The notes under the pieces were generated by a model that saw only the letters and a program-made list of their open reading frames with translations, did no database searches and was not told where the DNA came from. Of a stretch of DNA of 47,325 nucleotides, positions 1 through 47,325 are shown piece by piece. A program made the position numbers and the translations under genes. Origin of the DNA: an uncultured Bacteroidota bacterium (GTDB lineage: Bacteria > Bacteroidota > Bacteroidia > Bacteroidales > UBA12077); assembly GCA_913055635.1 (NCBI GenBank), contig CAJXLK010000036.1:1-47325 (forward strand), written 5' to 3'. How positions within the stretch are numbered: position 1 is the first letter of the stretch; every line of letters begins with the position of its first letter.

Positions 1-1092
1 GTTGCCCTGAGCCTGCAGCAATACGAAGCGATACGCAACAAAGAGGTGCTCAATGAACTGGGTTCCATAGTGGCGGCTGCCTGTTTGTGTCACGATATGG
101 GCAATCCGCCTTTTGGCCACGCCGGGGAGGATGCCATATCCAAGTTTTTCAGGGAAGGGGCGGGCCATCAGTTTCGTGATGCCTTCACCCAGGAACAGTG
201 GCTGGATCTGACCAATTTTGAAGGCAATGCCAATGCCCTGCGCTTGTTGACCCATCAATTCGGGGGTCGGCGCAGGGGCGGATTTGCCCTGACCTATACT
301 ACACTGGCTTCGCTGATCAAATATCCATTCGCCTCGGGATGGAATCCGCAAAAGCCTAAATACGGCTTTTTCCAGTCCGAACGCGAGACGTTCCTTAAAA
401 TAGCCCGGCAACTGGATTTGAAGCAAATCGAGCAAAACCCGTTGCGCTACGCCAGGCATCCCCTTGTTTATATTGTGGAAGCTGCCGATGACATCTGCTA
501 TGAGATCATGGACATTGAAGATGCCCATAAACTGAATATTCTGGATCGCGAACAGACTTTTAACCTGATGCTCAACTTCTTTGATCCACATCAGGATGCC
601 GGCTTTTATGAACGCAAAGAGGAAGTGTTTCGCGAAGTGACGGACATCAATGAGCGGGTGGCCTATTTACGGGCCTCGGTCATCAACAAGCTGGTGGATT
701 TGACGTATCACGTATTCATGAAACACCACGACCAGATCCTGGCAGGCACCTTTCAGGGCAGCTTGATCGATTATTTGCCCGAGCGGGAGGGGAAGGCTTT
801 TGATGCCTGCAAAAAACTGGCCGTCAGTCAGATTTACAACCACCGCTCGGTGGTAAAGATTGAATTAACGGGCTTTAATGTATTGGGTACCCTGATGGAA
901 GAGTTTACCTACGCGGTCATTCACTCTGATTCGCAGTATACCCGCAAGCTTCTTTCTCTGGTGCCCCAACAATATACCCTGCGCACGGGCAGCACCTATG
1001 AACGAATCCGTTCAGTGGTAGATTTTGTATCGGGCATGACCGACCTCTACGCGGTTGATCTGTATAAGGACATCCGGGGTATACGTATCTAG
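1..1092 (+). CDS. dgt: dGTP triphosphohydrolase (dGTPase), 5'-truncated by window edge
   Basis: This is an HD-superfamily deoxynucleoside triphosphate triphosphohydrolase, which cleaves dGTP to deoxyguanosine and triphosphate in the cytoplasm. The frame is open from base 1; the GTG at 46 is an internal Val codon, not a start. The HD signature CHDMGNPPFGHAGE lies about 30 residues into the visible part and matches dGTPases closely. The later stretches with HPLVYIVEAADDICY and SVVKIELTG are also typical of the family. About 363 residues are visible. Family members of this type have roughly 440-460, so about 80-100 N-terminal residues, including the first metal-binding His, should lie upstream. 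The gene is convergent with the S41 protease gene and no clear terminator separates them. Family assignment is confident; nucleotide preference is inferred from the family. Confidence 0.92.
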   Translation, partial: VALSLQQYEAIRNKEVLNELGSIVAAACLCHDMGNPPFGHAGEDAISKFFREGAGHQFRDAFTQEQWLDLTNFEGNANALRLLTHQFGGRRRGGFALTYTTLASLIKYPFASGWNPQKPKYGFFQSERETFLKIARQLDLKQIEQNPLRYARHPLVYIVEAADDICYEIMDIEDAHKLNILDREQTFNLMLNFFDPHQDAGFYERKEEVFREVTDINERVAYLRASVINKLVDLTYHVFMKHHDQILAGTFQGSLIDYLPEREGKAFDACKKLAVSQIYNHRSVVKIELTGFNVLGTLMEEFTYAVIHSDSQYTRKLLSLVPQQYTLRTGSTYERIRSVVDFVSGMTDLYAVDLYKDIRGIRI

Positions 1093-1191
1093 CTGTTGCA
1101 ATAACCTTGAGTTGCCTCTAGTATAATTAGGTCAATAACGAGGTCATCCTCATCCCTATGATGGTGGCATTTTTTCTTTACACAACTTAAA

Positions 1192-1205
1192 GTATCTGCA
1201 GATAC
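1192..1205. repeat. 14-bp perfect palindrome in the dgt/S41 convergent gap
   Basis: GTATCTGCAGATAC is its own reverse complement. It lies between two direct copies of ATTTTTCTTTACA-like sequence (about 1170-1182 and 1221-1233) in the 170-bp gap between two convergent genes. It has no attached T-tract, so it is not an obvious terminator. Its function is unknown. Confidence 0.4.
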
Positions 1206-1262
1206 CTCAATTATAGAGGGATTTTTCTTTACAGACTTTGTATGGTTATACCCCTGGCGGCT

Positions 1263-2870
1263 CTATTTTTTCAAATATTTTGCTGAATAGGATTCCCAGT
1301 TGTTCAATACATCGAGGGCTTTCTGATAACCCCGGTCGCGCTGATTGAAGATGCGGAAATACTCGTTCATGTCCCACATATCCCTGGCTATTAAAGCTTT
1401 GATTTGAAGGCGGATTTCTTTTTGGGAATGCATCAGGCCTTTGGCTTCATATTCAATGCCTTCGTCTTTGGCCATGGCTCCTAACTGCTCCAACATACTG
1501 TCTGTCACGCTGAATTCATCCCTGAAATCTTCAAAATCGGGGTATTGTTGCTTGAGAGAAGAGCGGTTTTCATCGATGTATTCAAGGATGTATGAATTGA
1601 GGATGCCCTGGCGGATGATTTGATTGTAATATTCGGAGTAGGAGGTGGTATCGAGCGGGACAAAGATATCGGGCATGATGCCGCCTCCTCCGAAGACCAC
1701 CCGGTCATTGACCTTGGTGTGGTATCTAAGGGAGTCGGGAAAATGTCTTATACTGTCTTTGGAGGTCATCTCTCCGCGGTCGAAGCGCTGGAGGATGTCT
1801 TTGTGGTATTCCTTGCGGCCGTTGTTGTAGGGTTTTTGTATGACCCGGCCGGTAGGGGTGTGGTATCGGGCTACGGTCAGGCGGATCATAGAGCCGTCGG
1901 GCAGCGATACCGGCCGTTGTACCAAGCCTTTGCCAAAAGAGCGCCGACCAATGAGCAGCCCACGGTCCCAGTCCTGAACTGCACCAGCGACAATTTCACT
2001 GGCCGAAGCCGAACCCTCGTCTATGAGGATCACCAACCGGCCCTGTTCACAAACCCCCTTTTCTGTGGCATAATTTTCTTCGCGCTCTACTTTAAGGCCT
2101 TCAGTATAAACGATCAGCTTTTTGTCGTCGAGGAATTCATCGGCCAGTTGAATGGCTTGTTCCAGGTAACCTCCGCCATTATCCCGCAAATCGAGGATGA
2201 AGGAGTTGGCTCCCTGATTTTTCAGTGCTTTGACTGCATTCGTAAATTCTTCATTGGTGGTCTGGGCAAAACGGTTCAGTTTGATATAGCCGATCCCCTC
2301 GTCGGCCATATAAGCTGCGTCTCTGCTGTGTATGGGGATCTTGTCGCGCTTGATGGTGAACTGCAGGGGCTCTTCTACGCCAGGCCGCTTGATGGTTACA
2401 TCTACCTTGCTGCCTTTTTCTCCCAATAACCGGTCTCTTACCCCGCTGGTGCTGATGCCTATGCCGGCCACATTCTCACCATTGACCCGGATGATCCGGT
2501 CGCCCGCATGCAAACCTACCTTTTCCGAGGGCCCCCCCGAAATGGTGGAAATGACATAAATCGTATCCTTTAATATGTTGAACTGTATGCCGATGCCTTC
2601 AAAATTGCCCTGCAACGGCTCATTCATCTGCTGTACTTCCTCTTTCGTTAAATAAGTGGTATGAGGATCCAGCCCGGATATCATCTCCTTGACAGCTCCC
2701 TCCACCAGCTTCGAGCGGTCCACCGAATCAATGTAATAAGAGGATATAAAATGAAGGGCTTTGCCAAATTTATACATGTCTTCGTTGAAGATTTGCCCCT
2801 GGCTCGGCCGGGGAATCAACAACATGAAAAAGAATGGCAGCAAAACAAGAGGTCTCATAAGTTTTGACAT
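1263..2870 (-). CDS. S41 family C-terminal processing peptidase (PDZ protease), exported
   Basis: This is a carboxyl-terminal processing serine protease of the Prc/CtpA type, acting in the periplasm on C-termini of envelope proteins. The 535-residue protein starts with a signal peptide (residues 1-25, ending PRPSQGQ). A PDZ domain follows at about 90-170, with the carboxylate-binding region near GIGIQFNI. The S41 core is at about 185-345. The catalytic dyad is visible: Ser289 in DEGSASASEI and Lys314 in SFGKGLVQ, 25 residues apart as in characterised Prc enzymes. A C-terminal helical extension follows. It is the last gene of a minus-strand operon, 5 bp after the siaC-like gene, so it is very likely co-transcribed with a SiaB/SiaC regulatory pair. 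Peptidase assignment is confident; the substrate is unknown. Confidence 0.93.
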   Translation of the reverse strand: MSKLMRPLVLLPFFFMLLIPRPSQGQIFNEDMYKFGKALHFISSYYIDSVDRSKLVEGAVKEMISGLDPHTTYLTKEEVQQMNEPLQGNFEGIGIQFNILKDTIYVISTISGGPSEKVGLHAGDRIIRVNGENVAGIGISTSGVRDRLLGEKGSKVDVTIKRPGVEEPLQFTIKRDKIPIHSRDAAYMADEGIGYIKLNRFAQTTNEEFTNAVKALKNQGANSFILDLRDNGGGYLEQAIQLADEFLDDKKLIVYTEGLKVEREENYATEKGVCEQGRLVILIDEGSASASEIVAGAVQDWDRGLLIGRRSFGKGLVQRPVSLPDGSMIRLTVARYHTPTGRVIQKPYNNGRKEYHKDILQRFDRGEMTSKDSIRHFPDSLRYHTKVNDRVVFGGGGIMPDIFVPLDTTSYSEYYNQIIRQGILNSYILEYIDENRSSLKQQYPDFEDFRDEFSVTDSMLEQLGAMAKDEGIEYEAKGLMHSQKEIRLQIKALIARDMWDMNEYFRIFNQRDRGYQKALDVLNNWESYSAKYLKK

Positions 2871-2875
2871 AACGG

Positions 2876-3295
2876 CTAATTTTGTTTTTCTCGGGTCATA
2901 AAATGAAAAGGAATGCTGATGATCTCACTGAAGTCTTCTCCATCTTCCAGAATTTGATCGTCCTGGTCATCGTAATACCAGAATATGGTCAGGTTTAGGC
3001 TTTTTTCATAGAGTTTCTTCAAATGAGAAATGATTTGAAAGATGTACTTGGAAGAGGAAGAATTCATATAGATGAAATCAAACACCATTATAAACGTTTG
3101 ATTCAGCAGTTTGTTTTCTTCATAGTCTTTTAATATCCGTTGGGTATATCGTTCCATCCATAAGAGAATCGGATCATAAAAATCGTAGGCATCCTCGGGT
3201 CTTGAAATGCCTGCGATTTCAAATTTCTGTTTTTTGGGGTTGAAATCAATTTTGGGGGTATAGTTCGTGGGTTCCTTATACAATCTTTCCTCCAT
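2876..3295 (-). CDS. SiaC-like regulatory phosphoprotein (DUF1987)
   Basis: This 139-residue protein matches the DUF1987/SiaC family. In Pseudomonas, SiaC is phosphorylated on a threonine by the kinase SiaB and, when unphosphorylated, activates the diguanylate cyclase SiaD. Family features visible here are the N-terminal PTNYTPKIDFNP segment, the long helix around DPILLWMERYTQRIL, the strand plus phospho-acceptor loop IYMNSSSSKYIF (residues 75-86) and the acidic C-terminal YYDDQDDQILEDGEDFSEI. The residue that aligns with the acceptor Thr of the second copy in this window (FNTASSK) is Ser79, so phosphorylation would fall on Ser here; this is an alignment-based inference. It starts 3 bp after the siaB-like gene and ends 5 bp before the S41 protease gene. 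No diguanylate cyclase is nearby, so the output partner is unknown. Confidence 0.85.
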   Translation of the reverse strand: MEERLYKEPTNYTPKIDFNPKKQKFEIAGISRPEDAYDFYDPILLWMERYTQRILKDYEENKLLNQTFIMVFDFIYMNSSSSKYIFQIISHLKKLYEKSLNLTIFWYYDDQDDQILEDGEDFSEIISIPFHFMTREKQN

Positions 3296-3298
3296 AAT

Positions 3299-3832
3299 TC
3301 ACCTGTTATTGTTTGTTTCAATCGCAATTTCGATGGTATAATAGTATAAGTCGTTATGAATCCTGACCAGTTCGTAATGGATTTTGCTCCGGGATATTTT
3401 CACCATTTTCATCATGCCCAGGCCGGCGCCGGTTCTTTTCTGCTCTTCATAGATTCCCTTTGCCATGGTATTTTGGTAGAGTTGTTTAAGTTCCTGGTAA
3501 TGAAGTTGATTGATGTGTTCAATGCGGTTTTTCAGGGCACGGGCATCTTCTTGAAGGATGGGATTGCCTGATTTGAGGGTGAAGTGGTCGCCGCTGCGGC
3601 AAAAGGAGAAGAAGGGTTTTTGGGGGGATTGATTTACGATGTTACGGTCCAGGCTGTTGACATAATTGTAATTGTTCTCAATCATTTCCACCATCAGGGT
3701 AACGATTTTGCGATAGGTGGATTTTTTGAGATTCAGCTCCTGACTGATATCCCTTAATTTTTCAATGAGCCTTCCGGTGATCTGATAACTCAAGAACCCT
3801 TTATAGCTCAGTATTTCGGGATGATTTTCCAT
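3299..3832 (-). CDS. SiaB-like protein kinase (DUF6272, HATPase fold)
   Basis: This 177-residue cytoplasmic protein resembles SiaB, the GHKL-type kinase that phosphorylates SiaC. An N-box-like motif is seen at residues 48-55 (VEMIENNYNY) and a glycine-rich ATP-lid motif at 134-141 (TGAGLGMMKM). The C-terminal beta strands (YYYTIEIAIE) complete the fold. It lacks the extra domains of a sensor histidine kinase and has no phospho-accepting His box. Its stop is 3 bp from the start of the siaC-like gene, the usual kinase-substrate pairing. It follows guaA by 45 bp. Kinase activity is inferred from the family and the pairing; it could instead act mainly as a SiaC-binding antagonist. Confidence 0.8.
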   Translation of the reverse strand: MENHPEILSYKGFLSYQITGRLIEKLRDISQELNLKKSTYRKIVTLMVEMIENNYNYVNSLDRNIVNQSPQKPFFSFCRSGDHFTLKSGNPILQEDARALKNRIEHINQLHYQELKQLYQNTMAKGIYEEQKRTGAGLGMMKMVKISRSKIHYELVRIHNDLYYYTIEIAIETNNNR

Positions 3833-3844
3833 ACAAATAGGAAC

Positions 3845-3885
3845 GGGAATAATCTACAAAAATAATAAAACTATGGATTATTCCC
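3845..3885 (-). repeat. inverted repeat overlapping the guaA stop codon
   Basis: GGGAATAATC (3845-3854) and its exact complement GATTATTCCC (3876-3885) flank a 21-nt A/T-rich loop. The 3' arm includes the last guaA codons and stop. There is no T-run after the stem on the minus strand, so this could be a partial terminator, attenuator or mRNA-stability element between guaA and the siaB-like gene, not a strong terminator. Confidence 0.4.
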
Positions 3886-5407
3886 ACTCGATGGTTGAGG
3901 GTGGTTTGGACGAGATGTCGTAGACCACACGGTTGATGCCTTGAACGCGGTTGATGATTTTATTGGATATTTCGGCCAGGAAATCATAGGGCAGGTGGGC
4001 CCAATCGGCGGTCATTCCGTCGGTGGAAGTAACTGCGCGCAAGGCGGCGACATTTTCATAGGTACGTTCATCGCCCATTACCCCTACAGACTGGATGGGC
4101 AGGAGGATGGTGGCGGCCTGCCAAACCTTATCGTAGAGGTTGTGTTCGACCAGGCCCTGGATGAAGATTTCATCGGCTTCCTGTAACAGACGGACCTTCT
4201 CGGGGGTAATGTCGCCGATGATGCGAATGCCCAGGCCCGGGCCTGGGAAGGGGTGGCGGTGAATCAGTTCGTCCTTGACCCCGAGGCTTTCCCCCACTCT
4301 CCTGACTTCGTCCTTGAATAACAAACGCAGGGGCTCAACGACTTTCATATTCATCTTCTCGGGCAATCCCCCTACATTGTGGTGGGATTTGATCGTAACC
4401 GAGGGCCCGTTGACCGAGACCGACTCAATGACATCTGGATAGATCGTCCCCTGGGCCAGCCATTTGATGCCTTGTATTTGCCGGGCCTGCTGGTCGAAAA
4501 CCTCAATGAAGTTGCGGCCGATGACCTTGCGCTTTTCCTCGGGATCCGTTACGCCTTGTAAATCCCGGTAAAACTGATCTTTGGCATCCACCCCGATCAC
4601 ATTCAACCCCATATCCCGGTATGAATCCAACACCTTTTCAAATTCATTCTTTCTGAGCAGGCCATTGTCCACAAAAATGCAGGTCAGGTTGGTCCCAATG
4701 GCCTGATGCAGCAAGGTGGCCGTTACTGACGAATCCACCCCGCCCGACAACCCCAGGATCACTTTGTCATTGCCCAGTTGCTGTTTTAATTGTTCAATGG
4801 TCGTCTCGGCAAAAACATCGGGGGTCCACTCCTGTTTGCATTGACATATATCGACCACAAAATTTTTCAGGATCTTTTTGCCTTCCAGGGTATGGTATAC
4901 TTCCGGATGGAACTGGATGCCGTAGGTGGGTTCGGTGGTGCTCTGGTAGGCCCCGACTTCAATATCGCGGGTACTGGCAGCGACCTGATATTGCCCCGGC
5001 AGCTGCTCAATGGTATCTCCATGCGACATCCATACCTGGGTGTGAAGGTCGACATTGTGCAGCAATTGAAAGTCGGGATGGATATAGCTCAGGTTGGCCC
5101 GGCCGTATTCCCGTTTTTCAGAGCCAAGGACCTTTCCTCCTTCATGCTGGGCAATGTACTGGGCTCCGTAACAAATCCCCAAAATCGGCACTTTACCTTT
5201 GATCTTGCTGAGTTCCACCTGCGGGGCGTTTTTGTCGCGTACCGAAAAAGGACTCCCCGAAAGGATGACCCCTTTGGTCTGCTGGTCAACTCTGGGAATC
5301 TTATTGAAGGGATAAATCTCGCAATACACATTAAGCTCTCTCACCCGGCGGGCGATCAACTGGGTATATTGGGAACCAAAATCTATAATGACAATTCTTT
5401 CCTGCAT
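3878..5407 (-). CDS. guaA: GMP synthase (glutamine-hydrolysing)
   Basis: GuaA converts XMP, ATP and glutamine to GMP in the cytoplasm, the last step of de novo GMP synthesis. The chosen start gives 509 residues beginning [20 protein letters not shown], the normal N-terminus. An upstream ATG at 5533 would add 42 unrelated residues reading through the palindrome at 5443-5470, so I rejected it. The class I amidotransferase domain has nucleophile Cys79 (ILGICYGAQ) and His167/Glu169 (QFHPEV). The ATP-pyrophosphatase P-loop is SGGVDSS at 221-227, and the dimerisation domain ends ...PPSTIEWE, the canonical C-terminus. It heads the operon guaA-siaB-siaC-S41 protease. Placement of a purine enzyme in front of a SiaB/SiaC pair is discussed in the findings. 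Confidence 0.97.
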
Positions 5408-5442
5408 CGCTCTGATTTGAATGTTTTTTTGCCGCCAACAAA

Positions 5443-5470
5443 AATAGGGAATTCTTAAGAATTCCCTATT
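5443..5470 (-). terminator. 28-bp perfect palindrome with T5 on the minus strand
   Basis: The 28 bases at 5443-5470 are exactly self-complementary (outer arm AATAGGGAATTC, centre TTAA). On the minus strand the stem runs into TTTTT (complement of 5440-5444), which is the form of an intrinsic terminator. It lies between the C1 peptidase stop (5526) and the guaA start (5407), so it would end the peptidase transcript just before guaA. A perfect palindrome without a spacer could also bind a dimeric regulator. Confidence 0.6.
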
Positions 5471-5525
5471 GATTTGTGGTGCAATATTTTTTGATTCATT
5501 CCCTTTTGCAGGAGCCGCAAGCGGG

Positions 5526-6764
5526 CTATTCATTGAACCGCTCCAGTATATCTTCCACAGCGCTTCGATGAATGGTAAAGTTCATCATTTTGAGCTTGAC
5601 ATAATCTTCATGGAAGAAGTAATAGCCGAATTCAGGGGCATCGGGATCGTTGTTGCGGCTCCCGGAGCTGGAATCCTTAATCAGGAACCAGTCTTCTCCG
5701 TTGTCGTTGTAATAACCCACCAGGTGCATGCCGTGGTCGTCGGTGGTGGAATTGTTGGAGAATCTGAACTGGCGTGCATTTTCGTTGATATGGCTCGAAG
5801 GGATGTCGAACGAGGGCACCATGGCGGCTTGTGTAGATCCAAGGAAACCGGCTTCTGAAACATCGCCTCCGATCGACATGGTGTAGCCTTCACGGATGCC
5901 TTCCTTGATGATTTCCATGAACACATCCAGCGGCACATTGCGGTACTGCTTGCTGTTCCACCAGTTATCGGGTACTTCGTATTCGACTTTTTCCCAGTAG
6001 GGCTTTTGTTTGTAGGAGAGGATTTCGATAAAATTATCGGGGTTGATGTTCAGATCTTCCAGATAGGACATGGGGGTGTATTGCTGGGAGTTGACCTGGA
6101 AAGACTGGGGCGGTTTGCCGATGTAGTGGTTCATGATGCTTTTAATCGTAGAGATCACCTGCTGCTCGTTCCAGGCATTGTCTTCCTTCACGGATTGAAG
6201 GTACTGGTTCATTTCCTCGTACATTTCACTGTGGTTGGGGTATTCGCGGCCATGAAGCAATCCGTCGTAAACGCTGCGGGGAACGATTCCGTGTTTTTTC
6301 ATCATCCGCGTCACGGCATTGGCTTCCGAACCCTGGGTAAAACGGGAATCACCCCTTTCTTCGACAAAACGGCGCGCTTTGGCTACATACTCCCAATATA
6401 CAATATACGGTTCGGATAATTTGACTTTGCGATCATGCATGCGGTAAATCTCCGATTCGATGAAGGAAATGGTTGAATAGGACCAGCATGTACCGGCCGC
6501 GCCCTGAGATATAACCGGATTGGCCCATTCCCGCTCGTAATACTTCACTTTATTGGGAATGTCCATGCCGCTTTGATCCATCAAAAAGCGCTTGTGGGAT
6601 TCTTCTTCATCCAGCTTGTCTTTGATGCGCTGAATGTCTTTTTTTATCACTTCCTGGTAGAAACCCGGCTCATATTCTTTGAATTTGGCTTTGTCTTTTT
6701 CCTGCTGGGCAAAGCCAAAAGAGGCCAGCAGCAGAAAGGTCAGTGCAAGGGTTAGTTTTTTCAT
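5526..6764 (-). CDS. Secreted C1 family (bleomycin hydrolase/PepC-like) cysteine peptidase
   Basis: This papain-fold peptidase of the C1B type has 412 residues from the chosen start [20 protein letters not shown], a clear signal peptide. An ATG nine codons upstream would place charged residues before it. The nucleophile is Cys93 in [11 protein letters not shown], with the oxyanion Gln at Gln87. The catalytic His is His344 in [12 protein letters not shown]. The third triad position, normally the Asn of ENSWG, reads KDSSSG with Asp364, a visible departure from consensus. Cytoplasmic PepC and bleomycin hydrolases are intracellular, so the signal peptide indicates an exported relative, probably periplasmic. 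The Asn-to-Asp change may be a clade feature; activity is likely but unproven. Confidence 0.85.
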
Positions 6765-6972
6765 AGTGCTCGCATTTGGTTCAACAATCAATTATTCAAT
6801 AATGGTTACATGCTAAATGTTGGTTGATTTTGATGAAGCTGCTCTATCCAATGAACGAAGGCGAAGAGGCTTATTCACATAAATTATTTGTTGATCTCCG
6901 CTTCCAATTGTAATGCTCATCCATCTTTTAGAATAGAGTCATAATCATTAGATGATTTAACGGTTGATAAGT

Positions 6973-7914
6973 TTAATCCCGCCCTACGCGATAAGGATAA
7001 ATGGGATGCACCAATCCGTCGTAAGCCAGCTGGGTGGAGGCAAATTCCTCGCGGGCTTCTTCCAGGAGCCTGTTGATTTGTTCTTCTTTATATCGGGCTG
7101 AGAAGTGGCCAATGATTAGCTGTTTGACGCCGGCTTTTTGTGCTATTTTACCGGCCTGCCGGGCTGTAGCGTGGAGGGTGGCTTCGGCCTGGTCCTGGTG
7201 TTCATCGGCAAAGGTGGCTTCATGGTAGAGCAAATCGGCCTGGCGGATATATGGAATCACCGACTCATCATAGGCGGTGTCGGTACAGAAGGCGTAAGAG
7301 CGTTGCCGATAGGGGGGCTCGGTGATCTGTTCGTTGGGAATAACCGGCCCGTTTTCAGGGACAAAGTCAGCCCCGTTTTTTATTTGTTGGATCTGACGAA
7401 CGGAGATGTTGTATTTTTTGACGTAACCTTTGCGGATGTTTAATTCCCGGGGCTTTTCAACAAACAAAAAGCCTGAAGAGGGAATGCTGTGGCGCAGGGG
7501 GAATGCGTATACACTGAGGCGCAAGTCCTCATAGATCTTATGCTGCTGGTGGGGGTCCAGGGGATGAAAACGAATGGAGTAGTTGAAGCGGCCCTCATAA
7601 TTCCGGATCATATAGCGGATGCCCTTTTTTAGCGGTTCATGGGCATAGATATGCAGGTCCTCGGTACGGTCGAGCAAATTGAACGAGGAAAGCAGCCCAA
7701 ACAATCCGTAAATATGATCTCCATGGAGGTGGCTGATGAAGATATGGTTGATGCGGCCAAACTTGATCTTGTTGCGGCGCAGCTGGATCTGAGTGCCCTC
7801 TCCGCAGTCAATCAAAAAGAACCGCTCATATACATTGAGTACATGAGCGGTAAGATTCCTTTGAGATGTTGGTAATGCAGAGCTGCTGCCCAATATGGTC
7901 AGTTCAAATCTCAC
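6973..7914 (-). CDS. rnz: Ribonuclease Z
   Basis: This metallo-beta-lactamase-fold endonuclease removes 3' trailers from tRNA precursors in the cytoplasm. The 313-residue length fits the short bacterial form (RNase Z/ElaC). The metal-binding motif HLHGDH is at residues 62-67. Other family landmarks are the N-terminal LTILGSSSALPTSQRN, the AFCTDTAYDE stretch holding the bridging Asp, EATFADEH, and the C-terminal GHFSARY. It is the third gene of the rpsA-STAS-rnz unit and begins 8 bp after the STAS gene, which makes co-transcription with ribosomal protein S1 likely. Confidence 0.95.
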   Translation of the reverse strand: MRFELTILGSSSALPTSQRNLTAHVLNVYERFFLIDCGEGTQIQLRRNKIKFGRINHIFISHLHGDHIYGLFGLLSSFNLLDRTEDLHIYAHEPLKKGIRYMIRNYEGRFNYSIRFHPLDPHQQHKIYEDLRLSVYAFPLRHSIPSSGFLFVEKPRELNIRKGYVKKYNISVRQIQQIKNGADFVPENGPVIPNEQITEPPYRQRSYAFCTDTAYDESVIPYIRQADLLYHEATFADEHQDQAEATLHATARQAGKIAQKAGVKQLIIGHFSARYKEEQINRLLEEAREEFASTQLAYDGLVHPIYPYRVGRD

Positions 7915-7922
7915 ATGCGCCT

Positions 7923-8318
7923 CTATTGATTGGTACCATCACTGGTCTGGTCTTCACTTGATTTGCGTTTTTCCTCTTCAACTTCCACAATTTCACGGGC
8001 TTCTCCATTGGACTGAGCGATGTTCAGCACCGTGTCAAGCTGCGATATGGTGATCAGCCGATCAACGGCATCGTTCAATCCGGTCAGAACAAAGGTGCCA
8101 TTGGCGTTCTTACACAAGCGGTTGGCCACCAGTATCGCACTTAACCCATTGGAGTCGCAATATTTCACCTGGCTGAGATCCAGGACAATGTTTCGCTCGC
8201 CCTTGCCCGAGATCAGCACCAGTTCAGACTTCAAACTTGGGGCCACATTGGTATCGAGTTTCTCTGACAAAACCTGAATGAGGGTAAATTTATCCTGTTT
8301 TTCAATGTTAAATTCCAT
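7923..8318 (-). CDS. STAS-domain protein (anti-sigma factor antagonist type)
   Basis: This 131-residue protein has one STAS domain (about residues 1-105) of the SpoIIAA/RsbV type. The phosphorylation loop VKYCDSNGLSAIL contains the conserved Asp55-Ser56-x-Gly, so it should be a substrate of a serine kinase of the RsbW/SpoIIAB or related type. The last 25 residues are a charged, low-complexity tail (VEEEKRKSSEDQ). No RsbW-like kinase is adjacent. It sits between rpsA (19 bp upstream) and rnz (8 bp downstream), so its expression is probably tied to translation and tRNA-maturation genes. Its partner is not identified in the sequence. Confidence 0.88.
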   Translation of the reverse strand: MEFNIEKQDKFTLIQVLSEKLDTNVAPSLKSELVLISGKGERNIVLDLSQVKYCDSNGLSAILVANRLCKNANGTFVLTGLNDAVDRLITISQLDTVLNIAQSNGEAREIVEVEEEKRKSSEDQTSDGTNQ

Positions 8319-8337
8319 TCTTTAAGGAATATTTAAG

Positions 8338-10599
8338 TTATGATTGTTGCTCCTCATCCCCTTTTTGGGTTTCATCCTCCTGTTGGGATTGGTCCTTCTT
8401 TTTGGATTCTTCTTCACTTTCCTGCTGTTGGCCGGAAGGCTGTTGTTCTTGCGAAGCCTCGCTGGCAGGCTGCTGCTGGGGGGCCGATTCACCGGATTCC
8501 TCCTTTTCTTCTGCCTGGGAAGACTCCGAAGCTTTTGGGCTCTCCTCTTTTTGCTCTGGCGCGGTGGATTCCGAATCTTTCGGGCTTTCCTTTTGAGGCG
8601 CTGCAGTTTGTTTTTGGGAGGTTTCCTCACCTGCTTCAGAGGATTGGGCCTTCTGCTTGCTCTGGCTGTTGCCTTCCATTTCGTTCTTCAGAGAAGCCAG
8701 ATCGGATATGTCGCCCAATGTGGTTTTTTCCACGTTTTTGTTGACCTTCTTCATGGTTTTGCGGGTCTTTTGAGTCTGGGCTTTTTCCTGCTCCTTCTTC
8801 TCATCTTCATAGACCCGGCGGTGAGAGAGGACAATCTTCTTGGCTTCTTTGTTGAACTCAATCACTTTGAAGGGAAGTTTTTCTTCGACCTGCACTTTGG
8901 AACCCTCTTGCTTGGTCAGGTGTTTGTTGGAGACGAAACCTTCCACCCCGTAAGGCAGGGCAACCATGGCCCCCTTATCAAAGACGTCGATGACCGTTCC
9001 TTCATGAATGGAGCCTTCGGTGAAGACCTCTTCAAAGACATCCCATGGATTTTCCTCGAGTTGCTTATGGCCAAGGCTGAGGCGCCGGTTTTCCTTGTCG
9101 ATGTCCAGGACTTTCACTTCAATGTCATCACCAATGGAGGTAAACTCAGCGGGATGATTGATTTTTTTGGTCCATGAAAGGTCAGAGATGTGGATTAACC
9201 CGTCAACGCCTTCTTCCAGTTCAACAAAGACACCGAAATTGGTAAAGTTACGCACTTTGGCTTTGTGCTTGCTGCCAACCGGATATTTCTCCTCGATATC
9301 ATTCCACGGATCAGGTTTGAGTTGCTTGATCCCCAGAGACATCTTTCTTTCTTCGCGGTCCAGTGTCAGGATCTGGGCTTCAACTTCATCGCCTACCTGC
9401 AGAAATTCCTGGGCACTGCGTAAGTGCTGCGACCATGACATTTCAGAAACGTGAATCAGCCCTTCTACGCCAGGCTGAATTTCTACAAATGCGCCATAAT
9501 CGGCCAGTACAACGACTTTGCCCTTAACGATGTCGCCTACTTTCAGGTTCGGATCGAGGGAATCCCAAGGATGCGGTGTTAGTTGTTTTAGACCCAGTGC
9601 AATACGTTTTTTGTCGTCGTCGAAGTCGAGAATGACCACATTAAGTTTTTGGTCCAGTTCAACGATTTCTTCGGGATGGTTGACCCGGCCCCAGGAGAGG
9701 TCGGTGATGTGGATCAGCCCGTCGACACCGCCCAGGTCAATGAAGACACCATATGAAGTGATGTTTTTGACGGTACCTTCCAGAACCTGTCCTTTTTCCA
9801 GTTTCGAGATGATCTCTTTCTTTTGCTGCTCCAGTTCTTCTTCTACAATGGCCTTATGAGAAACCACTACGTTGCGGAATTCCTGGTTGATCTTGACCAC
9901 CTTAAAGTCCATGGTTTTGCCCACATAGGCATCATAATCACGGATGGGCTTGACATCAATCTGAGAGCCGGGCAGGAAAGTTTCGATGCCAAAGACATCT
10001 ACAATCATCCCACCTTTTGTACGGCATTTGATATATCCCTGTATGATTTCGTCGTTGGCATAGGCCTGGTTGACTTTTTCCCATGCCTTGAGGGTGCGGG
10101 CCTTCTTGTGGGAGAGTACCAGCTGGCCGTCTTTATCTTCCTGGCTTTCAATGTATACCTCTACCGTGTCGCCGGGCTTCAAATCAGGATTGTGTCGAAA
10201 TTCATTGCGGCTTACGACCCCCTCTGATTTGTAACCAATATTGATGACTACTTCCTTTTTGGTCATTGACACCACCGTGCCTTCGACTACCTCTTTTTCC
10301 TTGATCGTGGAAAGGGTTTGGTCATAGAGTTGTTCGTACTGTTTACGTTCTTCAGGGTCGTACTCATCTTCCTTTTGCTCAGAAAAATTTTCCCAGTCAA
10401 ACTCTTCCTGCTGTTCTGTTTTTTCAGGTTTCTGGTCTGTGCCCGCTGTTTCAATGGTGTGGTAATGCGGGTTGTCTTCCTGGTTTACCTCAATGTCTTG
10501 GCCTTCCTGGGAAGGGGTTTGCTGTTGCTGAGGTTGTTCCTGACCTTTTTCCTGGTTAACAGCTTCTTCTCTTACTTTTTGTTCGTCTTGTTTGCTCAT
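8338..10599 (-). CDS. rpsA: 30S ribosomal protein S1 with long low-complexity tails
   Basis: Ribosomal protein S1 binds mRNA at the 30S subunit and assists initiation. Six S1 (OB-fold) repeats are visible at about residues 101-168, 182-250, 267-337, 352-425, 439-512 and 525-595. The strongest repeats contain YGVFIDLGGVDGLIHITDLSW-like cores. The 753-residue length exceeds the roughly 560-620 usual for S1. The excess is an N-terminal Gln/Glu-rich region (1-95) and a C-terminal tail (about 600-753) made almost wholly of Gln, Glu, Ser, Lys, Pro and Ala. The tail is in frame and is followed at once by the STAS gene. A candidate -7 box (10656-10663) lies 57 bp upstream of the start. S1 identity is confident; the role of the tails is unknown. 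Confidence 0.95.
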   Translation of the reverse strand: MSKQDEQKVREEAVNQEKGQEQPQQQQTPSQEGQDIEVNQEDNPHYHTIETAGTDQKPEKTEQQEEFDWENFSEQKEDEYDPEERKQYEQLYDQTLSTIKEKEVVEGTVVSMTKKEVVINIGYKSEGVVSRNEFRHNPDLKPGDTVEVYIESQEDKDGQLVLSHKKARTLKAWEKVNQAYANDEIIQGYIKCRTKGGMIVDVFGIETFLPGSQIDVKPIRDYDAYVGKTMDFKVVKINQEFRNVVVSHKAIVEEELEQQKKEIISKLEKGQVLEGTVKNITSYGVFIDLGGVDGLIHITDLSWGRVNHPEEIVELDQKLNVVILDFDDDKKRIALGLKQLTPHPWDSLDPNLKVGDIVKGKVVVLADYGAFVEIQPGVEGLIHVSEMSWSQHLRSAQEFLQVGDEVEAQILTLDREERKMSLGIKQLKPDPWNDIEEKYPVGSKHKAKVRNFTNFGVFVELEEGVDGLIHISDLSWTKKINHPAEFTSIGDDIEVKVLDIDKENRRLSLGHKQLEENPWDVFEEVFTEGSIHEGTVIDVFDKGAMVALPYGVEGFVSNKHLTKQEGSKVQVEEKLPFKVIEFNKEAKKIVLSHRRVYEDEKKEQEKAQTQKTRKTMKKVNKNVEKTTLGDISDLASLKNEMEGNSQSKQKAQSSEAGEETSQKQTAAPQKESPKDSESTAPEQKEESPKASESSQAEEKEESGESAPQQQPASEASQEQQPSGQQQESEEESKKKDQSQQEDETQKGDEEQQS

Positions 10600-10905
10600 T
10601 TACTTTTAATTAACAATTAATGGATTAGACATTATTTCTTGAAATAATTGAGTTGCAAAGCTATAATTTTTATTTTATATAAGAAAATGCGATGCCTACA
10701 AAATTTAATCCAACCACCATGATTGAATAATCTGGCATGGTGGGGGCTATTACTGGTTTGATCGTGAACCGCTGTAAATGTTCAATAATTTCAATAAAAA
10801 AAAATCGACTGAAACATTCACGACCAGATTTCGAAAAATCAAACGGTGTCAAATCCTTCATTATTTTTATTGAATTATTATTTTTACATATAATTTAGAG
10901 GATAT
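10600..10905. other. Divergent intergenic region, rpsA / hybrid histidine kinase
   Basis: These 306 A/T-rich bases separate two divergently transcribed genes and should hold both promoters. For rpsA a TAnnTTTG box is present (listed separately). Upstream of the kinase, TAATTTAG at about 10892-10899 differs from that consensus by one base. A 63-codon minus-strand reading frame at 10670-10861 has no recognisable features and I do not call it a gene. Confidence 0.5.
10656..10663 (-). promoter_or_regulatory. Candidate Bacteroidota -7 box for rpsA
   Basis: On the minus strand the bases read TAGCTTTG, a full match to the Bacteroidota -7 consensus TAnnTTTG. It lies 57 bp upstream of the rpsA ATG. 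About 20 bp further upstream is a T-rich stretch (TTTTC) that could act as a weak -33 element. Confidence 0.45.
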
Positions 10906-13900
10906 ATGGCCGATCAGACTAAGAGCATATTGCTGGGCAACGTGCAGGGCCCGTTGGGTGAGCTTACCGGAGTACTGCAGGAGCGGGGCTGGGATGTTCA
11001 GAGTGTAGGAGGGAAGGGTCAGGATTTGAAGGGCCTTTATCACCACCATCTGCCTGCCATCATTATGGTAGATATTACCAGACAGCTGCCTGGTTTTTCG
11101 CTCAGCCAACTGCGGCCGGATGGATCTGACAGTCCGCTTGTGCTGCTGGCCTCAACCCAACGCAAGGAATTGCTGGAGAAGGTTTATACCCGGGAAGTAG
11201 AGGATTTTGTGTGGGTTGAGTCGGGCGCCCGGAACATTGCCGAGCGCCTTGAAATGCTTGAGGTTTTCAACGGCCATTTTTCGGACCAGAGTGAACCCCG
11301 GCTCGAAGCTCCCTCTGACCCGTTTGATCATTTAAGGACGGAGTTCTGGAAATATGCCTTTATATCGGAAGATGAAAGGGTTTTGCTGGATAACCTAATG
11401 AGCCGCCTGGGCCAATCCCTTCAGCTCGACCGGGTCAGTTTTTTCCGCTGCCAGGGGGATATCAAAACCTGCCACTTTGTAGATCAGTGGGTGAATAACT
11501 CGGTCCTTCCCCTGGATCATCAGTGCAATCTGCCCGAATGGTTTTTAAAAAATGAGCTTCGCCAGGAATATCATTTGGTCGATTACCAGCGCATTGACCG
11601 GCTTAACCGGGAGATGCCCGATTATTTTGATGGGGTGCGCTCCCAGTTGATCATTGTTTACGGCAGTGTGGCCGGGCCTTCCGGTTTTTTTATGCTGGAG
11701 GCCTTTCATCAGCACCGGCAATGGCGCACCCAGGAAGTGAAGATTGCCCGGGATCTGGCCAATATTGTCAAGCTGAAGGCAGAGGCCATCGAGTCGTCGG
11801 AACAGATTCGCCGTTCGGAAGAGAAGCTAAGGATCATCTCGGAAACGGCAAGGGATTTGGTTTGTATCCATGATCCGGAAGGTTATTTTAAGTATGTTTC
11901 TCCTTCTTCGCAGGAACTATTGGGTTATGCCCCGGAAGAACTCAAAGGCCTTTCTCCGGCCGATTTCTTGCATCCCTCTGACAGGGGTGCCTATGATAAG
12001 CTTTTCCATCCCGATCTGGGCAAAGAGCGCCTGGACGATGTCAGTGAATACCGGATCCAACATAAGGATGGCCATTATCTTTGGCTGGAGACCATTACCC
12101 GGCCCATTATGAATGAGACCGGCGAGGTGGTGGAATTTCAGACTTCTTCGCGCGATATTACGGAGCGAAAAGAAGCCGAGCATCAAATCCGGGAAAAGGA
12201 GGAGAAATACCGCAACATTTTTGAGAGCATGTTCGACGTATATGCTGAGGTAGAGGTCGAGACCAACCAGGTTTTGGAGATCAGTCCCTCTATTGAACGC
12301 ATATCGGGTTATAAACGGGAGGAGTTGCTGGGGAGTTCCATACTGCCTTTATTTGCAAAACCCCAGGAAAGGGAGGAATTGCTTCAGGTCCTGCAGCAGG
12401 AGCAAAGGGTAAGTGACTATGAGATTACCCTTCAGCATCGGCAGGGGGCCGAGGTGATTTGTTCCTACTCTGCACGTTTGGTTTTGGATGAAAAGGGCCA
12501 CCCTGATAAGATGGTGGGAACCCTGCGGGATATCACAGAAAGGAAACGCTCGGAGCAGCAACTCCAGGAGGCCAAGCAGAAAGCCGAATCGGCCTCGAGG
12601 GCCAAAAGCGAATTTTTGGCCAACATGTCCCATGAGATTCGTACCCCCATGAATGCCATTTTGGGCTTCAGTGAGGTGTTGATGAACAAAGTCACTGAAC
12701 CCGAGAATAAGAGCCACCTTGAGGCCATTCTCTCCAGTGGCCGCACCCTGTTGTCGCTGATCAACGACATCCTGGACCTGTCAAAGATTGAAGCCGGTAA
12801 GATGCAGATCAATTATGAACCGGTTGAATTGTCTGTTTTGGTTGAAGATATAGAGCACATCTTTGAAAAAAAGCTGAAGGAGAAGGGGTTGTCCCTGAAA
12901 ATTGACATCGATCCGGAACTTCCCCGGGTATTGATGCTCGATGAAGTGCGCATTCGGCAGATCCTTTTTAATTTGGTGGGCAATGCCCTGAAGTTTACCG
13001 ATGAAGGATATATTCTGATTGGGGTCCAATCCAGGGCGGTTGACCCGGATCATTATGAATTGACCTTGATGGTGAAAGATACCGGGATTGGTATTCCCCG
13101 TAAACAGCAGAAACTTATATTCAGTGCCTTCCAGCAAAGGGAGGTACAGAATTCCCGCCGCTATGAGGGTTCGGGTTTGGGCCTGTCCATCACCAAAAAG
13201 CTGGTTGAAAGCATGAACGGTTCCATTCATCTTGAAAGCCGGATCGGGCAGGGCAGCAAATTTACCATCACACTCCCCGGTATCGAGAGGGCTGAACCCC
13301 AGGAAACATTTCACGACTACGAGATGGATGAAGGCCGGGAAGTGATTTTTAACAATGCCACCATCCTGGTGGTCGATGACATCCAATACAACATCGATAC
13401 CATCAAGAAGCTGGTGTACAACGACGAACTTAAATTTATAGAAGCCCAGAACGCTGAAAAAGCCCTGGAAATCATTAAAATCAATCCCCCCGAACTGGTG
13501 CTGATGGATTTGAAATTGCCGGATATGAGTGGTTATGAAGCCACTGCCTTGATTAAATCCGACAAGCGTTCCAAAAAGATACCGGTGTTGGCCCTTTCAG
13601 CAAATTCGGTGGATAGTGAAGAGACCCAGGCACGAACCCTCTTTGATGGGTTCATTACCAAACCCGTGGCCAGGAGTGACCTGCTGAGCAAACTGCGGAG
13701 GTTCCTCCCGCATAAAAATAAACCCACTTCCCGCTCGCGGAAAAAAGATGTAAAGGGGGGCGAGGTCAACCTTTCCTCCCACCAGTATGCCCGTTTGGTG
13801 AGTCAACTGGAGGAAGATCTGATGAGCCAGTGGCAGGAAATCAGCGATAGCCTGGTGATCTACCAAATCGAGGCATTTGTCGGAAGCCTGGAAAAACTGG

Positions 13901-14037
13901 AAGGTTTTCAACAAATAGATATCCTGGTCAATTATTACAAGGGGTTGAAGACGGCGCTGAATAATTTTGATATCGAACAAATTCAGTCTAAAATCAAGGC
14001 CTTTCCTTCCGTTGTGGAAAAGGTTAAAAACATATAA
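10906..14037 (+). CDS. Hybrid sensor histidine kinase (pseudo-REC, GAF-like, PAS, PAS, HisKA, HATPase, REC)
   Basis: This cytoplasmic hybrid kinase of 1043 residues has no predicted membrane segment. Residues 1-120 look like a receiver domain that keeps the central Asp (MVDITRQLPG, Asp56) but lacks the N-terminal acidic pair. A GAF-like region spans about 140-295. PAS1 is at about 303-422 (ISETARDLVCIHDPEG, with C-terminal DITERKEAE) and PAS2 at about 430-548. HisKA carries His576 in MSHEIRTPMNAILGF. The HATPase has N-box NLVGNALKF, DTGIGIP and GSGLGLS. A canonical receiver at 818-935 has Asp824/825, phospho-acceptor Asp868 (LVLMDLKLPDMSG) and Lys919. A helical tail (955-1043) follows, without a clear Hpt histidine. 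The next gene, a REC-kinase, begins 75 bp downstream. The signal sensed is unknown; the soluble architecture suggests an intracellular cue. Confidence 0.93.
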   Translation: MADQTKSILLGNVQGPLGELTGVLQERGWDVQSVGGKGQDLKGLYHHHLPAIIMVDITRQLPGFSLSQLRPDGSDSPLVLLASTQRKELLEKVYTREVEDFVWVESGARNIAERLEMLEVFNGHFSDQSEPRLEAPSDPFDHLRTEFWKYAFISEDERVLLDNLMSRLGQSLQLDRVSFFRCQGDIKTCHFVDQWVNNSVLPLDHQCNLPEWFLKNELRQEYHLVDYQRIDRLNREMPDYFDGVRSQLIIVYGSVAGPSGFFMLEAFHQHRQWRTQEVKIARDLANIVKLKAEAIESSEQIRRSEEKLRIISETARDLVCIHDPEGYFKYVSPSSQELLGYAPEELKGLSPADFLHPSDRGAYDKLFHPDLGKERLDDVSEYRIQHKDGHYLWLETITRPIMNETGEVVEFQTSSRDITERKEAEHQIREKEEKYRNIFESMFDVYAEVEVETNQVLEISPSIERISGYKREELLGSSILPLFAKPQEREELLQVLQQEQRVSDYEITLQHRQGAEVICSYSARLVLDEKGHPDKMVGTLRDITERKRSEQQLQEAKQKAESASRAKSEFLANMSHEIRTPMNAILGFSEVLMNKVTEPENKSHLEAILSSGRTLLSLINDILDLSKIEAGKMQINYEPVELSVLVEDIEHIFEKKLKEKGLSLKIDIDPELPRVLMLDEVRIRQILFNLVGNALKFTDEGYILIGVQSRAVDPDHYELTLMVKDTGIGIPRKQQKLIFSAFQQREVQNSRRYEGSGLGLSITKKLVESMNGSIHLESRIGQGSKFTITLPGIERAEPQETFHDYEMDEGREVIFNNATILVVDDIQYNIDTIKKLVYNDELKFIEAQNAEKALEIIKINPPELVLMDLKLPDMSGYEATALIKSDKRSKKIPVLALSANSVDSEETQARTLFDGFITKPVARSDLLSKLRRFLPHKNKPTSRSRKKDVKGGEVNLSSHQYARLVSQLEEDLMSQWQEISDSLVIYQIEAFVGSLEKLEGFQQIDILVNYYKGLKTALNNFDIEQIQSKIKAFPSVVEKVKNI

Positions 14038-14112
14038 TGGGATCTGTTTTCGGGCATCTGTCAATATTTTTGTAATTTTAGACGGATTAAACCTTTAAAT
14101 CATTCTGTTTTT

Positions 14113-15243
14113 ATGGCCTCGAACAATGAAGAAGCCAAAATCCTGCTGATTGATGACAGCGTACAAAACCTGCGGCTTCTGGGCAATATGTTGCGGGAAA
14201 AAAATTATCAGATCGCCTTGGCCCAAAATGGCAAACAGGGGTTGCACCTGGCCGGTAAGATCTTACCGGATCTGATTTTACTGGATATAATGATGCCCGA
14301 AGTGGATGGTTATGAGGTGTGCAAGCGCCTAAAGGCCGATGAGCATACCCATCACATTCCTGTGATCTTTCTTACAGCCAAAACATCCAATGATGACATC
14401 GTCAGTGGTTTTCAGACAGGCGGGGTCGATTATATCACCAAGCCTTTTAACAAGGAGGAATTGTTTATGCGCATCAAAACCCATCTGGAGTTGAAGCGGG
14501 CGCATGACAAGATATCACAGCAAGCTGAGCGTTTGCGCGAATTGAACGCAACCAAGGACAAGATGTTTTCAGTGATCTCCCATGATTTGAGGGCACCGCT
14601 GGGAGGCATTAAAAGCATGCTCGACCTGATGTATGAAGACCAAAAGGACAACCGGCAAATATCCGCCAAATCACTTGATTCGCTCAAAAATGCTGCCGAC
14701 CAAACCTATAACCTTTTGGAAAACCTTTTATACTGGTCGCGCAGCCAAAGGGGCAAACTGGTCAACAATCCCGAACCCATCAATATCTATGACCTGGTCA
14801 TTGAGAACATCGAGTTGCTTAAGACCATGTCCGACAACAAACAAATTGAAATCAAAAATCAAATCGGGGAGAACACCGAAGCCCGGGCCGACCGCAATAT
14901 GATTAAAACCGTCCTGCGCAATCTGATCATCAATGCCATCAAATTCACCCACGAAAAGGGTCAAATTACCCTCTCCAGCAATGAAAAGGAAGATATGGTG
15001 GAGATCAGCGTGGCCGATACCGGGGTGGGCATCCAAAAACAAAACCTGGAAAAAATACTCAACAACAAGGAATACTATACTACCTTCGGAACCCGCCGGG
15101 AGAAAGGAAGCGGCTTGGGGCTCAATCTCTGTGTTGATTTTATACGTCGCAATAACGGGGAATTATACATTGACAGTGAATACGGAAAAGGCAGCACCTT
15201 TACCTTTTCTTTGCCAGTGAAACAGGCTCATCCGGATCAATAA
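14113..15243 (+). CDS. Response regulator receiver-histidine kinase (REC-HisKA-HATPase)
   Basis: This 376-residue protein has an N-terminal receiver (acidic pair Asp14/15 in LLIDDS, phospho-acceptor Asp58 in LILLDIMMPEVDG, Lys110 in ITKPFN). A short coiled linker (about 125-148) follows. HisKA contains His157 in VISHDLRAPLGGI, and the HATPase domain has NLIINAIKFTH, DTGVGI and GSGLGLNL. REC-kinase proteins commonly take phosphate at the N-terminal receiver from another kinase, here plausibly the hybrid kinase encoded 75 bp upstream on the same strand, and so could form a relay. There is no DNA-binding output domain in either gene. It ends 77 bp from the convergent siaC-like gene. Confidence 0.93.
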   Translation: MASNNEEAKILLIDDSVQNLRLLGNMLREKNYQIALAQNGKQGLHLAGKILPDLILLDIMMPEVDGYEVCKRLKADEHTHHIPVIFLTAKTSNDDIVSGFQTGGVDYITKPFNKEELFMRIKTHLELKRAHDKISQQAERLRELNATKDKMFSVISHDLRAPLGGIKSMLDLMYEDQKDNRQISAKSLDSLKNAADQTYNLLENLLYWSRSQRGKLVNNPEPINIYDLVIENIELLKTMSDNKQIEIKNQIGENTEARADRNMIKTVLRNLIINAIKFTHEKGQITLSSNEKEDMVEISVADTGVGIQKQNLEKILNNKEYYTTFGTRREKGSGLGLNLCVDFIRRNNGELYIDSEYGKGSTFTFSLPVKQAHPDQ

Positions 15244-15320
15244 CCTTTATCAGCCACCATAGGATTTGCTCCGATCTAACCCTGATCAAACGTTCCTCTT
15301 TGCTGAGCAATAAACCTTAA

Positions 15321-15749
15321 TCAGGCACTATAGGGGTAGTAATGGAAGGTTACCCCGCTGACTTCCTCGAGGGTTTCGCCTGAATCCAAAATATCTTCAT
15401 CGTCATAGGGGTAATGCCATTCGATATTGATCTCATGGTGGAATTTCTTGAGCTTTTTAATCCGGCTGATCAGCTCAGTCAACATTTTGGAAGAGGCCGT
15501 ATTGAAATATTCCAGCTTGAATATGACGGTAGTCATGTTCTTGGGTGAGTTTAAATAATCATCCAGCCAGTCAAGAATGGGCATATAGAGCTCTTTGGCG
15601 TTCTCAGGAAGGGAACGGCCGTTTATCTGTAAAATACCCTTTTCTTTGTTCAGATAGATTTCAGGTATTTTGATGTTGCCTTCAATGTGCACTTCATTTT
15701 TATCGGCAAGTGCTTTCAATTGTTTAATTAAAGCTCTATGTTCATTCAT
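15321..15749 (-). CDS. SiaC-like regulatory phosphoprotein (DUF1987), second copy
   Basis: This 142-residue SiaC/DUF1987 protein uses the start MNEHRALIKQLKALADKNEV. A longer frame from 15836 would overlap the upstream gene and adds 29 residues without family resemblance. Family features are IPEIYLNKEKGILQI, the helix ELYMPILDWLDDYL, the acceptor loop LEYFNTASSKML with Thr84, and the acidic segment WHYPYDDEDILDSGETLEEV. Unlike the 2876-3295 copy it keeps the threonine. It lies 28 bp after a gene of unknown function, not after a siaB-like kinase, and faces the two histidine kinase genes. Its kinase may be that unknown protein, the SiaB-like protein elsewhere in the window, or something outside it. 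Confidence 0.85.
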   Translation of the reverse strand: MNEHRALIKQLKALADKNEVHIEGNIKIPEIYLNKEKGILQINGRSLPENAKELYMPILDWLDDYLNSPKNMTTVIFKLEYFNTASSKMLTELISRIKKLKKFHHEINIEWHYPYDDEDILDSGETLEEVSGVTFHYYPYSA

Positions 15750-15777
15750 GACAGTTGTTTTTAAGATCGGCGCATGA

Positions 15778-16248
15778 TTAATATCCAATAACCCATAGTA
15801 CCCGCTGTTCTTCAAGGCATAAATCGGTGATGCCAATGAGCCCCTGATTGACCTGGATCAGTTTATCGCGGTATTTGGTCCATCTTTTTTGCCAGTTGGA
15901 ATCTTGTTGGCCCAGCTTGTTTAAAAATTCATACCCCAAAAAGATCTGATCGATGTGATTTTTAAATTCCTCCAGGGTCTTTATCGCTTGTAATTTTTTC
16001 ATTTTCCCGGCCAGCTCATTTTTTAAAGGGACAATTTTCCGCAGATCATATTTGGTGGCTCCGTAAAATTCATACAACTGATTGCTGTTCTCGAAACATT
16101 TGATGAAGAGATTAAACACTTCGCTTTGCATGTATTTGGATTCGTCATCCCCCTTGACATAATTTTCGTCATCCCCGGTGGTGTTGAATTCCACGATATT
16201 TAAGTAATCTGAATCAAACAGTTCGATTCGCAGCTGACAGTTGTCCAT
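15778..16248 (-). CDS. Hypothetical protein upstream of siaC-like gene
   Basis: This 156-residue protein is not one I recognise. It has no signal peptide or membrane segment. The N-terminal third is strand-rich and acidic (IELFDSDYLNIVEFNTTGDDENYVKGDD). Residues about 40-135 look helical and charged (YMQSEVFNLFIKCFE, KYRDKLIQVNQG). The C-terminus ends with a hydrophobic LWVIGY. It occupies the position where a siaB-type kinase is expected, 28 bp before the siaC-like gene, yet it shows no N-box or glycine-rich ATP lid. It may be a SiaC partner of a new type, or simply co-transcribed. The gene is real by length, codon use and tight spacing; function is unknown. Confidence 0.7.
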   Translation of the reverse strand: MDNCQLRIELFDSDYLNIVEFNTTGDDENYVKGDDESKYMQSEVFNLFIKCFENSNQLYEFYGATKYDLRKIVPLKNELAGKMKKLQAIKTLEEFKNHIDQIFLGYEFLNKLGQQDSNWQKRWTKYRDKLIQVNQGLIGITDLCLEEQRVLWVIGY

Positions 16249-16402
16249 GAAAAAAAAGATTTAACCGGGTTGGGTATAATCTCTATCCCAGATCTGTTCT
16301 TAGTTATTGATACTTGATCTTTGATTTATGGTTAAAAATATTACGTGAACGTCTGTTTTTGTTTGACCAACAATCTATGCAAATGGATGATCAGTGATAT
16401 CC

Positions 16403-17212
16403 CTACTTTGTCGCTTGTTTGGCCATATGGTCGCACAAATTGTTTTCCGGATGCCGGGCATGCGCTTTTACCCACTGAAATTCAATGATTTTATTGTTTG
16501 TTAAGCGATCCAGTTGTTTCCAGTATTTTTTATGCTTGACTTTTTGCGCATTAGCGGTTCTCCAGTGATTGAGTCTCCAGTGGTAAATCCACTTGCTGAT
16601 GCCCTTGATCACATACTGGCTGTCGGTGGTCACCAGCACATGTTTATCCGCCGATATCTGCTTCAATCCTTTGATTACTGCAATCAACTCAATCAGATTG
16701 CTACTGTGTTGATCGATACGGAAACTTTTGACAAAGGTTTCTTTTTGAGTGAAGCGAAGCATCAATGAATAGCCTCCCTGATTGTTGCCGGGGTTAAAAC
16801 TGCCATCAGTAATAACCTGTGTAATGCCCGGTGTGGCATGGGTTTGCTTATGAACCCGGGGCGTTTTTCCGGTTTTGTCCACTACGGTGATTAGTTTTTT
16901 ATTAAAACTGCTTTCATCCGGAAGTTTTTCCTGGAGGATGAATTTGAGCTTAAATCCGACATAAAAGGTGTGGCCTTTTTTGTTATTCAGTATACGCTGC
17001 AGCTGGGTTTTTCTTTTTTCCAGCAATCCGGCAAGATCACCCTTTTCATAGACGGTTAAGGTTTTGTTTTGCGGACTGTAATCGATCCATCCGCGTTTCC
17101 TGTTCTGTTTGATTTGAATTTTGTAAGTACCCTGGTGATTTGCCTGGATGGTCATTTTAAGGACCATGGCCTGTCCTGGATTGGACCGATATGTAGAATA
17201 TTGTGGATGCAT
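16403..17212 (-). CDS. Ribonuclease HI with unusual N-terminal extension
   Basis: The C-terminal half (about residues 128-269) is an RNase HI domain, which cuts the RNA strand of RNA-DNA hybrids. All acidic catalytic residues are visible: Asp136 (VITDGSF), Glu175 (NLIELIAVI), Asp197 (VTTDSQYVIKGI) and Asp261, with His251 in WVKAHARHP. The basic handle region (SKWIYHWRLNHWRTANAQKVKHKKYW) is also present. The first 127 residues do not look like the short hybrid-binding domain of eukaryotic RNase H1; they are basic and strand-rich (YKIQIKQNRKRGWIDYSPQNKTLTVYE). Alternative starts at Met16 or Met20 would still leave over 100 extra residues. It is a single gene with a 400-bp region behind its start. 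Confidence 0.88.
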   Translation of the reverse strand: MHPQYSTYRSNPGQAMVLKMTIQANHQGTYKIQIKQNRKRGWIDYSPQNKTLTVYEKGDLAGLLEKRKTQLQRILNNKKGHTFYVGFKLKFILQEKLPDESSFNKKLITVVDKTGKTPRVHKQTHATPGITQVITDGSFNPGNNQGGYSLMLRFTQKETFVKSFRIDQHSSNLIELIAVIKGLKQISADKHVLVTTDSQYVIKGISKWIYHWRLNHWRTANAQKVKHKKYWKQLDRLTNNKIIEFQWVKAHARHPENNLCDHMAKQATK

Positions 17213-17612
17213 TCTTGATGAACTGGTTTTTGCGCCTTTCAGGGATACAATAAGAGGTTCGGTCTATGATTTGTGTTCGGGTTGATTCATGTAAAATTTA
17301 CAATATTTCAATGGATTATACAAATTTACCGGTTGGATCTTGCATTTAACTGACAATATGTCTTTTATAAGGAGGCCGATATGTGACAAATTGACTTAAA
17401 AAGGTTCATTGAAATTGTGGCAGGGAGTTTGATCATAAAGGGATGAAAATTTACTAAAACGGTTTAAATGTGCGACAATATTCTTAAAGGGGTTTGAGCA
17501 ACGAACCATTTAAATAACGATTCCTCTTCGTCAACGCTGATTGTAAAGGGAAGTTTCATGCAAAGCAACCAACATTTTAGAGTTTAACCAAATTTAACAC
17601 AAGGAGGGAAAA
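17213..17612. other. 400-bp intergenic region, RNase H / clpB (divergent)
   Basis: This region should contain the promoters of the RNase H gene (minus) and clpB (plus). I see no CIRCE element. There is a strong ribosome-binding sequence AAGGAGG at 17369-17375, followed 5 nt later by ATG TGA (17381-17386), i.e. a start codon directly followed by a stop. The sequence GTGGCAGGGAGTTTGATC (about 17416-17433) resembles a sigma-54 site only weakly. No open reading frame of note is present. Confidence 0.4.
17601..17608 (+). promoter_or_regulatory. Strong Shine-Dalgarno site of clpB
   Basis: AAGGAGGG lies 4 nt before the clpB ATG at 17613. Most genes in this window lack a recognisable Shine-Dalgarno sequence, as is usual in Bacteroidota, so this near-perfect site stands out and fixes the start. 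It suggests strong translation of the chaperone. Confidence 0.6.
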
Positions 17613-20207
17613 ATGAATTTAAATAATTTCACCATAAAATCACAGGAAGCCCTTCAAAATGCGGTTACCATTGCACAGCAGCGTCAAAATCAGGCCGTTG
17701 AGACAGGTCATATCCTCAAGGCCATGATGGGCGAGGGCGACAATGTGATTCAATATATCATGAAAAAGTTGGGGGTCAACACTTCCAGTGTGGAGCAAGC
17801 CCTTGACAGCATTGTGGATTCGTATCCGAAAGTTTCGGGAGGATCAGAGCCCTACCTTTCGAACAGTGCCAATCAGGCGCTGAGGCAAGCTATGAACAGT
17901 TCGAATGACTACGGAGACAAGTTTGTCTCGATCGAACATCTTTTATCGGGCATTCTTGCTTCGGGGGATCAGGTTTCCCAGTTGCTTAAAGACAGCGGAC
18001 TCACCCATAAGGAATTGAACAAGGCCATTGAAGAGATGCGCAAGGGGGCAAAGGCGGACAGTCAGACCGCTGAGGATCAGTATGATGCATTGAACCGGTT
18101 TGCGGTTAATTTGATTGAACGGGCGCGCAATGGAAAGCTGGATCCGGTGATAGGAAGGGACGATGAGATTCGTCGCATTCTGCAGATCCTCTCTCGCCGC
18201 ACCAAGAACAATCCGGTGTTGATTGGGGATGCCGGGGTTGGTAAGACAGCCATTGCCGAGGGCATTGCCCACCGGATTGTAGATGGCGATGTACCGGAAA
18301 ATTTGAAGACCCGCCAGATTTTTGCCCTGGATATGGGTTCGTTGATTGCCGGGGCCAAATACAAGGGTGAATTTGAAGAACGGGTCAAAGCGGTGGTTAA
18401 GGAAGTGGTGGCCTCGGAAGGCCAGGTGATCCTGTTCATCGATGAAATCCACACGCTGGTGGGAGCCGGAAAGACTGAGGGGGCCATGGATGCGGCCAAC
18501 ATCCTTAAACCGGCACTGGCCCGCGGTGAGCTTCGGGCCATTGGAGCCACCACCATGAATGAATACCAGAAGTATTTCGAACAGGATAAAGCTTTGGAAC
18601 GGCGCTTTCAGAAAGTATTGATCGATGAACCGGATCAGGCCAGCGCCATTTCCATCTTACGGGGCATTAAAGAGCGGTATGAAAACCACCATAAGGTCAG
18701 AATCAAGGACAATGCATTGATTGCCGCCGTGGAATTGTCTAAGCGATATATTACGGATCGGTTTCTGCCCGATAAGGCCATTGACCTGATCGACGAGGCC
18801 GCTTCAAAGCTGCGGCTGGAAATGAATTCCGTGCCCGAAGATATTGATGATATCGAGCGGCGCATCAAGCAGCTGGAGATTGAACGGGAAGCCATCAAAC
18901 GGGAAGGTGGTGACAAGAAAAGCGAGGAGCTGGACGAGCAACTGGCCAACCTGAAGGAGGAGCGCAATCGGTTGCGTTCCAAGTGGGAGCATGAAAAGGG
19001 CCTGATTGATCAGATACAGAAGAACAAGGAGGATATTGAGCATCATAAGCACCAGGCCACTGTTGCTGAGCGGGAAGGTGATTATGGAAAGGTGGCCGAG
19101 TTGCGGTACGGTAAGATCAAGGAGGCCGAAAATGAGATTGCCCGTTTGCGCCAGCAGTTGCAGGAGGCTCAAAGCGAACAGGCTTTAATCAAGGAAGAGG
19201 TCGATGACGAGGACATTGCGGAAGTGGTGGCTCGTTGGACGGGCATACCGGTAAGCAAGATGCTGCAAAGTGAGCGCGAGAAGCTGCTGCGTTTGGAAGA
19301 TGAACTCCATAAACGGGTTGTTGGCCAGGATGAGGCCATTCAGGTGGTTTCTGATGCCGTACGCCGCAGCCGTGCCGGATTACAGGATGTCAATCGCCCC
19401 ATCGGCTCCTTTATTTTCCTGGGAACCACCGGTGTGGGCAAAACCGAGTTGGCCCGAGCCCTGGCTGAGTTCCTCTTTGATGATGAGGATATGATCACCC
19501 GCATCGACATGTCCGAATACCAGGAACGCCACACCGTCTCGCGCCTGGTCGGAGCCCCGCCAGGATACGTCGGTTATGAGGAAGGTGGGCAGTTGACTGA
19601 AGCGGTGCGGCGAAAACCCTATTCGGTGATTCTGCTCGATGAAATAGAAAAAGCCCATGCCGACGTGTTCAACATCCTCTTGCAGGTCCTCGATGAAGGG
19701 CGTCTCACTGATAATAAAGGACGCACCGCGGATTTTAAAAATACCATTATTATTATGACCTCGAATGTGGGCTCACATCTGATTCAGGAAAATATTGACC
19801 GGATGAACGAGCAAAACCGGGAGCAGATGATGGACAATGTCCGCAGTGAGGTATTTACCCTGCTTAAGAAGAATATCAGACCCGAATTCATCAACCGAAT
19901 CGATGAAATTGTCATGTTTGCTCCCCTGACACAGCCGCAAATAGAGGAGATTGTACGCATGCAGATTCAACGGTTCCAGGCCATGTTGGATAAGCAACAT
20001 ATAGATATTCAGGCAACGGATAAGGCAGTCAAAGCGCTGGCTGAAAGAGGTTACGATCCGCATTACGGAGCCCGGCCGGTTAAACGCGTTATTCAGAAAT
20101 CAGTGATCAATGAATTGTCGCGCGAGATCATAGCCGGCCGTATCAACAAAGATAAGCCCGTTCAGGTGGATTATAACGGGGAAGGCATCGTCTTTAAAAA
20201 TGAATGA
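17613..20207 (+). CDS. clpB: ATP-dependent disaggregase ClpB
   Basis: ClpB is a hexameric AAA+ chaperone that threads aggregated proteins through its pore together with DnaK. The 864-residue length is normal. The N-domain (two Clp repeats) spans about 1-145. AAA-1 has Walker A GDAGVGKT at 205-212 and Walker B LFIDEIH. The coiled-coil middle domain, which separates ClpB from ClpC/ClpA, spans about 400-530. AAA-2 has Walker A GTTGVGKT at 604-611 and Walker B ILLDEIEKAH. The C-terminal domain includes YDPHYGARPVKRVIQ. It is monocistronic, with a strong ribosome-binding site and a downstream terminator hairpin at 20229-20257. Heat-shock control is expected from the family but no consensus heat-shock element is evident. 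Confidence 0.98.
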   Translation: MNLNNFTIKSQEALQNAVTIAQQRQNQAVETGHILKAMMGEGDNVIQYIMKKLGVNTSSVEQALDSIVDSYPKVSGGSEPYLSNSANQALRQAMNSSNDYGDKFVSIEHLLSGILASGDQVSQLLKDSGLTHKELNKAIEEMRKGAKADSQTAEDQYDALNRFAVNLIERARNGKLDPVIGRDDEIRRILQILSRRTKNNPVLIGDAGVGKTAIAEGIAHRIVDGDVPENLKTRQIFALDMGSLIAGAKYKGEFEERVKAVVKEVVASEGQVILFIDEIHTLVGAGKTEGAMDAANILKPALARGELRAIGATTMNEYQKYFEQDKALERRFQKVLIDEPDQASAISILRGIKERYENHHKVRIKDNALIAAVELSKRYITDRFLPDKAIDLIDEAASKLRLEMNSVPEDIDDIERRIKQLEIEREAIKREGGDKKSEELDEQLANLKEERNRLRSKWEHEKGLIDQIQKNKEDIEHHKHQATVAEREGDYGKVAELRYGKIKEAENEIARLRQQLQEAQSEQALIKEEVDDEDIAEVVARWTGIPVSKMLQSEREKLLRLEDELHKRVVGQDEAIQVVSDAVRRSRAGLQDVNRPIGSFIFLGTTGVGKTELARALAEFLFDDEDMITRIDMSEYQERHTVSRLVGAPPGYVGYEEGGQLTEAVRRKPYSVILLDEIEKAHADVFNILLQVLDEGRLTDNKGRTADFKNTIIIMTSNVGSHLIQENIDRMNEQNREQMMDNVRSEVFTLLKKNIRPEFINRIDEIVMFAPLTQPQIEEIVRMQIQRFQAMLDKQHIDIQATDKAVKALAERGYDPHYGARPVKRVIQKSVINELSREIIAGRINKDKPVQVDYNGEGIVFKNE

Positions 20208-20228
20208 CCCGCTAAAAGGGCCAAATCT

Positions 20229-20257
20229 AAGCCGCCCGCCACAAGTGGGCGGCTTTT
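20229..20257 (+). terminator. Intrinsic terminator after clpB
   Basis: Stem GCCGCCCGC / GTGGGCGGC (one G-T pair) with loop CACAA is followed by TTTTCTT. It lies 22 bp after the clpB stop and directly before the stop of the convergent STAS gene (20259). Confidence 0.8.
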
Positions 20258-20258
20258 C

Positions 20259-20597
20259 TTACTGGAAGCTGGCCACACATTCCTCTACACTGTCGTGGAT
20301 CTCAAATACATTGTGAAGCTGCAGGAGTTTGACCAGTTCCATTACGTCCTGCGAGACATTGCAGATCTTGAAAGTGCTGTTGTTGTTCTTGGCATTGCGA
20401 AGAATCGAGAGTAGGGCGCCGAAACCGCTGCTGTCAACATATTCAATCCCGTCAAGGTTTAAGGCGATGTTTTTGCCTTCCTTATTCAGGTACTGCGATA
20501 TTTCTTCCTTGAGCGATTGAGCAACCAGTATGTTGAGCTTGCTCACGTTTTCAAAGGTTAAAACTTCTACGCCATTTTTTAATTCACTTTTTAGCAT
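20259..20597 (-). CDS. STAS-domain protein (anti-sigma factor antagonist type), second copy
   Basis: This 112-residue protein is a single STAS domain. The phosphorylation loop is IEYVDSSGFGALLSIL with Asp55-Ser56-Ser57-Gly58, the form found in RsbV/SpoIIAA. It lacks the charged tail of the STAS protein at 7923-8318. It stands alone: clpB is convergent and the TPR gene is divergent. The SerSerGly loop predicts regulation by serine phosphorylation, but no RsbW-type kinase or PP2C phosphatase gene is adjacent. Whether it switches a sigma factor or another partner cannot be told from sequence. Confidence 0.88.
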   Translation of the reverse strand: MLKSELKNGVEVLTFENVSKLNILVAQSLKEEISQYLNKEGKNIALNLDGIEYVDSSGFGALLSILRNAKNNNSTFKICNVSQDVMELVKLLQLHNVFEIHDSVEECVASFQ

Positions 20598-20773
20598 ATA
20601 TTAAAGTTTTTATGTTAGTAAATGACTATATTTCGATGCGCTGGTTTAACGCTTCAAACATGAACATAACAAAATAGCAAATTCAACTATAATGCAATTT
20701 ATAAAATTTATTTCAAAAAATAAAATATCCTTCGCCAGGCATCAAGGCCTTGAATCAATTCAAACCTTTTGTT

Positions 20774-20781
20774 TATCTTTA
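20774..20781 (+). promoter_or_regulatory. Candidate -7 box for the TPR gene
   Basis: TATCTTTA matches TAnnTTTG at seven of eight positions and lies 65 bp before the TPR gene start. A TTG about 21 bp upstream (inside TTGAATCAATTCAA, itself a palindrome) could be the -33 element. A similar box, TATCTTTC, precedes serC. Confidence 0.4.
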
Positions 20782-20846
20782 CGTAAGGTAGAACTATAAG
20801 GAAAAGTCTGTTAGCTAATCGTTGCATGATCACAATTTCATAAAGC

Positions 20847-21872
20847 ATGCGAAACATTTTCTTCATCATTCTTATCACCTGTATGTCTGCTTTGAACCTA
20901 TATGGTCAAAAACAGGACAATAGCGTAAATGAGTTGTATAATCAGGCCGTTGACCAGATCAAGGCCCGTGACTATTCCCAGGCCATTGATTACTTGGATG
21001 CTGCTCTTGAAAAAAAGCCTGCCTTTCAAAAAGGCTATTTTGAACGCGGCAAGCTTTATTTTCAACTCGATAGTACCCGCCGGGCGATCCGTGATATTAA
21101 ACGGGCCATCGACCTGGGCCTGGAATCGGGCGAGGCCTATTTTTACCGGGGCTATTTGGATTATGCAAATCAACAGTATGATTCAGCCCTCCAAAAGTTA
21201 ACCCGGGCCATTCAGTCCGGCTACAAATCATCCCGGGTGTATTACATCCGGGGCCTGGTTCAATATGCCCTGGCCGATTATGAAGGGGCCATTATGAATT
21301 TTACCATGGCCATCGACGGGAAGTATGATTTTACCTATGCCTACCATGAGCGGGGCAGCGCTAAAATGCAAACCGGCGATATACAGGGAGCCGTCAATGA
21401 TTTCAAAAAAGCCCTGACCTATAACAATAAGTTGCCTTTCCTCTACAATAACCTGGGCCGGGCCCTGGCTGAAAATGCCCGTTATCAGAAGGCCATTGAA
21501 CAATACAGCCAGGCCCTCAAGTTGGATCCCAATTATTACCAGGCCTATGTGAACCGAGGGATTGCCCGCATATCAAGGGAAAAGTATGAAAAAGCCGAGA
21601 AGGACCTGAAAAAGGCCGTTAATATTGCCCCTGACCAGGCCCGAAGCTATAACAACCTCGGGCTTTTGTATATGAATACCCGGGCATTTGACAAAGCCAT
21701 TGAACAGTTTAACCGGGCCATCGAAAAAAATCAGGAACTTCCCGAGGCTTATCTGAACCGAGGATTGGCCCGGGAAAACCAGGGAAACCGGGACAAGGCC
21801 TGCCTGGATTGGAAAATGGCCAAAGAACTGGGCCACAAAAAAGCTGCCGATTATCTGGATGATTGCGATTGA
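20847..21872 (+). CDS. Exported TPR-repeat protein
   Basis: This 341-residue protein has a signal peptide (MRNIFFIILITCMSALNLYG) followed by about nine tetratricopeptide repeats that fill the rest of the chain. Typical repeat signatures are AIDYLDAALEKKPAFQKGYF, AIEQYSQALKLDPNYYQAY and AIEQFNRAIEKNQELPEAY. TPR arrays are protein-binding scaffolds; export places this one in the periplasm. It ends 98 bp before the PorE-like gene on the same strand, and the two may be co-expressed envelope components. There is no enzymatic domain. The binding partner is unknown. Confidence 0.88.
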   Translation: MRNIFFIILITCMSALNLYGQKQDNSVNELYNQAVDQIKARDYSQAIDYLDAALEKKPAFQKGYFERGKLYFQLDSTRRAIRDIKRAIDLGLESGEAYFYRGYLDYANQQYDSALQKLTRAIQSGYKSSRVYYIRGLVQYALADYEGAIMNFTMAIDGKYDFTYAYHERGSAKMQTGDIQGAVNDFKKALTYNNKLPFLYNNLGRALAENARYQKAIEQYSQALKLDPNYYQAYVNRGIARISREKYEKAEKDLKKAVNIAPDQARSYNNLGLLYMNTRAFDKAIEQFNRAIEKNQELPEAYLNRGLARENQGNRDKACLDWKMAKELGHKKAADYLDDCD

Positions 21873-21970
21873 TCCACCGGATGATATCGACATCCCGAAT
21901 ATAAAGTGGCATGAAAAACAACGGATTGTCTTATAAATTGTAAGTGACCCAATAAAACCCATAAGATTCC

Positions 21971-24055
21971 ATGAACCACCGCACCTTCATCCTATTTGTG
22001 AGCATGATGCTGCTGACCCTGGTGTTATACCAAAAGGCTCAGGGCCAGCAGGATGTCAGAATCAAACGCCGTCAGTTTAAGATTGATCATAAGGAAGGAT
22101 TTAGTTCCGCATGGAAACACCGAAGAAAAGGAGACCGGGCCTATGATAAAGGTTATGGGCATTATCAGGTGGCCCTCAGTCACTTCAAAAAAGCCCATGA
22201 TTACAACCCCCAAAATGCTGCCCTGAATTATAAGATGGGGGTCTGTTATTTTAAGCAAAATCAACTGAATCAAGCCATTAAGTTTTTTAACCGGGCCCTT
22301 TCCCAGGATGAGCAGGTGGCCATTGATGTGTATTATCTGCTGGGCCGTGCCTACCATCTAAACTATGCCTTTGATCAGGCCATTGAGAATTATCAGCGCT
22401 GTCTTGAGCCTGATATCCTTGAAGAGCTTGAACATAAGCGAAAAACCATCAATGCTTATGTGCGGCAGTGTTCCAACGGCCAAAAACTGGTCAAAAATCC
22501 GGTAAGGGTTAATATCAATAACCTCGGGCCTGCCGTGAATTCGAAGTACCCCGACTATGGTCCCGTTTTTGTCCGGGGTGGTGAGCTGATGTATTTTACT
22601 TCCCGCCGAAAGCATGAAGACAACGATGAACGATGGCTGGGCGATAACCGCTTTTACAGCGATATCTACCGGGCTGTTCAGGTGGATGGAGCATGGAAAA
22701 ATACCCACCTGATCGATGAAGAGATTTTTTCCCCTCATAATGATGCCGTGGTGGAGGCCACCCAAGATCCCCTGCGGATCTATGTATACCGCGGTCAAAA
22801 AGATGAGGGCGATATTTATTACTATGAAAAGGATGGGGACCGATGGCGTGGCCCGAAGAATTTTTCCCGCATGATCAACACCAATGCCAAGGAAAGTGCC
22901 ATGTGTTTCAGCAAAGACGGCAATACCCTTTATTTTGTCTCTACCTTCGAGGCCCGGTCGTTCGGGAAGAAGGATATTTTCATGAGCCGCCGCGATGAAG
23001 ACGGTGACTGGGGTCGGCCCATTAACCTGGGTGGAATGGTCAATTCTTCCCTTAACGAAGAAGGGGTGTTTGTGAACAGTACCGGCGATAAACTCTATTT
23101 TTCCTCGGAAGGGCACAATTCCATGGGTGGTTATGACCTGTTCGTTGCTGAACGTGATGTGGATGGAAACTGGCAGGAACCCAAAAACCTGGGGTATCCC
23201 ATCAATACTCCCTTTGATGATCTGTTGTTTCGAAAAGTGGAAGGAACCGCAAATAAGGCCTATTATTCTTCCGTCCATGATGAGAATGTGGGGGCCAAAG
23301 ACATTTATGAAATCATCTTTTTGGGCGAGAAAAGAGATCTGCATTATACCCCCATCCGCGAGCCCCTTGCCTGGAAAGCCCGGCCCCAAAAGGAAATGCT
23401 ATACCAGGTGCCCCAAAAACTCGCCATTGATACCACCCTCTATGTCACCGGCAAAATCATCGACAGCTTGGCCCGAGAGGGTATACAGGCCAAAATCCAG
23501 GTGATCGACAATCAAAAGAACAAGGTGATTGCCACCCATCTTTCCGATACCAATGGCCATTATATGCTCCAACTTCCCGAACAGAAAAAATATGGCATCG
23601 AAATCACGGCCCAGGGATATCTTTTTTATGCCCATGACCTCGATCTGAATCAGGCACCGGTGAAAAACGACACCCTTCGCCGCAACTTCTCCCTTGATAA
23701 AGTGGAAGTGGGCACCAAAATGGTGTTGGAAAACATCTACTTTGAAACCAATAGTTCTAAACTAAAGCCTTCTTCCTATCCAGAACTCAAGCGGGTGGTC
23801 AAATTAATGCAAAGCAACCCCGGCATGAAGCTGGAGATTTCCGGCCATACCGACGATGTTGGCTCTTACCTGGCCAATAAGAAATTGTCCAGGGCCCGGG
23901 CCAAGAGCGTGGTAGAATATTTGGCCGAGCAGGGGGTGGATCGTGCCAGGCTTACCTATAAGGGCTATTCCTTTACCCAGCCCATTGCCACCAACGATAC
24001 CCCGGAGGGAAGGCAGAAAAACCGGCGGGTGGAATTTAAAGTCCTTGAAAAATAG
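21971..24055 (+). CDS. PorE-like envelope protein (TPR, PD40 propeller, carboxypeptidase-regulatory-like, OmpA)
   Basis: This 694-residue exported protein starts with signal peptide MNHRTFILFVSMMLLTLVLY...AQGQ. Domains in order are TPR repeats (about 50-150), WD40/PD40 beta-propeller repeats (about 190-450; NAKESAMCFSKDGNTLYFVS, NEEGVFVNSTGDKLYFSSEG), a carboxypeptidase-regulatory-like beta-sandwich (about 488-560; TGKIIDSLAREGIQAKIQVI) and a C-terminal OmpA peptidoglycan-binding domain (about 585-694; SGHTDDVGSYLANKKLSRARA). This order is that of PorE, a T9SS component that links the machinery to peptidoglycan, but many Bacteroidota carry several such proteins. I see no lipobox cysteine after the signal peptide. 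A T9SS cargo protein is encoded 8.5 kb downstream. PorE-like architecture is certain; a T9SS role is an inference. Confidence 0.85.
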   Translation: MNHRTFILFVSMMLLTLVLYQKAQGQQDVRIKRRQFKIDHKEGFSSAWKHRRKGDRAYDKGYGHYQVALSHFKKAHDYNPQNAALNYKMGVCYFKQNQLNQAIKFFNRALSQDEQVAIDVYYLLGRAYHLNYAFDQAIENYQRCLEPDILEELEHKRKTINAYVRQCSNGQKLVKNPVRVNINNLGPAVNSKYPDYGPVFVRGGELMYFTSRRKHEDNDERWLGDNRFYSDIYRAVQVDGAWKNTHLIDEEIFSPHNDAVVEATQDPLRIYVYRGQKDEGDIYYYEKDGDRWRGPKNFSRMINTNAKESAMCFSKDGNTLYFVSTFEARSFGKKDIFMSRRDEDGDWGRPINLGGMVNSSLNEEGVFVNSTGDKLYFSSEGHNSMGGYDLFVAERDVDGNWQEPKNLGYPINTPFDDLLFRKVEGTANKAYYSSVHDENVGAKDIYEIIFLGEKRDLHYTPIREPLAWKARPQKEMLYQVPQKLAIDTTLYVTGKIIDSLAREGIQAKIQVIDNQKNKVIATHLSDTNGHYMLQLPEQKKYGIEITAQGYLFYAHDLDLNQAPVKNDTLRRNFSLDKVEVGTKMVLENIYFETNSSKLKPSSYPELKRVVKLMQSNPGMKLEISGHTDDVGSYLANKKLSRARAKSVVEYLAEQGVDRARLTYKGYSFTQPIATNDTPEGRQKNRRVEFKVLEK

Positions 24056-24147
24056 ATCTTTTTGGGGAAACGTTCCTCAAATAGTCCGCTCCGGGTTGAA
24101 CTTTTTGCCCGGGTTTGAAATACATACCCTGCCTTGAGCTTCCCAGG

Positions 24148-24160
24148 CCCGCTAAGCGGG
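24148..24160. repeat. Single copy of the CCCGCTAAGCGGG palindrome family
   Basis: CCCGCTAAGCGGG lies 93 bp after the PorE-like gene. It is a shortened copy of the CCCCGCTTAGCGGGG hairpin repeated at 35908-36078 and 44333-44458. It precedes a separate terminator-like stem at 24201. Confidence 0.7.
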
Positions 24161-24200
24161 ATGTACTGAAAACAGACCTTTAACCCCTGCCCGGGGGAAT

Positions 24201-24234
24201 GGGGTGCCTTTAACCGGAAGGCACCCCCGTTTTA
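24201..24234 (+). terminator. Intrinsic terminator after the PorE-like gene
   Basis: Stem GGGGTGCC (24201-24208) / GGCACCCC (24220-24227) with an 11-nt loop is followed by CGTTTTA. It lies about 145 bp after the stop at 24055 and upstream of the gcvT promoter. Confidence 0.65.
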
Positions 24235-24265
24235 TGGGTTTGGCTTAAATTCCTCAAAAAATTAT

Positions 24266-24273
24266 TAGTTTTG
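24266..24273 (+). promoter_or_regulatory. Candidate Bacteroidota promoter of gcvT
   Basis: TAGTTTTG matches TAnnTTTG fully and lies 33 bp before the gcvT ATG. TTTG at 24239-24242 could be the -33 element, with a 23-bp spacer that is slightly long. The leader is too short for a glycine riboswitch. Confidence 0.5.
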
Positions 24274-24306
24274 CCCTCATAAGGTTAAACCTCAACAGAC
24301 AGTCTT

Positions 24307-25398
24307 ATGAAAGATACACCATTAATTAGCAAGCACCGCGAGCTCGGTGCTAAAATTGTTGAATTTGCCGGTTTCAATATGCCCATTGAATATACAGGGG
24401 TCAATGACGAGCACATGGCTGTGCGTGAGGGGGTTGGTATTTTTGATGTTTCCCATATGGGCGAATTTTGGATCAAGGGCCCGCAAGCCCTGAATCTTTT
24501 ACAGAAAGTCTCCGCCAACGATGCTTCCAGGCTAAAGCCTGGAAAGGCCCATTATACGTGTTTACCCAATGGTAAAGGGGGCATTGTTGACGATTTTTTA
24601 ATCTATCAATATGATGATCAGCTTTATATGGTGGTGGTCAATGCGGCCAACATTGAGAAGGACTGGAATTGGTTCAACCAGCAGAATACCTTTGGAGCGG
24701 AATTGGAGGATGCCTCAGACCGCATGTCGCTGATGGCCATCCAGGGGCCTTATGCTCAGGCCACCCTGGAGAAACTCACCGACGAGGATTTGGCCTCGAT
24801 GAAACCTTTTCGCTTTAAGGTGGGCACCCTGGCCGGATATGATCAGGTTATCATTTCAGCCACCGGCTACACCGGAGAGCATGGCTTCGAGCTGTACGTC
24901 AAAAATGAGGATGCCCCAGGCATCTGGGAGCAAATCATGCAGGCCGGTAAACAATACGGTATTAAGCCTGTGGGCCTGGGTGCGCGTGATACCCTTCGCC
25001 TGGAAGCCGGATTGTGTCTCTACGGCAATGACATTGACGAGACCACCTCACCGCTGGAGGCCGGCATCGATTTTGTCGTTAAATTCAAAGAGTATAAAGA
25101 TTTTATTGATAAGGATTATCTCTGGAAACAGAAACAAGAGGGAGTAAGCCGGAAGCTGGTCGGATTTGTCATGGAGGAAAAGGGCATTCCCCGCCAGCAC
25201 TATGAAATTGCTGATGCCGATGGCAACGTCATTGGGCAAGTTACTTCCGGCACCATGTCACCGGTGCTCAAACAGGGCGTTGGAATGGGTTATGTCCCTG
25301 TAAGTTATACACAGCCTGGCAGCCAGATCTTTATCCGGATCCGGAAAAAAGTATTGAAGGCCAAGGTGGTTCAAATGCCGGTTTTCAAAAAATCTTAA
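24307..25398 (+). CDS. gcvT: Aminomethyltransferase, glycine cleavage system T protein
   Basis: GcvT transfers the methylene group from the aminomethyl-lipoyl H protein to tetrahydrofolate, releasing ammonia. The 363-residue length is typical. Landmarks include the N-terminal [35 protein letters not shown], the folate-site stretch [15 protein letters not shown] with its [17 protein letters not shown] partner, and the C-terminal [22 protein letters not shown]. It has its own promoter and no other gcv gene is adjacent. It sits in the same region as the serine biosynthesis genes, which fits with a glycine/serine/one-carbon theme without proving co-regulation. Confidence 0.97.
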
Positions 25399-25620
25399 AC
25401 ACAAATCAATCAATGTTTCAGCCTTGTCATACCACCGCAGCAGCTGTGGATTGAATCCATTGGGAAAGATATCATCAGATCAGACCCCAGGTCCTGTATT
25501 CATTATCGGATCATGATGGTGATCACATAAGGCAGGGATTATTTATGGGATTAAGCTTTAATTCTGATTTATCCTGGAAGACAGGGCTGAAACGTTTTGT
25601 TTTAATCAATTATACATCTT

Positions 25621-26370
25621 ATGGCCCATCAACAAAAGAAGGTGGAAGTGGTGTTTTCACCTGCCCTTTACGGACTTTATGACAATCCCGAGGCCAATGT
25701 GGTGGTGGTCGATATTTTGAGGGCGACTTCAGCCATTGTTACGGCTTTTAAAAACGGGGTGGATCAGGTGATTCCTGTTCCCACCCGTGATGAAGCACGA
25801 ATATACAAGCAAAAGGGGTACCTGGTGGCTGCTGAGCGCGACGGTTATGTGTTGGATTTTGCTGATTTTGGCAATTCCCCTTATAACTTCACCCCCGAAC
25901 GCATTGAAGGCAAGAAGGTGGCCTACAGCACCACCAATGGCACCAAGGCTGTTTATCAGGCCAGCAACAGCAAACAGGTACTGATCGCTTCTTTTCTGAA
26001 TCTTACCGCCGTAGCCCAAATGCTCATCGAAAAGCACGATGAGGTGGTGATCCTTTGTGCCGGATGGCGCGGTAAGTTCAGCCTGGAAGATACCCTGTTC
26101 AGCGGAGCCCTGGTGGAACAATTGCTCGATTCAGGCCATTTTTACACCATTTGTGATTCGGCCACCGCATCCCTGGATTTGTGGCAGATGGCCAAGTCCA
26201 ACCTGATGCAATACATTCAACGGGTAGCACAAAGGGAACGCCTGCGCCAACGCGGGCTGGATGACGTGCTGGAGTATTGCCACACCCCTGACCTGACCAG
26301 CGAAATACCCGTTTTTGCCAATGGGGTCATCGAAAACTACCGCAAACTCACTGCCCACAAAATGAGTTAA
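25621..26370 (+). CDS. comB: 2-phosphosulfolactate phosphatase family protein (ComB)
   Basis: This 249-residue protein belongs to the ComB family, Mg-dependent phosphatases that convert 2-phosphosulfolactate to sulfolactate in archaeal coenzyme M synthesis. The family signature VVVVDILRATSAIVTAF with a catalytic Asp is at residues 29-45. AERDG, FGNSPYNF, YSTTNGTKAV and ILCAGWRGKFSLEDTLFSGALVE are further conserved blocks. Many Bacteroidota carry comB without the rest of the coenzyme M pathway, so the real substrate here is uncertain. It lies between gcvT and serC on the same strand, with 222 and 153 bp gaps, and is probably transcribed on its own. Confidence 0.9.
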   Translation: MAHQQKKVEVVFSPALYGLYDNPEANVVVVDILRATSAIVTAFKNGVDQVIPVPTRDEARIYKQKGYLVAAERDGYVLDFADFGNSPYNFTPERIEGKKVAYSTTNGTKAVYQASNSKQVLIASFLNLTAVAQMLIEKHDEVVILCAGWRGKFSLEDTLFSGALVEQLLDSGHFYTICDSATASLDLWQMAKSNLMQYIQRVAQRERLRQRGLDDVLEYCHTPDLTSEIPVFANGVIENYRKLTAHKMS

Positions 26371-26439
26371 CCCCAGTTGACCGCAACCTATGATTTTGCT
26401 CACCAATGGCTTTCTCAGTGGTATTGATCGGGGAAAACA

Positions 26440-26469
26440 TTGGTATATAGTTATTTTTTTTTATCTTTC
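26440..26469 (+). promoter_or_regulatory. Candidate promoter of the serC-serA-DUF1015 operon
   Basis: TTGG (26440-26443) and TATCTTTC (26462-26469) are separated by 18 bp, close to the Bacteroidota -33 TTTG / -7 TAnnTTTG arrangement. The -7 box lies 54 bp before the serC ATG. Confidence 0.45.
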
Positions 26470-26523
26470 ACAAACCTTTTCGGGATACAAGAAATTTATA
26501 TCTAATTCAAAACAAGTCACATT

Positions 26524-27597
26524 ATGAAGAAACATAATTTTTACGCCGGACCATCTATTATGCCGCAGTACACGGTAGACAAAACTGCTGAAGCCATTAA
26601 GGAACTGGATAATACCGGTTTATCGGTGATGGAAATATCTCACCGCTCCAAAGAATTTGACCAGATCATTAAAGAGGCTCAACAACTTTTCAAGGATCTG
26701 TTGGATATCCCAGATGGCTATCATGTACTTTTACTGGGCGGTGGTGCCAGTACCCAGTTTTTGATGGTGCCTTACAACTTTTTCAACAAGAAAGCGGCCT
26801 ATCTCAATACGGGCAATTGGGCCAAAAAGGCCATTAAGGAGGCCAAATTTTTTGGCGATGTGGATGTGGTGGCTTCTTCGGAGGATAAAAATTTCACCTA
26901 CATCCCCCGCGATTATAAGGTACCCGGTGACGCCGACTACTTTCATATAACCTCCAACAATACCATTTACGGCACTGAGCTGAAAGAAGATCCGGACGTG
27001 AACATGCCCCTGATTGCCGATATGTCGTCTGATATATTAAGCCGACCGGTCGATGTCTCTAAATATGATCTGATTTATGGCGGGGCCCAGAAGAACCTGG
27101 CTCCGGCGGGAGTGACCTTTGTGATAGTTAAAGAGGAAGCCCTCGGAAAGGTCGATCGGCCTATTCCTACCATGATGGATTATCAGACCCACATCAAGAA
27201 AGAATCGCTTTTCAATACCCCGCCGGTGGTTCCCATTTATTCGGCCCTTCAAACCCTGAAATGGGTGAAGCAGCAAGGCGGAGTGGAAGGAATGAACAAA
27301 ATCAACAATGAGAAGGCCCGGATGATGTATGAGGAGATCGAGCGCAACAAACTGTTCACCCCCAATATTGAACATGAACAGGATCGTTCCATCATGAATG
27401 TGACCTTTGTGATGAACGACGATTACAAAGACCTGGAAAAGGAATTCCTGGATTTTGCCACCGAAAGGGGCATGATTGGCATCAAAGGCCACCGTTCAGT
27501 AGGCGGTTTCCGGGCCTCCCTTTATAACGCCCTGCCTAAGGAAAGCGTTCAGGCCCTGATCGATGTCATGCAGGAGTTTGAAAATAAAAAAGCGTAA
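26524..27597 (+). CDS. serC: Phosphoserine aminotransferase
   Basis: SerC is a PLP enzyme that converts 3-phosphohydroxypyruvate and glutamate to phosphoserine and 2-oxoglutarate. The 357 residues start [15 protein letters not shown], the usual N-terminus. The PLP lysine is Lys190 in [12 protein letters not shown]. Other conserved stretches are [28 protein letters not shown] and the C-terminal [17 protein letters not shown]. It is the first gene of an apparent operon, with 19 bp to serA and a further 20 bp to DUF1015. Confidence 0.97.
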
Positions 27598-27616
27598 ACC
27601 TCAAAACCTGGAACCT

Positions 27617-28537
27617 ATGAAAAAGATATTGGTAGCCACCGTTAAACCTTTCCACCCCAATGCAGTGGAAAGCATCCGGGAAATTTGCTCGAAAGCCGGA
27701 TATGAGTTCAACCTGCTGGAAAAGTATCAGGACAAGTCGGCCCTTCTGGAAGCCGTTAAGGATGCCAATGCGCTGATTGTTCGCAGCGATAAAGTTACCA
27801 GTGATGTCATAGAAGCCGGTAAGAACCTGGAGATCATCGTCCGGGGCGGTGCAGGATATGACAACGTTGATCTGCAAGCCGCTTCCAAAAAGAATATCGT
27901 GGTGATGAATACCCCCGGGCAAAATTCCAATGCCGTGGCCGAGTTGGCCCTGGGCATGATGGTTTATTTTGCCCGCAATCAGTTCAACGGCAAAGCCGGC
28001 ACCGAACTTCGCGGTAAGAAACTCGGCATCCATGCCTTTGGCAACGTTGGCCAGTTGGTCGCTGAAGTGGCCCAGGGCTTCAATATGGACGTGTATGCCT
28101 ATGATCCCTTTGCCAAAGAAGCCGACATCCGGGAGAAAGGAGTTATCCCGGTTCAATCGGCCGAGGAGCTCTATCAAACCTGCCAGTATGTTTCCATCCA
28201 TATACCGGCCAATGATAAAACCAAGGCTTCGATCAATTATGACCTGATGAAGCGGATGCCTGAAAATGCCACCCTGGTCAATACGGCCCGCAAAGAAGTC
28301 ATTGACGAGGAAGGCCTGCAAAAGATCATGAAAGACCGCGACGATTTCAATTACATATCCGATATTGCCCCTGATTGCAAAGAGGTCTTTGAGGAAAACT
28401 ATGAAGGACGCTTCTTCTTTACCCCCAAGAAAATGGGGGCCCAGACATCTGAGGCCAATATCAATGCCGGTATTGCAGCCATCAATCAGATCAAGAATTA
28501 TTTTGAGAACGGCGACCGAACTTTTCAGGTAAATTAG
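27617..28537 (+). CDS. serA: D-3-phosphoglycerate dehydrogenase, lysine-type active site
   Basis: This NAD-dependent dehydrogenase catalyses the first step of serine synthesis. The start MKKILVATVKPFHPNAVESI is chosen; the frame extends 18 codons upstream into serC without family similarity. It has 306 residues and no ACT or ASB regulatory domain, so serine feedback through those domains is absent. The substrate loop RGGAGYDNVD and Arg225 are present. The usual Glu and His of the dehydrogenase relay are not: the His position of TPHIGA reads TPKKMGAQT, and the Glu of the VFxxEP block aligns with APDCKEV (Cys254). The Rossmann loop is HAFGNVG, with Ala for the first Gly. A lysine replacing the His is known from the type IIIK enzyme of Entamoeba and its bacterial relatives. 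It lies between serC and DUF1015. Confidence 0.93.
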   Translation: MKKILVATVKPFHPNAVESIREICSKAGYEFNLLEKYQDKSALLEAVKDANALIVRSDKVTSDVIEAGKNLEIIVRGGAGYDNVDLQAASKKNIVVMNTPGQNSNAVAELALGMMVYFARNQFNGKAGTELRGKKLGIHAFGNVGQLVAEVAQGFNMDVYAYDPFAKEADIREKGVIPVQSAEELYQTCQYVSIHIPANDKTKASINYDLMKRMPENATLVNTARKEVIDEEGLQKIMKDRDDFNYISDIAPDCKEVFEENYEGRFFFTPKKMGAQTSEANINAGIAAINQIKNYFENGDRTFQVN

Positions 28538-28557
28538 CAAACCAAAAAAGCGTCAAC

Positions 28558-29814
28558 ATGGCAATTGTAAAACCGTTTAAAGGAATCCGACCCCCGAAAC
28601 AGCATGCCGAAGAGGTGGCATGTCTGCCCTATGATGTCATGAATACGGAAGAAGCCCGTGAAATGGCCAAAGGCAAGGAAAAATCCTTGCTTCATATCAC
28701 CCGCAGTGAAATTGATCTGCCGGAGAACACCGATCCCCACGCAGGGGAAGTCTATGACCAGTCAAAGGACAATTTCAAAAAGTTCATGGAGAAGGGCTGG
28801 CTTCAACAGGAAGACAAACCCAAATTTTATATTTATGCCCAGACCATGAATCATCAAACCCAGTATGGCATTGTAGGGGCTGCTGCTGTCGACGATTATC
28901 TGAACGGGATCATCAAAAAACACGAATTGACCCGGCCCGATAAGGAAGAAGACCGGATGAAAATCATCCGCGAGAACAATGCCGATCTGGAACCGGTGTT
29001 CTTTACCTATCCGGCGGTGGATGAAATTGATCAGCTGGTCGATCAGGTGGTTCAAAGCAAGGATCCTGAATATGACTTTGTTTCTGAAGACGGGTTCGGA
29101 CACCATTTCTGGGTTATTGACGAGGATGCCACCAATGAAAAGATCGAGCGGCTCTTCGCCGAGAAGGTGCCCAATACCTATGTCGCCGACGGGCACCATC
29201 GTACAGCTGCTGCCGCTCTGGTAGGGAAGGAAAAACGCGAAAAGAATCCCAATCATACCGGCCAGGAAGCCTATAACTATTTTATGGCCGTACATTTTCC
29301 GGACAATCAGCTCCACATCCTTGATTACAACCGCGTGATCAAAGACTTGAACGGTCTGGAGCCTGCTGATTTTATGGAAAAGCTCAAGGATGCCTTTGTC
29401 ATAGAGGAGAAAGGCAGTGAACCCTATAAGCCGGCTGAAATGCATACCTTTTCCATGTACCTGGAAGGCAAATGGTATGCCTTAAAAGCCAAAGAACATA
29501 CCTATGACGACAATGACCCCATTGAGGGCCTGGATGTAACCATCCTGACCAACCAGGTATTGCAACCCATCCTGGATATTCAGGATCTGAGGCGCTCCAA
29601 ACGCATTGATTTTGTTGGCGGCATCCGGGGGCTCAAAGAGCTCCAGCGCCGCGTAGACAGCGGTGAGATGAAGGTGGCTTTTGCTCTTCATCCTGTCTCT
29701 CTGAGTCAGCTCATCCATATTGCCGATACCGGTAACATCATGCCCCCGAAGACCACCTGGTTTGAACCCAAGCTTCGCAGCGGGCTGGTTATTTATAAGT
29801 TTGAGGATGTTTGA
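28558..29814 (+). CDS. DUF1015 family protein in the serine operon
   Basis: This 418-residue cytoplasmic protein matches DUF1015, a family of unproven function often found beside serA and serC. Conserved blocks are the N-terminal IVKPFKGIRPPKQHAEEVACLPYDV, the KKHELTRPDKEEDRMKI block (about 120-135) and YVADGHHRTAAAALVGKE (about 208-225). The DGHHR motif recalls the motif of the ParB/sulfiredoxin fold that also includes serine kinases, so a role in handling phosphoserine is plausible, but this is inference. No phosphoserine phosphatase (serB) is in the window. It is 20 bp after serA and ends with a strong terminator at 29869. Confidence 0.88.
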   Translation: MAIVKPFKGIRPPKQHAEEVACLPYDVMNTEEAREMAKGKEKSLLHITRSEIDLPENTDPHAGEVYDQSKDNFKKFMEKGWLQQEDKPKFYIYAQTMNHQTQYGIVGAAAVDDYLNGIIKKHELTRPDKEEDRMKIIRENNADLEPVFFTYPAVDEIDQLVDQVVQSKDPEYDFVSEDGFGHHFWVIDEDATNEKIERLFAEKVPNTYVADGHHRTAAAALVGKEKREKNPNHTGQEAYNYFMAVHFPDNQLHILDYNRVIKDLNGLEPADFMEKLKDAFVIEEKGSEPYKPAEMHTFSMYLEGKWYALKAKEHTYDDNDPIEGLDVTILTNQVLQPILDIQDLRRSKRIDFVGGIRGLKELQRRVDSGEMKVAFALHPVSLSQLIHIADTGNIMPPKTTWFEPKLRSGLVIYKFEDV

Positions 29815-29868
29815 GGCCTCTAGCCGGTTTATCTCACCAGGCTGAACACGAATTGTCAACTGAAATGG

Positions 29869-29906
29869 AACCGCCGCGTTTGTGAGGAAATGCGGCGGTT
29901 TTTTTA
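29869..29906 (+). terminator. Intrinsic terminator after DUF1015
   Basis: Stem AACCGCCGC (29869-29877) / GCGGCGGTT (29892-29900) with a 14-nt loop is followed by a further run of T. It closes the serC-serA-DUF1015 transcript. Confidence 0.85.
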
Positions 29907-30067
29907 TGTGCCGTTTTTCTGGGGTTGATACATTAACCCTGTGTTTCCCCCGTCTTTATACTAAAATGCTTTTTTTTAACGCGCCGTTGTTTAGGGTTTG
30001 AAACATCCCGTCTGCAACTTCCGCCAGGCTTGCTATTAGATGGTTTTTTTTTTAGGTGGATGGCCTT

Positions 30068-31189
30068 CTATAACAGCTGAATCAACTTGTTGATGGCCTT
30101 GTCGCTGTTGAATTGCTGTTCAACTTTCTCGCGGCCAAAATCTCCAAAAAGGGCTTGAAGATCTTTTCGATCAATGAGTTGATGTACCTGTTGGAAGAGT
30201 TCCGTTGAATTGCCCGTTTCCACCAGCAACCCGTTTTTATTGTGCTCGACGATTTCCGGAATGCTGCTGATGTTAAAGGCTACGATCGGTTTGCGGGCGG
30301 CCATGACTTCAAGCAGGGTATGGGAAGAGCCTTCATGGAGCGAGGGAAAGACAAAAATATCAATTTTTTGGATGAAATCCTGGATGTCCTCAATGAAATC
30401 CATAAAAACCACCTTGTCTTCTACTTCCAGCCGCGAAGCGTAATTTTTTAACTGAGGCTTCAGTTTGCCCGATCCGGCGATGAGAATCCGAAAAGAGATT
30501 CCCTGCTGTTGCAGATAATGGGCCAGCTCAACGAGGTATTTCTGCCCTTTTTGCTCAACCAGCCTTCCTATGTTGCCCAGGATGATTTCCCCGTTTGAAC
30601 GGGTGGAGGCGCCCTTACGATTTTTTTGGAGGCCCGGCCGGGTTAAATCCACTTCGTTGTATATCAGGTGGATCTTATCCCGATCGATGAAGGCAGCATT
30701 GTGGGTAACCAGCAAATTTTTGATGGCCCGCGAGTTGACAATGATCGCATCGGTCAGTCTGGCGTAAAGATGGCGGTTGACCAGGTTGTTCTTTAAGGGC
30801 AGGGCCGTGCCCCGTCTATAAATGATTTTTTTGATGCCGGCCATTTTTGCCGGCAGGGCTGCGGCTTTCAAATCACAGGTTAACCCGGCGATCATCGTCC
30901 GGGCTTTGGTGCGCCTTAATAATATATAGAGCAGCAGCAGCTTTAGGGGATTCAAAAACGAGAGGTTGCGGATTTTTATCGGAATGGTACGAATGCCCGT
31001 TTCCCGGGATTTTTGGTAGAGAAGGCCCCGTGGGTTCGAAAATACTATGGGTTCAAAACCCCTTGCCTTCAGCTTTTTTGCCGTCTCGTAGTGCCATTTT
31101 TCACCGCCTCCCCATATGACAGAGCTGTTGATAAGACATATCCTATATGGTAGGTGCTGATTCAAATTTTTTCTTTTATTTTGTTCCAT
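30068..31189 (-). CDS. Glycosyltransferase family 4
   Basis: This is a GT-B fold retaining glycosyltransferase of 373 residues from the chosen start MEQNKRKNLNQHLPYRICLI. A start at 31261 would add 24 residues without family similarity, and either is possible. The N-terminal acceptor domain has SVIWGGGEKWHYETAKKLKARG, typical of GT4 enzymes that build lipopolysaccharide or capsule. The C-terminal donor domain has LGNIGRLVEQKGQKYLVEL and the nucleotide-sugar motif FPSLHEGSSHTLLEVMAARKP, which contains the E-x7-E pair. No other polysaccharide gene is nearby, so the acceptor and sugar are unknown. It is monocistronic and likely works at the cytoplasmic face of the inner membrane. Confidence 0.9.
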   Translation of the reverse strand: MEQNKRKNLNQHLPYRICLINSSVIWGGGEKWHYETAKKLKARGFEPIVFSNPRGLLYQKSRETGIRTIPIKIRNLSFLNPLKLLLLYILLRRTKARTMIAGLTCDLKAAALPAKMAGIKKIIYRRGTALPLKNNLVNRHLYARLTDAIIVNSRAIKNLLVTHNAAFIDRDKIHLIYNEVDLTRPGLQKNRKGASTRSNGEIILGNIGRLVEQKGQKYLVELAHYLQQQGISFRILIAGSGKLKPQLKNYASRLEVEDKVVFMDFIEDIQDFIQKIDIFVFPSLHEGSSHTLLEVMAARKPIVAFNISSIPEIVEHNKNGLLVETGNSTELFQQVHQLIDRKDLQALFGDFGREKVEQQFNSDKAINKLIQLL

Positions 31190-31556
31190 CGCAAAATTAG
31201 TATTTTCATCTGGATAAAGACTTATTTGAGGCTCTGAAATTGCTCTTACGCTGAACCTCATTACATGTTGTTCAACGCCATCGCTGTCGAACCTGATGCC
31301 ATATAGATTTTCTGGCCCCGGGGATGTTTGCTTCCGGGTTCATCGGGTTGAAGTTCTGGATTTTATGCCTACATTATACTTCAATCAAGTATGATTGAAC
31401 CAATCCCCTGGAAATCCCCTGCTATATAAATTTTTTTGGGTTTTCAGCAGGCGGTTTTCATGAACCCTTAATGGATTGTATCGATTTTTTTTCATTTTTT
31501 CCAACAAGGTTCCTGCCATATTTTTATCTTTATAACCATCCCTCGATTGCAATTGT
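31190..31556. other. Intergenic region, glycosyltransferase / lipoprotein (divergent)
   Basis: This A/T-rich region holds the promoters of two divergent genes. TATCTTTA at 31525-31532, 25 bp before the lipoprotein ATG, resembles the -7 boxes before serC and the TPR gene. TAATTTTG on the minus strand (31192-31199) matches the -7 consensus but lies too close to the glycosyltransferase ATG at 31189 to be its promoter unless translation starts further in. No gene is seen here. Confidence 0.4.
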
Positions 31557-32078
31557 ATGGATTTAATCAAATACTTATTTATTGGGCTTTTTTTATTCAC
31601 CTTTTCCTGTTCGGCGCCCCGGAATACACAGGAAAAAATGCCTTCTTCGCGACCGGATATTCTGAAGCTAGAGGCTCCGGATACCCTGGAAAAGGGAAAG
31701 CAAGTTCACATTGAGCTGACCAATATTTCTAAATCCGATACCTTTGAGCTTTATAAACCCCGAAATTTAGAGGTCAGTAAGAAAGAAGGCGAAAAATGGC
31801 GGACTGTAAAAACCCTTTATTGCCCTTGCGGGGCTTCCTGTCCGGCACCACCCGAACACATCCCTTTATTCCCCGGTAAAAGTTTTTCCTTTCATTGGGA
31901 TCAAAAGGAACAATGGTGTGGTGAGGTTGACGAACAGGGAATACCCAGGATGCACAGCCGGTTTCCCGGATATGGAACTTACAGAATGGCCATTCGTTAT
32001 CTGTCTGGCCCGGATCAAAAGGTGCAAAGCTTTTATGTGGAATTCTCCATTGTCCCTTCTAAACAATCCAGCCCTTAA
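31557..32078 (+). CDS. Putative lipoprotein with Cys-Pro-rich motif
   Basis: This 173-residue protein has a lipoprotein signal peptide (MDLIKYLFIGLFLFTFSC, lipid-modified Cys18 followed by Ser-Ala-Pro). The mature part looks like a beta-sandwich (IELTNISKSDTFELYKPRNLEV; TYRMAIRYLSGPDQKVQSFYVEF), similar in outline to immunoglobulin-like or BsuPI-type inhibitor folds. It contains a striking cluster LYCPCGASCPAPPEH and a further Cys in QWCGEV, four cysteines in all. They could form disulphides or bind a metal. I do not recognise the family. It stands alone between the glycosyltransferase gene and a 531-bp gap. The Ser after Cys18 does not suggest inner-membrane retention, so an outer-membrane location is likely. 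Confidence 0.72.
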   Translation: MDLIKYLFIGLFLFTFSCSAPRNTQEKMPSSRPDILKLEAPDTLEKGKQVHIELTNISKSDTFELYKPRNLEVSKKEGEKWRTVKTLYCPCGASCPAPPEHIPLFPGKSFSFHWDQKEQWCGEVDEQGIPRMHSRFPGYGTYRMAIRYLSGPDQKVQSFYVEFSIVPSKQSSP

Positions 32079-32609
32079 AAGAGCAGAATGAATATGTATC
32101 CAAAAAAGAAGAAATTCTTTTCAAATCCCTTCAGGCAGCTCTGGTCCAAAAAAGAATAATGGAGTAGGAAGTCAAAATGGGGCCTTTCTTTGGATCTGCT
32201 ATACCAACAATACCTTTATGAGAAACCAACAGGGCAGACCTTGGCAGTTCAAACGAGTAGAATCGATCAACCAGCAGCAAGAGCCATTTATAGGGGGGAG
32301 GTTCACCTATGGAATAAATTTTAATTCATATAAATAATGGCCATGCAGGGATCCGATGTAATAATTTGGTTGTTCATGCTACCCATTTATATCAACATCC
32401 GACCAGTTCGTTTACAAAAAGAGGGAATTAAGTATCTTTCAACGGTATAATTTCATTTGATGAGATGCAAGAAGGGATTACGGGAACAATCAACCTACAA
32501 ATAACTTTCAACCCATTTTATTACATGTTGATCGAAATAATATAATAGATAGGTATTAAATGGGTTATAGCAGAAATTCACCATAAAATAAATATGTAAA
32601 TTAAAATAT
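32079..32609. other. 531-bp gap with short reading frames, possible gene remnant
   Basis: No normal-sized gene is present. Three short plus-strand frames occur: 32088-32159 (23 codons, MNMYPKKKKFFSNPFRQLWS...), 32218-32337 (39 codons, ending EPFIGGRFTYGINFNSYK) and 32343-32450 (35 codons). The second ends in an alternating aromatic pattern like the last strand of an outer-membrane beta-barrel, so this may be the decayed 3' end of a barrel gene. The evidence is weak. A 90-codon minus-strand frame at 32495-32767 overlaps the next gene and is not supported. Confidence 0.3.
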
Positions 32610-35600
32610 ATGAGGCGACACACGTTACTGACCATCACCCTGATGTTTGTTCTGACCGGAGTATGGGGACAACCCTGGGTAAAACATGTAGACGATATTG
32701 AAAAGAAGGGCGATCCCGTAACTTTTTTTGAGCTGCAGGAAGCTTTCGAGGAGTACTGGAGTGGCAAAGGAGTGGAGCGGGGGACCTATCTAAAGAACGG
32801 GGTTCGTCGGAAGGCCCCTGGCTGGAAGCAATTTAAGCGGTGGGCGCATTACTGGCAATACCGGATTGATCCTGCGACGGGGAAATTTCCCAACACCACG
32901 CCTTACCGGGAATTGAAGGCCTATAAACGGGAACATTCCCAGGCCATGGCTTCGGATCCCTCTTCGTGGAGAAACCTGGGGATAGCCTCTTCCGAAGGAG
33001 GCTATGCTGGTATTGGCCGGCTGAATGCCATTGCTTTTCATCCCGATGACGATCAGGTAATGTGGGTGGGGGCGCCTTCAGGCGGCTTATGGAAGAGTGA
33101 AGACGGGGGCAGTTCCTGGCGCATTCAGAATGAAGGCACGGCTGTATTGGGGGTCAGCGACATCGTTGTGCCTGATGATTACAGCTCATCCCAGACCCTT
33201 TTCATTGCCACCGGCGACCGCGACGGGGGCAGTTTGTGGACCCTCGGGGGCGGCCAGTCCAATGACAACAACAGCATGGGGGTTTTGAAATCGAGTGATG
33301 GGGGAGAGACCTGGCAGACCAGCCTTTCGTTCGATGTCAGTCAAAAGAAACTGGTTACCCGCATTTTGATGCATCCCGGCGATGATCGGGTGCTTTACGC
33401 GGCTACCTCCGACGGGGTTTACCGCACGCAGGATGAAGGGGCCAACTGGGAATATCTTTCTTCTGCCTCGTTTATCGATATGGAATTTAAGCCGGGTGAT
33501 CCCACCATCATGTACGGGTCAACCCAGTCCTACAGCCAAACACGGATTTATCGCTCCACTGACGGGGGGAAGAGCTGGGAAATGGTCCAGGAAGTCTCGG
33601 GCATCCGGACGGAGCTTTCTGTGACCCCTGATGCCCCGGCCCGGGTCTATGCCATTGCCGCCAACAACCAGGGGGGGCTAAAAGGCATCTATCGCTCCAC
33701 CGATTCCGCCAAGTCATTCGAGCTGGTTCATTCCGGACAGAACTTGCTGGGGTATTACAGCGATGGCTCGGAGACTGGCGGGCAGGGATCCTACGATTTG
33801 ACGATCCAGGCCGATCCCAATCATGGGGATACCCTTTTTGTCGGGGGCATCAATACCTGGCGCTCGACCAACGGCGGGGAAACCTGGACCTGTGTGAACA
33901 TGTGGACCGGCAGTTCCACCTACAACAAGAGTTCGGTGCCGGTGGTTCATGCCGATAAACACGCCATGGCCTTTCAGAATGGTTCATCCGTATTTTTCGA
34001 AGGCAATGACGGGGGCATTTACAAATCCACCGACTACGGCAACTCGTGGACGGATCTGACCAATGGGATGGTCATCAGCCAGCTCTACCGCATCGGACCC
34101 TCCCGGAGTGATTCTTCCCTGGTGATTGCCGGGCTTCAGGATAACGGGACCAAGGTGATGAATGACCGGCAATGGGATAATGTGATTGGCGGCGACGGGA
34201 TGGAATGCATCATCGATTATTCCAATCCCAACATTCAGTACGGGACGCTTTACTATGGAGACATATACCGCACCAAAGACCGGTGGAACACCCGCACCAG
34301 TATCCGGCCCCTCGACAGCCTCAAGGGCCACTGGGCCACCCCTTATGCAATTAACCCCGAGAATCCGGCTTCCCTTTATGCCGGTTACAATTACCTGTGG
34401 AAAACCACCGACCGGGGCGATAACTGGCAAAAAATATCGGATGTCCAATCGGACCGGAAAATTCGAAGCCTCGGTGTGGCCCCCACCGATACCCAGGTGA
34501 TCTACATGGGCGATCCCGGGCACCTGTGGAAAACCACCGATGGAGGTCAGAACTGGCAGGAAGTGACCGGCTCGTTGCCGGTCAATACCGGCTATATTAC
34601 CGGGTTACAGGTTCATGCCGATTCCTCCAGCCACGTTTGGGTTACCATGGGCAATTACAATCAAAACGGGGTGTTTGAAAGCACCGACGGCGGCAATACC
34701 TGGAACAATATAAGTGGCGGATTGCCGGATGTTCCGGTGATGGATGTGGTTCAGAATCGCCGCAATGAAGATCAGCGGGAACTATATGCAGCCACCGATA
34801 TTGGCGTTTTCCGAAAGATCGGCCGGGAGGAGTGGAAGATCTTTTCCAACCGGCTGCCCAACGTGGTGGTCACCGAACTGGACATATACTACGATAAGCA
34901 GACTGCCAGCAATCAGCTGCGTGCAGGTACTTACGGACGGGGATTATGGGAGACCAGCATTCCCTCGCTTAACTATGTGCCCCGGCCTGCCAGCTTTCAG
35001 ACGCAGATCAACCCTGAATCGGTAGACCTTTCCTGGCAGTTCAACGGAGCCGGCGACAGCGTTGTGGTGGCCTTCTCCAGAGCGCCCTTTGAAGGCAGCC
35101 CCAGCGACAGCATCCGCTATGAGCCGGGAGATGAATTTGCACCCGGTGAAACAGTGATTTATTCAGGAAAAGATCAAAATGCCTATACCCACAGCGGACT
35201 CACTACACTGACCGACTACCATTACCGCATATGGTCGTTCAATGGCCAGCTCTACAGCGATTCCCGCAGCCTCAAAGTGACCACCACCTGCCACGCCCCG
35301 GGTGAACAGGCCACTTCCCTGGACTATTCCAGTGTGGGAACCGATTACATCACACTGAAGTGGACCAATGGCGAGGGGTATGGTACATTGATCACCGCTT
35401 CTGAGGCTGCCTCCATCGACCAGGACCCGCAAAGTGGTCGGGGTTATCATGCCAGCTCTACCTATGGCCAGGGCAGCCAGGTGGGCGACGGTATTTATGC
35501 CGTTTACGACGGCCAAAATGATTCGGTACGGGTCGAAGGGCTCCAAGCTGACCGGGTTTATTATTTCAACCTCTATGAATACAACCTCACCGATAGCTGC

Positions 35601-35903
35601 TACCTCAAACCGGCCCTGAAAGGAGGTACCACAACCATGGCCGTTGGTCGAGAAACCCTTTCCCAGGCAGGTTTCCGTGTTTATCCCAATCCGGCCGGCC
35701 GGCATATCCGCATCGAGTCACCGGCCAGCCTCAAACGGTTCACCTGTAAACTGGTCAACTACACCGGCCAAACCGTATATCAAAGCCAATGTGGCGATGT
35801 CTCAGCCGTTACCATCCCCACCGAAGGCTTTTCCTCCGGGGTCTATATTTTAATCATCGATACCGCTCATAACCGCTTTGAACAAAAGGTGGTGGTCGAG
35901 TAG
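32610..35903 (+). CDS. T9SS-sorted BNR/sortilin-type beta-propeller protein
   Basis: This large secreted protein has 1097 residues. Signal peptide: MRRHTLLTITLMFVLTGVWG. From about 130 to 780 it carries a series of Asp-box (BNR) repeats, for example SEDGGSSW, SSDGGETW, STDGGKSW, STNGGETW, STDYGNSW, TTDRGDNW, TTDGGQNW and STDGGNTW, which form one or two VPS10/sortilin-like beta-propellers. Two fibronectin-III-like regions follow (about 790-900 and 905-1010). The last 75 or so residues are a type A T9SS sorting domain (FRVYPNPAGRHIRIES, GVYILIIDT, ending KVVVE), so the protein is exported across the outer membrane by the type IX system and cleaved or anchored. BNR propellers bind glycans or proteins; a sialidase active site is not evident. 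It is monocistronic. Confidence 0.92.
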   Translation: MRRHTLLTITLMFVLTGVWGQPWVKHVDDIEKKGDPVTFFELQEAFEEYWSGKGVERGTYLKNGVRRKAPGWKQFKRWAHYWQYRIDPATGKFPNTTPYRELKAYKREHSQAMASDPSSWRNLGIASSEGGYAGIGRLNAIAFHPDDDQVMWVGAPSGGLWKSEDGGSSWRIQNEGTAVLGVSDIVVPDDYSSSQTLFIATGDRDGGSLWTLGGGQSNDNNSMGVLKSSDGGETWQTSLSFDVSQKKLVTRILMHPGDDRVLYAATSDGVYRTQDEGANWEYLSSASFIDMEFKPGDPTIMYGSTQSYSQTRIYRSTDGGKSWEMVQEVSGIRTELSVTPDAPARVYAIAANNQGGLKGIYRSTDSAKSFELVHSGQNLLGYYSDGSETGGQGSYDLTIQADPNHGDTLFVGGINTWRSTNGGETWTCVNMWTGSSTYNKSSVPVVHADKHAMAFQNGSSVFFEGNDGGIYKSTDYGNSWTDLTNGMVISQLYRIGPSRSDSSLVIAGLQDNGTKVMNDRQWDNVIGGDGMECIIDYSNPNIQYGTLYYGDIYRTKDRWNTRTSIRPLDSLKGHWATPYAINPENPASLYAGYNYLWKTTDRGDNWQKISDVQSDRKIRSLGVAPTDTQVIYMGDPGHLWKTTDGGQNWQEVTGSLPVNTGYITGLQVHADSSSHVWVTMGNYNQNGVFESTDGGNTWNNISGGLPDVPVMDVVQNRRNEDQRELYAATDIGVFRKIGREEWKIFSNRLPNVVVTELDIYYDKQTASNQLRAGTYGRGLWETSIPSLNYVPRPASFQTQINPESVDLSWQFNGAGDSVVVAFSRAPFEGSPSDSIRYEPGDEFAPGETVIYSGKDQNAYTHSGLTTLTDYHYRIWSFNGQLYSDSRSLKVTTTCHAPGEQATSLDYSSVGTDYITLKWTNGEGYGTLITASEAASIDQDPQSGRGYHASSTYGQGSQVGDGIYAVYDGQNDSVRVEGLQADRVYYFNLYEYNLTDSCYLKPALKGGTTTMAVGRETLSQAGFRVYPNPAGRHIRIESPASLKRFTCKLVNYTGQTVYQSQCGDVSAVTIPTEGFSSGVYILIIDTAHNRFEQKVVVE

Positions 35904-35907
35904 TATA

Positions 35908-36078
35908 CCCCGCTTAGCGGGGTTAAAAACCTAACCTGGATACGACCCCGCTTGAAAAGACCCCGCTTGATACGACCCCGCTTAGCGGGGTCGAAAAAAA
36001 AAGACCCCGCTTAGCGGAGGCTTTTGCCTGGCCCTCCCCTAAGCAACCTTTTCTTATATTGAACCCCGCTTAGCGGGG
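35908..36078. repeat. Cluster of CCCCGCTTAGCGGGG hairpins before secA
   Basis: Full copies of CCCCGCTTAGCGGGG occur at 35908-35922, 35976-35990 and 36064-36078. An imperfect copy (CCCCGCTTAGCGGAGG) starts at 36005, and half-copies GACCCCGCTTG occur at 35944 and 35959. Each full copy folds into a 6-7-bp stem with a tiny loop. The copy at 35976 is extended by matched flanks (CGA/TCG) and followed by a run of A. The block lies between the T9SS cargo gene and secA. It could act as a terminator, an mRNA-stabilising element or a REP-like mobile repeat. Confidence 0.85.
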
Positions 36079-36135
36079 TGATCGAAACTGAAGCGATTTA
36101 CATCAAAGGTGTTTCCATAATTTTTTTATTTAAAT

Positions 36136-36143
36136 TAACTTTG
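36136..36143 (+). promoter_or_regulatory. Candidate promoter of secA
   Basis: TAACTTTG matches the Bacteroidota -7 consensus TAnnTTTG fully and lies 36 bp before the secA ATG. A T-rich GTTTCC at 36111-36116 with a 19-bp spacer is a weak -33 element. A Shine-Dalgarno-like GGGAG is at 36170-36174. Confidence 0.5.
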
Positions 36144-36179
36144 CATAATATTTAAAATTTGTAACAAAGGGAGTTAAAA

Positions 36180-39488
<3,309 letters not shown>

Positions 39489-39510
39489 AAAAACTTCACA
39501 CGTTCAAATG

Positions 39511-39555
39511 CACCAAAAAAGACCTGGCCCACCACAAGCCGGGTCTTTTTTGGTG
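39511..39555. terminator. 18-bp stem terminator after secA
   Basis: CACCAAAAAAGACCTGGC (39511-39528) pairs with 39538-39555 over 18 bp with one G-T pair and a 9-nt loop. The A6/T6 runs inside the stem let it act as an intrinsic terminator in both directions; it lies 22 bp after the secA stop. Confidence 0.8.
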
Positions 39556-39741
39556 GGACCACCACTGCAGTGAAATGAATTTTGAGCATTGGAATTTACG
39601 CTGGTTAGCGCCAGGAGAATTCCCAGGAAATAGACCTTTTTTTCAAGAGGACTGATTTTATACACAAATAAAGGTGTTGATTTTCACAAAATTTTCTTTT
39701 TGTACTTGCGCCGAATGAAAACATTTCATATTATTGTAATA

Positions 39742-39749
39742 TAATTTTG
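39742..39749 (+). promoter_or_regulatory. Candidate -7 box for the SPFH-Arc operon
   Basis: TAATTTTG fully matches TAnnTTTG and lies 21 bp before the SPFH ATG. I see no good -33 element at the usual distance, and the leader would be very short, so confidence is low. Confidence 0.35.
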
Positions 39750-39770
39750 ATGTCATAAAAATTTATTGCC

Positions 39771-40622
39771 ATGGAACAAGAAAGAACCTACAAGGGAACC
39801 AATGGTTACCTAATGCTTACCGTGGTGCTGTTGCTGTTAGCAGGGGCCATAGCGGGAATTGTAACCCAAAATTTTATCCTTCTTGTACTTGTCGCCGTTG
39901 CCATTTTTATGGCCTTCGGGTTTGTGATTGTTAACCCCAATGAATCGATGGTTTTGGTACTTTTCGGATCTTACCAGGGAACCATCAAAAAGTATGGTTT
40001 TTTCTGGGTGAACCCGTTTTTCACCAAACAGAGAATATCTCTGCGGGCCAGGAATTTCGACAGCGATCCGATCAAAGTGAATGACAAGGTGGGCAATCCC
40101 ATAAAGATTGGACTGGTTCTGGTATGGAAAGTAGAAAACACTTTCAAGGTTGCCTTTCAGGTTGATGATTTTCAGCACTTTGTGCTCATACAAAGTGAGG
40201 CGGCATTGCGCAAGATGGCCGGTGCCTATCCCTATGACAATTTCGAGGATGAAGATGCAGACTTGATTTTGCGTTCCGGGGGAGAAGCAATCAACCAGGA
40301 GCTGGAGAAAGAGATTGGTGAACGCCTTGAATTGGCTGGTATACATGTTATAGAGGCCCGCATCAACTACATTGCCTATTCCGAAGAGATAGCCGGTGCC
40401 ATGTTGAGGAGGCAACAGGCCTCTGCTGTCATCGCTGCCCGGGAAAAGATTGTGGAGGGAGCTGTCGGGATGGTTGATATGGCCCTGAGGAAGTTTGAGG
40501 GCAAAGAAAGCATTCACCTTGATGAAGAACATAAAGCTTCCATGGTCAGCAACCTGATGGTTGTGCTTTGCTCGGATGAGTCTGCCAGTCCGGTGATCAA
40601 TGCCGGTACATTGAATCAGTAG
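39771..40622 (+). CDS. SPFH/Band 7 domain membrane protein
   Basis: This 283-residue protein has two N-terminal hydrophobic segments (about 13-30 and 33-50) followed by an SPFH (stomatin/prohibitin/flotillin/HflK) domain. The start is MEQERTYKGTNGYLM. The SPFH core includes NPNESMVLVLFGSYQGTIKKYGFFWVNPF, TKQRISLRARNFDSDPIKVNDKVGNPIKIGLVLVWKV and a long amphipathic region (QELEKEIGERLELAGIHVIEARINYIAYSEEIAGAMLRRQQA). SPFH proteins form large membrane-associated rings that organise microdomains or control proteases. The Arc-like gene starts 26 bp downstream on the same strand, a pairing seen in other Bacteroidota genomes. The specific role is unknown. Confidence 0.9.
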   Translation: MEQERTYKGTNGYLMLTVVLLLLAGAIAGIVTQNFILLVLVAVAIFMAFGFVIVNPNESMVLVLFGSYQGTIKKYGFFWVNPFFTKQRISLRARNFDSDPIKVNDKVGNPIKIGLVLVWKVENTFKVAFQVDDFQHFVLIQSEAALRKMAGAYPYDNFEDEDADLILRSGGEAINQELEKEIGERLELAGIHVIEARINYIAYSEEIAGAMLRRQQASAVIAAREKIVEGAVGMVDMALRKFEGKESIHLDEEHKASMVSNLMVVLCSDESASPVINAGTLNQ

Positions 40623-40648
40623 GAGAGAATTAATCGCAAGGTGTTTTT

Positions 40649-40996
40649 ATGGCCAAGAAGAAATTTGTGCTTCGCCTGGAAGCAGAAAAGATGAAAGCCG
40701 TGGAAAAATGGGCTGCGGATGAATTCCGCAGCACCAACGGGCAACTGGAATGGATCATCACCAAAGCCCTCAATGAGGCTGGCCGGTGGAAGAAAAAATC
40801 CCCAGAAACCCCTTCAACAGAGAAGAGTCCCTCATCCGGAGACAATCCTTCCTTTGGAGACGACGCTTCCCCAGGGGAGAATGATTCCTCCGGGAGAAAT
40901 CCTTCCTTTGGAGACGACGCTTCCCCAGGGGAGAATGATTCCTCCGGGAAAAATGCTTCTTCCGGGGAGAACCCTTTTTCAGAAGAGGATGAATGA
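40649..40996 (+). CDS. Arc-like ribbon-helix-helix protein with tandem-repeat tail
   Basis: This 115-residue protein has an N-terminal Arc-type ribbon-helix-helix domain (about 1-48; KKKFVLRLEAEKMKAVEKWAADEFRSTNGQLEWIITKALNEAG), a small dimeric DNA-binding fold. Residues 52-115 are low-complexity Ser/Gly/Asp/Pro/Asn and include two copies of an 18-residue repeat (NPSFGDDASPGENDSSGR) encoded by a 54-bp tandem repeat. It follows the SPFH gene by 26 bp. A third piece of the repeat lies over and beyond the stop codon in the +1 frame, so the present C-terminus may result from a frameshift. DNA binding is inferred; the Arc-like domain could instead mediate association with the SPFH protein. Confidence 0.8.
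   Translation: MAKKKFVLRLEAEKMKAVEKWAADEFRSTNGQLEWIITKALNEAGRWKKKSPETPSTEKSPSSGDNPSFGDDASPGENDSSGRNPSFGDDASPGENDSSGKNASSGENPFSEEDE
40844..40951 (+). repeat. 54-bp tandem repeat, two copies, 53/54 identical
   Basis: Copy 1 is 40844-40897 and copy 2 is 40898-40951, differing at one base near the end. A 16-bp part, AATGATTCCTCCGGGA, recurs a third time at 40992-41007, across the stop codon. The unit is a multiple of three, so copy-number change within the gene keeps frame; the third piece is offset by 58 bp and does not. Confidence 0.9.
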
Positions 40997-41588
40997 TTCC
41001 TCCGGGAAGAACCCTTCAGCCGGTTAAACCCCTGGTGCGGGAAATAACCCGAGGTGGGCCCCCTTTACCCGGGAAGAATCCATCGTTTTGATAGCCGTTC
41101 TCTCGGGGATAATATCCTCCAGGAAAAGAGCCCTATAGCCCGATAAAGTATTCTCCTTAAAAAACGTAATCCTCTTAAAGTGGCAGTAAAAAAGGACGAT
41201 GGATTCAACAAATCGGGCCACTATATTTTCTGTGATACCCCTCCAGCGATGGTTTCTCTAAAGTCAAATGTTGTTGGTGGAAGATTCCAATGGGAACAGG
41301 GCCACACCGTTAAGGGGGTGCTGGTGCCTCCTTTCCCGAATATCCATATCGGCTTTGCATAGAAAGGTTATTATCCGTAAATTTATATACGGGACGCTTT
41401 CGACGGAAAATTCATCTGGTTCAGGCCTGCCTTATACAGGGATAAGCACAGATACCTTGAACTTTTAGGCATTGGCGGTGTAATAATTCATCTTACGTTT
41501 CTACCAATATACACTTAATCCGATTCGAAAAATGGAAGAACCCAAAAATTTATTATCCAAGGAACCTTTAACCCAAAACTTCTCTATT
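40997..41588. other. 592-bp gap after the Arc-like gene
   Basis: The first 100 or so bases look like decayed continuation of the repeat tract (CTCCGGGAAGAA, CCCGGGAAGAATCC, CTCTCGGGGATAA). The rest contains no convincing gene; short frames at 41180-41362 and 41268-41468 have no family features. An imperfect inverted repeat, CCGTAAATTTATATACGG, is near 41376. The upstream signals of the S9 peptidase gene must lie in the last 100 bp, but I do not see a clear promoter. Confidence 0.4.
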
Positions 41589-44321
41589 ATGAACAAAGTT
41601 ATGACCATGAGGACCATGATCTTTGCCGGGCTCATGCTGGCCTTTTTTATGACCAGCGGAGCTGCCAGTGCAACGGGCGATGGCGATGAGCTTCCCCCGT
41701 TGATCGAACGCGATTTGTTTTTCGGTGATCCCAAGATTGCCGGGGCTCAAATTTCCCCCGACGGGGAGTACATCTCCTTTTTAAAGCCCTACGAGGGGGT
41801 TCGCAACATTTATGTCAAAAAACGGGGGGCGCCTTTTGAGGAGGCCATTCCAGTAACCGCCGACGACCGCCCTGTCTCGAGCTATTTCTGGAGCCAGGAC
41901 AGCGAGTATTTGCTTTATGTTCAGGACAAAGGCGGGGATGAGAACTATCATGTTTATGCGGTTGATCCGGAGGCAGAGGCAAAAGAAAAAACCGGTGTGC
42001 CGCCGGCCGAAGACCTCACCCCTATGGAAGGCATCCGGGCTCAGATTTATTCGGTCCCGGAAAACACCCCCGACCGGATCCTGGTAGGCATCAACAAGCG
42101 CGATGCCTCTTATCATGATGTCTATGAAATAAGTATTTCCTCGGGTGAACGGGAGAGGCTGTTTAAAAACACCCAGAAGCTCTCGGGCTATACGTTTGAC
42201 CGCAAGGGAAATCTGCGGTTGGCCTCCCGGCAAACCGAGGACGGGGGCACCGAGATTTTGCGTTATGAGCAGGACACGTTCAAACGGATCTATAAGTGTG
42301 GTTTTGAAGAATCCATTTATCCTTATCGTTTTCATAAGAACAATGAAAAAGTCTATTTTGTCACCAACAAGGGGGAGGATGTCGATCTAAGCCGGCTGAC
42401 CCTGATGGATCCCAAAACCGGTGAGACCGAGTTGGTAGAAAAAGATCCGGAGAAGATGGTTGATTTTGGCGGGGCCTTCTTCAATGACAAGACCGATGAG
42501 CTGATGGCCACCTACTATACGGGCGACCGCCAGCGCATTTATCCCAAGACCCGCGAGATGGAACATATCCTTTCTTTCCTCCGCGATCATCTTCCTGACG
42601 GGGAGTTATCCTTCCGTTCCACCAGTGAAGATATGCGTTATATCGTGGTGGGGGTTTCCCGGGATGTTGATCCGGGCTCTGTTTACCTTTATGACCGACA
42701 GGACGAGGAGGTGCGTCTGCTTTATAAATCCCGGCCTGAGTTAAAAAGCGGGCATCTTGCCCCGATGAAAGCCGTAAGGTATACCACCCGCGACGGGGCT
42801 GAGATACCGGCCTATCTGACCCTTCCCCGGGGGGTTGAGCATAAGGATCTGCCGGCCATTATGCTGATCCATGGCGGCCCCTGGTCGCGCGTAAGCTGGG
42901 GATACCATGCTTATGCCCAGTTCCTGGCGAACCGGGGTTATGTGGTGCTTCAACCTAATTTCCGGGGTTCCACCGGCTACGGCAAGGATTTCCTCAATGC
43001 TGGCAATAAACAATGGGGAACCGGCCTGATGCAACATGATATCTCCGACGGGGTGCAGTACCTGATCGACCAGGGATATGCCGATCCCCAACAGATCGCA
43101 ATTTTCGGGGGCTCCTATGGAGGATACGCCACCCTGGCCGGGCTGACTTTTACCCCCGAACTCTATGCCGCCGGTGTTTCCTATGTGGGCCCGTCCAACC
43201 TGCTGACCCTGCTGAATTCCCTGCCCCCATACTGGGCCCCCATCAAGAAGATGTTCTACAAGCGGGTGGGCAATCCCAATACGGAAGAAGGCAAGAAACA
43301 ACTGAGAAAGCAGTCACCGCTTTTCCATGCCGATAAAATCGATGATCCCCTGCTGGTTATTCAGGGAGCCAACGATCCGCGGGTCAAAAAACAGGAATCC
43401 GACCAGATTGTAGTGGCAGCGCGTGAGAACAACGTGGATGTGCAGTACCTGGTGGCTGAGAATGAAGGCCATGGTTTCCGCCAACAGGAAAATCGGCTGG
43501 TGGTAGCCGCCGCCATGGAAAAATTCTTCGCCAAACACCTTGACGGGCGATATCAGAAGTCGGTGAAAGATTCCATACAAAAACGCTGGGCCGAGCTCAA
43601 GCGGGATGTCAGCCAGGTGACCATGCCCGATACCACCGGCAAAGCCCAAAAGGAGGAGGGTGCTTATCCCAGCCTCGATGCCGGTAAGATGAAGCCCTAT
43701 ACCGCTCATTTTAAACAAACCATCAAGGCCGGAGCTCGTCAGATGGAGGTCAATGTCACCCGCAAACTCGAGTCCACGCAGTTCAATGGACAAAAGAACT
43801 GGCTGGTGACGGCTAGCAGTGAATCACCCCGTGGAACGACGGTCGATTCATTCTACATTGACAATCAGACCCTTAAACCACTAAAACGAATAATGAACCA
43901 ACCCCAGGTGAATGTGACCCTGAACTTTGAGCCGGAAAAGGTAACCGGATCGATGGAGATGCGCGGCAGGAAGCAGGATGTTACTTTTGACACGGACAAG
44001 CAGATTTTGGCTATGCCGGAGGTGATTACCCGGGCCATGGATCTGAATTCGGATTTCAAGGCCGGCTTCAGCATGCTCAATATCATGCAACAGAAAGCCC
44101 AGCCTTATACCATGGAAGTCCAGGGTCAGGAGACGGTTGAGGTGCCCGAGGGTTCGCATTCGTGTTATAAGGTGAAGGTCTCTTCCTCTGAAGGGGGAAC
44201 CCCCACCCAGACCCTTTTCTTTACGGTGGAACAGCCCCACCGGTTGATCAAGGCGGTGAATGAGTTGCCTGCCAACATGGGCGGGGTAACGGTTGTTTCC
44301 GAGTTGAAGGCTGTCGAATAA
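41589..44321 (+). CDS. Secreted S9 family peptidase with C-terminal DUF3108-like domain
   Basis: This prolyl-oligopeptidase-type serine peptidase has 910 residues from the chosen start [20 protein letters not shown], which opens a signal peptide; an ATG 19 codons upstream adds a hydrophilic lead. Residues about 40-390 form the WD/beta-propeller domain. The alpha/beta-hydrolase domain has the oxyanion region [15 protein letters not shown], nucleophile Ser509 in [10 protein letters not shown], Asp596 in GANDPRVK and His628 in NEGHGFRQ. Plain S9 enzymes of this group end soon after the His, near residue 670. Here a further 240 residues follow, with strand-rich blocks [38 protein letters not shown] and [18 protein letters not shown], the pattern of DUF3108-like beta-barrel domains. 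The peptidase is probably periplasmic or surface-associated; the function of the added domain is unknown. Confidence 0.93.
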
Positions 44322-44329
44322 GTTGAGAT

Positions 44330-44458
44330 GGACCCCGCTAAGCGGGGTCCTTTTGGGCGGTGACCCCGCTAAGCGGGGTAGTCCCGATCCAACTTTTTTG
44401 GACCCCGCTTAGCGGACTGGTACCGCTTGGCGGGTTTTTTTGACCCCGCTAAGCGGGG
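44330..44458. repeat. Cluster of CCCCGCTAAGCGGGG hairpins between convergent genes
   Basis: Full copies are at 44333-44347 (extended by GGA/TCC flanks and followed by TTTT), 44364-44378 and 44444-44458. Degraded copies start at 44403 (CCCCGCTTAGCGGACT) and 44423 (CCGCTTGGCGGG, followed by a run of T). The block lies between the S9 peptidase stop and the ABC permease stop; the last copy abuts the permease stop codon. The centre reads TAA on the plus strand, the reverse of the TTA in the 35908-36078 block, so the two blocks are in opposite orientation. It is likely to terminate transcription from both sides. Confidence 0.85.
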
Positions 44459-46852
44459 TTATTCATATCTGAGTGAGTCGGACGGGTTGGTGCGGGCAGC
44501 CAGGATGGCCTGGTAGCTGACCGTGGCCAGGGCAATGATCAGGGTCAGGCTGGCGGCCAGGGCAAAGATCCACCAGCTTAGTTCAGTCTGGTAGGCATAA
44601 TCCTGCAGCCACTGCCTTAGGTATAACCAGGCGGCTGGAATGGCAATGAAAATGGCAACGACCACCAGCCAGGAAAACTCGCGCGAGAGCAACAAAATGA
44701 TCTGACCGGCCGAAGAGCCCATGGCTTTGCGGATGCCAATCTCCTTGGTCCGGTTTTCTGCCATGAACGAGGATAGTCCAAAAAGCCCCAGGCAGGCAAT
44801 GGCGATGGCCATGATGGCAAAATATTTCAGCAGGTTCCCCATGCGGGCTTCTGAGCGGTACATATGGTCGTATTGTTCATCCAAAAAGTGATGGTTGAAG
44901 GGGTACTCAGGGATCACCTGATTCCAGGCAGTGCCCAGCCCCTCTATTTGTTCCTGGACATTGCCGGGGCGCAGGCGAATCATCATGTATCGCATGTAAT
45001 CAGGCGAAGCCGCTGCAATGGCCAAAGGCTCGATGTCATTGCGCATAGAATGAAAGTGAAAATTTTTCATTACCCCAACAATCTTCCCGTTCGAAATGCC
45101 CATAAAGGATATGCGTTCTCCCACCGGATGATCTTTGCCCATGATGCGCATCAATTCCTCATTGATCAGAAAAGCGGCTGTGGAATCGGATGCCCGGTCC
45201 GTGGCATAATCCCTCGAAAAACTTCTTCCCTGGATGATCTCTATGTTCAGGGTTTCGACAAAATCATAGTCGCTCACGTTTTGGCTGACCAACACAGTGG
45301 TTTCCGGGTCCTTACCTTCCCAGTCAATGTTGCCCGAATTGCTCCTGAAATTGGAGGGCAGGTCGCCCGTAGCTGTGACATATTGTACTTCGGGCCGCCG
45401 GATAAAGGCTTCGCGGATCACATCATATGAACTGCCGATTTCCCCGTGCATGGGAATGTACATCACATGCTCCTTGTTGTAGCCCAACTTCTTTTCCTGC
45501 ATAAAAGTCAGCTGTTTATAAATCAGCAGGGTTCCGGCAATCAAAAATATGGAAAGGCCGAATTGAACCACCACCAGTGTTTTTCTTAATAAGGCTTTGG
45601 AAGAAAGGCTGAATTCGCCTTTTATGATCCTGGCGGGCGAAAAACCTGAAAGATAAAGGGCGGGATAGCTCCCCGCGATGAAGGCGGTAAACAGGGTGAT
45701 CACCACCAGGCCCAATATGAACTCAGGCGAGTTTAAAAAGGAGATGGGAATTTCTTTGCCGGCGATCTGGTTGAACGGGGCCATCAGCATGGGAACAAAG
45801 GTAACGGCAAGAAGGCCAGCCAGGATGGAATGGATGAGCGATTCTCCGTAGAATTGTCCGACCAGGTGGCGACGGAATGCACCGGTGACTTTTCGCAGGC
45901 CAATTTCTTTGGCCCGGCGGGATGCCCGGGCGGTGGAAAGGTTCATGTAGTTGATCGCTGCTATCAGGAGAATGAAAACACCAATCAGTGAAAAGATATA
46001 TACATTCCGTATTTGGCCTGGCGGATGACCGAAACCGAAGTAGGAATGCAGGTGCAAATCCTTTAGAGGCGCCAGCATGAATTGGGTCTGATAATCGTCC
46101 GGGTCGTCATCTTCCTCCAAAATGTGGCTGCCCACTACATCGGTCAGTTTTTTGGCCAGCGGTCCGGGATCGGCGTTTTCTTTCAGCTGTACCATGGTTA
46201 CAATGGAGTTGACCCCCCAGGAATCCTGATATTGACCTGTGGTTCTTGTATAATCGAAAGGTACTATGCCTTTGAATTTCAGGGAGGAATTTTCCGGCAG
46301 TTTTTCGAGGATCCCGGTAATGGTGAATTCATGTTGGTTGTTGATGCGCAGGATTTTCCCCAAAGGATTTTCGTTTCCAAAGTATTTTTCGGCCAGCTCC
46401 TGGTTCAGGATCATCGAGTAGGGTTCAGCCAGGGCAGTTTGAGGATCACCGTACCTGAGGGGGAAGGTAAATACATCAAAAATGGCGGGATCTGCTGCTA
46501 TGATGCCGCTTTCGAAAAACGATTTTTTCTCCTGGTTGAACAACAGGTTGCCAAGGTGGTCAAAGCGCACCGATTCGTTGATTTCAGGGATCTTTTCTTC
46601 CCATCCGGGTCCGCTGGGATAGGGGGTAACCGTTACATGATAGGCTCTTCCGTTGTAGTACTGATCCTGTTCTACGCGATAAAGCTGATCAAGGTTTTCG
46701 TGGAAACGGTCGTAGGTGACCTCATCGTAGACCCAGGCGAAAATCAGCAGGGCACAGGTGAATCCAATGGCCAGGCCGAAAATATTGATGAATGCGTGGC
46801 CTTTTTCTCGTATGATGTTGCGCAGGGCGGTTTTGATGTAATTGCGGATCAT
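44459..46852 (-). CDS. MacB/FtsX-type ABC transporter permease
   Basis: This 797-residue inner-membrane protein has two halves, each a periplasmic MacB-like core domain next to FtsX transmembrane helices. The N-terminus MIRNYIKTALRNIIREKGHAFINIFGLAIGF is the usual first helix. The second and third membrane regions are around 285-420 (IFSLIGVFILLIAAINYMNLSTARASRRAKEIGLRK) and the last around 670-790 (MAIAIACLGLFGLSSFMAENRTKEIGIRKAMGSS). The coupling motif with EIG(L/I)RK appears twice, as expected. No ATPase gene or MacA-like adaptor is adjacent. In Bacteroidota such permeases often occur as families sharing ATPases elsewhere. The substrate is unknown. Confidence 0.93.
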   Translation of the reverse strand: MIRNYIKTALRNIIREKGHAFINIFGLAIGFTCALLIFAWVYDEVTYDRFHENLDQLYRVEQDQYYNGRAYHVTVTPYPSGPGWEEKIPEINESVRFDHLGNLLFNQEKKSFFESGIIAADPAIFDVFTFPLRYGDPQTALAEPYSMILNQELAEKYFGNENPLGKILRINNQHEFTITGILEKLPENSSLKFKGIVPFDYTRTTGQYQDSWGVNSIVTMVQLKENADPGPLAKKLTDVVGSHILEEDDDPDDYQTQFMLAPLKDLHLHSYFGFGHPPGQIRNVYIFSLIGVFILLIAAINYMNLSTARASRRAKEIGLRKVTGAFRRHLVGQFYGESLIHSILAGLLAVTFVPMLMAPFNQIAGKEIPISFLNSPEFILGLVVITLFTAFIAGSYPALYLSGFSPARIIKGEFSLSSKALLRKTLVVVQFGLSIFLIAGTLLIYKQLTFMQEKKLGYNKEHVMYIPMHGEIGSSYDVIREAFIRRPEVQYVTATGDLPSNFRSNSGNIDWEGKDPETTVLVSQNVSDYDFVETLNIEIIQGRSFSRDYATDRASDSTAAFLINEELMRIMGKDHPVGERISFMGISNGKIVGVMKNFHFHSMRNDIEPLAIAAASPDYMRYMMIRLRPGNVQEQIEGLGTAWNQVIPEYPFNHHFLDEQYDHMYRSEARMGNLLKYFAIMAIAIACLGLFGLSSFMAENRTKEIGIRKAMGSSAGQIILLLSREFSWLVVVAIFIAIPAAWLYLRQWLQDYAYQTELSWWIFALAASLTLIIALATVSYQAILAARTNPSDSLRYE

Positions 46853-47040
46853 GGTCTTGGCATTTTTTTATTTTTAGAAGGCTCTATTCCACCAGATCAT
46901 ATTATATGCCAAAACCAATAATTGTTTGTTTGTAAGCAACTTAAATAAATAACTGTCGGGGAAATGAGGGAAGAGGGGGCAAAAACTGTTTCATTGTGAG
47001 ACAACCCCGTTCAGTTTTGAACAAATCCACGCATTTTTTC

Positions 47041-47096
47041 ATTCACTCATTCACCCATTCACTCATTCACCCATTCACTCATTCACCCATTCACTC
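47041..47096. repeat. 8-bp tandem repeat, seven units, alternating ATTCACTC and ATTCACCC
   Basis: The tract consists of seven 8-bp units, which is 3.5 copies of a 16-bp unit (ATTCACTC ATTCACCC), without error. It lies in the gap upstream of the ABC permease and just behind the stop of the beta-barrel gene. A plus-strand frame through it (46996-47232) is only the repeat being read and is not a gene. Such tracts vary in copy number between strains. Confidence 0.9.
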
Positions 47097-47109
47097 ATTT
47101 AATCATTTC

Positions 47110-47325
47110 TTAAAAACCCACATTGTACCCCAGGTTTCCTCTGGATTCAATGAAGTCGCTGCCCTGCATTTCACTTTGGATCACCGAAAGGTTGAGGCTG
47201 ACGGATTGATTGCTTCCCAATCGATAGGATAGGTATAGTGAGCTGTTAATAAGAAAACCCTCACGCTGGTTGCGTTGGTTGACATTGTATGTTCCGCTTA
47301 ACCTCACGCTTAGCTTGTTGTCGAG
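47110..47325 (-). CDS. Outer-membrane beta-barrel protein, C-terminal fragment (cut by window edge)
   Basis: Seventy-one codons of a minus-strand gene are visible and open to the window edge; the apparent start at 47307 is an internal Val codon. The sequence alternates polar and hydrophobic residues in strand-length blocks (VRLSGTYNVNQRN, LINSSLYLSYRLGSNQSVSLNLSVIQ) and ends GNLGYNVGF, with a terminal Phe as in outer-membrane barrels recognised by BamA. The family cannot be named from the tail alone; TonB-dependent receptors, OMP porins or T9SS-associated barrels are all possible. Confidence 0.65.
   Translation of the reverse strand, partial: LDNKLSVRLSGTYNVNQRNQREGFLINSSLYLSYRLGSNQSVSLNLSVIQSEMQGSDFIESRGNLGYNVGF

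Follow-up and report, generated by a model that had tools for sequence, protein, structure and literature searches.

Which protein completes serine synthesis in an uncultured Bacteroidota bacterium whose serC and serA genes lie together with no serB near them? The last step of this pathway is a recognized gap. In its account of this step, PMC9026213 reports 450 gut genomes (diverse Firmicutes) that contain serA and serC and none of the four known SerB types; further SerB gaps are listed by GapMind in the corresponding portion of PMC7311316, and Caldithrix is given as lacking SerB in the relevant passage of PMC5317091. The four types, SerB1 (HAD), SerB2 (PF00300), SerB3 (YseA) and SerB4, belong to different families, and DUF1015 is not named among them where PMC9026213 describes them. 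In the window, i.e. the whole stretch of 47,325 nucleotides analyzed here, serA is followed by a DUF1015 gene, whose product would have with all four SerB types the proposed pathway step in common. It had been suggested that it could interconvert phosphoserine and serine or sense serine, and we present it as a candidate for the missing step.

A literature search, largely confined to papers outside subscription, returned no paper naming both DUF1015 and a serine-type word. A table of PMC12828279 groups the domain with 'Electron transport chain', and 'DU1015' appears among domains fused to the ParB-CTPase fold in the section of PMC12704722 that names them.

The serC-serA-DUF1015 Operon

The DUF1015 gene (28558..29814, forward strand) encodes a 418-residue protein, which the ORF call, Pfam, an AlphaFold2 model, Foldseek and a profile alignment together describe as free-serine-kinase-like. 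PF06245 (DUF1015) is covered over the whole of its 325 profile positions with an E-value of 1.5e-114 and 382.7 bits, against a gathering cut-off of 25.8, and at E ≤ 0.001 it is the sole Pfam domain of the protein, with no DNA-binding domain and no HAD match. No NCBIfam model matches the protein, including TIGR00338, which represents the HAD-type phosphoserine phosphatase SerB. The genome from which the window comes is 99.3% complete and has this single DUF1015 gene.

Upstream on the same strand lie serC (26524..27597), encoding a phosphoserine transaminase that scores 476.1 bits with NF003764 and 456.1 bits with TIGR01364, both above cut-off, and a serA-like phosphoglycerate dehydrogenase gene (27617..28537). 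In the 306 residues encoded by the latter, Pfam finds two 2-hydroxyacid dehydrogenase domains, a weak NAD-binding one and no ACT domain; at 194.4 of 454 bits, the protein remains under the PGDH equivalog cut-off of NCBIfam. The gaps between the three genes are 19 and 20 bp. Further upstream, downstream of gcvT and 153 bp before serC, is a gene of the ComB-like 2-phosphosulfolactate phosphatase family (25621..26370, forward strand; PF04029), which is below the cut-offs of all eight NCBIfam models that it matches.

With presence of SerB defined here as a TIGR00338 score over the cut-off of 144.15 bits, the genome of the window contains no canonical SerB, the best stretch reaching 21.4 bits. A PspA-type histidine phosphatase was considered and rejected, as the sole PF00300 protein of the genome at E ≤ 0.01 is nearest to SixA and itself under the SixA cut-off. 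The HAD proteins of the genome comprise a GmhB-like one, a KdsC-like one and a third for which no model reached its cut-off. The features on which the original prediction was built are all present: the ORF and its VADGHHRTAAA motif (by ORF call, Pfam and alignments), the gene order with its short gaps (by coordinates), a SerA without ACT domain (by Pfam) and the absence of serB from the window, which the TIGR00338 profile extends to the whole genome.

Predicted Fold and Active-site Residues

The AlphaFold2 model, for which the window protein was aligned to 50 relatives, has a mean pLDDT of 92.6 and a pTM of 0.87. Foldseek matched it at E ≤ 0.001 to nine chains in the PDB, all of which are free serine kinases of the SerK type, including the Pyrococcus relative 1vk1, or SbnI of staphyloferrin B synthesis (5uje, 5ujd and 6nr6), with a probability of 1.00 and TM-scores of 0.52–0.63 by target length and 0.34–0.40 by query length; a viral structure library gave no match at the same threshold. 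The SerK reference is the ADP-dependent free serine kinase TK0378 (5x0b, 5x0e, 5x0g, 5x0j and 5x0k). Using VIA-align, the SerK/SbnI-like core (residues 89–418; 28822..29811, forward strand) gave Z-scores of 12.0–13.6 over 213–226 residues with an r.m.s.d. of 4.1–5.5, compared with 5.5 over 99 residues for human sulfiredoxin and 3.6 over 82 residues for the ParB N-domain. As both Z-score and aligned length exceed those for sulfiredoxin and ParB, the match takes in parts of SerK beyond those that align with these two proteins. The predicted fold extends over nearly the whole SerK chain (225–226 residues; 221 for 1vk1), and SbnI is matched at Z 12.0–12.2. The N-terminal part of the model (residues 1–88; 28558..28821, forward strand) falls outside most of these alignments, the aligned range beginning at residue 89–97 in seven of the nine rows and at residue 27 in two. 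The DUF1015 protein differs from SerK in this extra part of about 88 residues, in its hosts and in sequence (13–16% identity, with an r.m.s.d. of about 5).

The likeness extends to individual residues in a profile built from 16 diverse DUF1015 proteins, the other 15 of which are 18–73% identical to the window protein. Against PDB sequences this profile found 1vk1 at an E-value of 4.8e-5 and SerK entries at 0.0038–0.015, the remaining five rows being Prp8 chains at 0.22–0.27, which were taken as chance. In the two best rows, blocks containing HE30, DGHHR and PKTT align in order. The first of these blocks was not reported in the two rows of SerK E30 mutants; Glu30, which we take to be catalytic, is mutated in 5x0e, 5x0g, 5x0j and 5x0k. 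As single blocks are weak (i-E-values of 1.8 to above 1000), weight can be given only to the score of the whole sequence and to the block order. When a short, divergent DUF1015 protein from Fusobacterium is searched alone, the four best matches are SerK entries and 1vk1 (E-values of 0.012–0.037). Searching the PDB sequences with single sequences or with the close family gave no relevant match and no DUF1015 chain, and no sequence-level search matched SbnI, which also differs in gene context from the window.

The residues concerned lie in three places, all on the forward strand. Glu123 of the pair His122-Glu123 (28921..28926) is aligned with SerK Glu30 by HMMER, in a block that is not significant alone. 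The sequence A210-D-G-H-H-R215 (29185..29202) contains the DGHHR common to SerK residues 69–73 and corresponds to the phosphate motif GxxR, termed Box II P motif in the part of PMC12704722 on this fold. The C-terminal motif (29743..29772), which includes P396, K398, T400 and K405, aligns with the SerK PKTT ending at residue 223 and contains the PKxT of free serine kinases. All these residues (H122, E123, A210–R215, P396, K398, T400 and K405) are invariant across the 16 diverse members, down to 18% identity, and A210–R215 are also invariant in alignments of 33 and 51 sequences. The helix-turn-helix and C-terminal dimerization domains of ParB are absent (Pfam, E ≤ 0.001). The sulfiredoxin motif GCHR, in which the catalytic cysteine of that enzyme lies, is not found either, the 16 DUF1015 members having an invariant GHHR. 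The suggestion, made from the motif, that the fold is of the ParB/sulfiredoxin type to which free serine kinases belong is thus well supported by the predicted structure and the residue-level profile match, and the structure search proposed with it gave, for the predicted model, SerK and SbnI as the only confident matches.

Conservation of the Gene Order

Two sets of loci were compared, which have at least one genome in common: 40 neighborhoods chosen non-randomly from 52 relatives that have DUF1015 besides the window's own genome, and 80 GTDB loci kept out of 582 confirmed. On the same strand, serA is found no more than 1 kb upstream of DUF1015 in 32 of the 38 relatives' neighborhoods with sufficient flank. 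The GTDB loci contain both serA and serC in 50 cases and serA only in 3, with 23 unlinked and 4 at a contig edge. The same order is seen in Bacteroides finegoldii and, outside Bacteroidota, in Listeria monocytogenes, where serC and a phosphoglycerate dehydrogenase gene precede DUF1015; a complete Listeria chromosome has no SerB over cut-off. In Enterococcus raffinosus the operon is the same, and the last base of the dehydrogenase gene is the first base of DUF1015. The linkage of the three genes exceeds chance. In an earlier account of two Porphyromonas species, the section on this region counts serC, a gene for an NAD(P)-binding protein and one for a DUF1015 protein among the conserved genes upstream of ffp1, with no function assigned there; this is the order seen in the window.

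Distribution of DUF1015 and SerB

Among 59 genomes of relatives, including the window's own, 53 have DUF1015 and 8 have SerB over cut-off; one relative (G053, 100% complete) has SerB and no DUF1015. In the wider Bacteroidota sample DUF1015 occurs in 251 of 296 genomes and SerB in 85. In a reconstructed tally of 295 of these genomes, 74 have both genes, 177 DUF1015 only, 11 SerB only and 33 neither. DUF1015 is therefore found in 177 of the 210 genomes counted as SerB-less, a count that includes eleven whose SerB matches are weaker, and the two genes show no anticorrelation in this sample (Fisher p = 0.59). Strict replacement of SerB across Bacteroidota is unsupported by this test and by the 74 genomes with both. 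SerC was found in 28 of the 36 genomes tested that have DUF1015 without SerB.

Of the 33 genomes with neither gene, 24 also lack SerC over cut-off. The other nine (L181–L189) have serC and serA with neither SerB over cut-off nor DUF1015; DUF1015 was looked for beside serC in these genomes and not found. The gap at the last step remains there, and some other solution must exist in them.

Of 398 genomes from a second phylum, to which the alphaproteobacterial genome G355 belongs, 55 have DUF1015. In the 80 tested, which are a non-random choice of related, not independent, genomes, SerB was found in 8 of 40 with DUF1015 compared with 35 of 40 without it (p = 1.2e-9, kinship ignored). Neither serC nor serA was found within five ORFs of DUF1015 in any of the 17 neighborhoods, out of 20, where DUF1015 was located. 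Seven small-genome members have both genes, and in five of these SerB lies 0.3–3.0 kb from DUF1015 on the other strand, the distance being at least 13 kb in the remaining two. Four alphaproteobacterial loci with DUF1015 show no serC or serA in the stretch examined and no SerB at E ≤ 1e-20, absences that prove little as the genomes are only 0.9–1.0 Mb. At some loci of this phylum (L260, L261, L264 and L266), DUF1015 is preceded by a gene with response-regulator and Hpt domains, in some cases overlapping.

The 14 control genomes contain SerB over cut-off in seven and DUF1015 in three. Bacteroides ihuae and Methanosarcina acetivorans have both genes, Thermotoga maritima has DUF1015 alone and six have neither; that two of the three DUF1015-bearing controls also have SerB counts against a SerB role for the family. 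The cut-off misses seven of the 14, six of which also lack DUF1015, and these include Bacillus subtilis and Corynebacterium glutamicum. C. glutamicum has a phosphoserine phosphatase. B. subtilis has one as well, according to the relevant part of PMC9026213, and consequently a genome counted here as SerB-less is not necessarily phosphatase-free.

The idea that DUF1015 fills in for a missing serB therefore holds in part. It agrees with the SerB-less genome of the window, with the 177 of 210 genomes and with the contrast in the second phylum, but not with the 74 genomes that have both genes or with the Fisher test. Whether genomes with the serC-serA-DUF1015 order lack serB has a similarly divided answer: serA is linked to DUF1015 in 29 of 32 SerB-less relatives versus 3 of 6 SerB-bearing ones (p = 0.039), but the 74 genomes again show that the two genes can occur together.

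Divergent Branches of the Family

Single, more distant DUF1015 genes have other neighbors. In Streptomyces the gene follows that of a PLP enzyme, for which the best NCBIfam model is SbnA (252.8 of 349.95 bits), and a transporter gene, a further likeness to the SbnI system. In Fusobacterium it follows a nucleotidyltransferase/aminotransferase fusion whose best model is CobD (169.7 of 290.55 bits; HisC, 154.8). At this locus (Fusobacterium vincentii, L212:2271-5912) the fusion stands in a row between a formyltransferase-like gene and the DUF1015 gene, which is short (349 residues), and the cluster could turn phosphoserine into an activated group of the phosphoethanolamine type. On a Thiodictyon plasmid (L203:2205-7266), cobD, bluB and a cobyrinate a,c-diamide synthase gene are oriented divergently to DUF1015, whose product is a candidate threonine or serine kinase of cobamide synthesis. 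In Monoglobus (L204:3107-7927) DUF1015 directly precedes genes for homoserine dehydrogenase, thrB and aspartate kinase. These divergent genes adjoin genes for enzymes that act, or may act, on phosphorylated hydroxy-amino acids, which is suggestive only.

Proposed Function and Alternatives

The gene order and its conservation, the predicted fold, the motif match and a genome with no SerB over cut-off support the DUF1015 protein as a candidate for the last step of serine synthesis. We consider it fairly probable, from sequence and a predicted structure, that DUF1015 is a distant, larger branch of the free-serine-kinase superfamily that acts on serine or phosphoserine and here most likely works towards serine. 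The two parts of this reading differ in strength. The substrate is very likely to be serine or phosphoserine, and action between the two, as originally suggested, is well supported by the predicted structure, the profile match and the gene order in two phyla; that the protein of the serC-serA operon works towards serine is a reasonable, less secure expectation.

SerA and SerC would produce O-phosphoserine. The DUF1015 protein, predicted to have the ParB/sulfiredoxin fold of SerK and SbnI plus its extra N-terminal part, would use the invariant Glu123 as the counterpart of SerK Glu30 and DGHHR (211–215) as the phosphate-binding GxxR box, with the C-terminal PPKxT loop completing the active site. 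Most likely it would take the phosphoryl group off phosphoserine and hand it to an acceptor, presumably water, AMP/ADP or phosphate, and by releasing serine in this way it would do the job of SerB. Moving a phosphoryl group from a simple phosphate ester onto a nucleotide is an uphill reaction, so that hydrolysis, or transfer to phosphate followed by a pyrophosphatase, would be easier than making ATP. SerK and SbnI are called kinases after the opposite reaction, the phosphorylation of serine, and the activity of DUF1015, which is a predicted one, probably runs opposite to that of SerK in physiological terms.

A pyrophosphate-dependent serine kinase has reportedly been found in Thermotoga and Entamoeba, and we presume that it may belong to DUF1015; T. 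maritima has a DUF1015 gene. A search for this enzyme, mostly within literature outside subscription, found no report of it. Should this enzyme indeed belong to DUF1015, the family would have a known activity already, and its place in serine synthesis and in the operon would be what is new.

The main rival to action towards serine is the forward kinase reaction, with SerC and SerA running backwards to 3-phosphoglycerate and so assimilating serine or glycine, or with phosphoserine feeding another pathway. SerK and SbnI are themselves kinases, gcvT lies upstream in the window, and for the divergent DUF1015 genes the SbnA-like and CobD-like neighbors point to the kinase direction. In the passages of PMC5120207 on this route, a path from serine to 3-phosphoglycerate is proposed for Thermococcus, and serK is described near serA-like dehydrogenase and aminotransferase genes in Desulfurococcales, a likeness to the DUF1015 operon. 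Avoidance of SerB would fit too, as a kinase and SerB together would form a futile cycle, but 74 genomes contain both DUF1015 and SerB, and serine synthesis in the SerB-less genomes would be left to glycine or to an unknown phosphatase. We regard the forward direction as unlikely on this balance, though worth serious consideration.

Removal of the phosphate by another enzyme, either the product of the upstream ComB-like gene or a HAD protein, with DUF1015 unrelated to the step, appears improbable. The ComB-like gene is close to serC, the genome has the HAD proteins named above, and the nine genomes with serC and serA and neither gene show that other solutions exist. Among the 40 relatives' loci, 10 have the ComB-like gene close to DUF1015, most of them from the same family as the window; of the 80 GTDB loci only 7 have it there, compared with 53 for serA. 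The ComB-like gene was therefore rejected as a general phosphatase partner and retained as a rival candidate, at this same low probability, for the window's own genome. A specific and nearly full-length match to SerK would, moreover, have to be a coincidence. A non-catalytic sensor of serine or phosphoserine, or a regulator of SerA and SerC, is more improbable still. A SerA without ACT domain would suit it, and SbnI is reportedly a regulator as well. ParB-fold proteins can act as nucleotide switches, as stated in the part of PMC12704722 concerned with them. Against this, the protein consists of DUF1015 alone by Pfam, with no domain for binding DNA, and the residues of the SerK site are invariant across distant members that have other neighbors.

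Returning to phosphoryl transfer from phosphoserine as the preferred reading, a broader view of the family can be offered tentatively, and we hold it with less than even confidence. DUF1015 may be a widespread family of free hydroxy-amino-acid phosphotransferases, in which the serC-serA branch ends serine synthesis by SerK-type transfer and not by a HAD phosphatase, the phosphate possibly being conserved on a nucleotide or as pyrophosphate, and in which other branches supply SbnA-like, CobD-like and threonine-pathway enzymes with phosphoserine or phosphothreonine. For a recognized gap in serine synthesis, DUF1015 offers a concrete candidate, a single gene for whose product the active site can be named. 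If the proposal is true, it would give a function to a family present in most of the sampled Bacteroidota genomes (251 of 296), and it would mean that the ParB/sulfiredoxin fold widely serves central metabolism.
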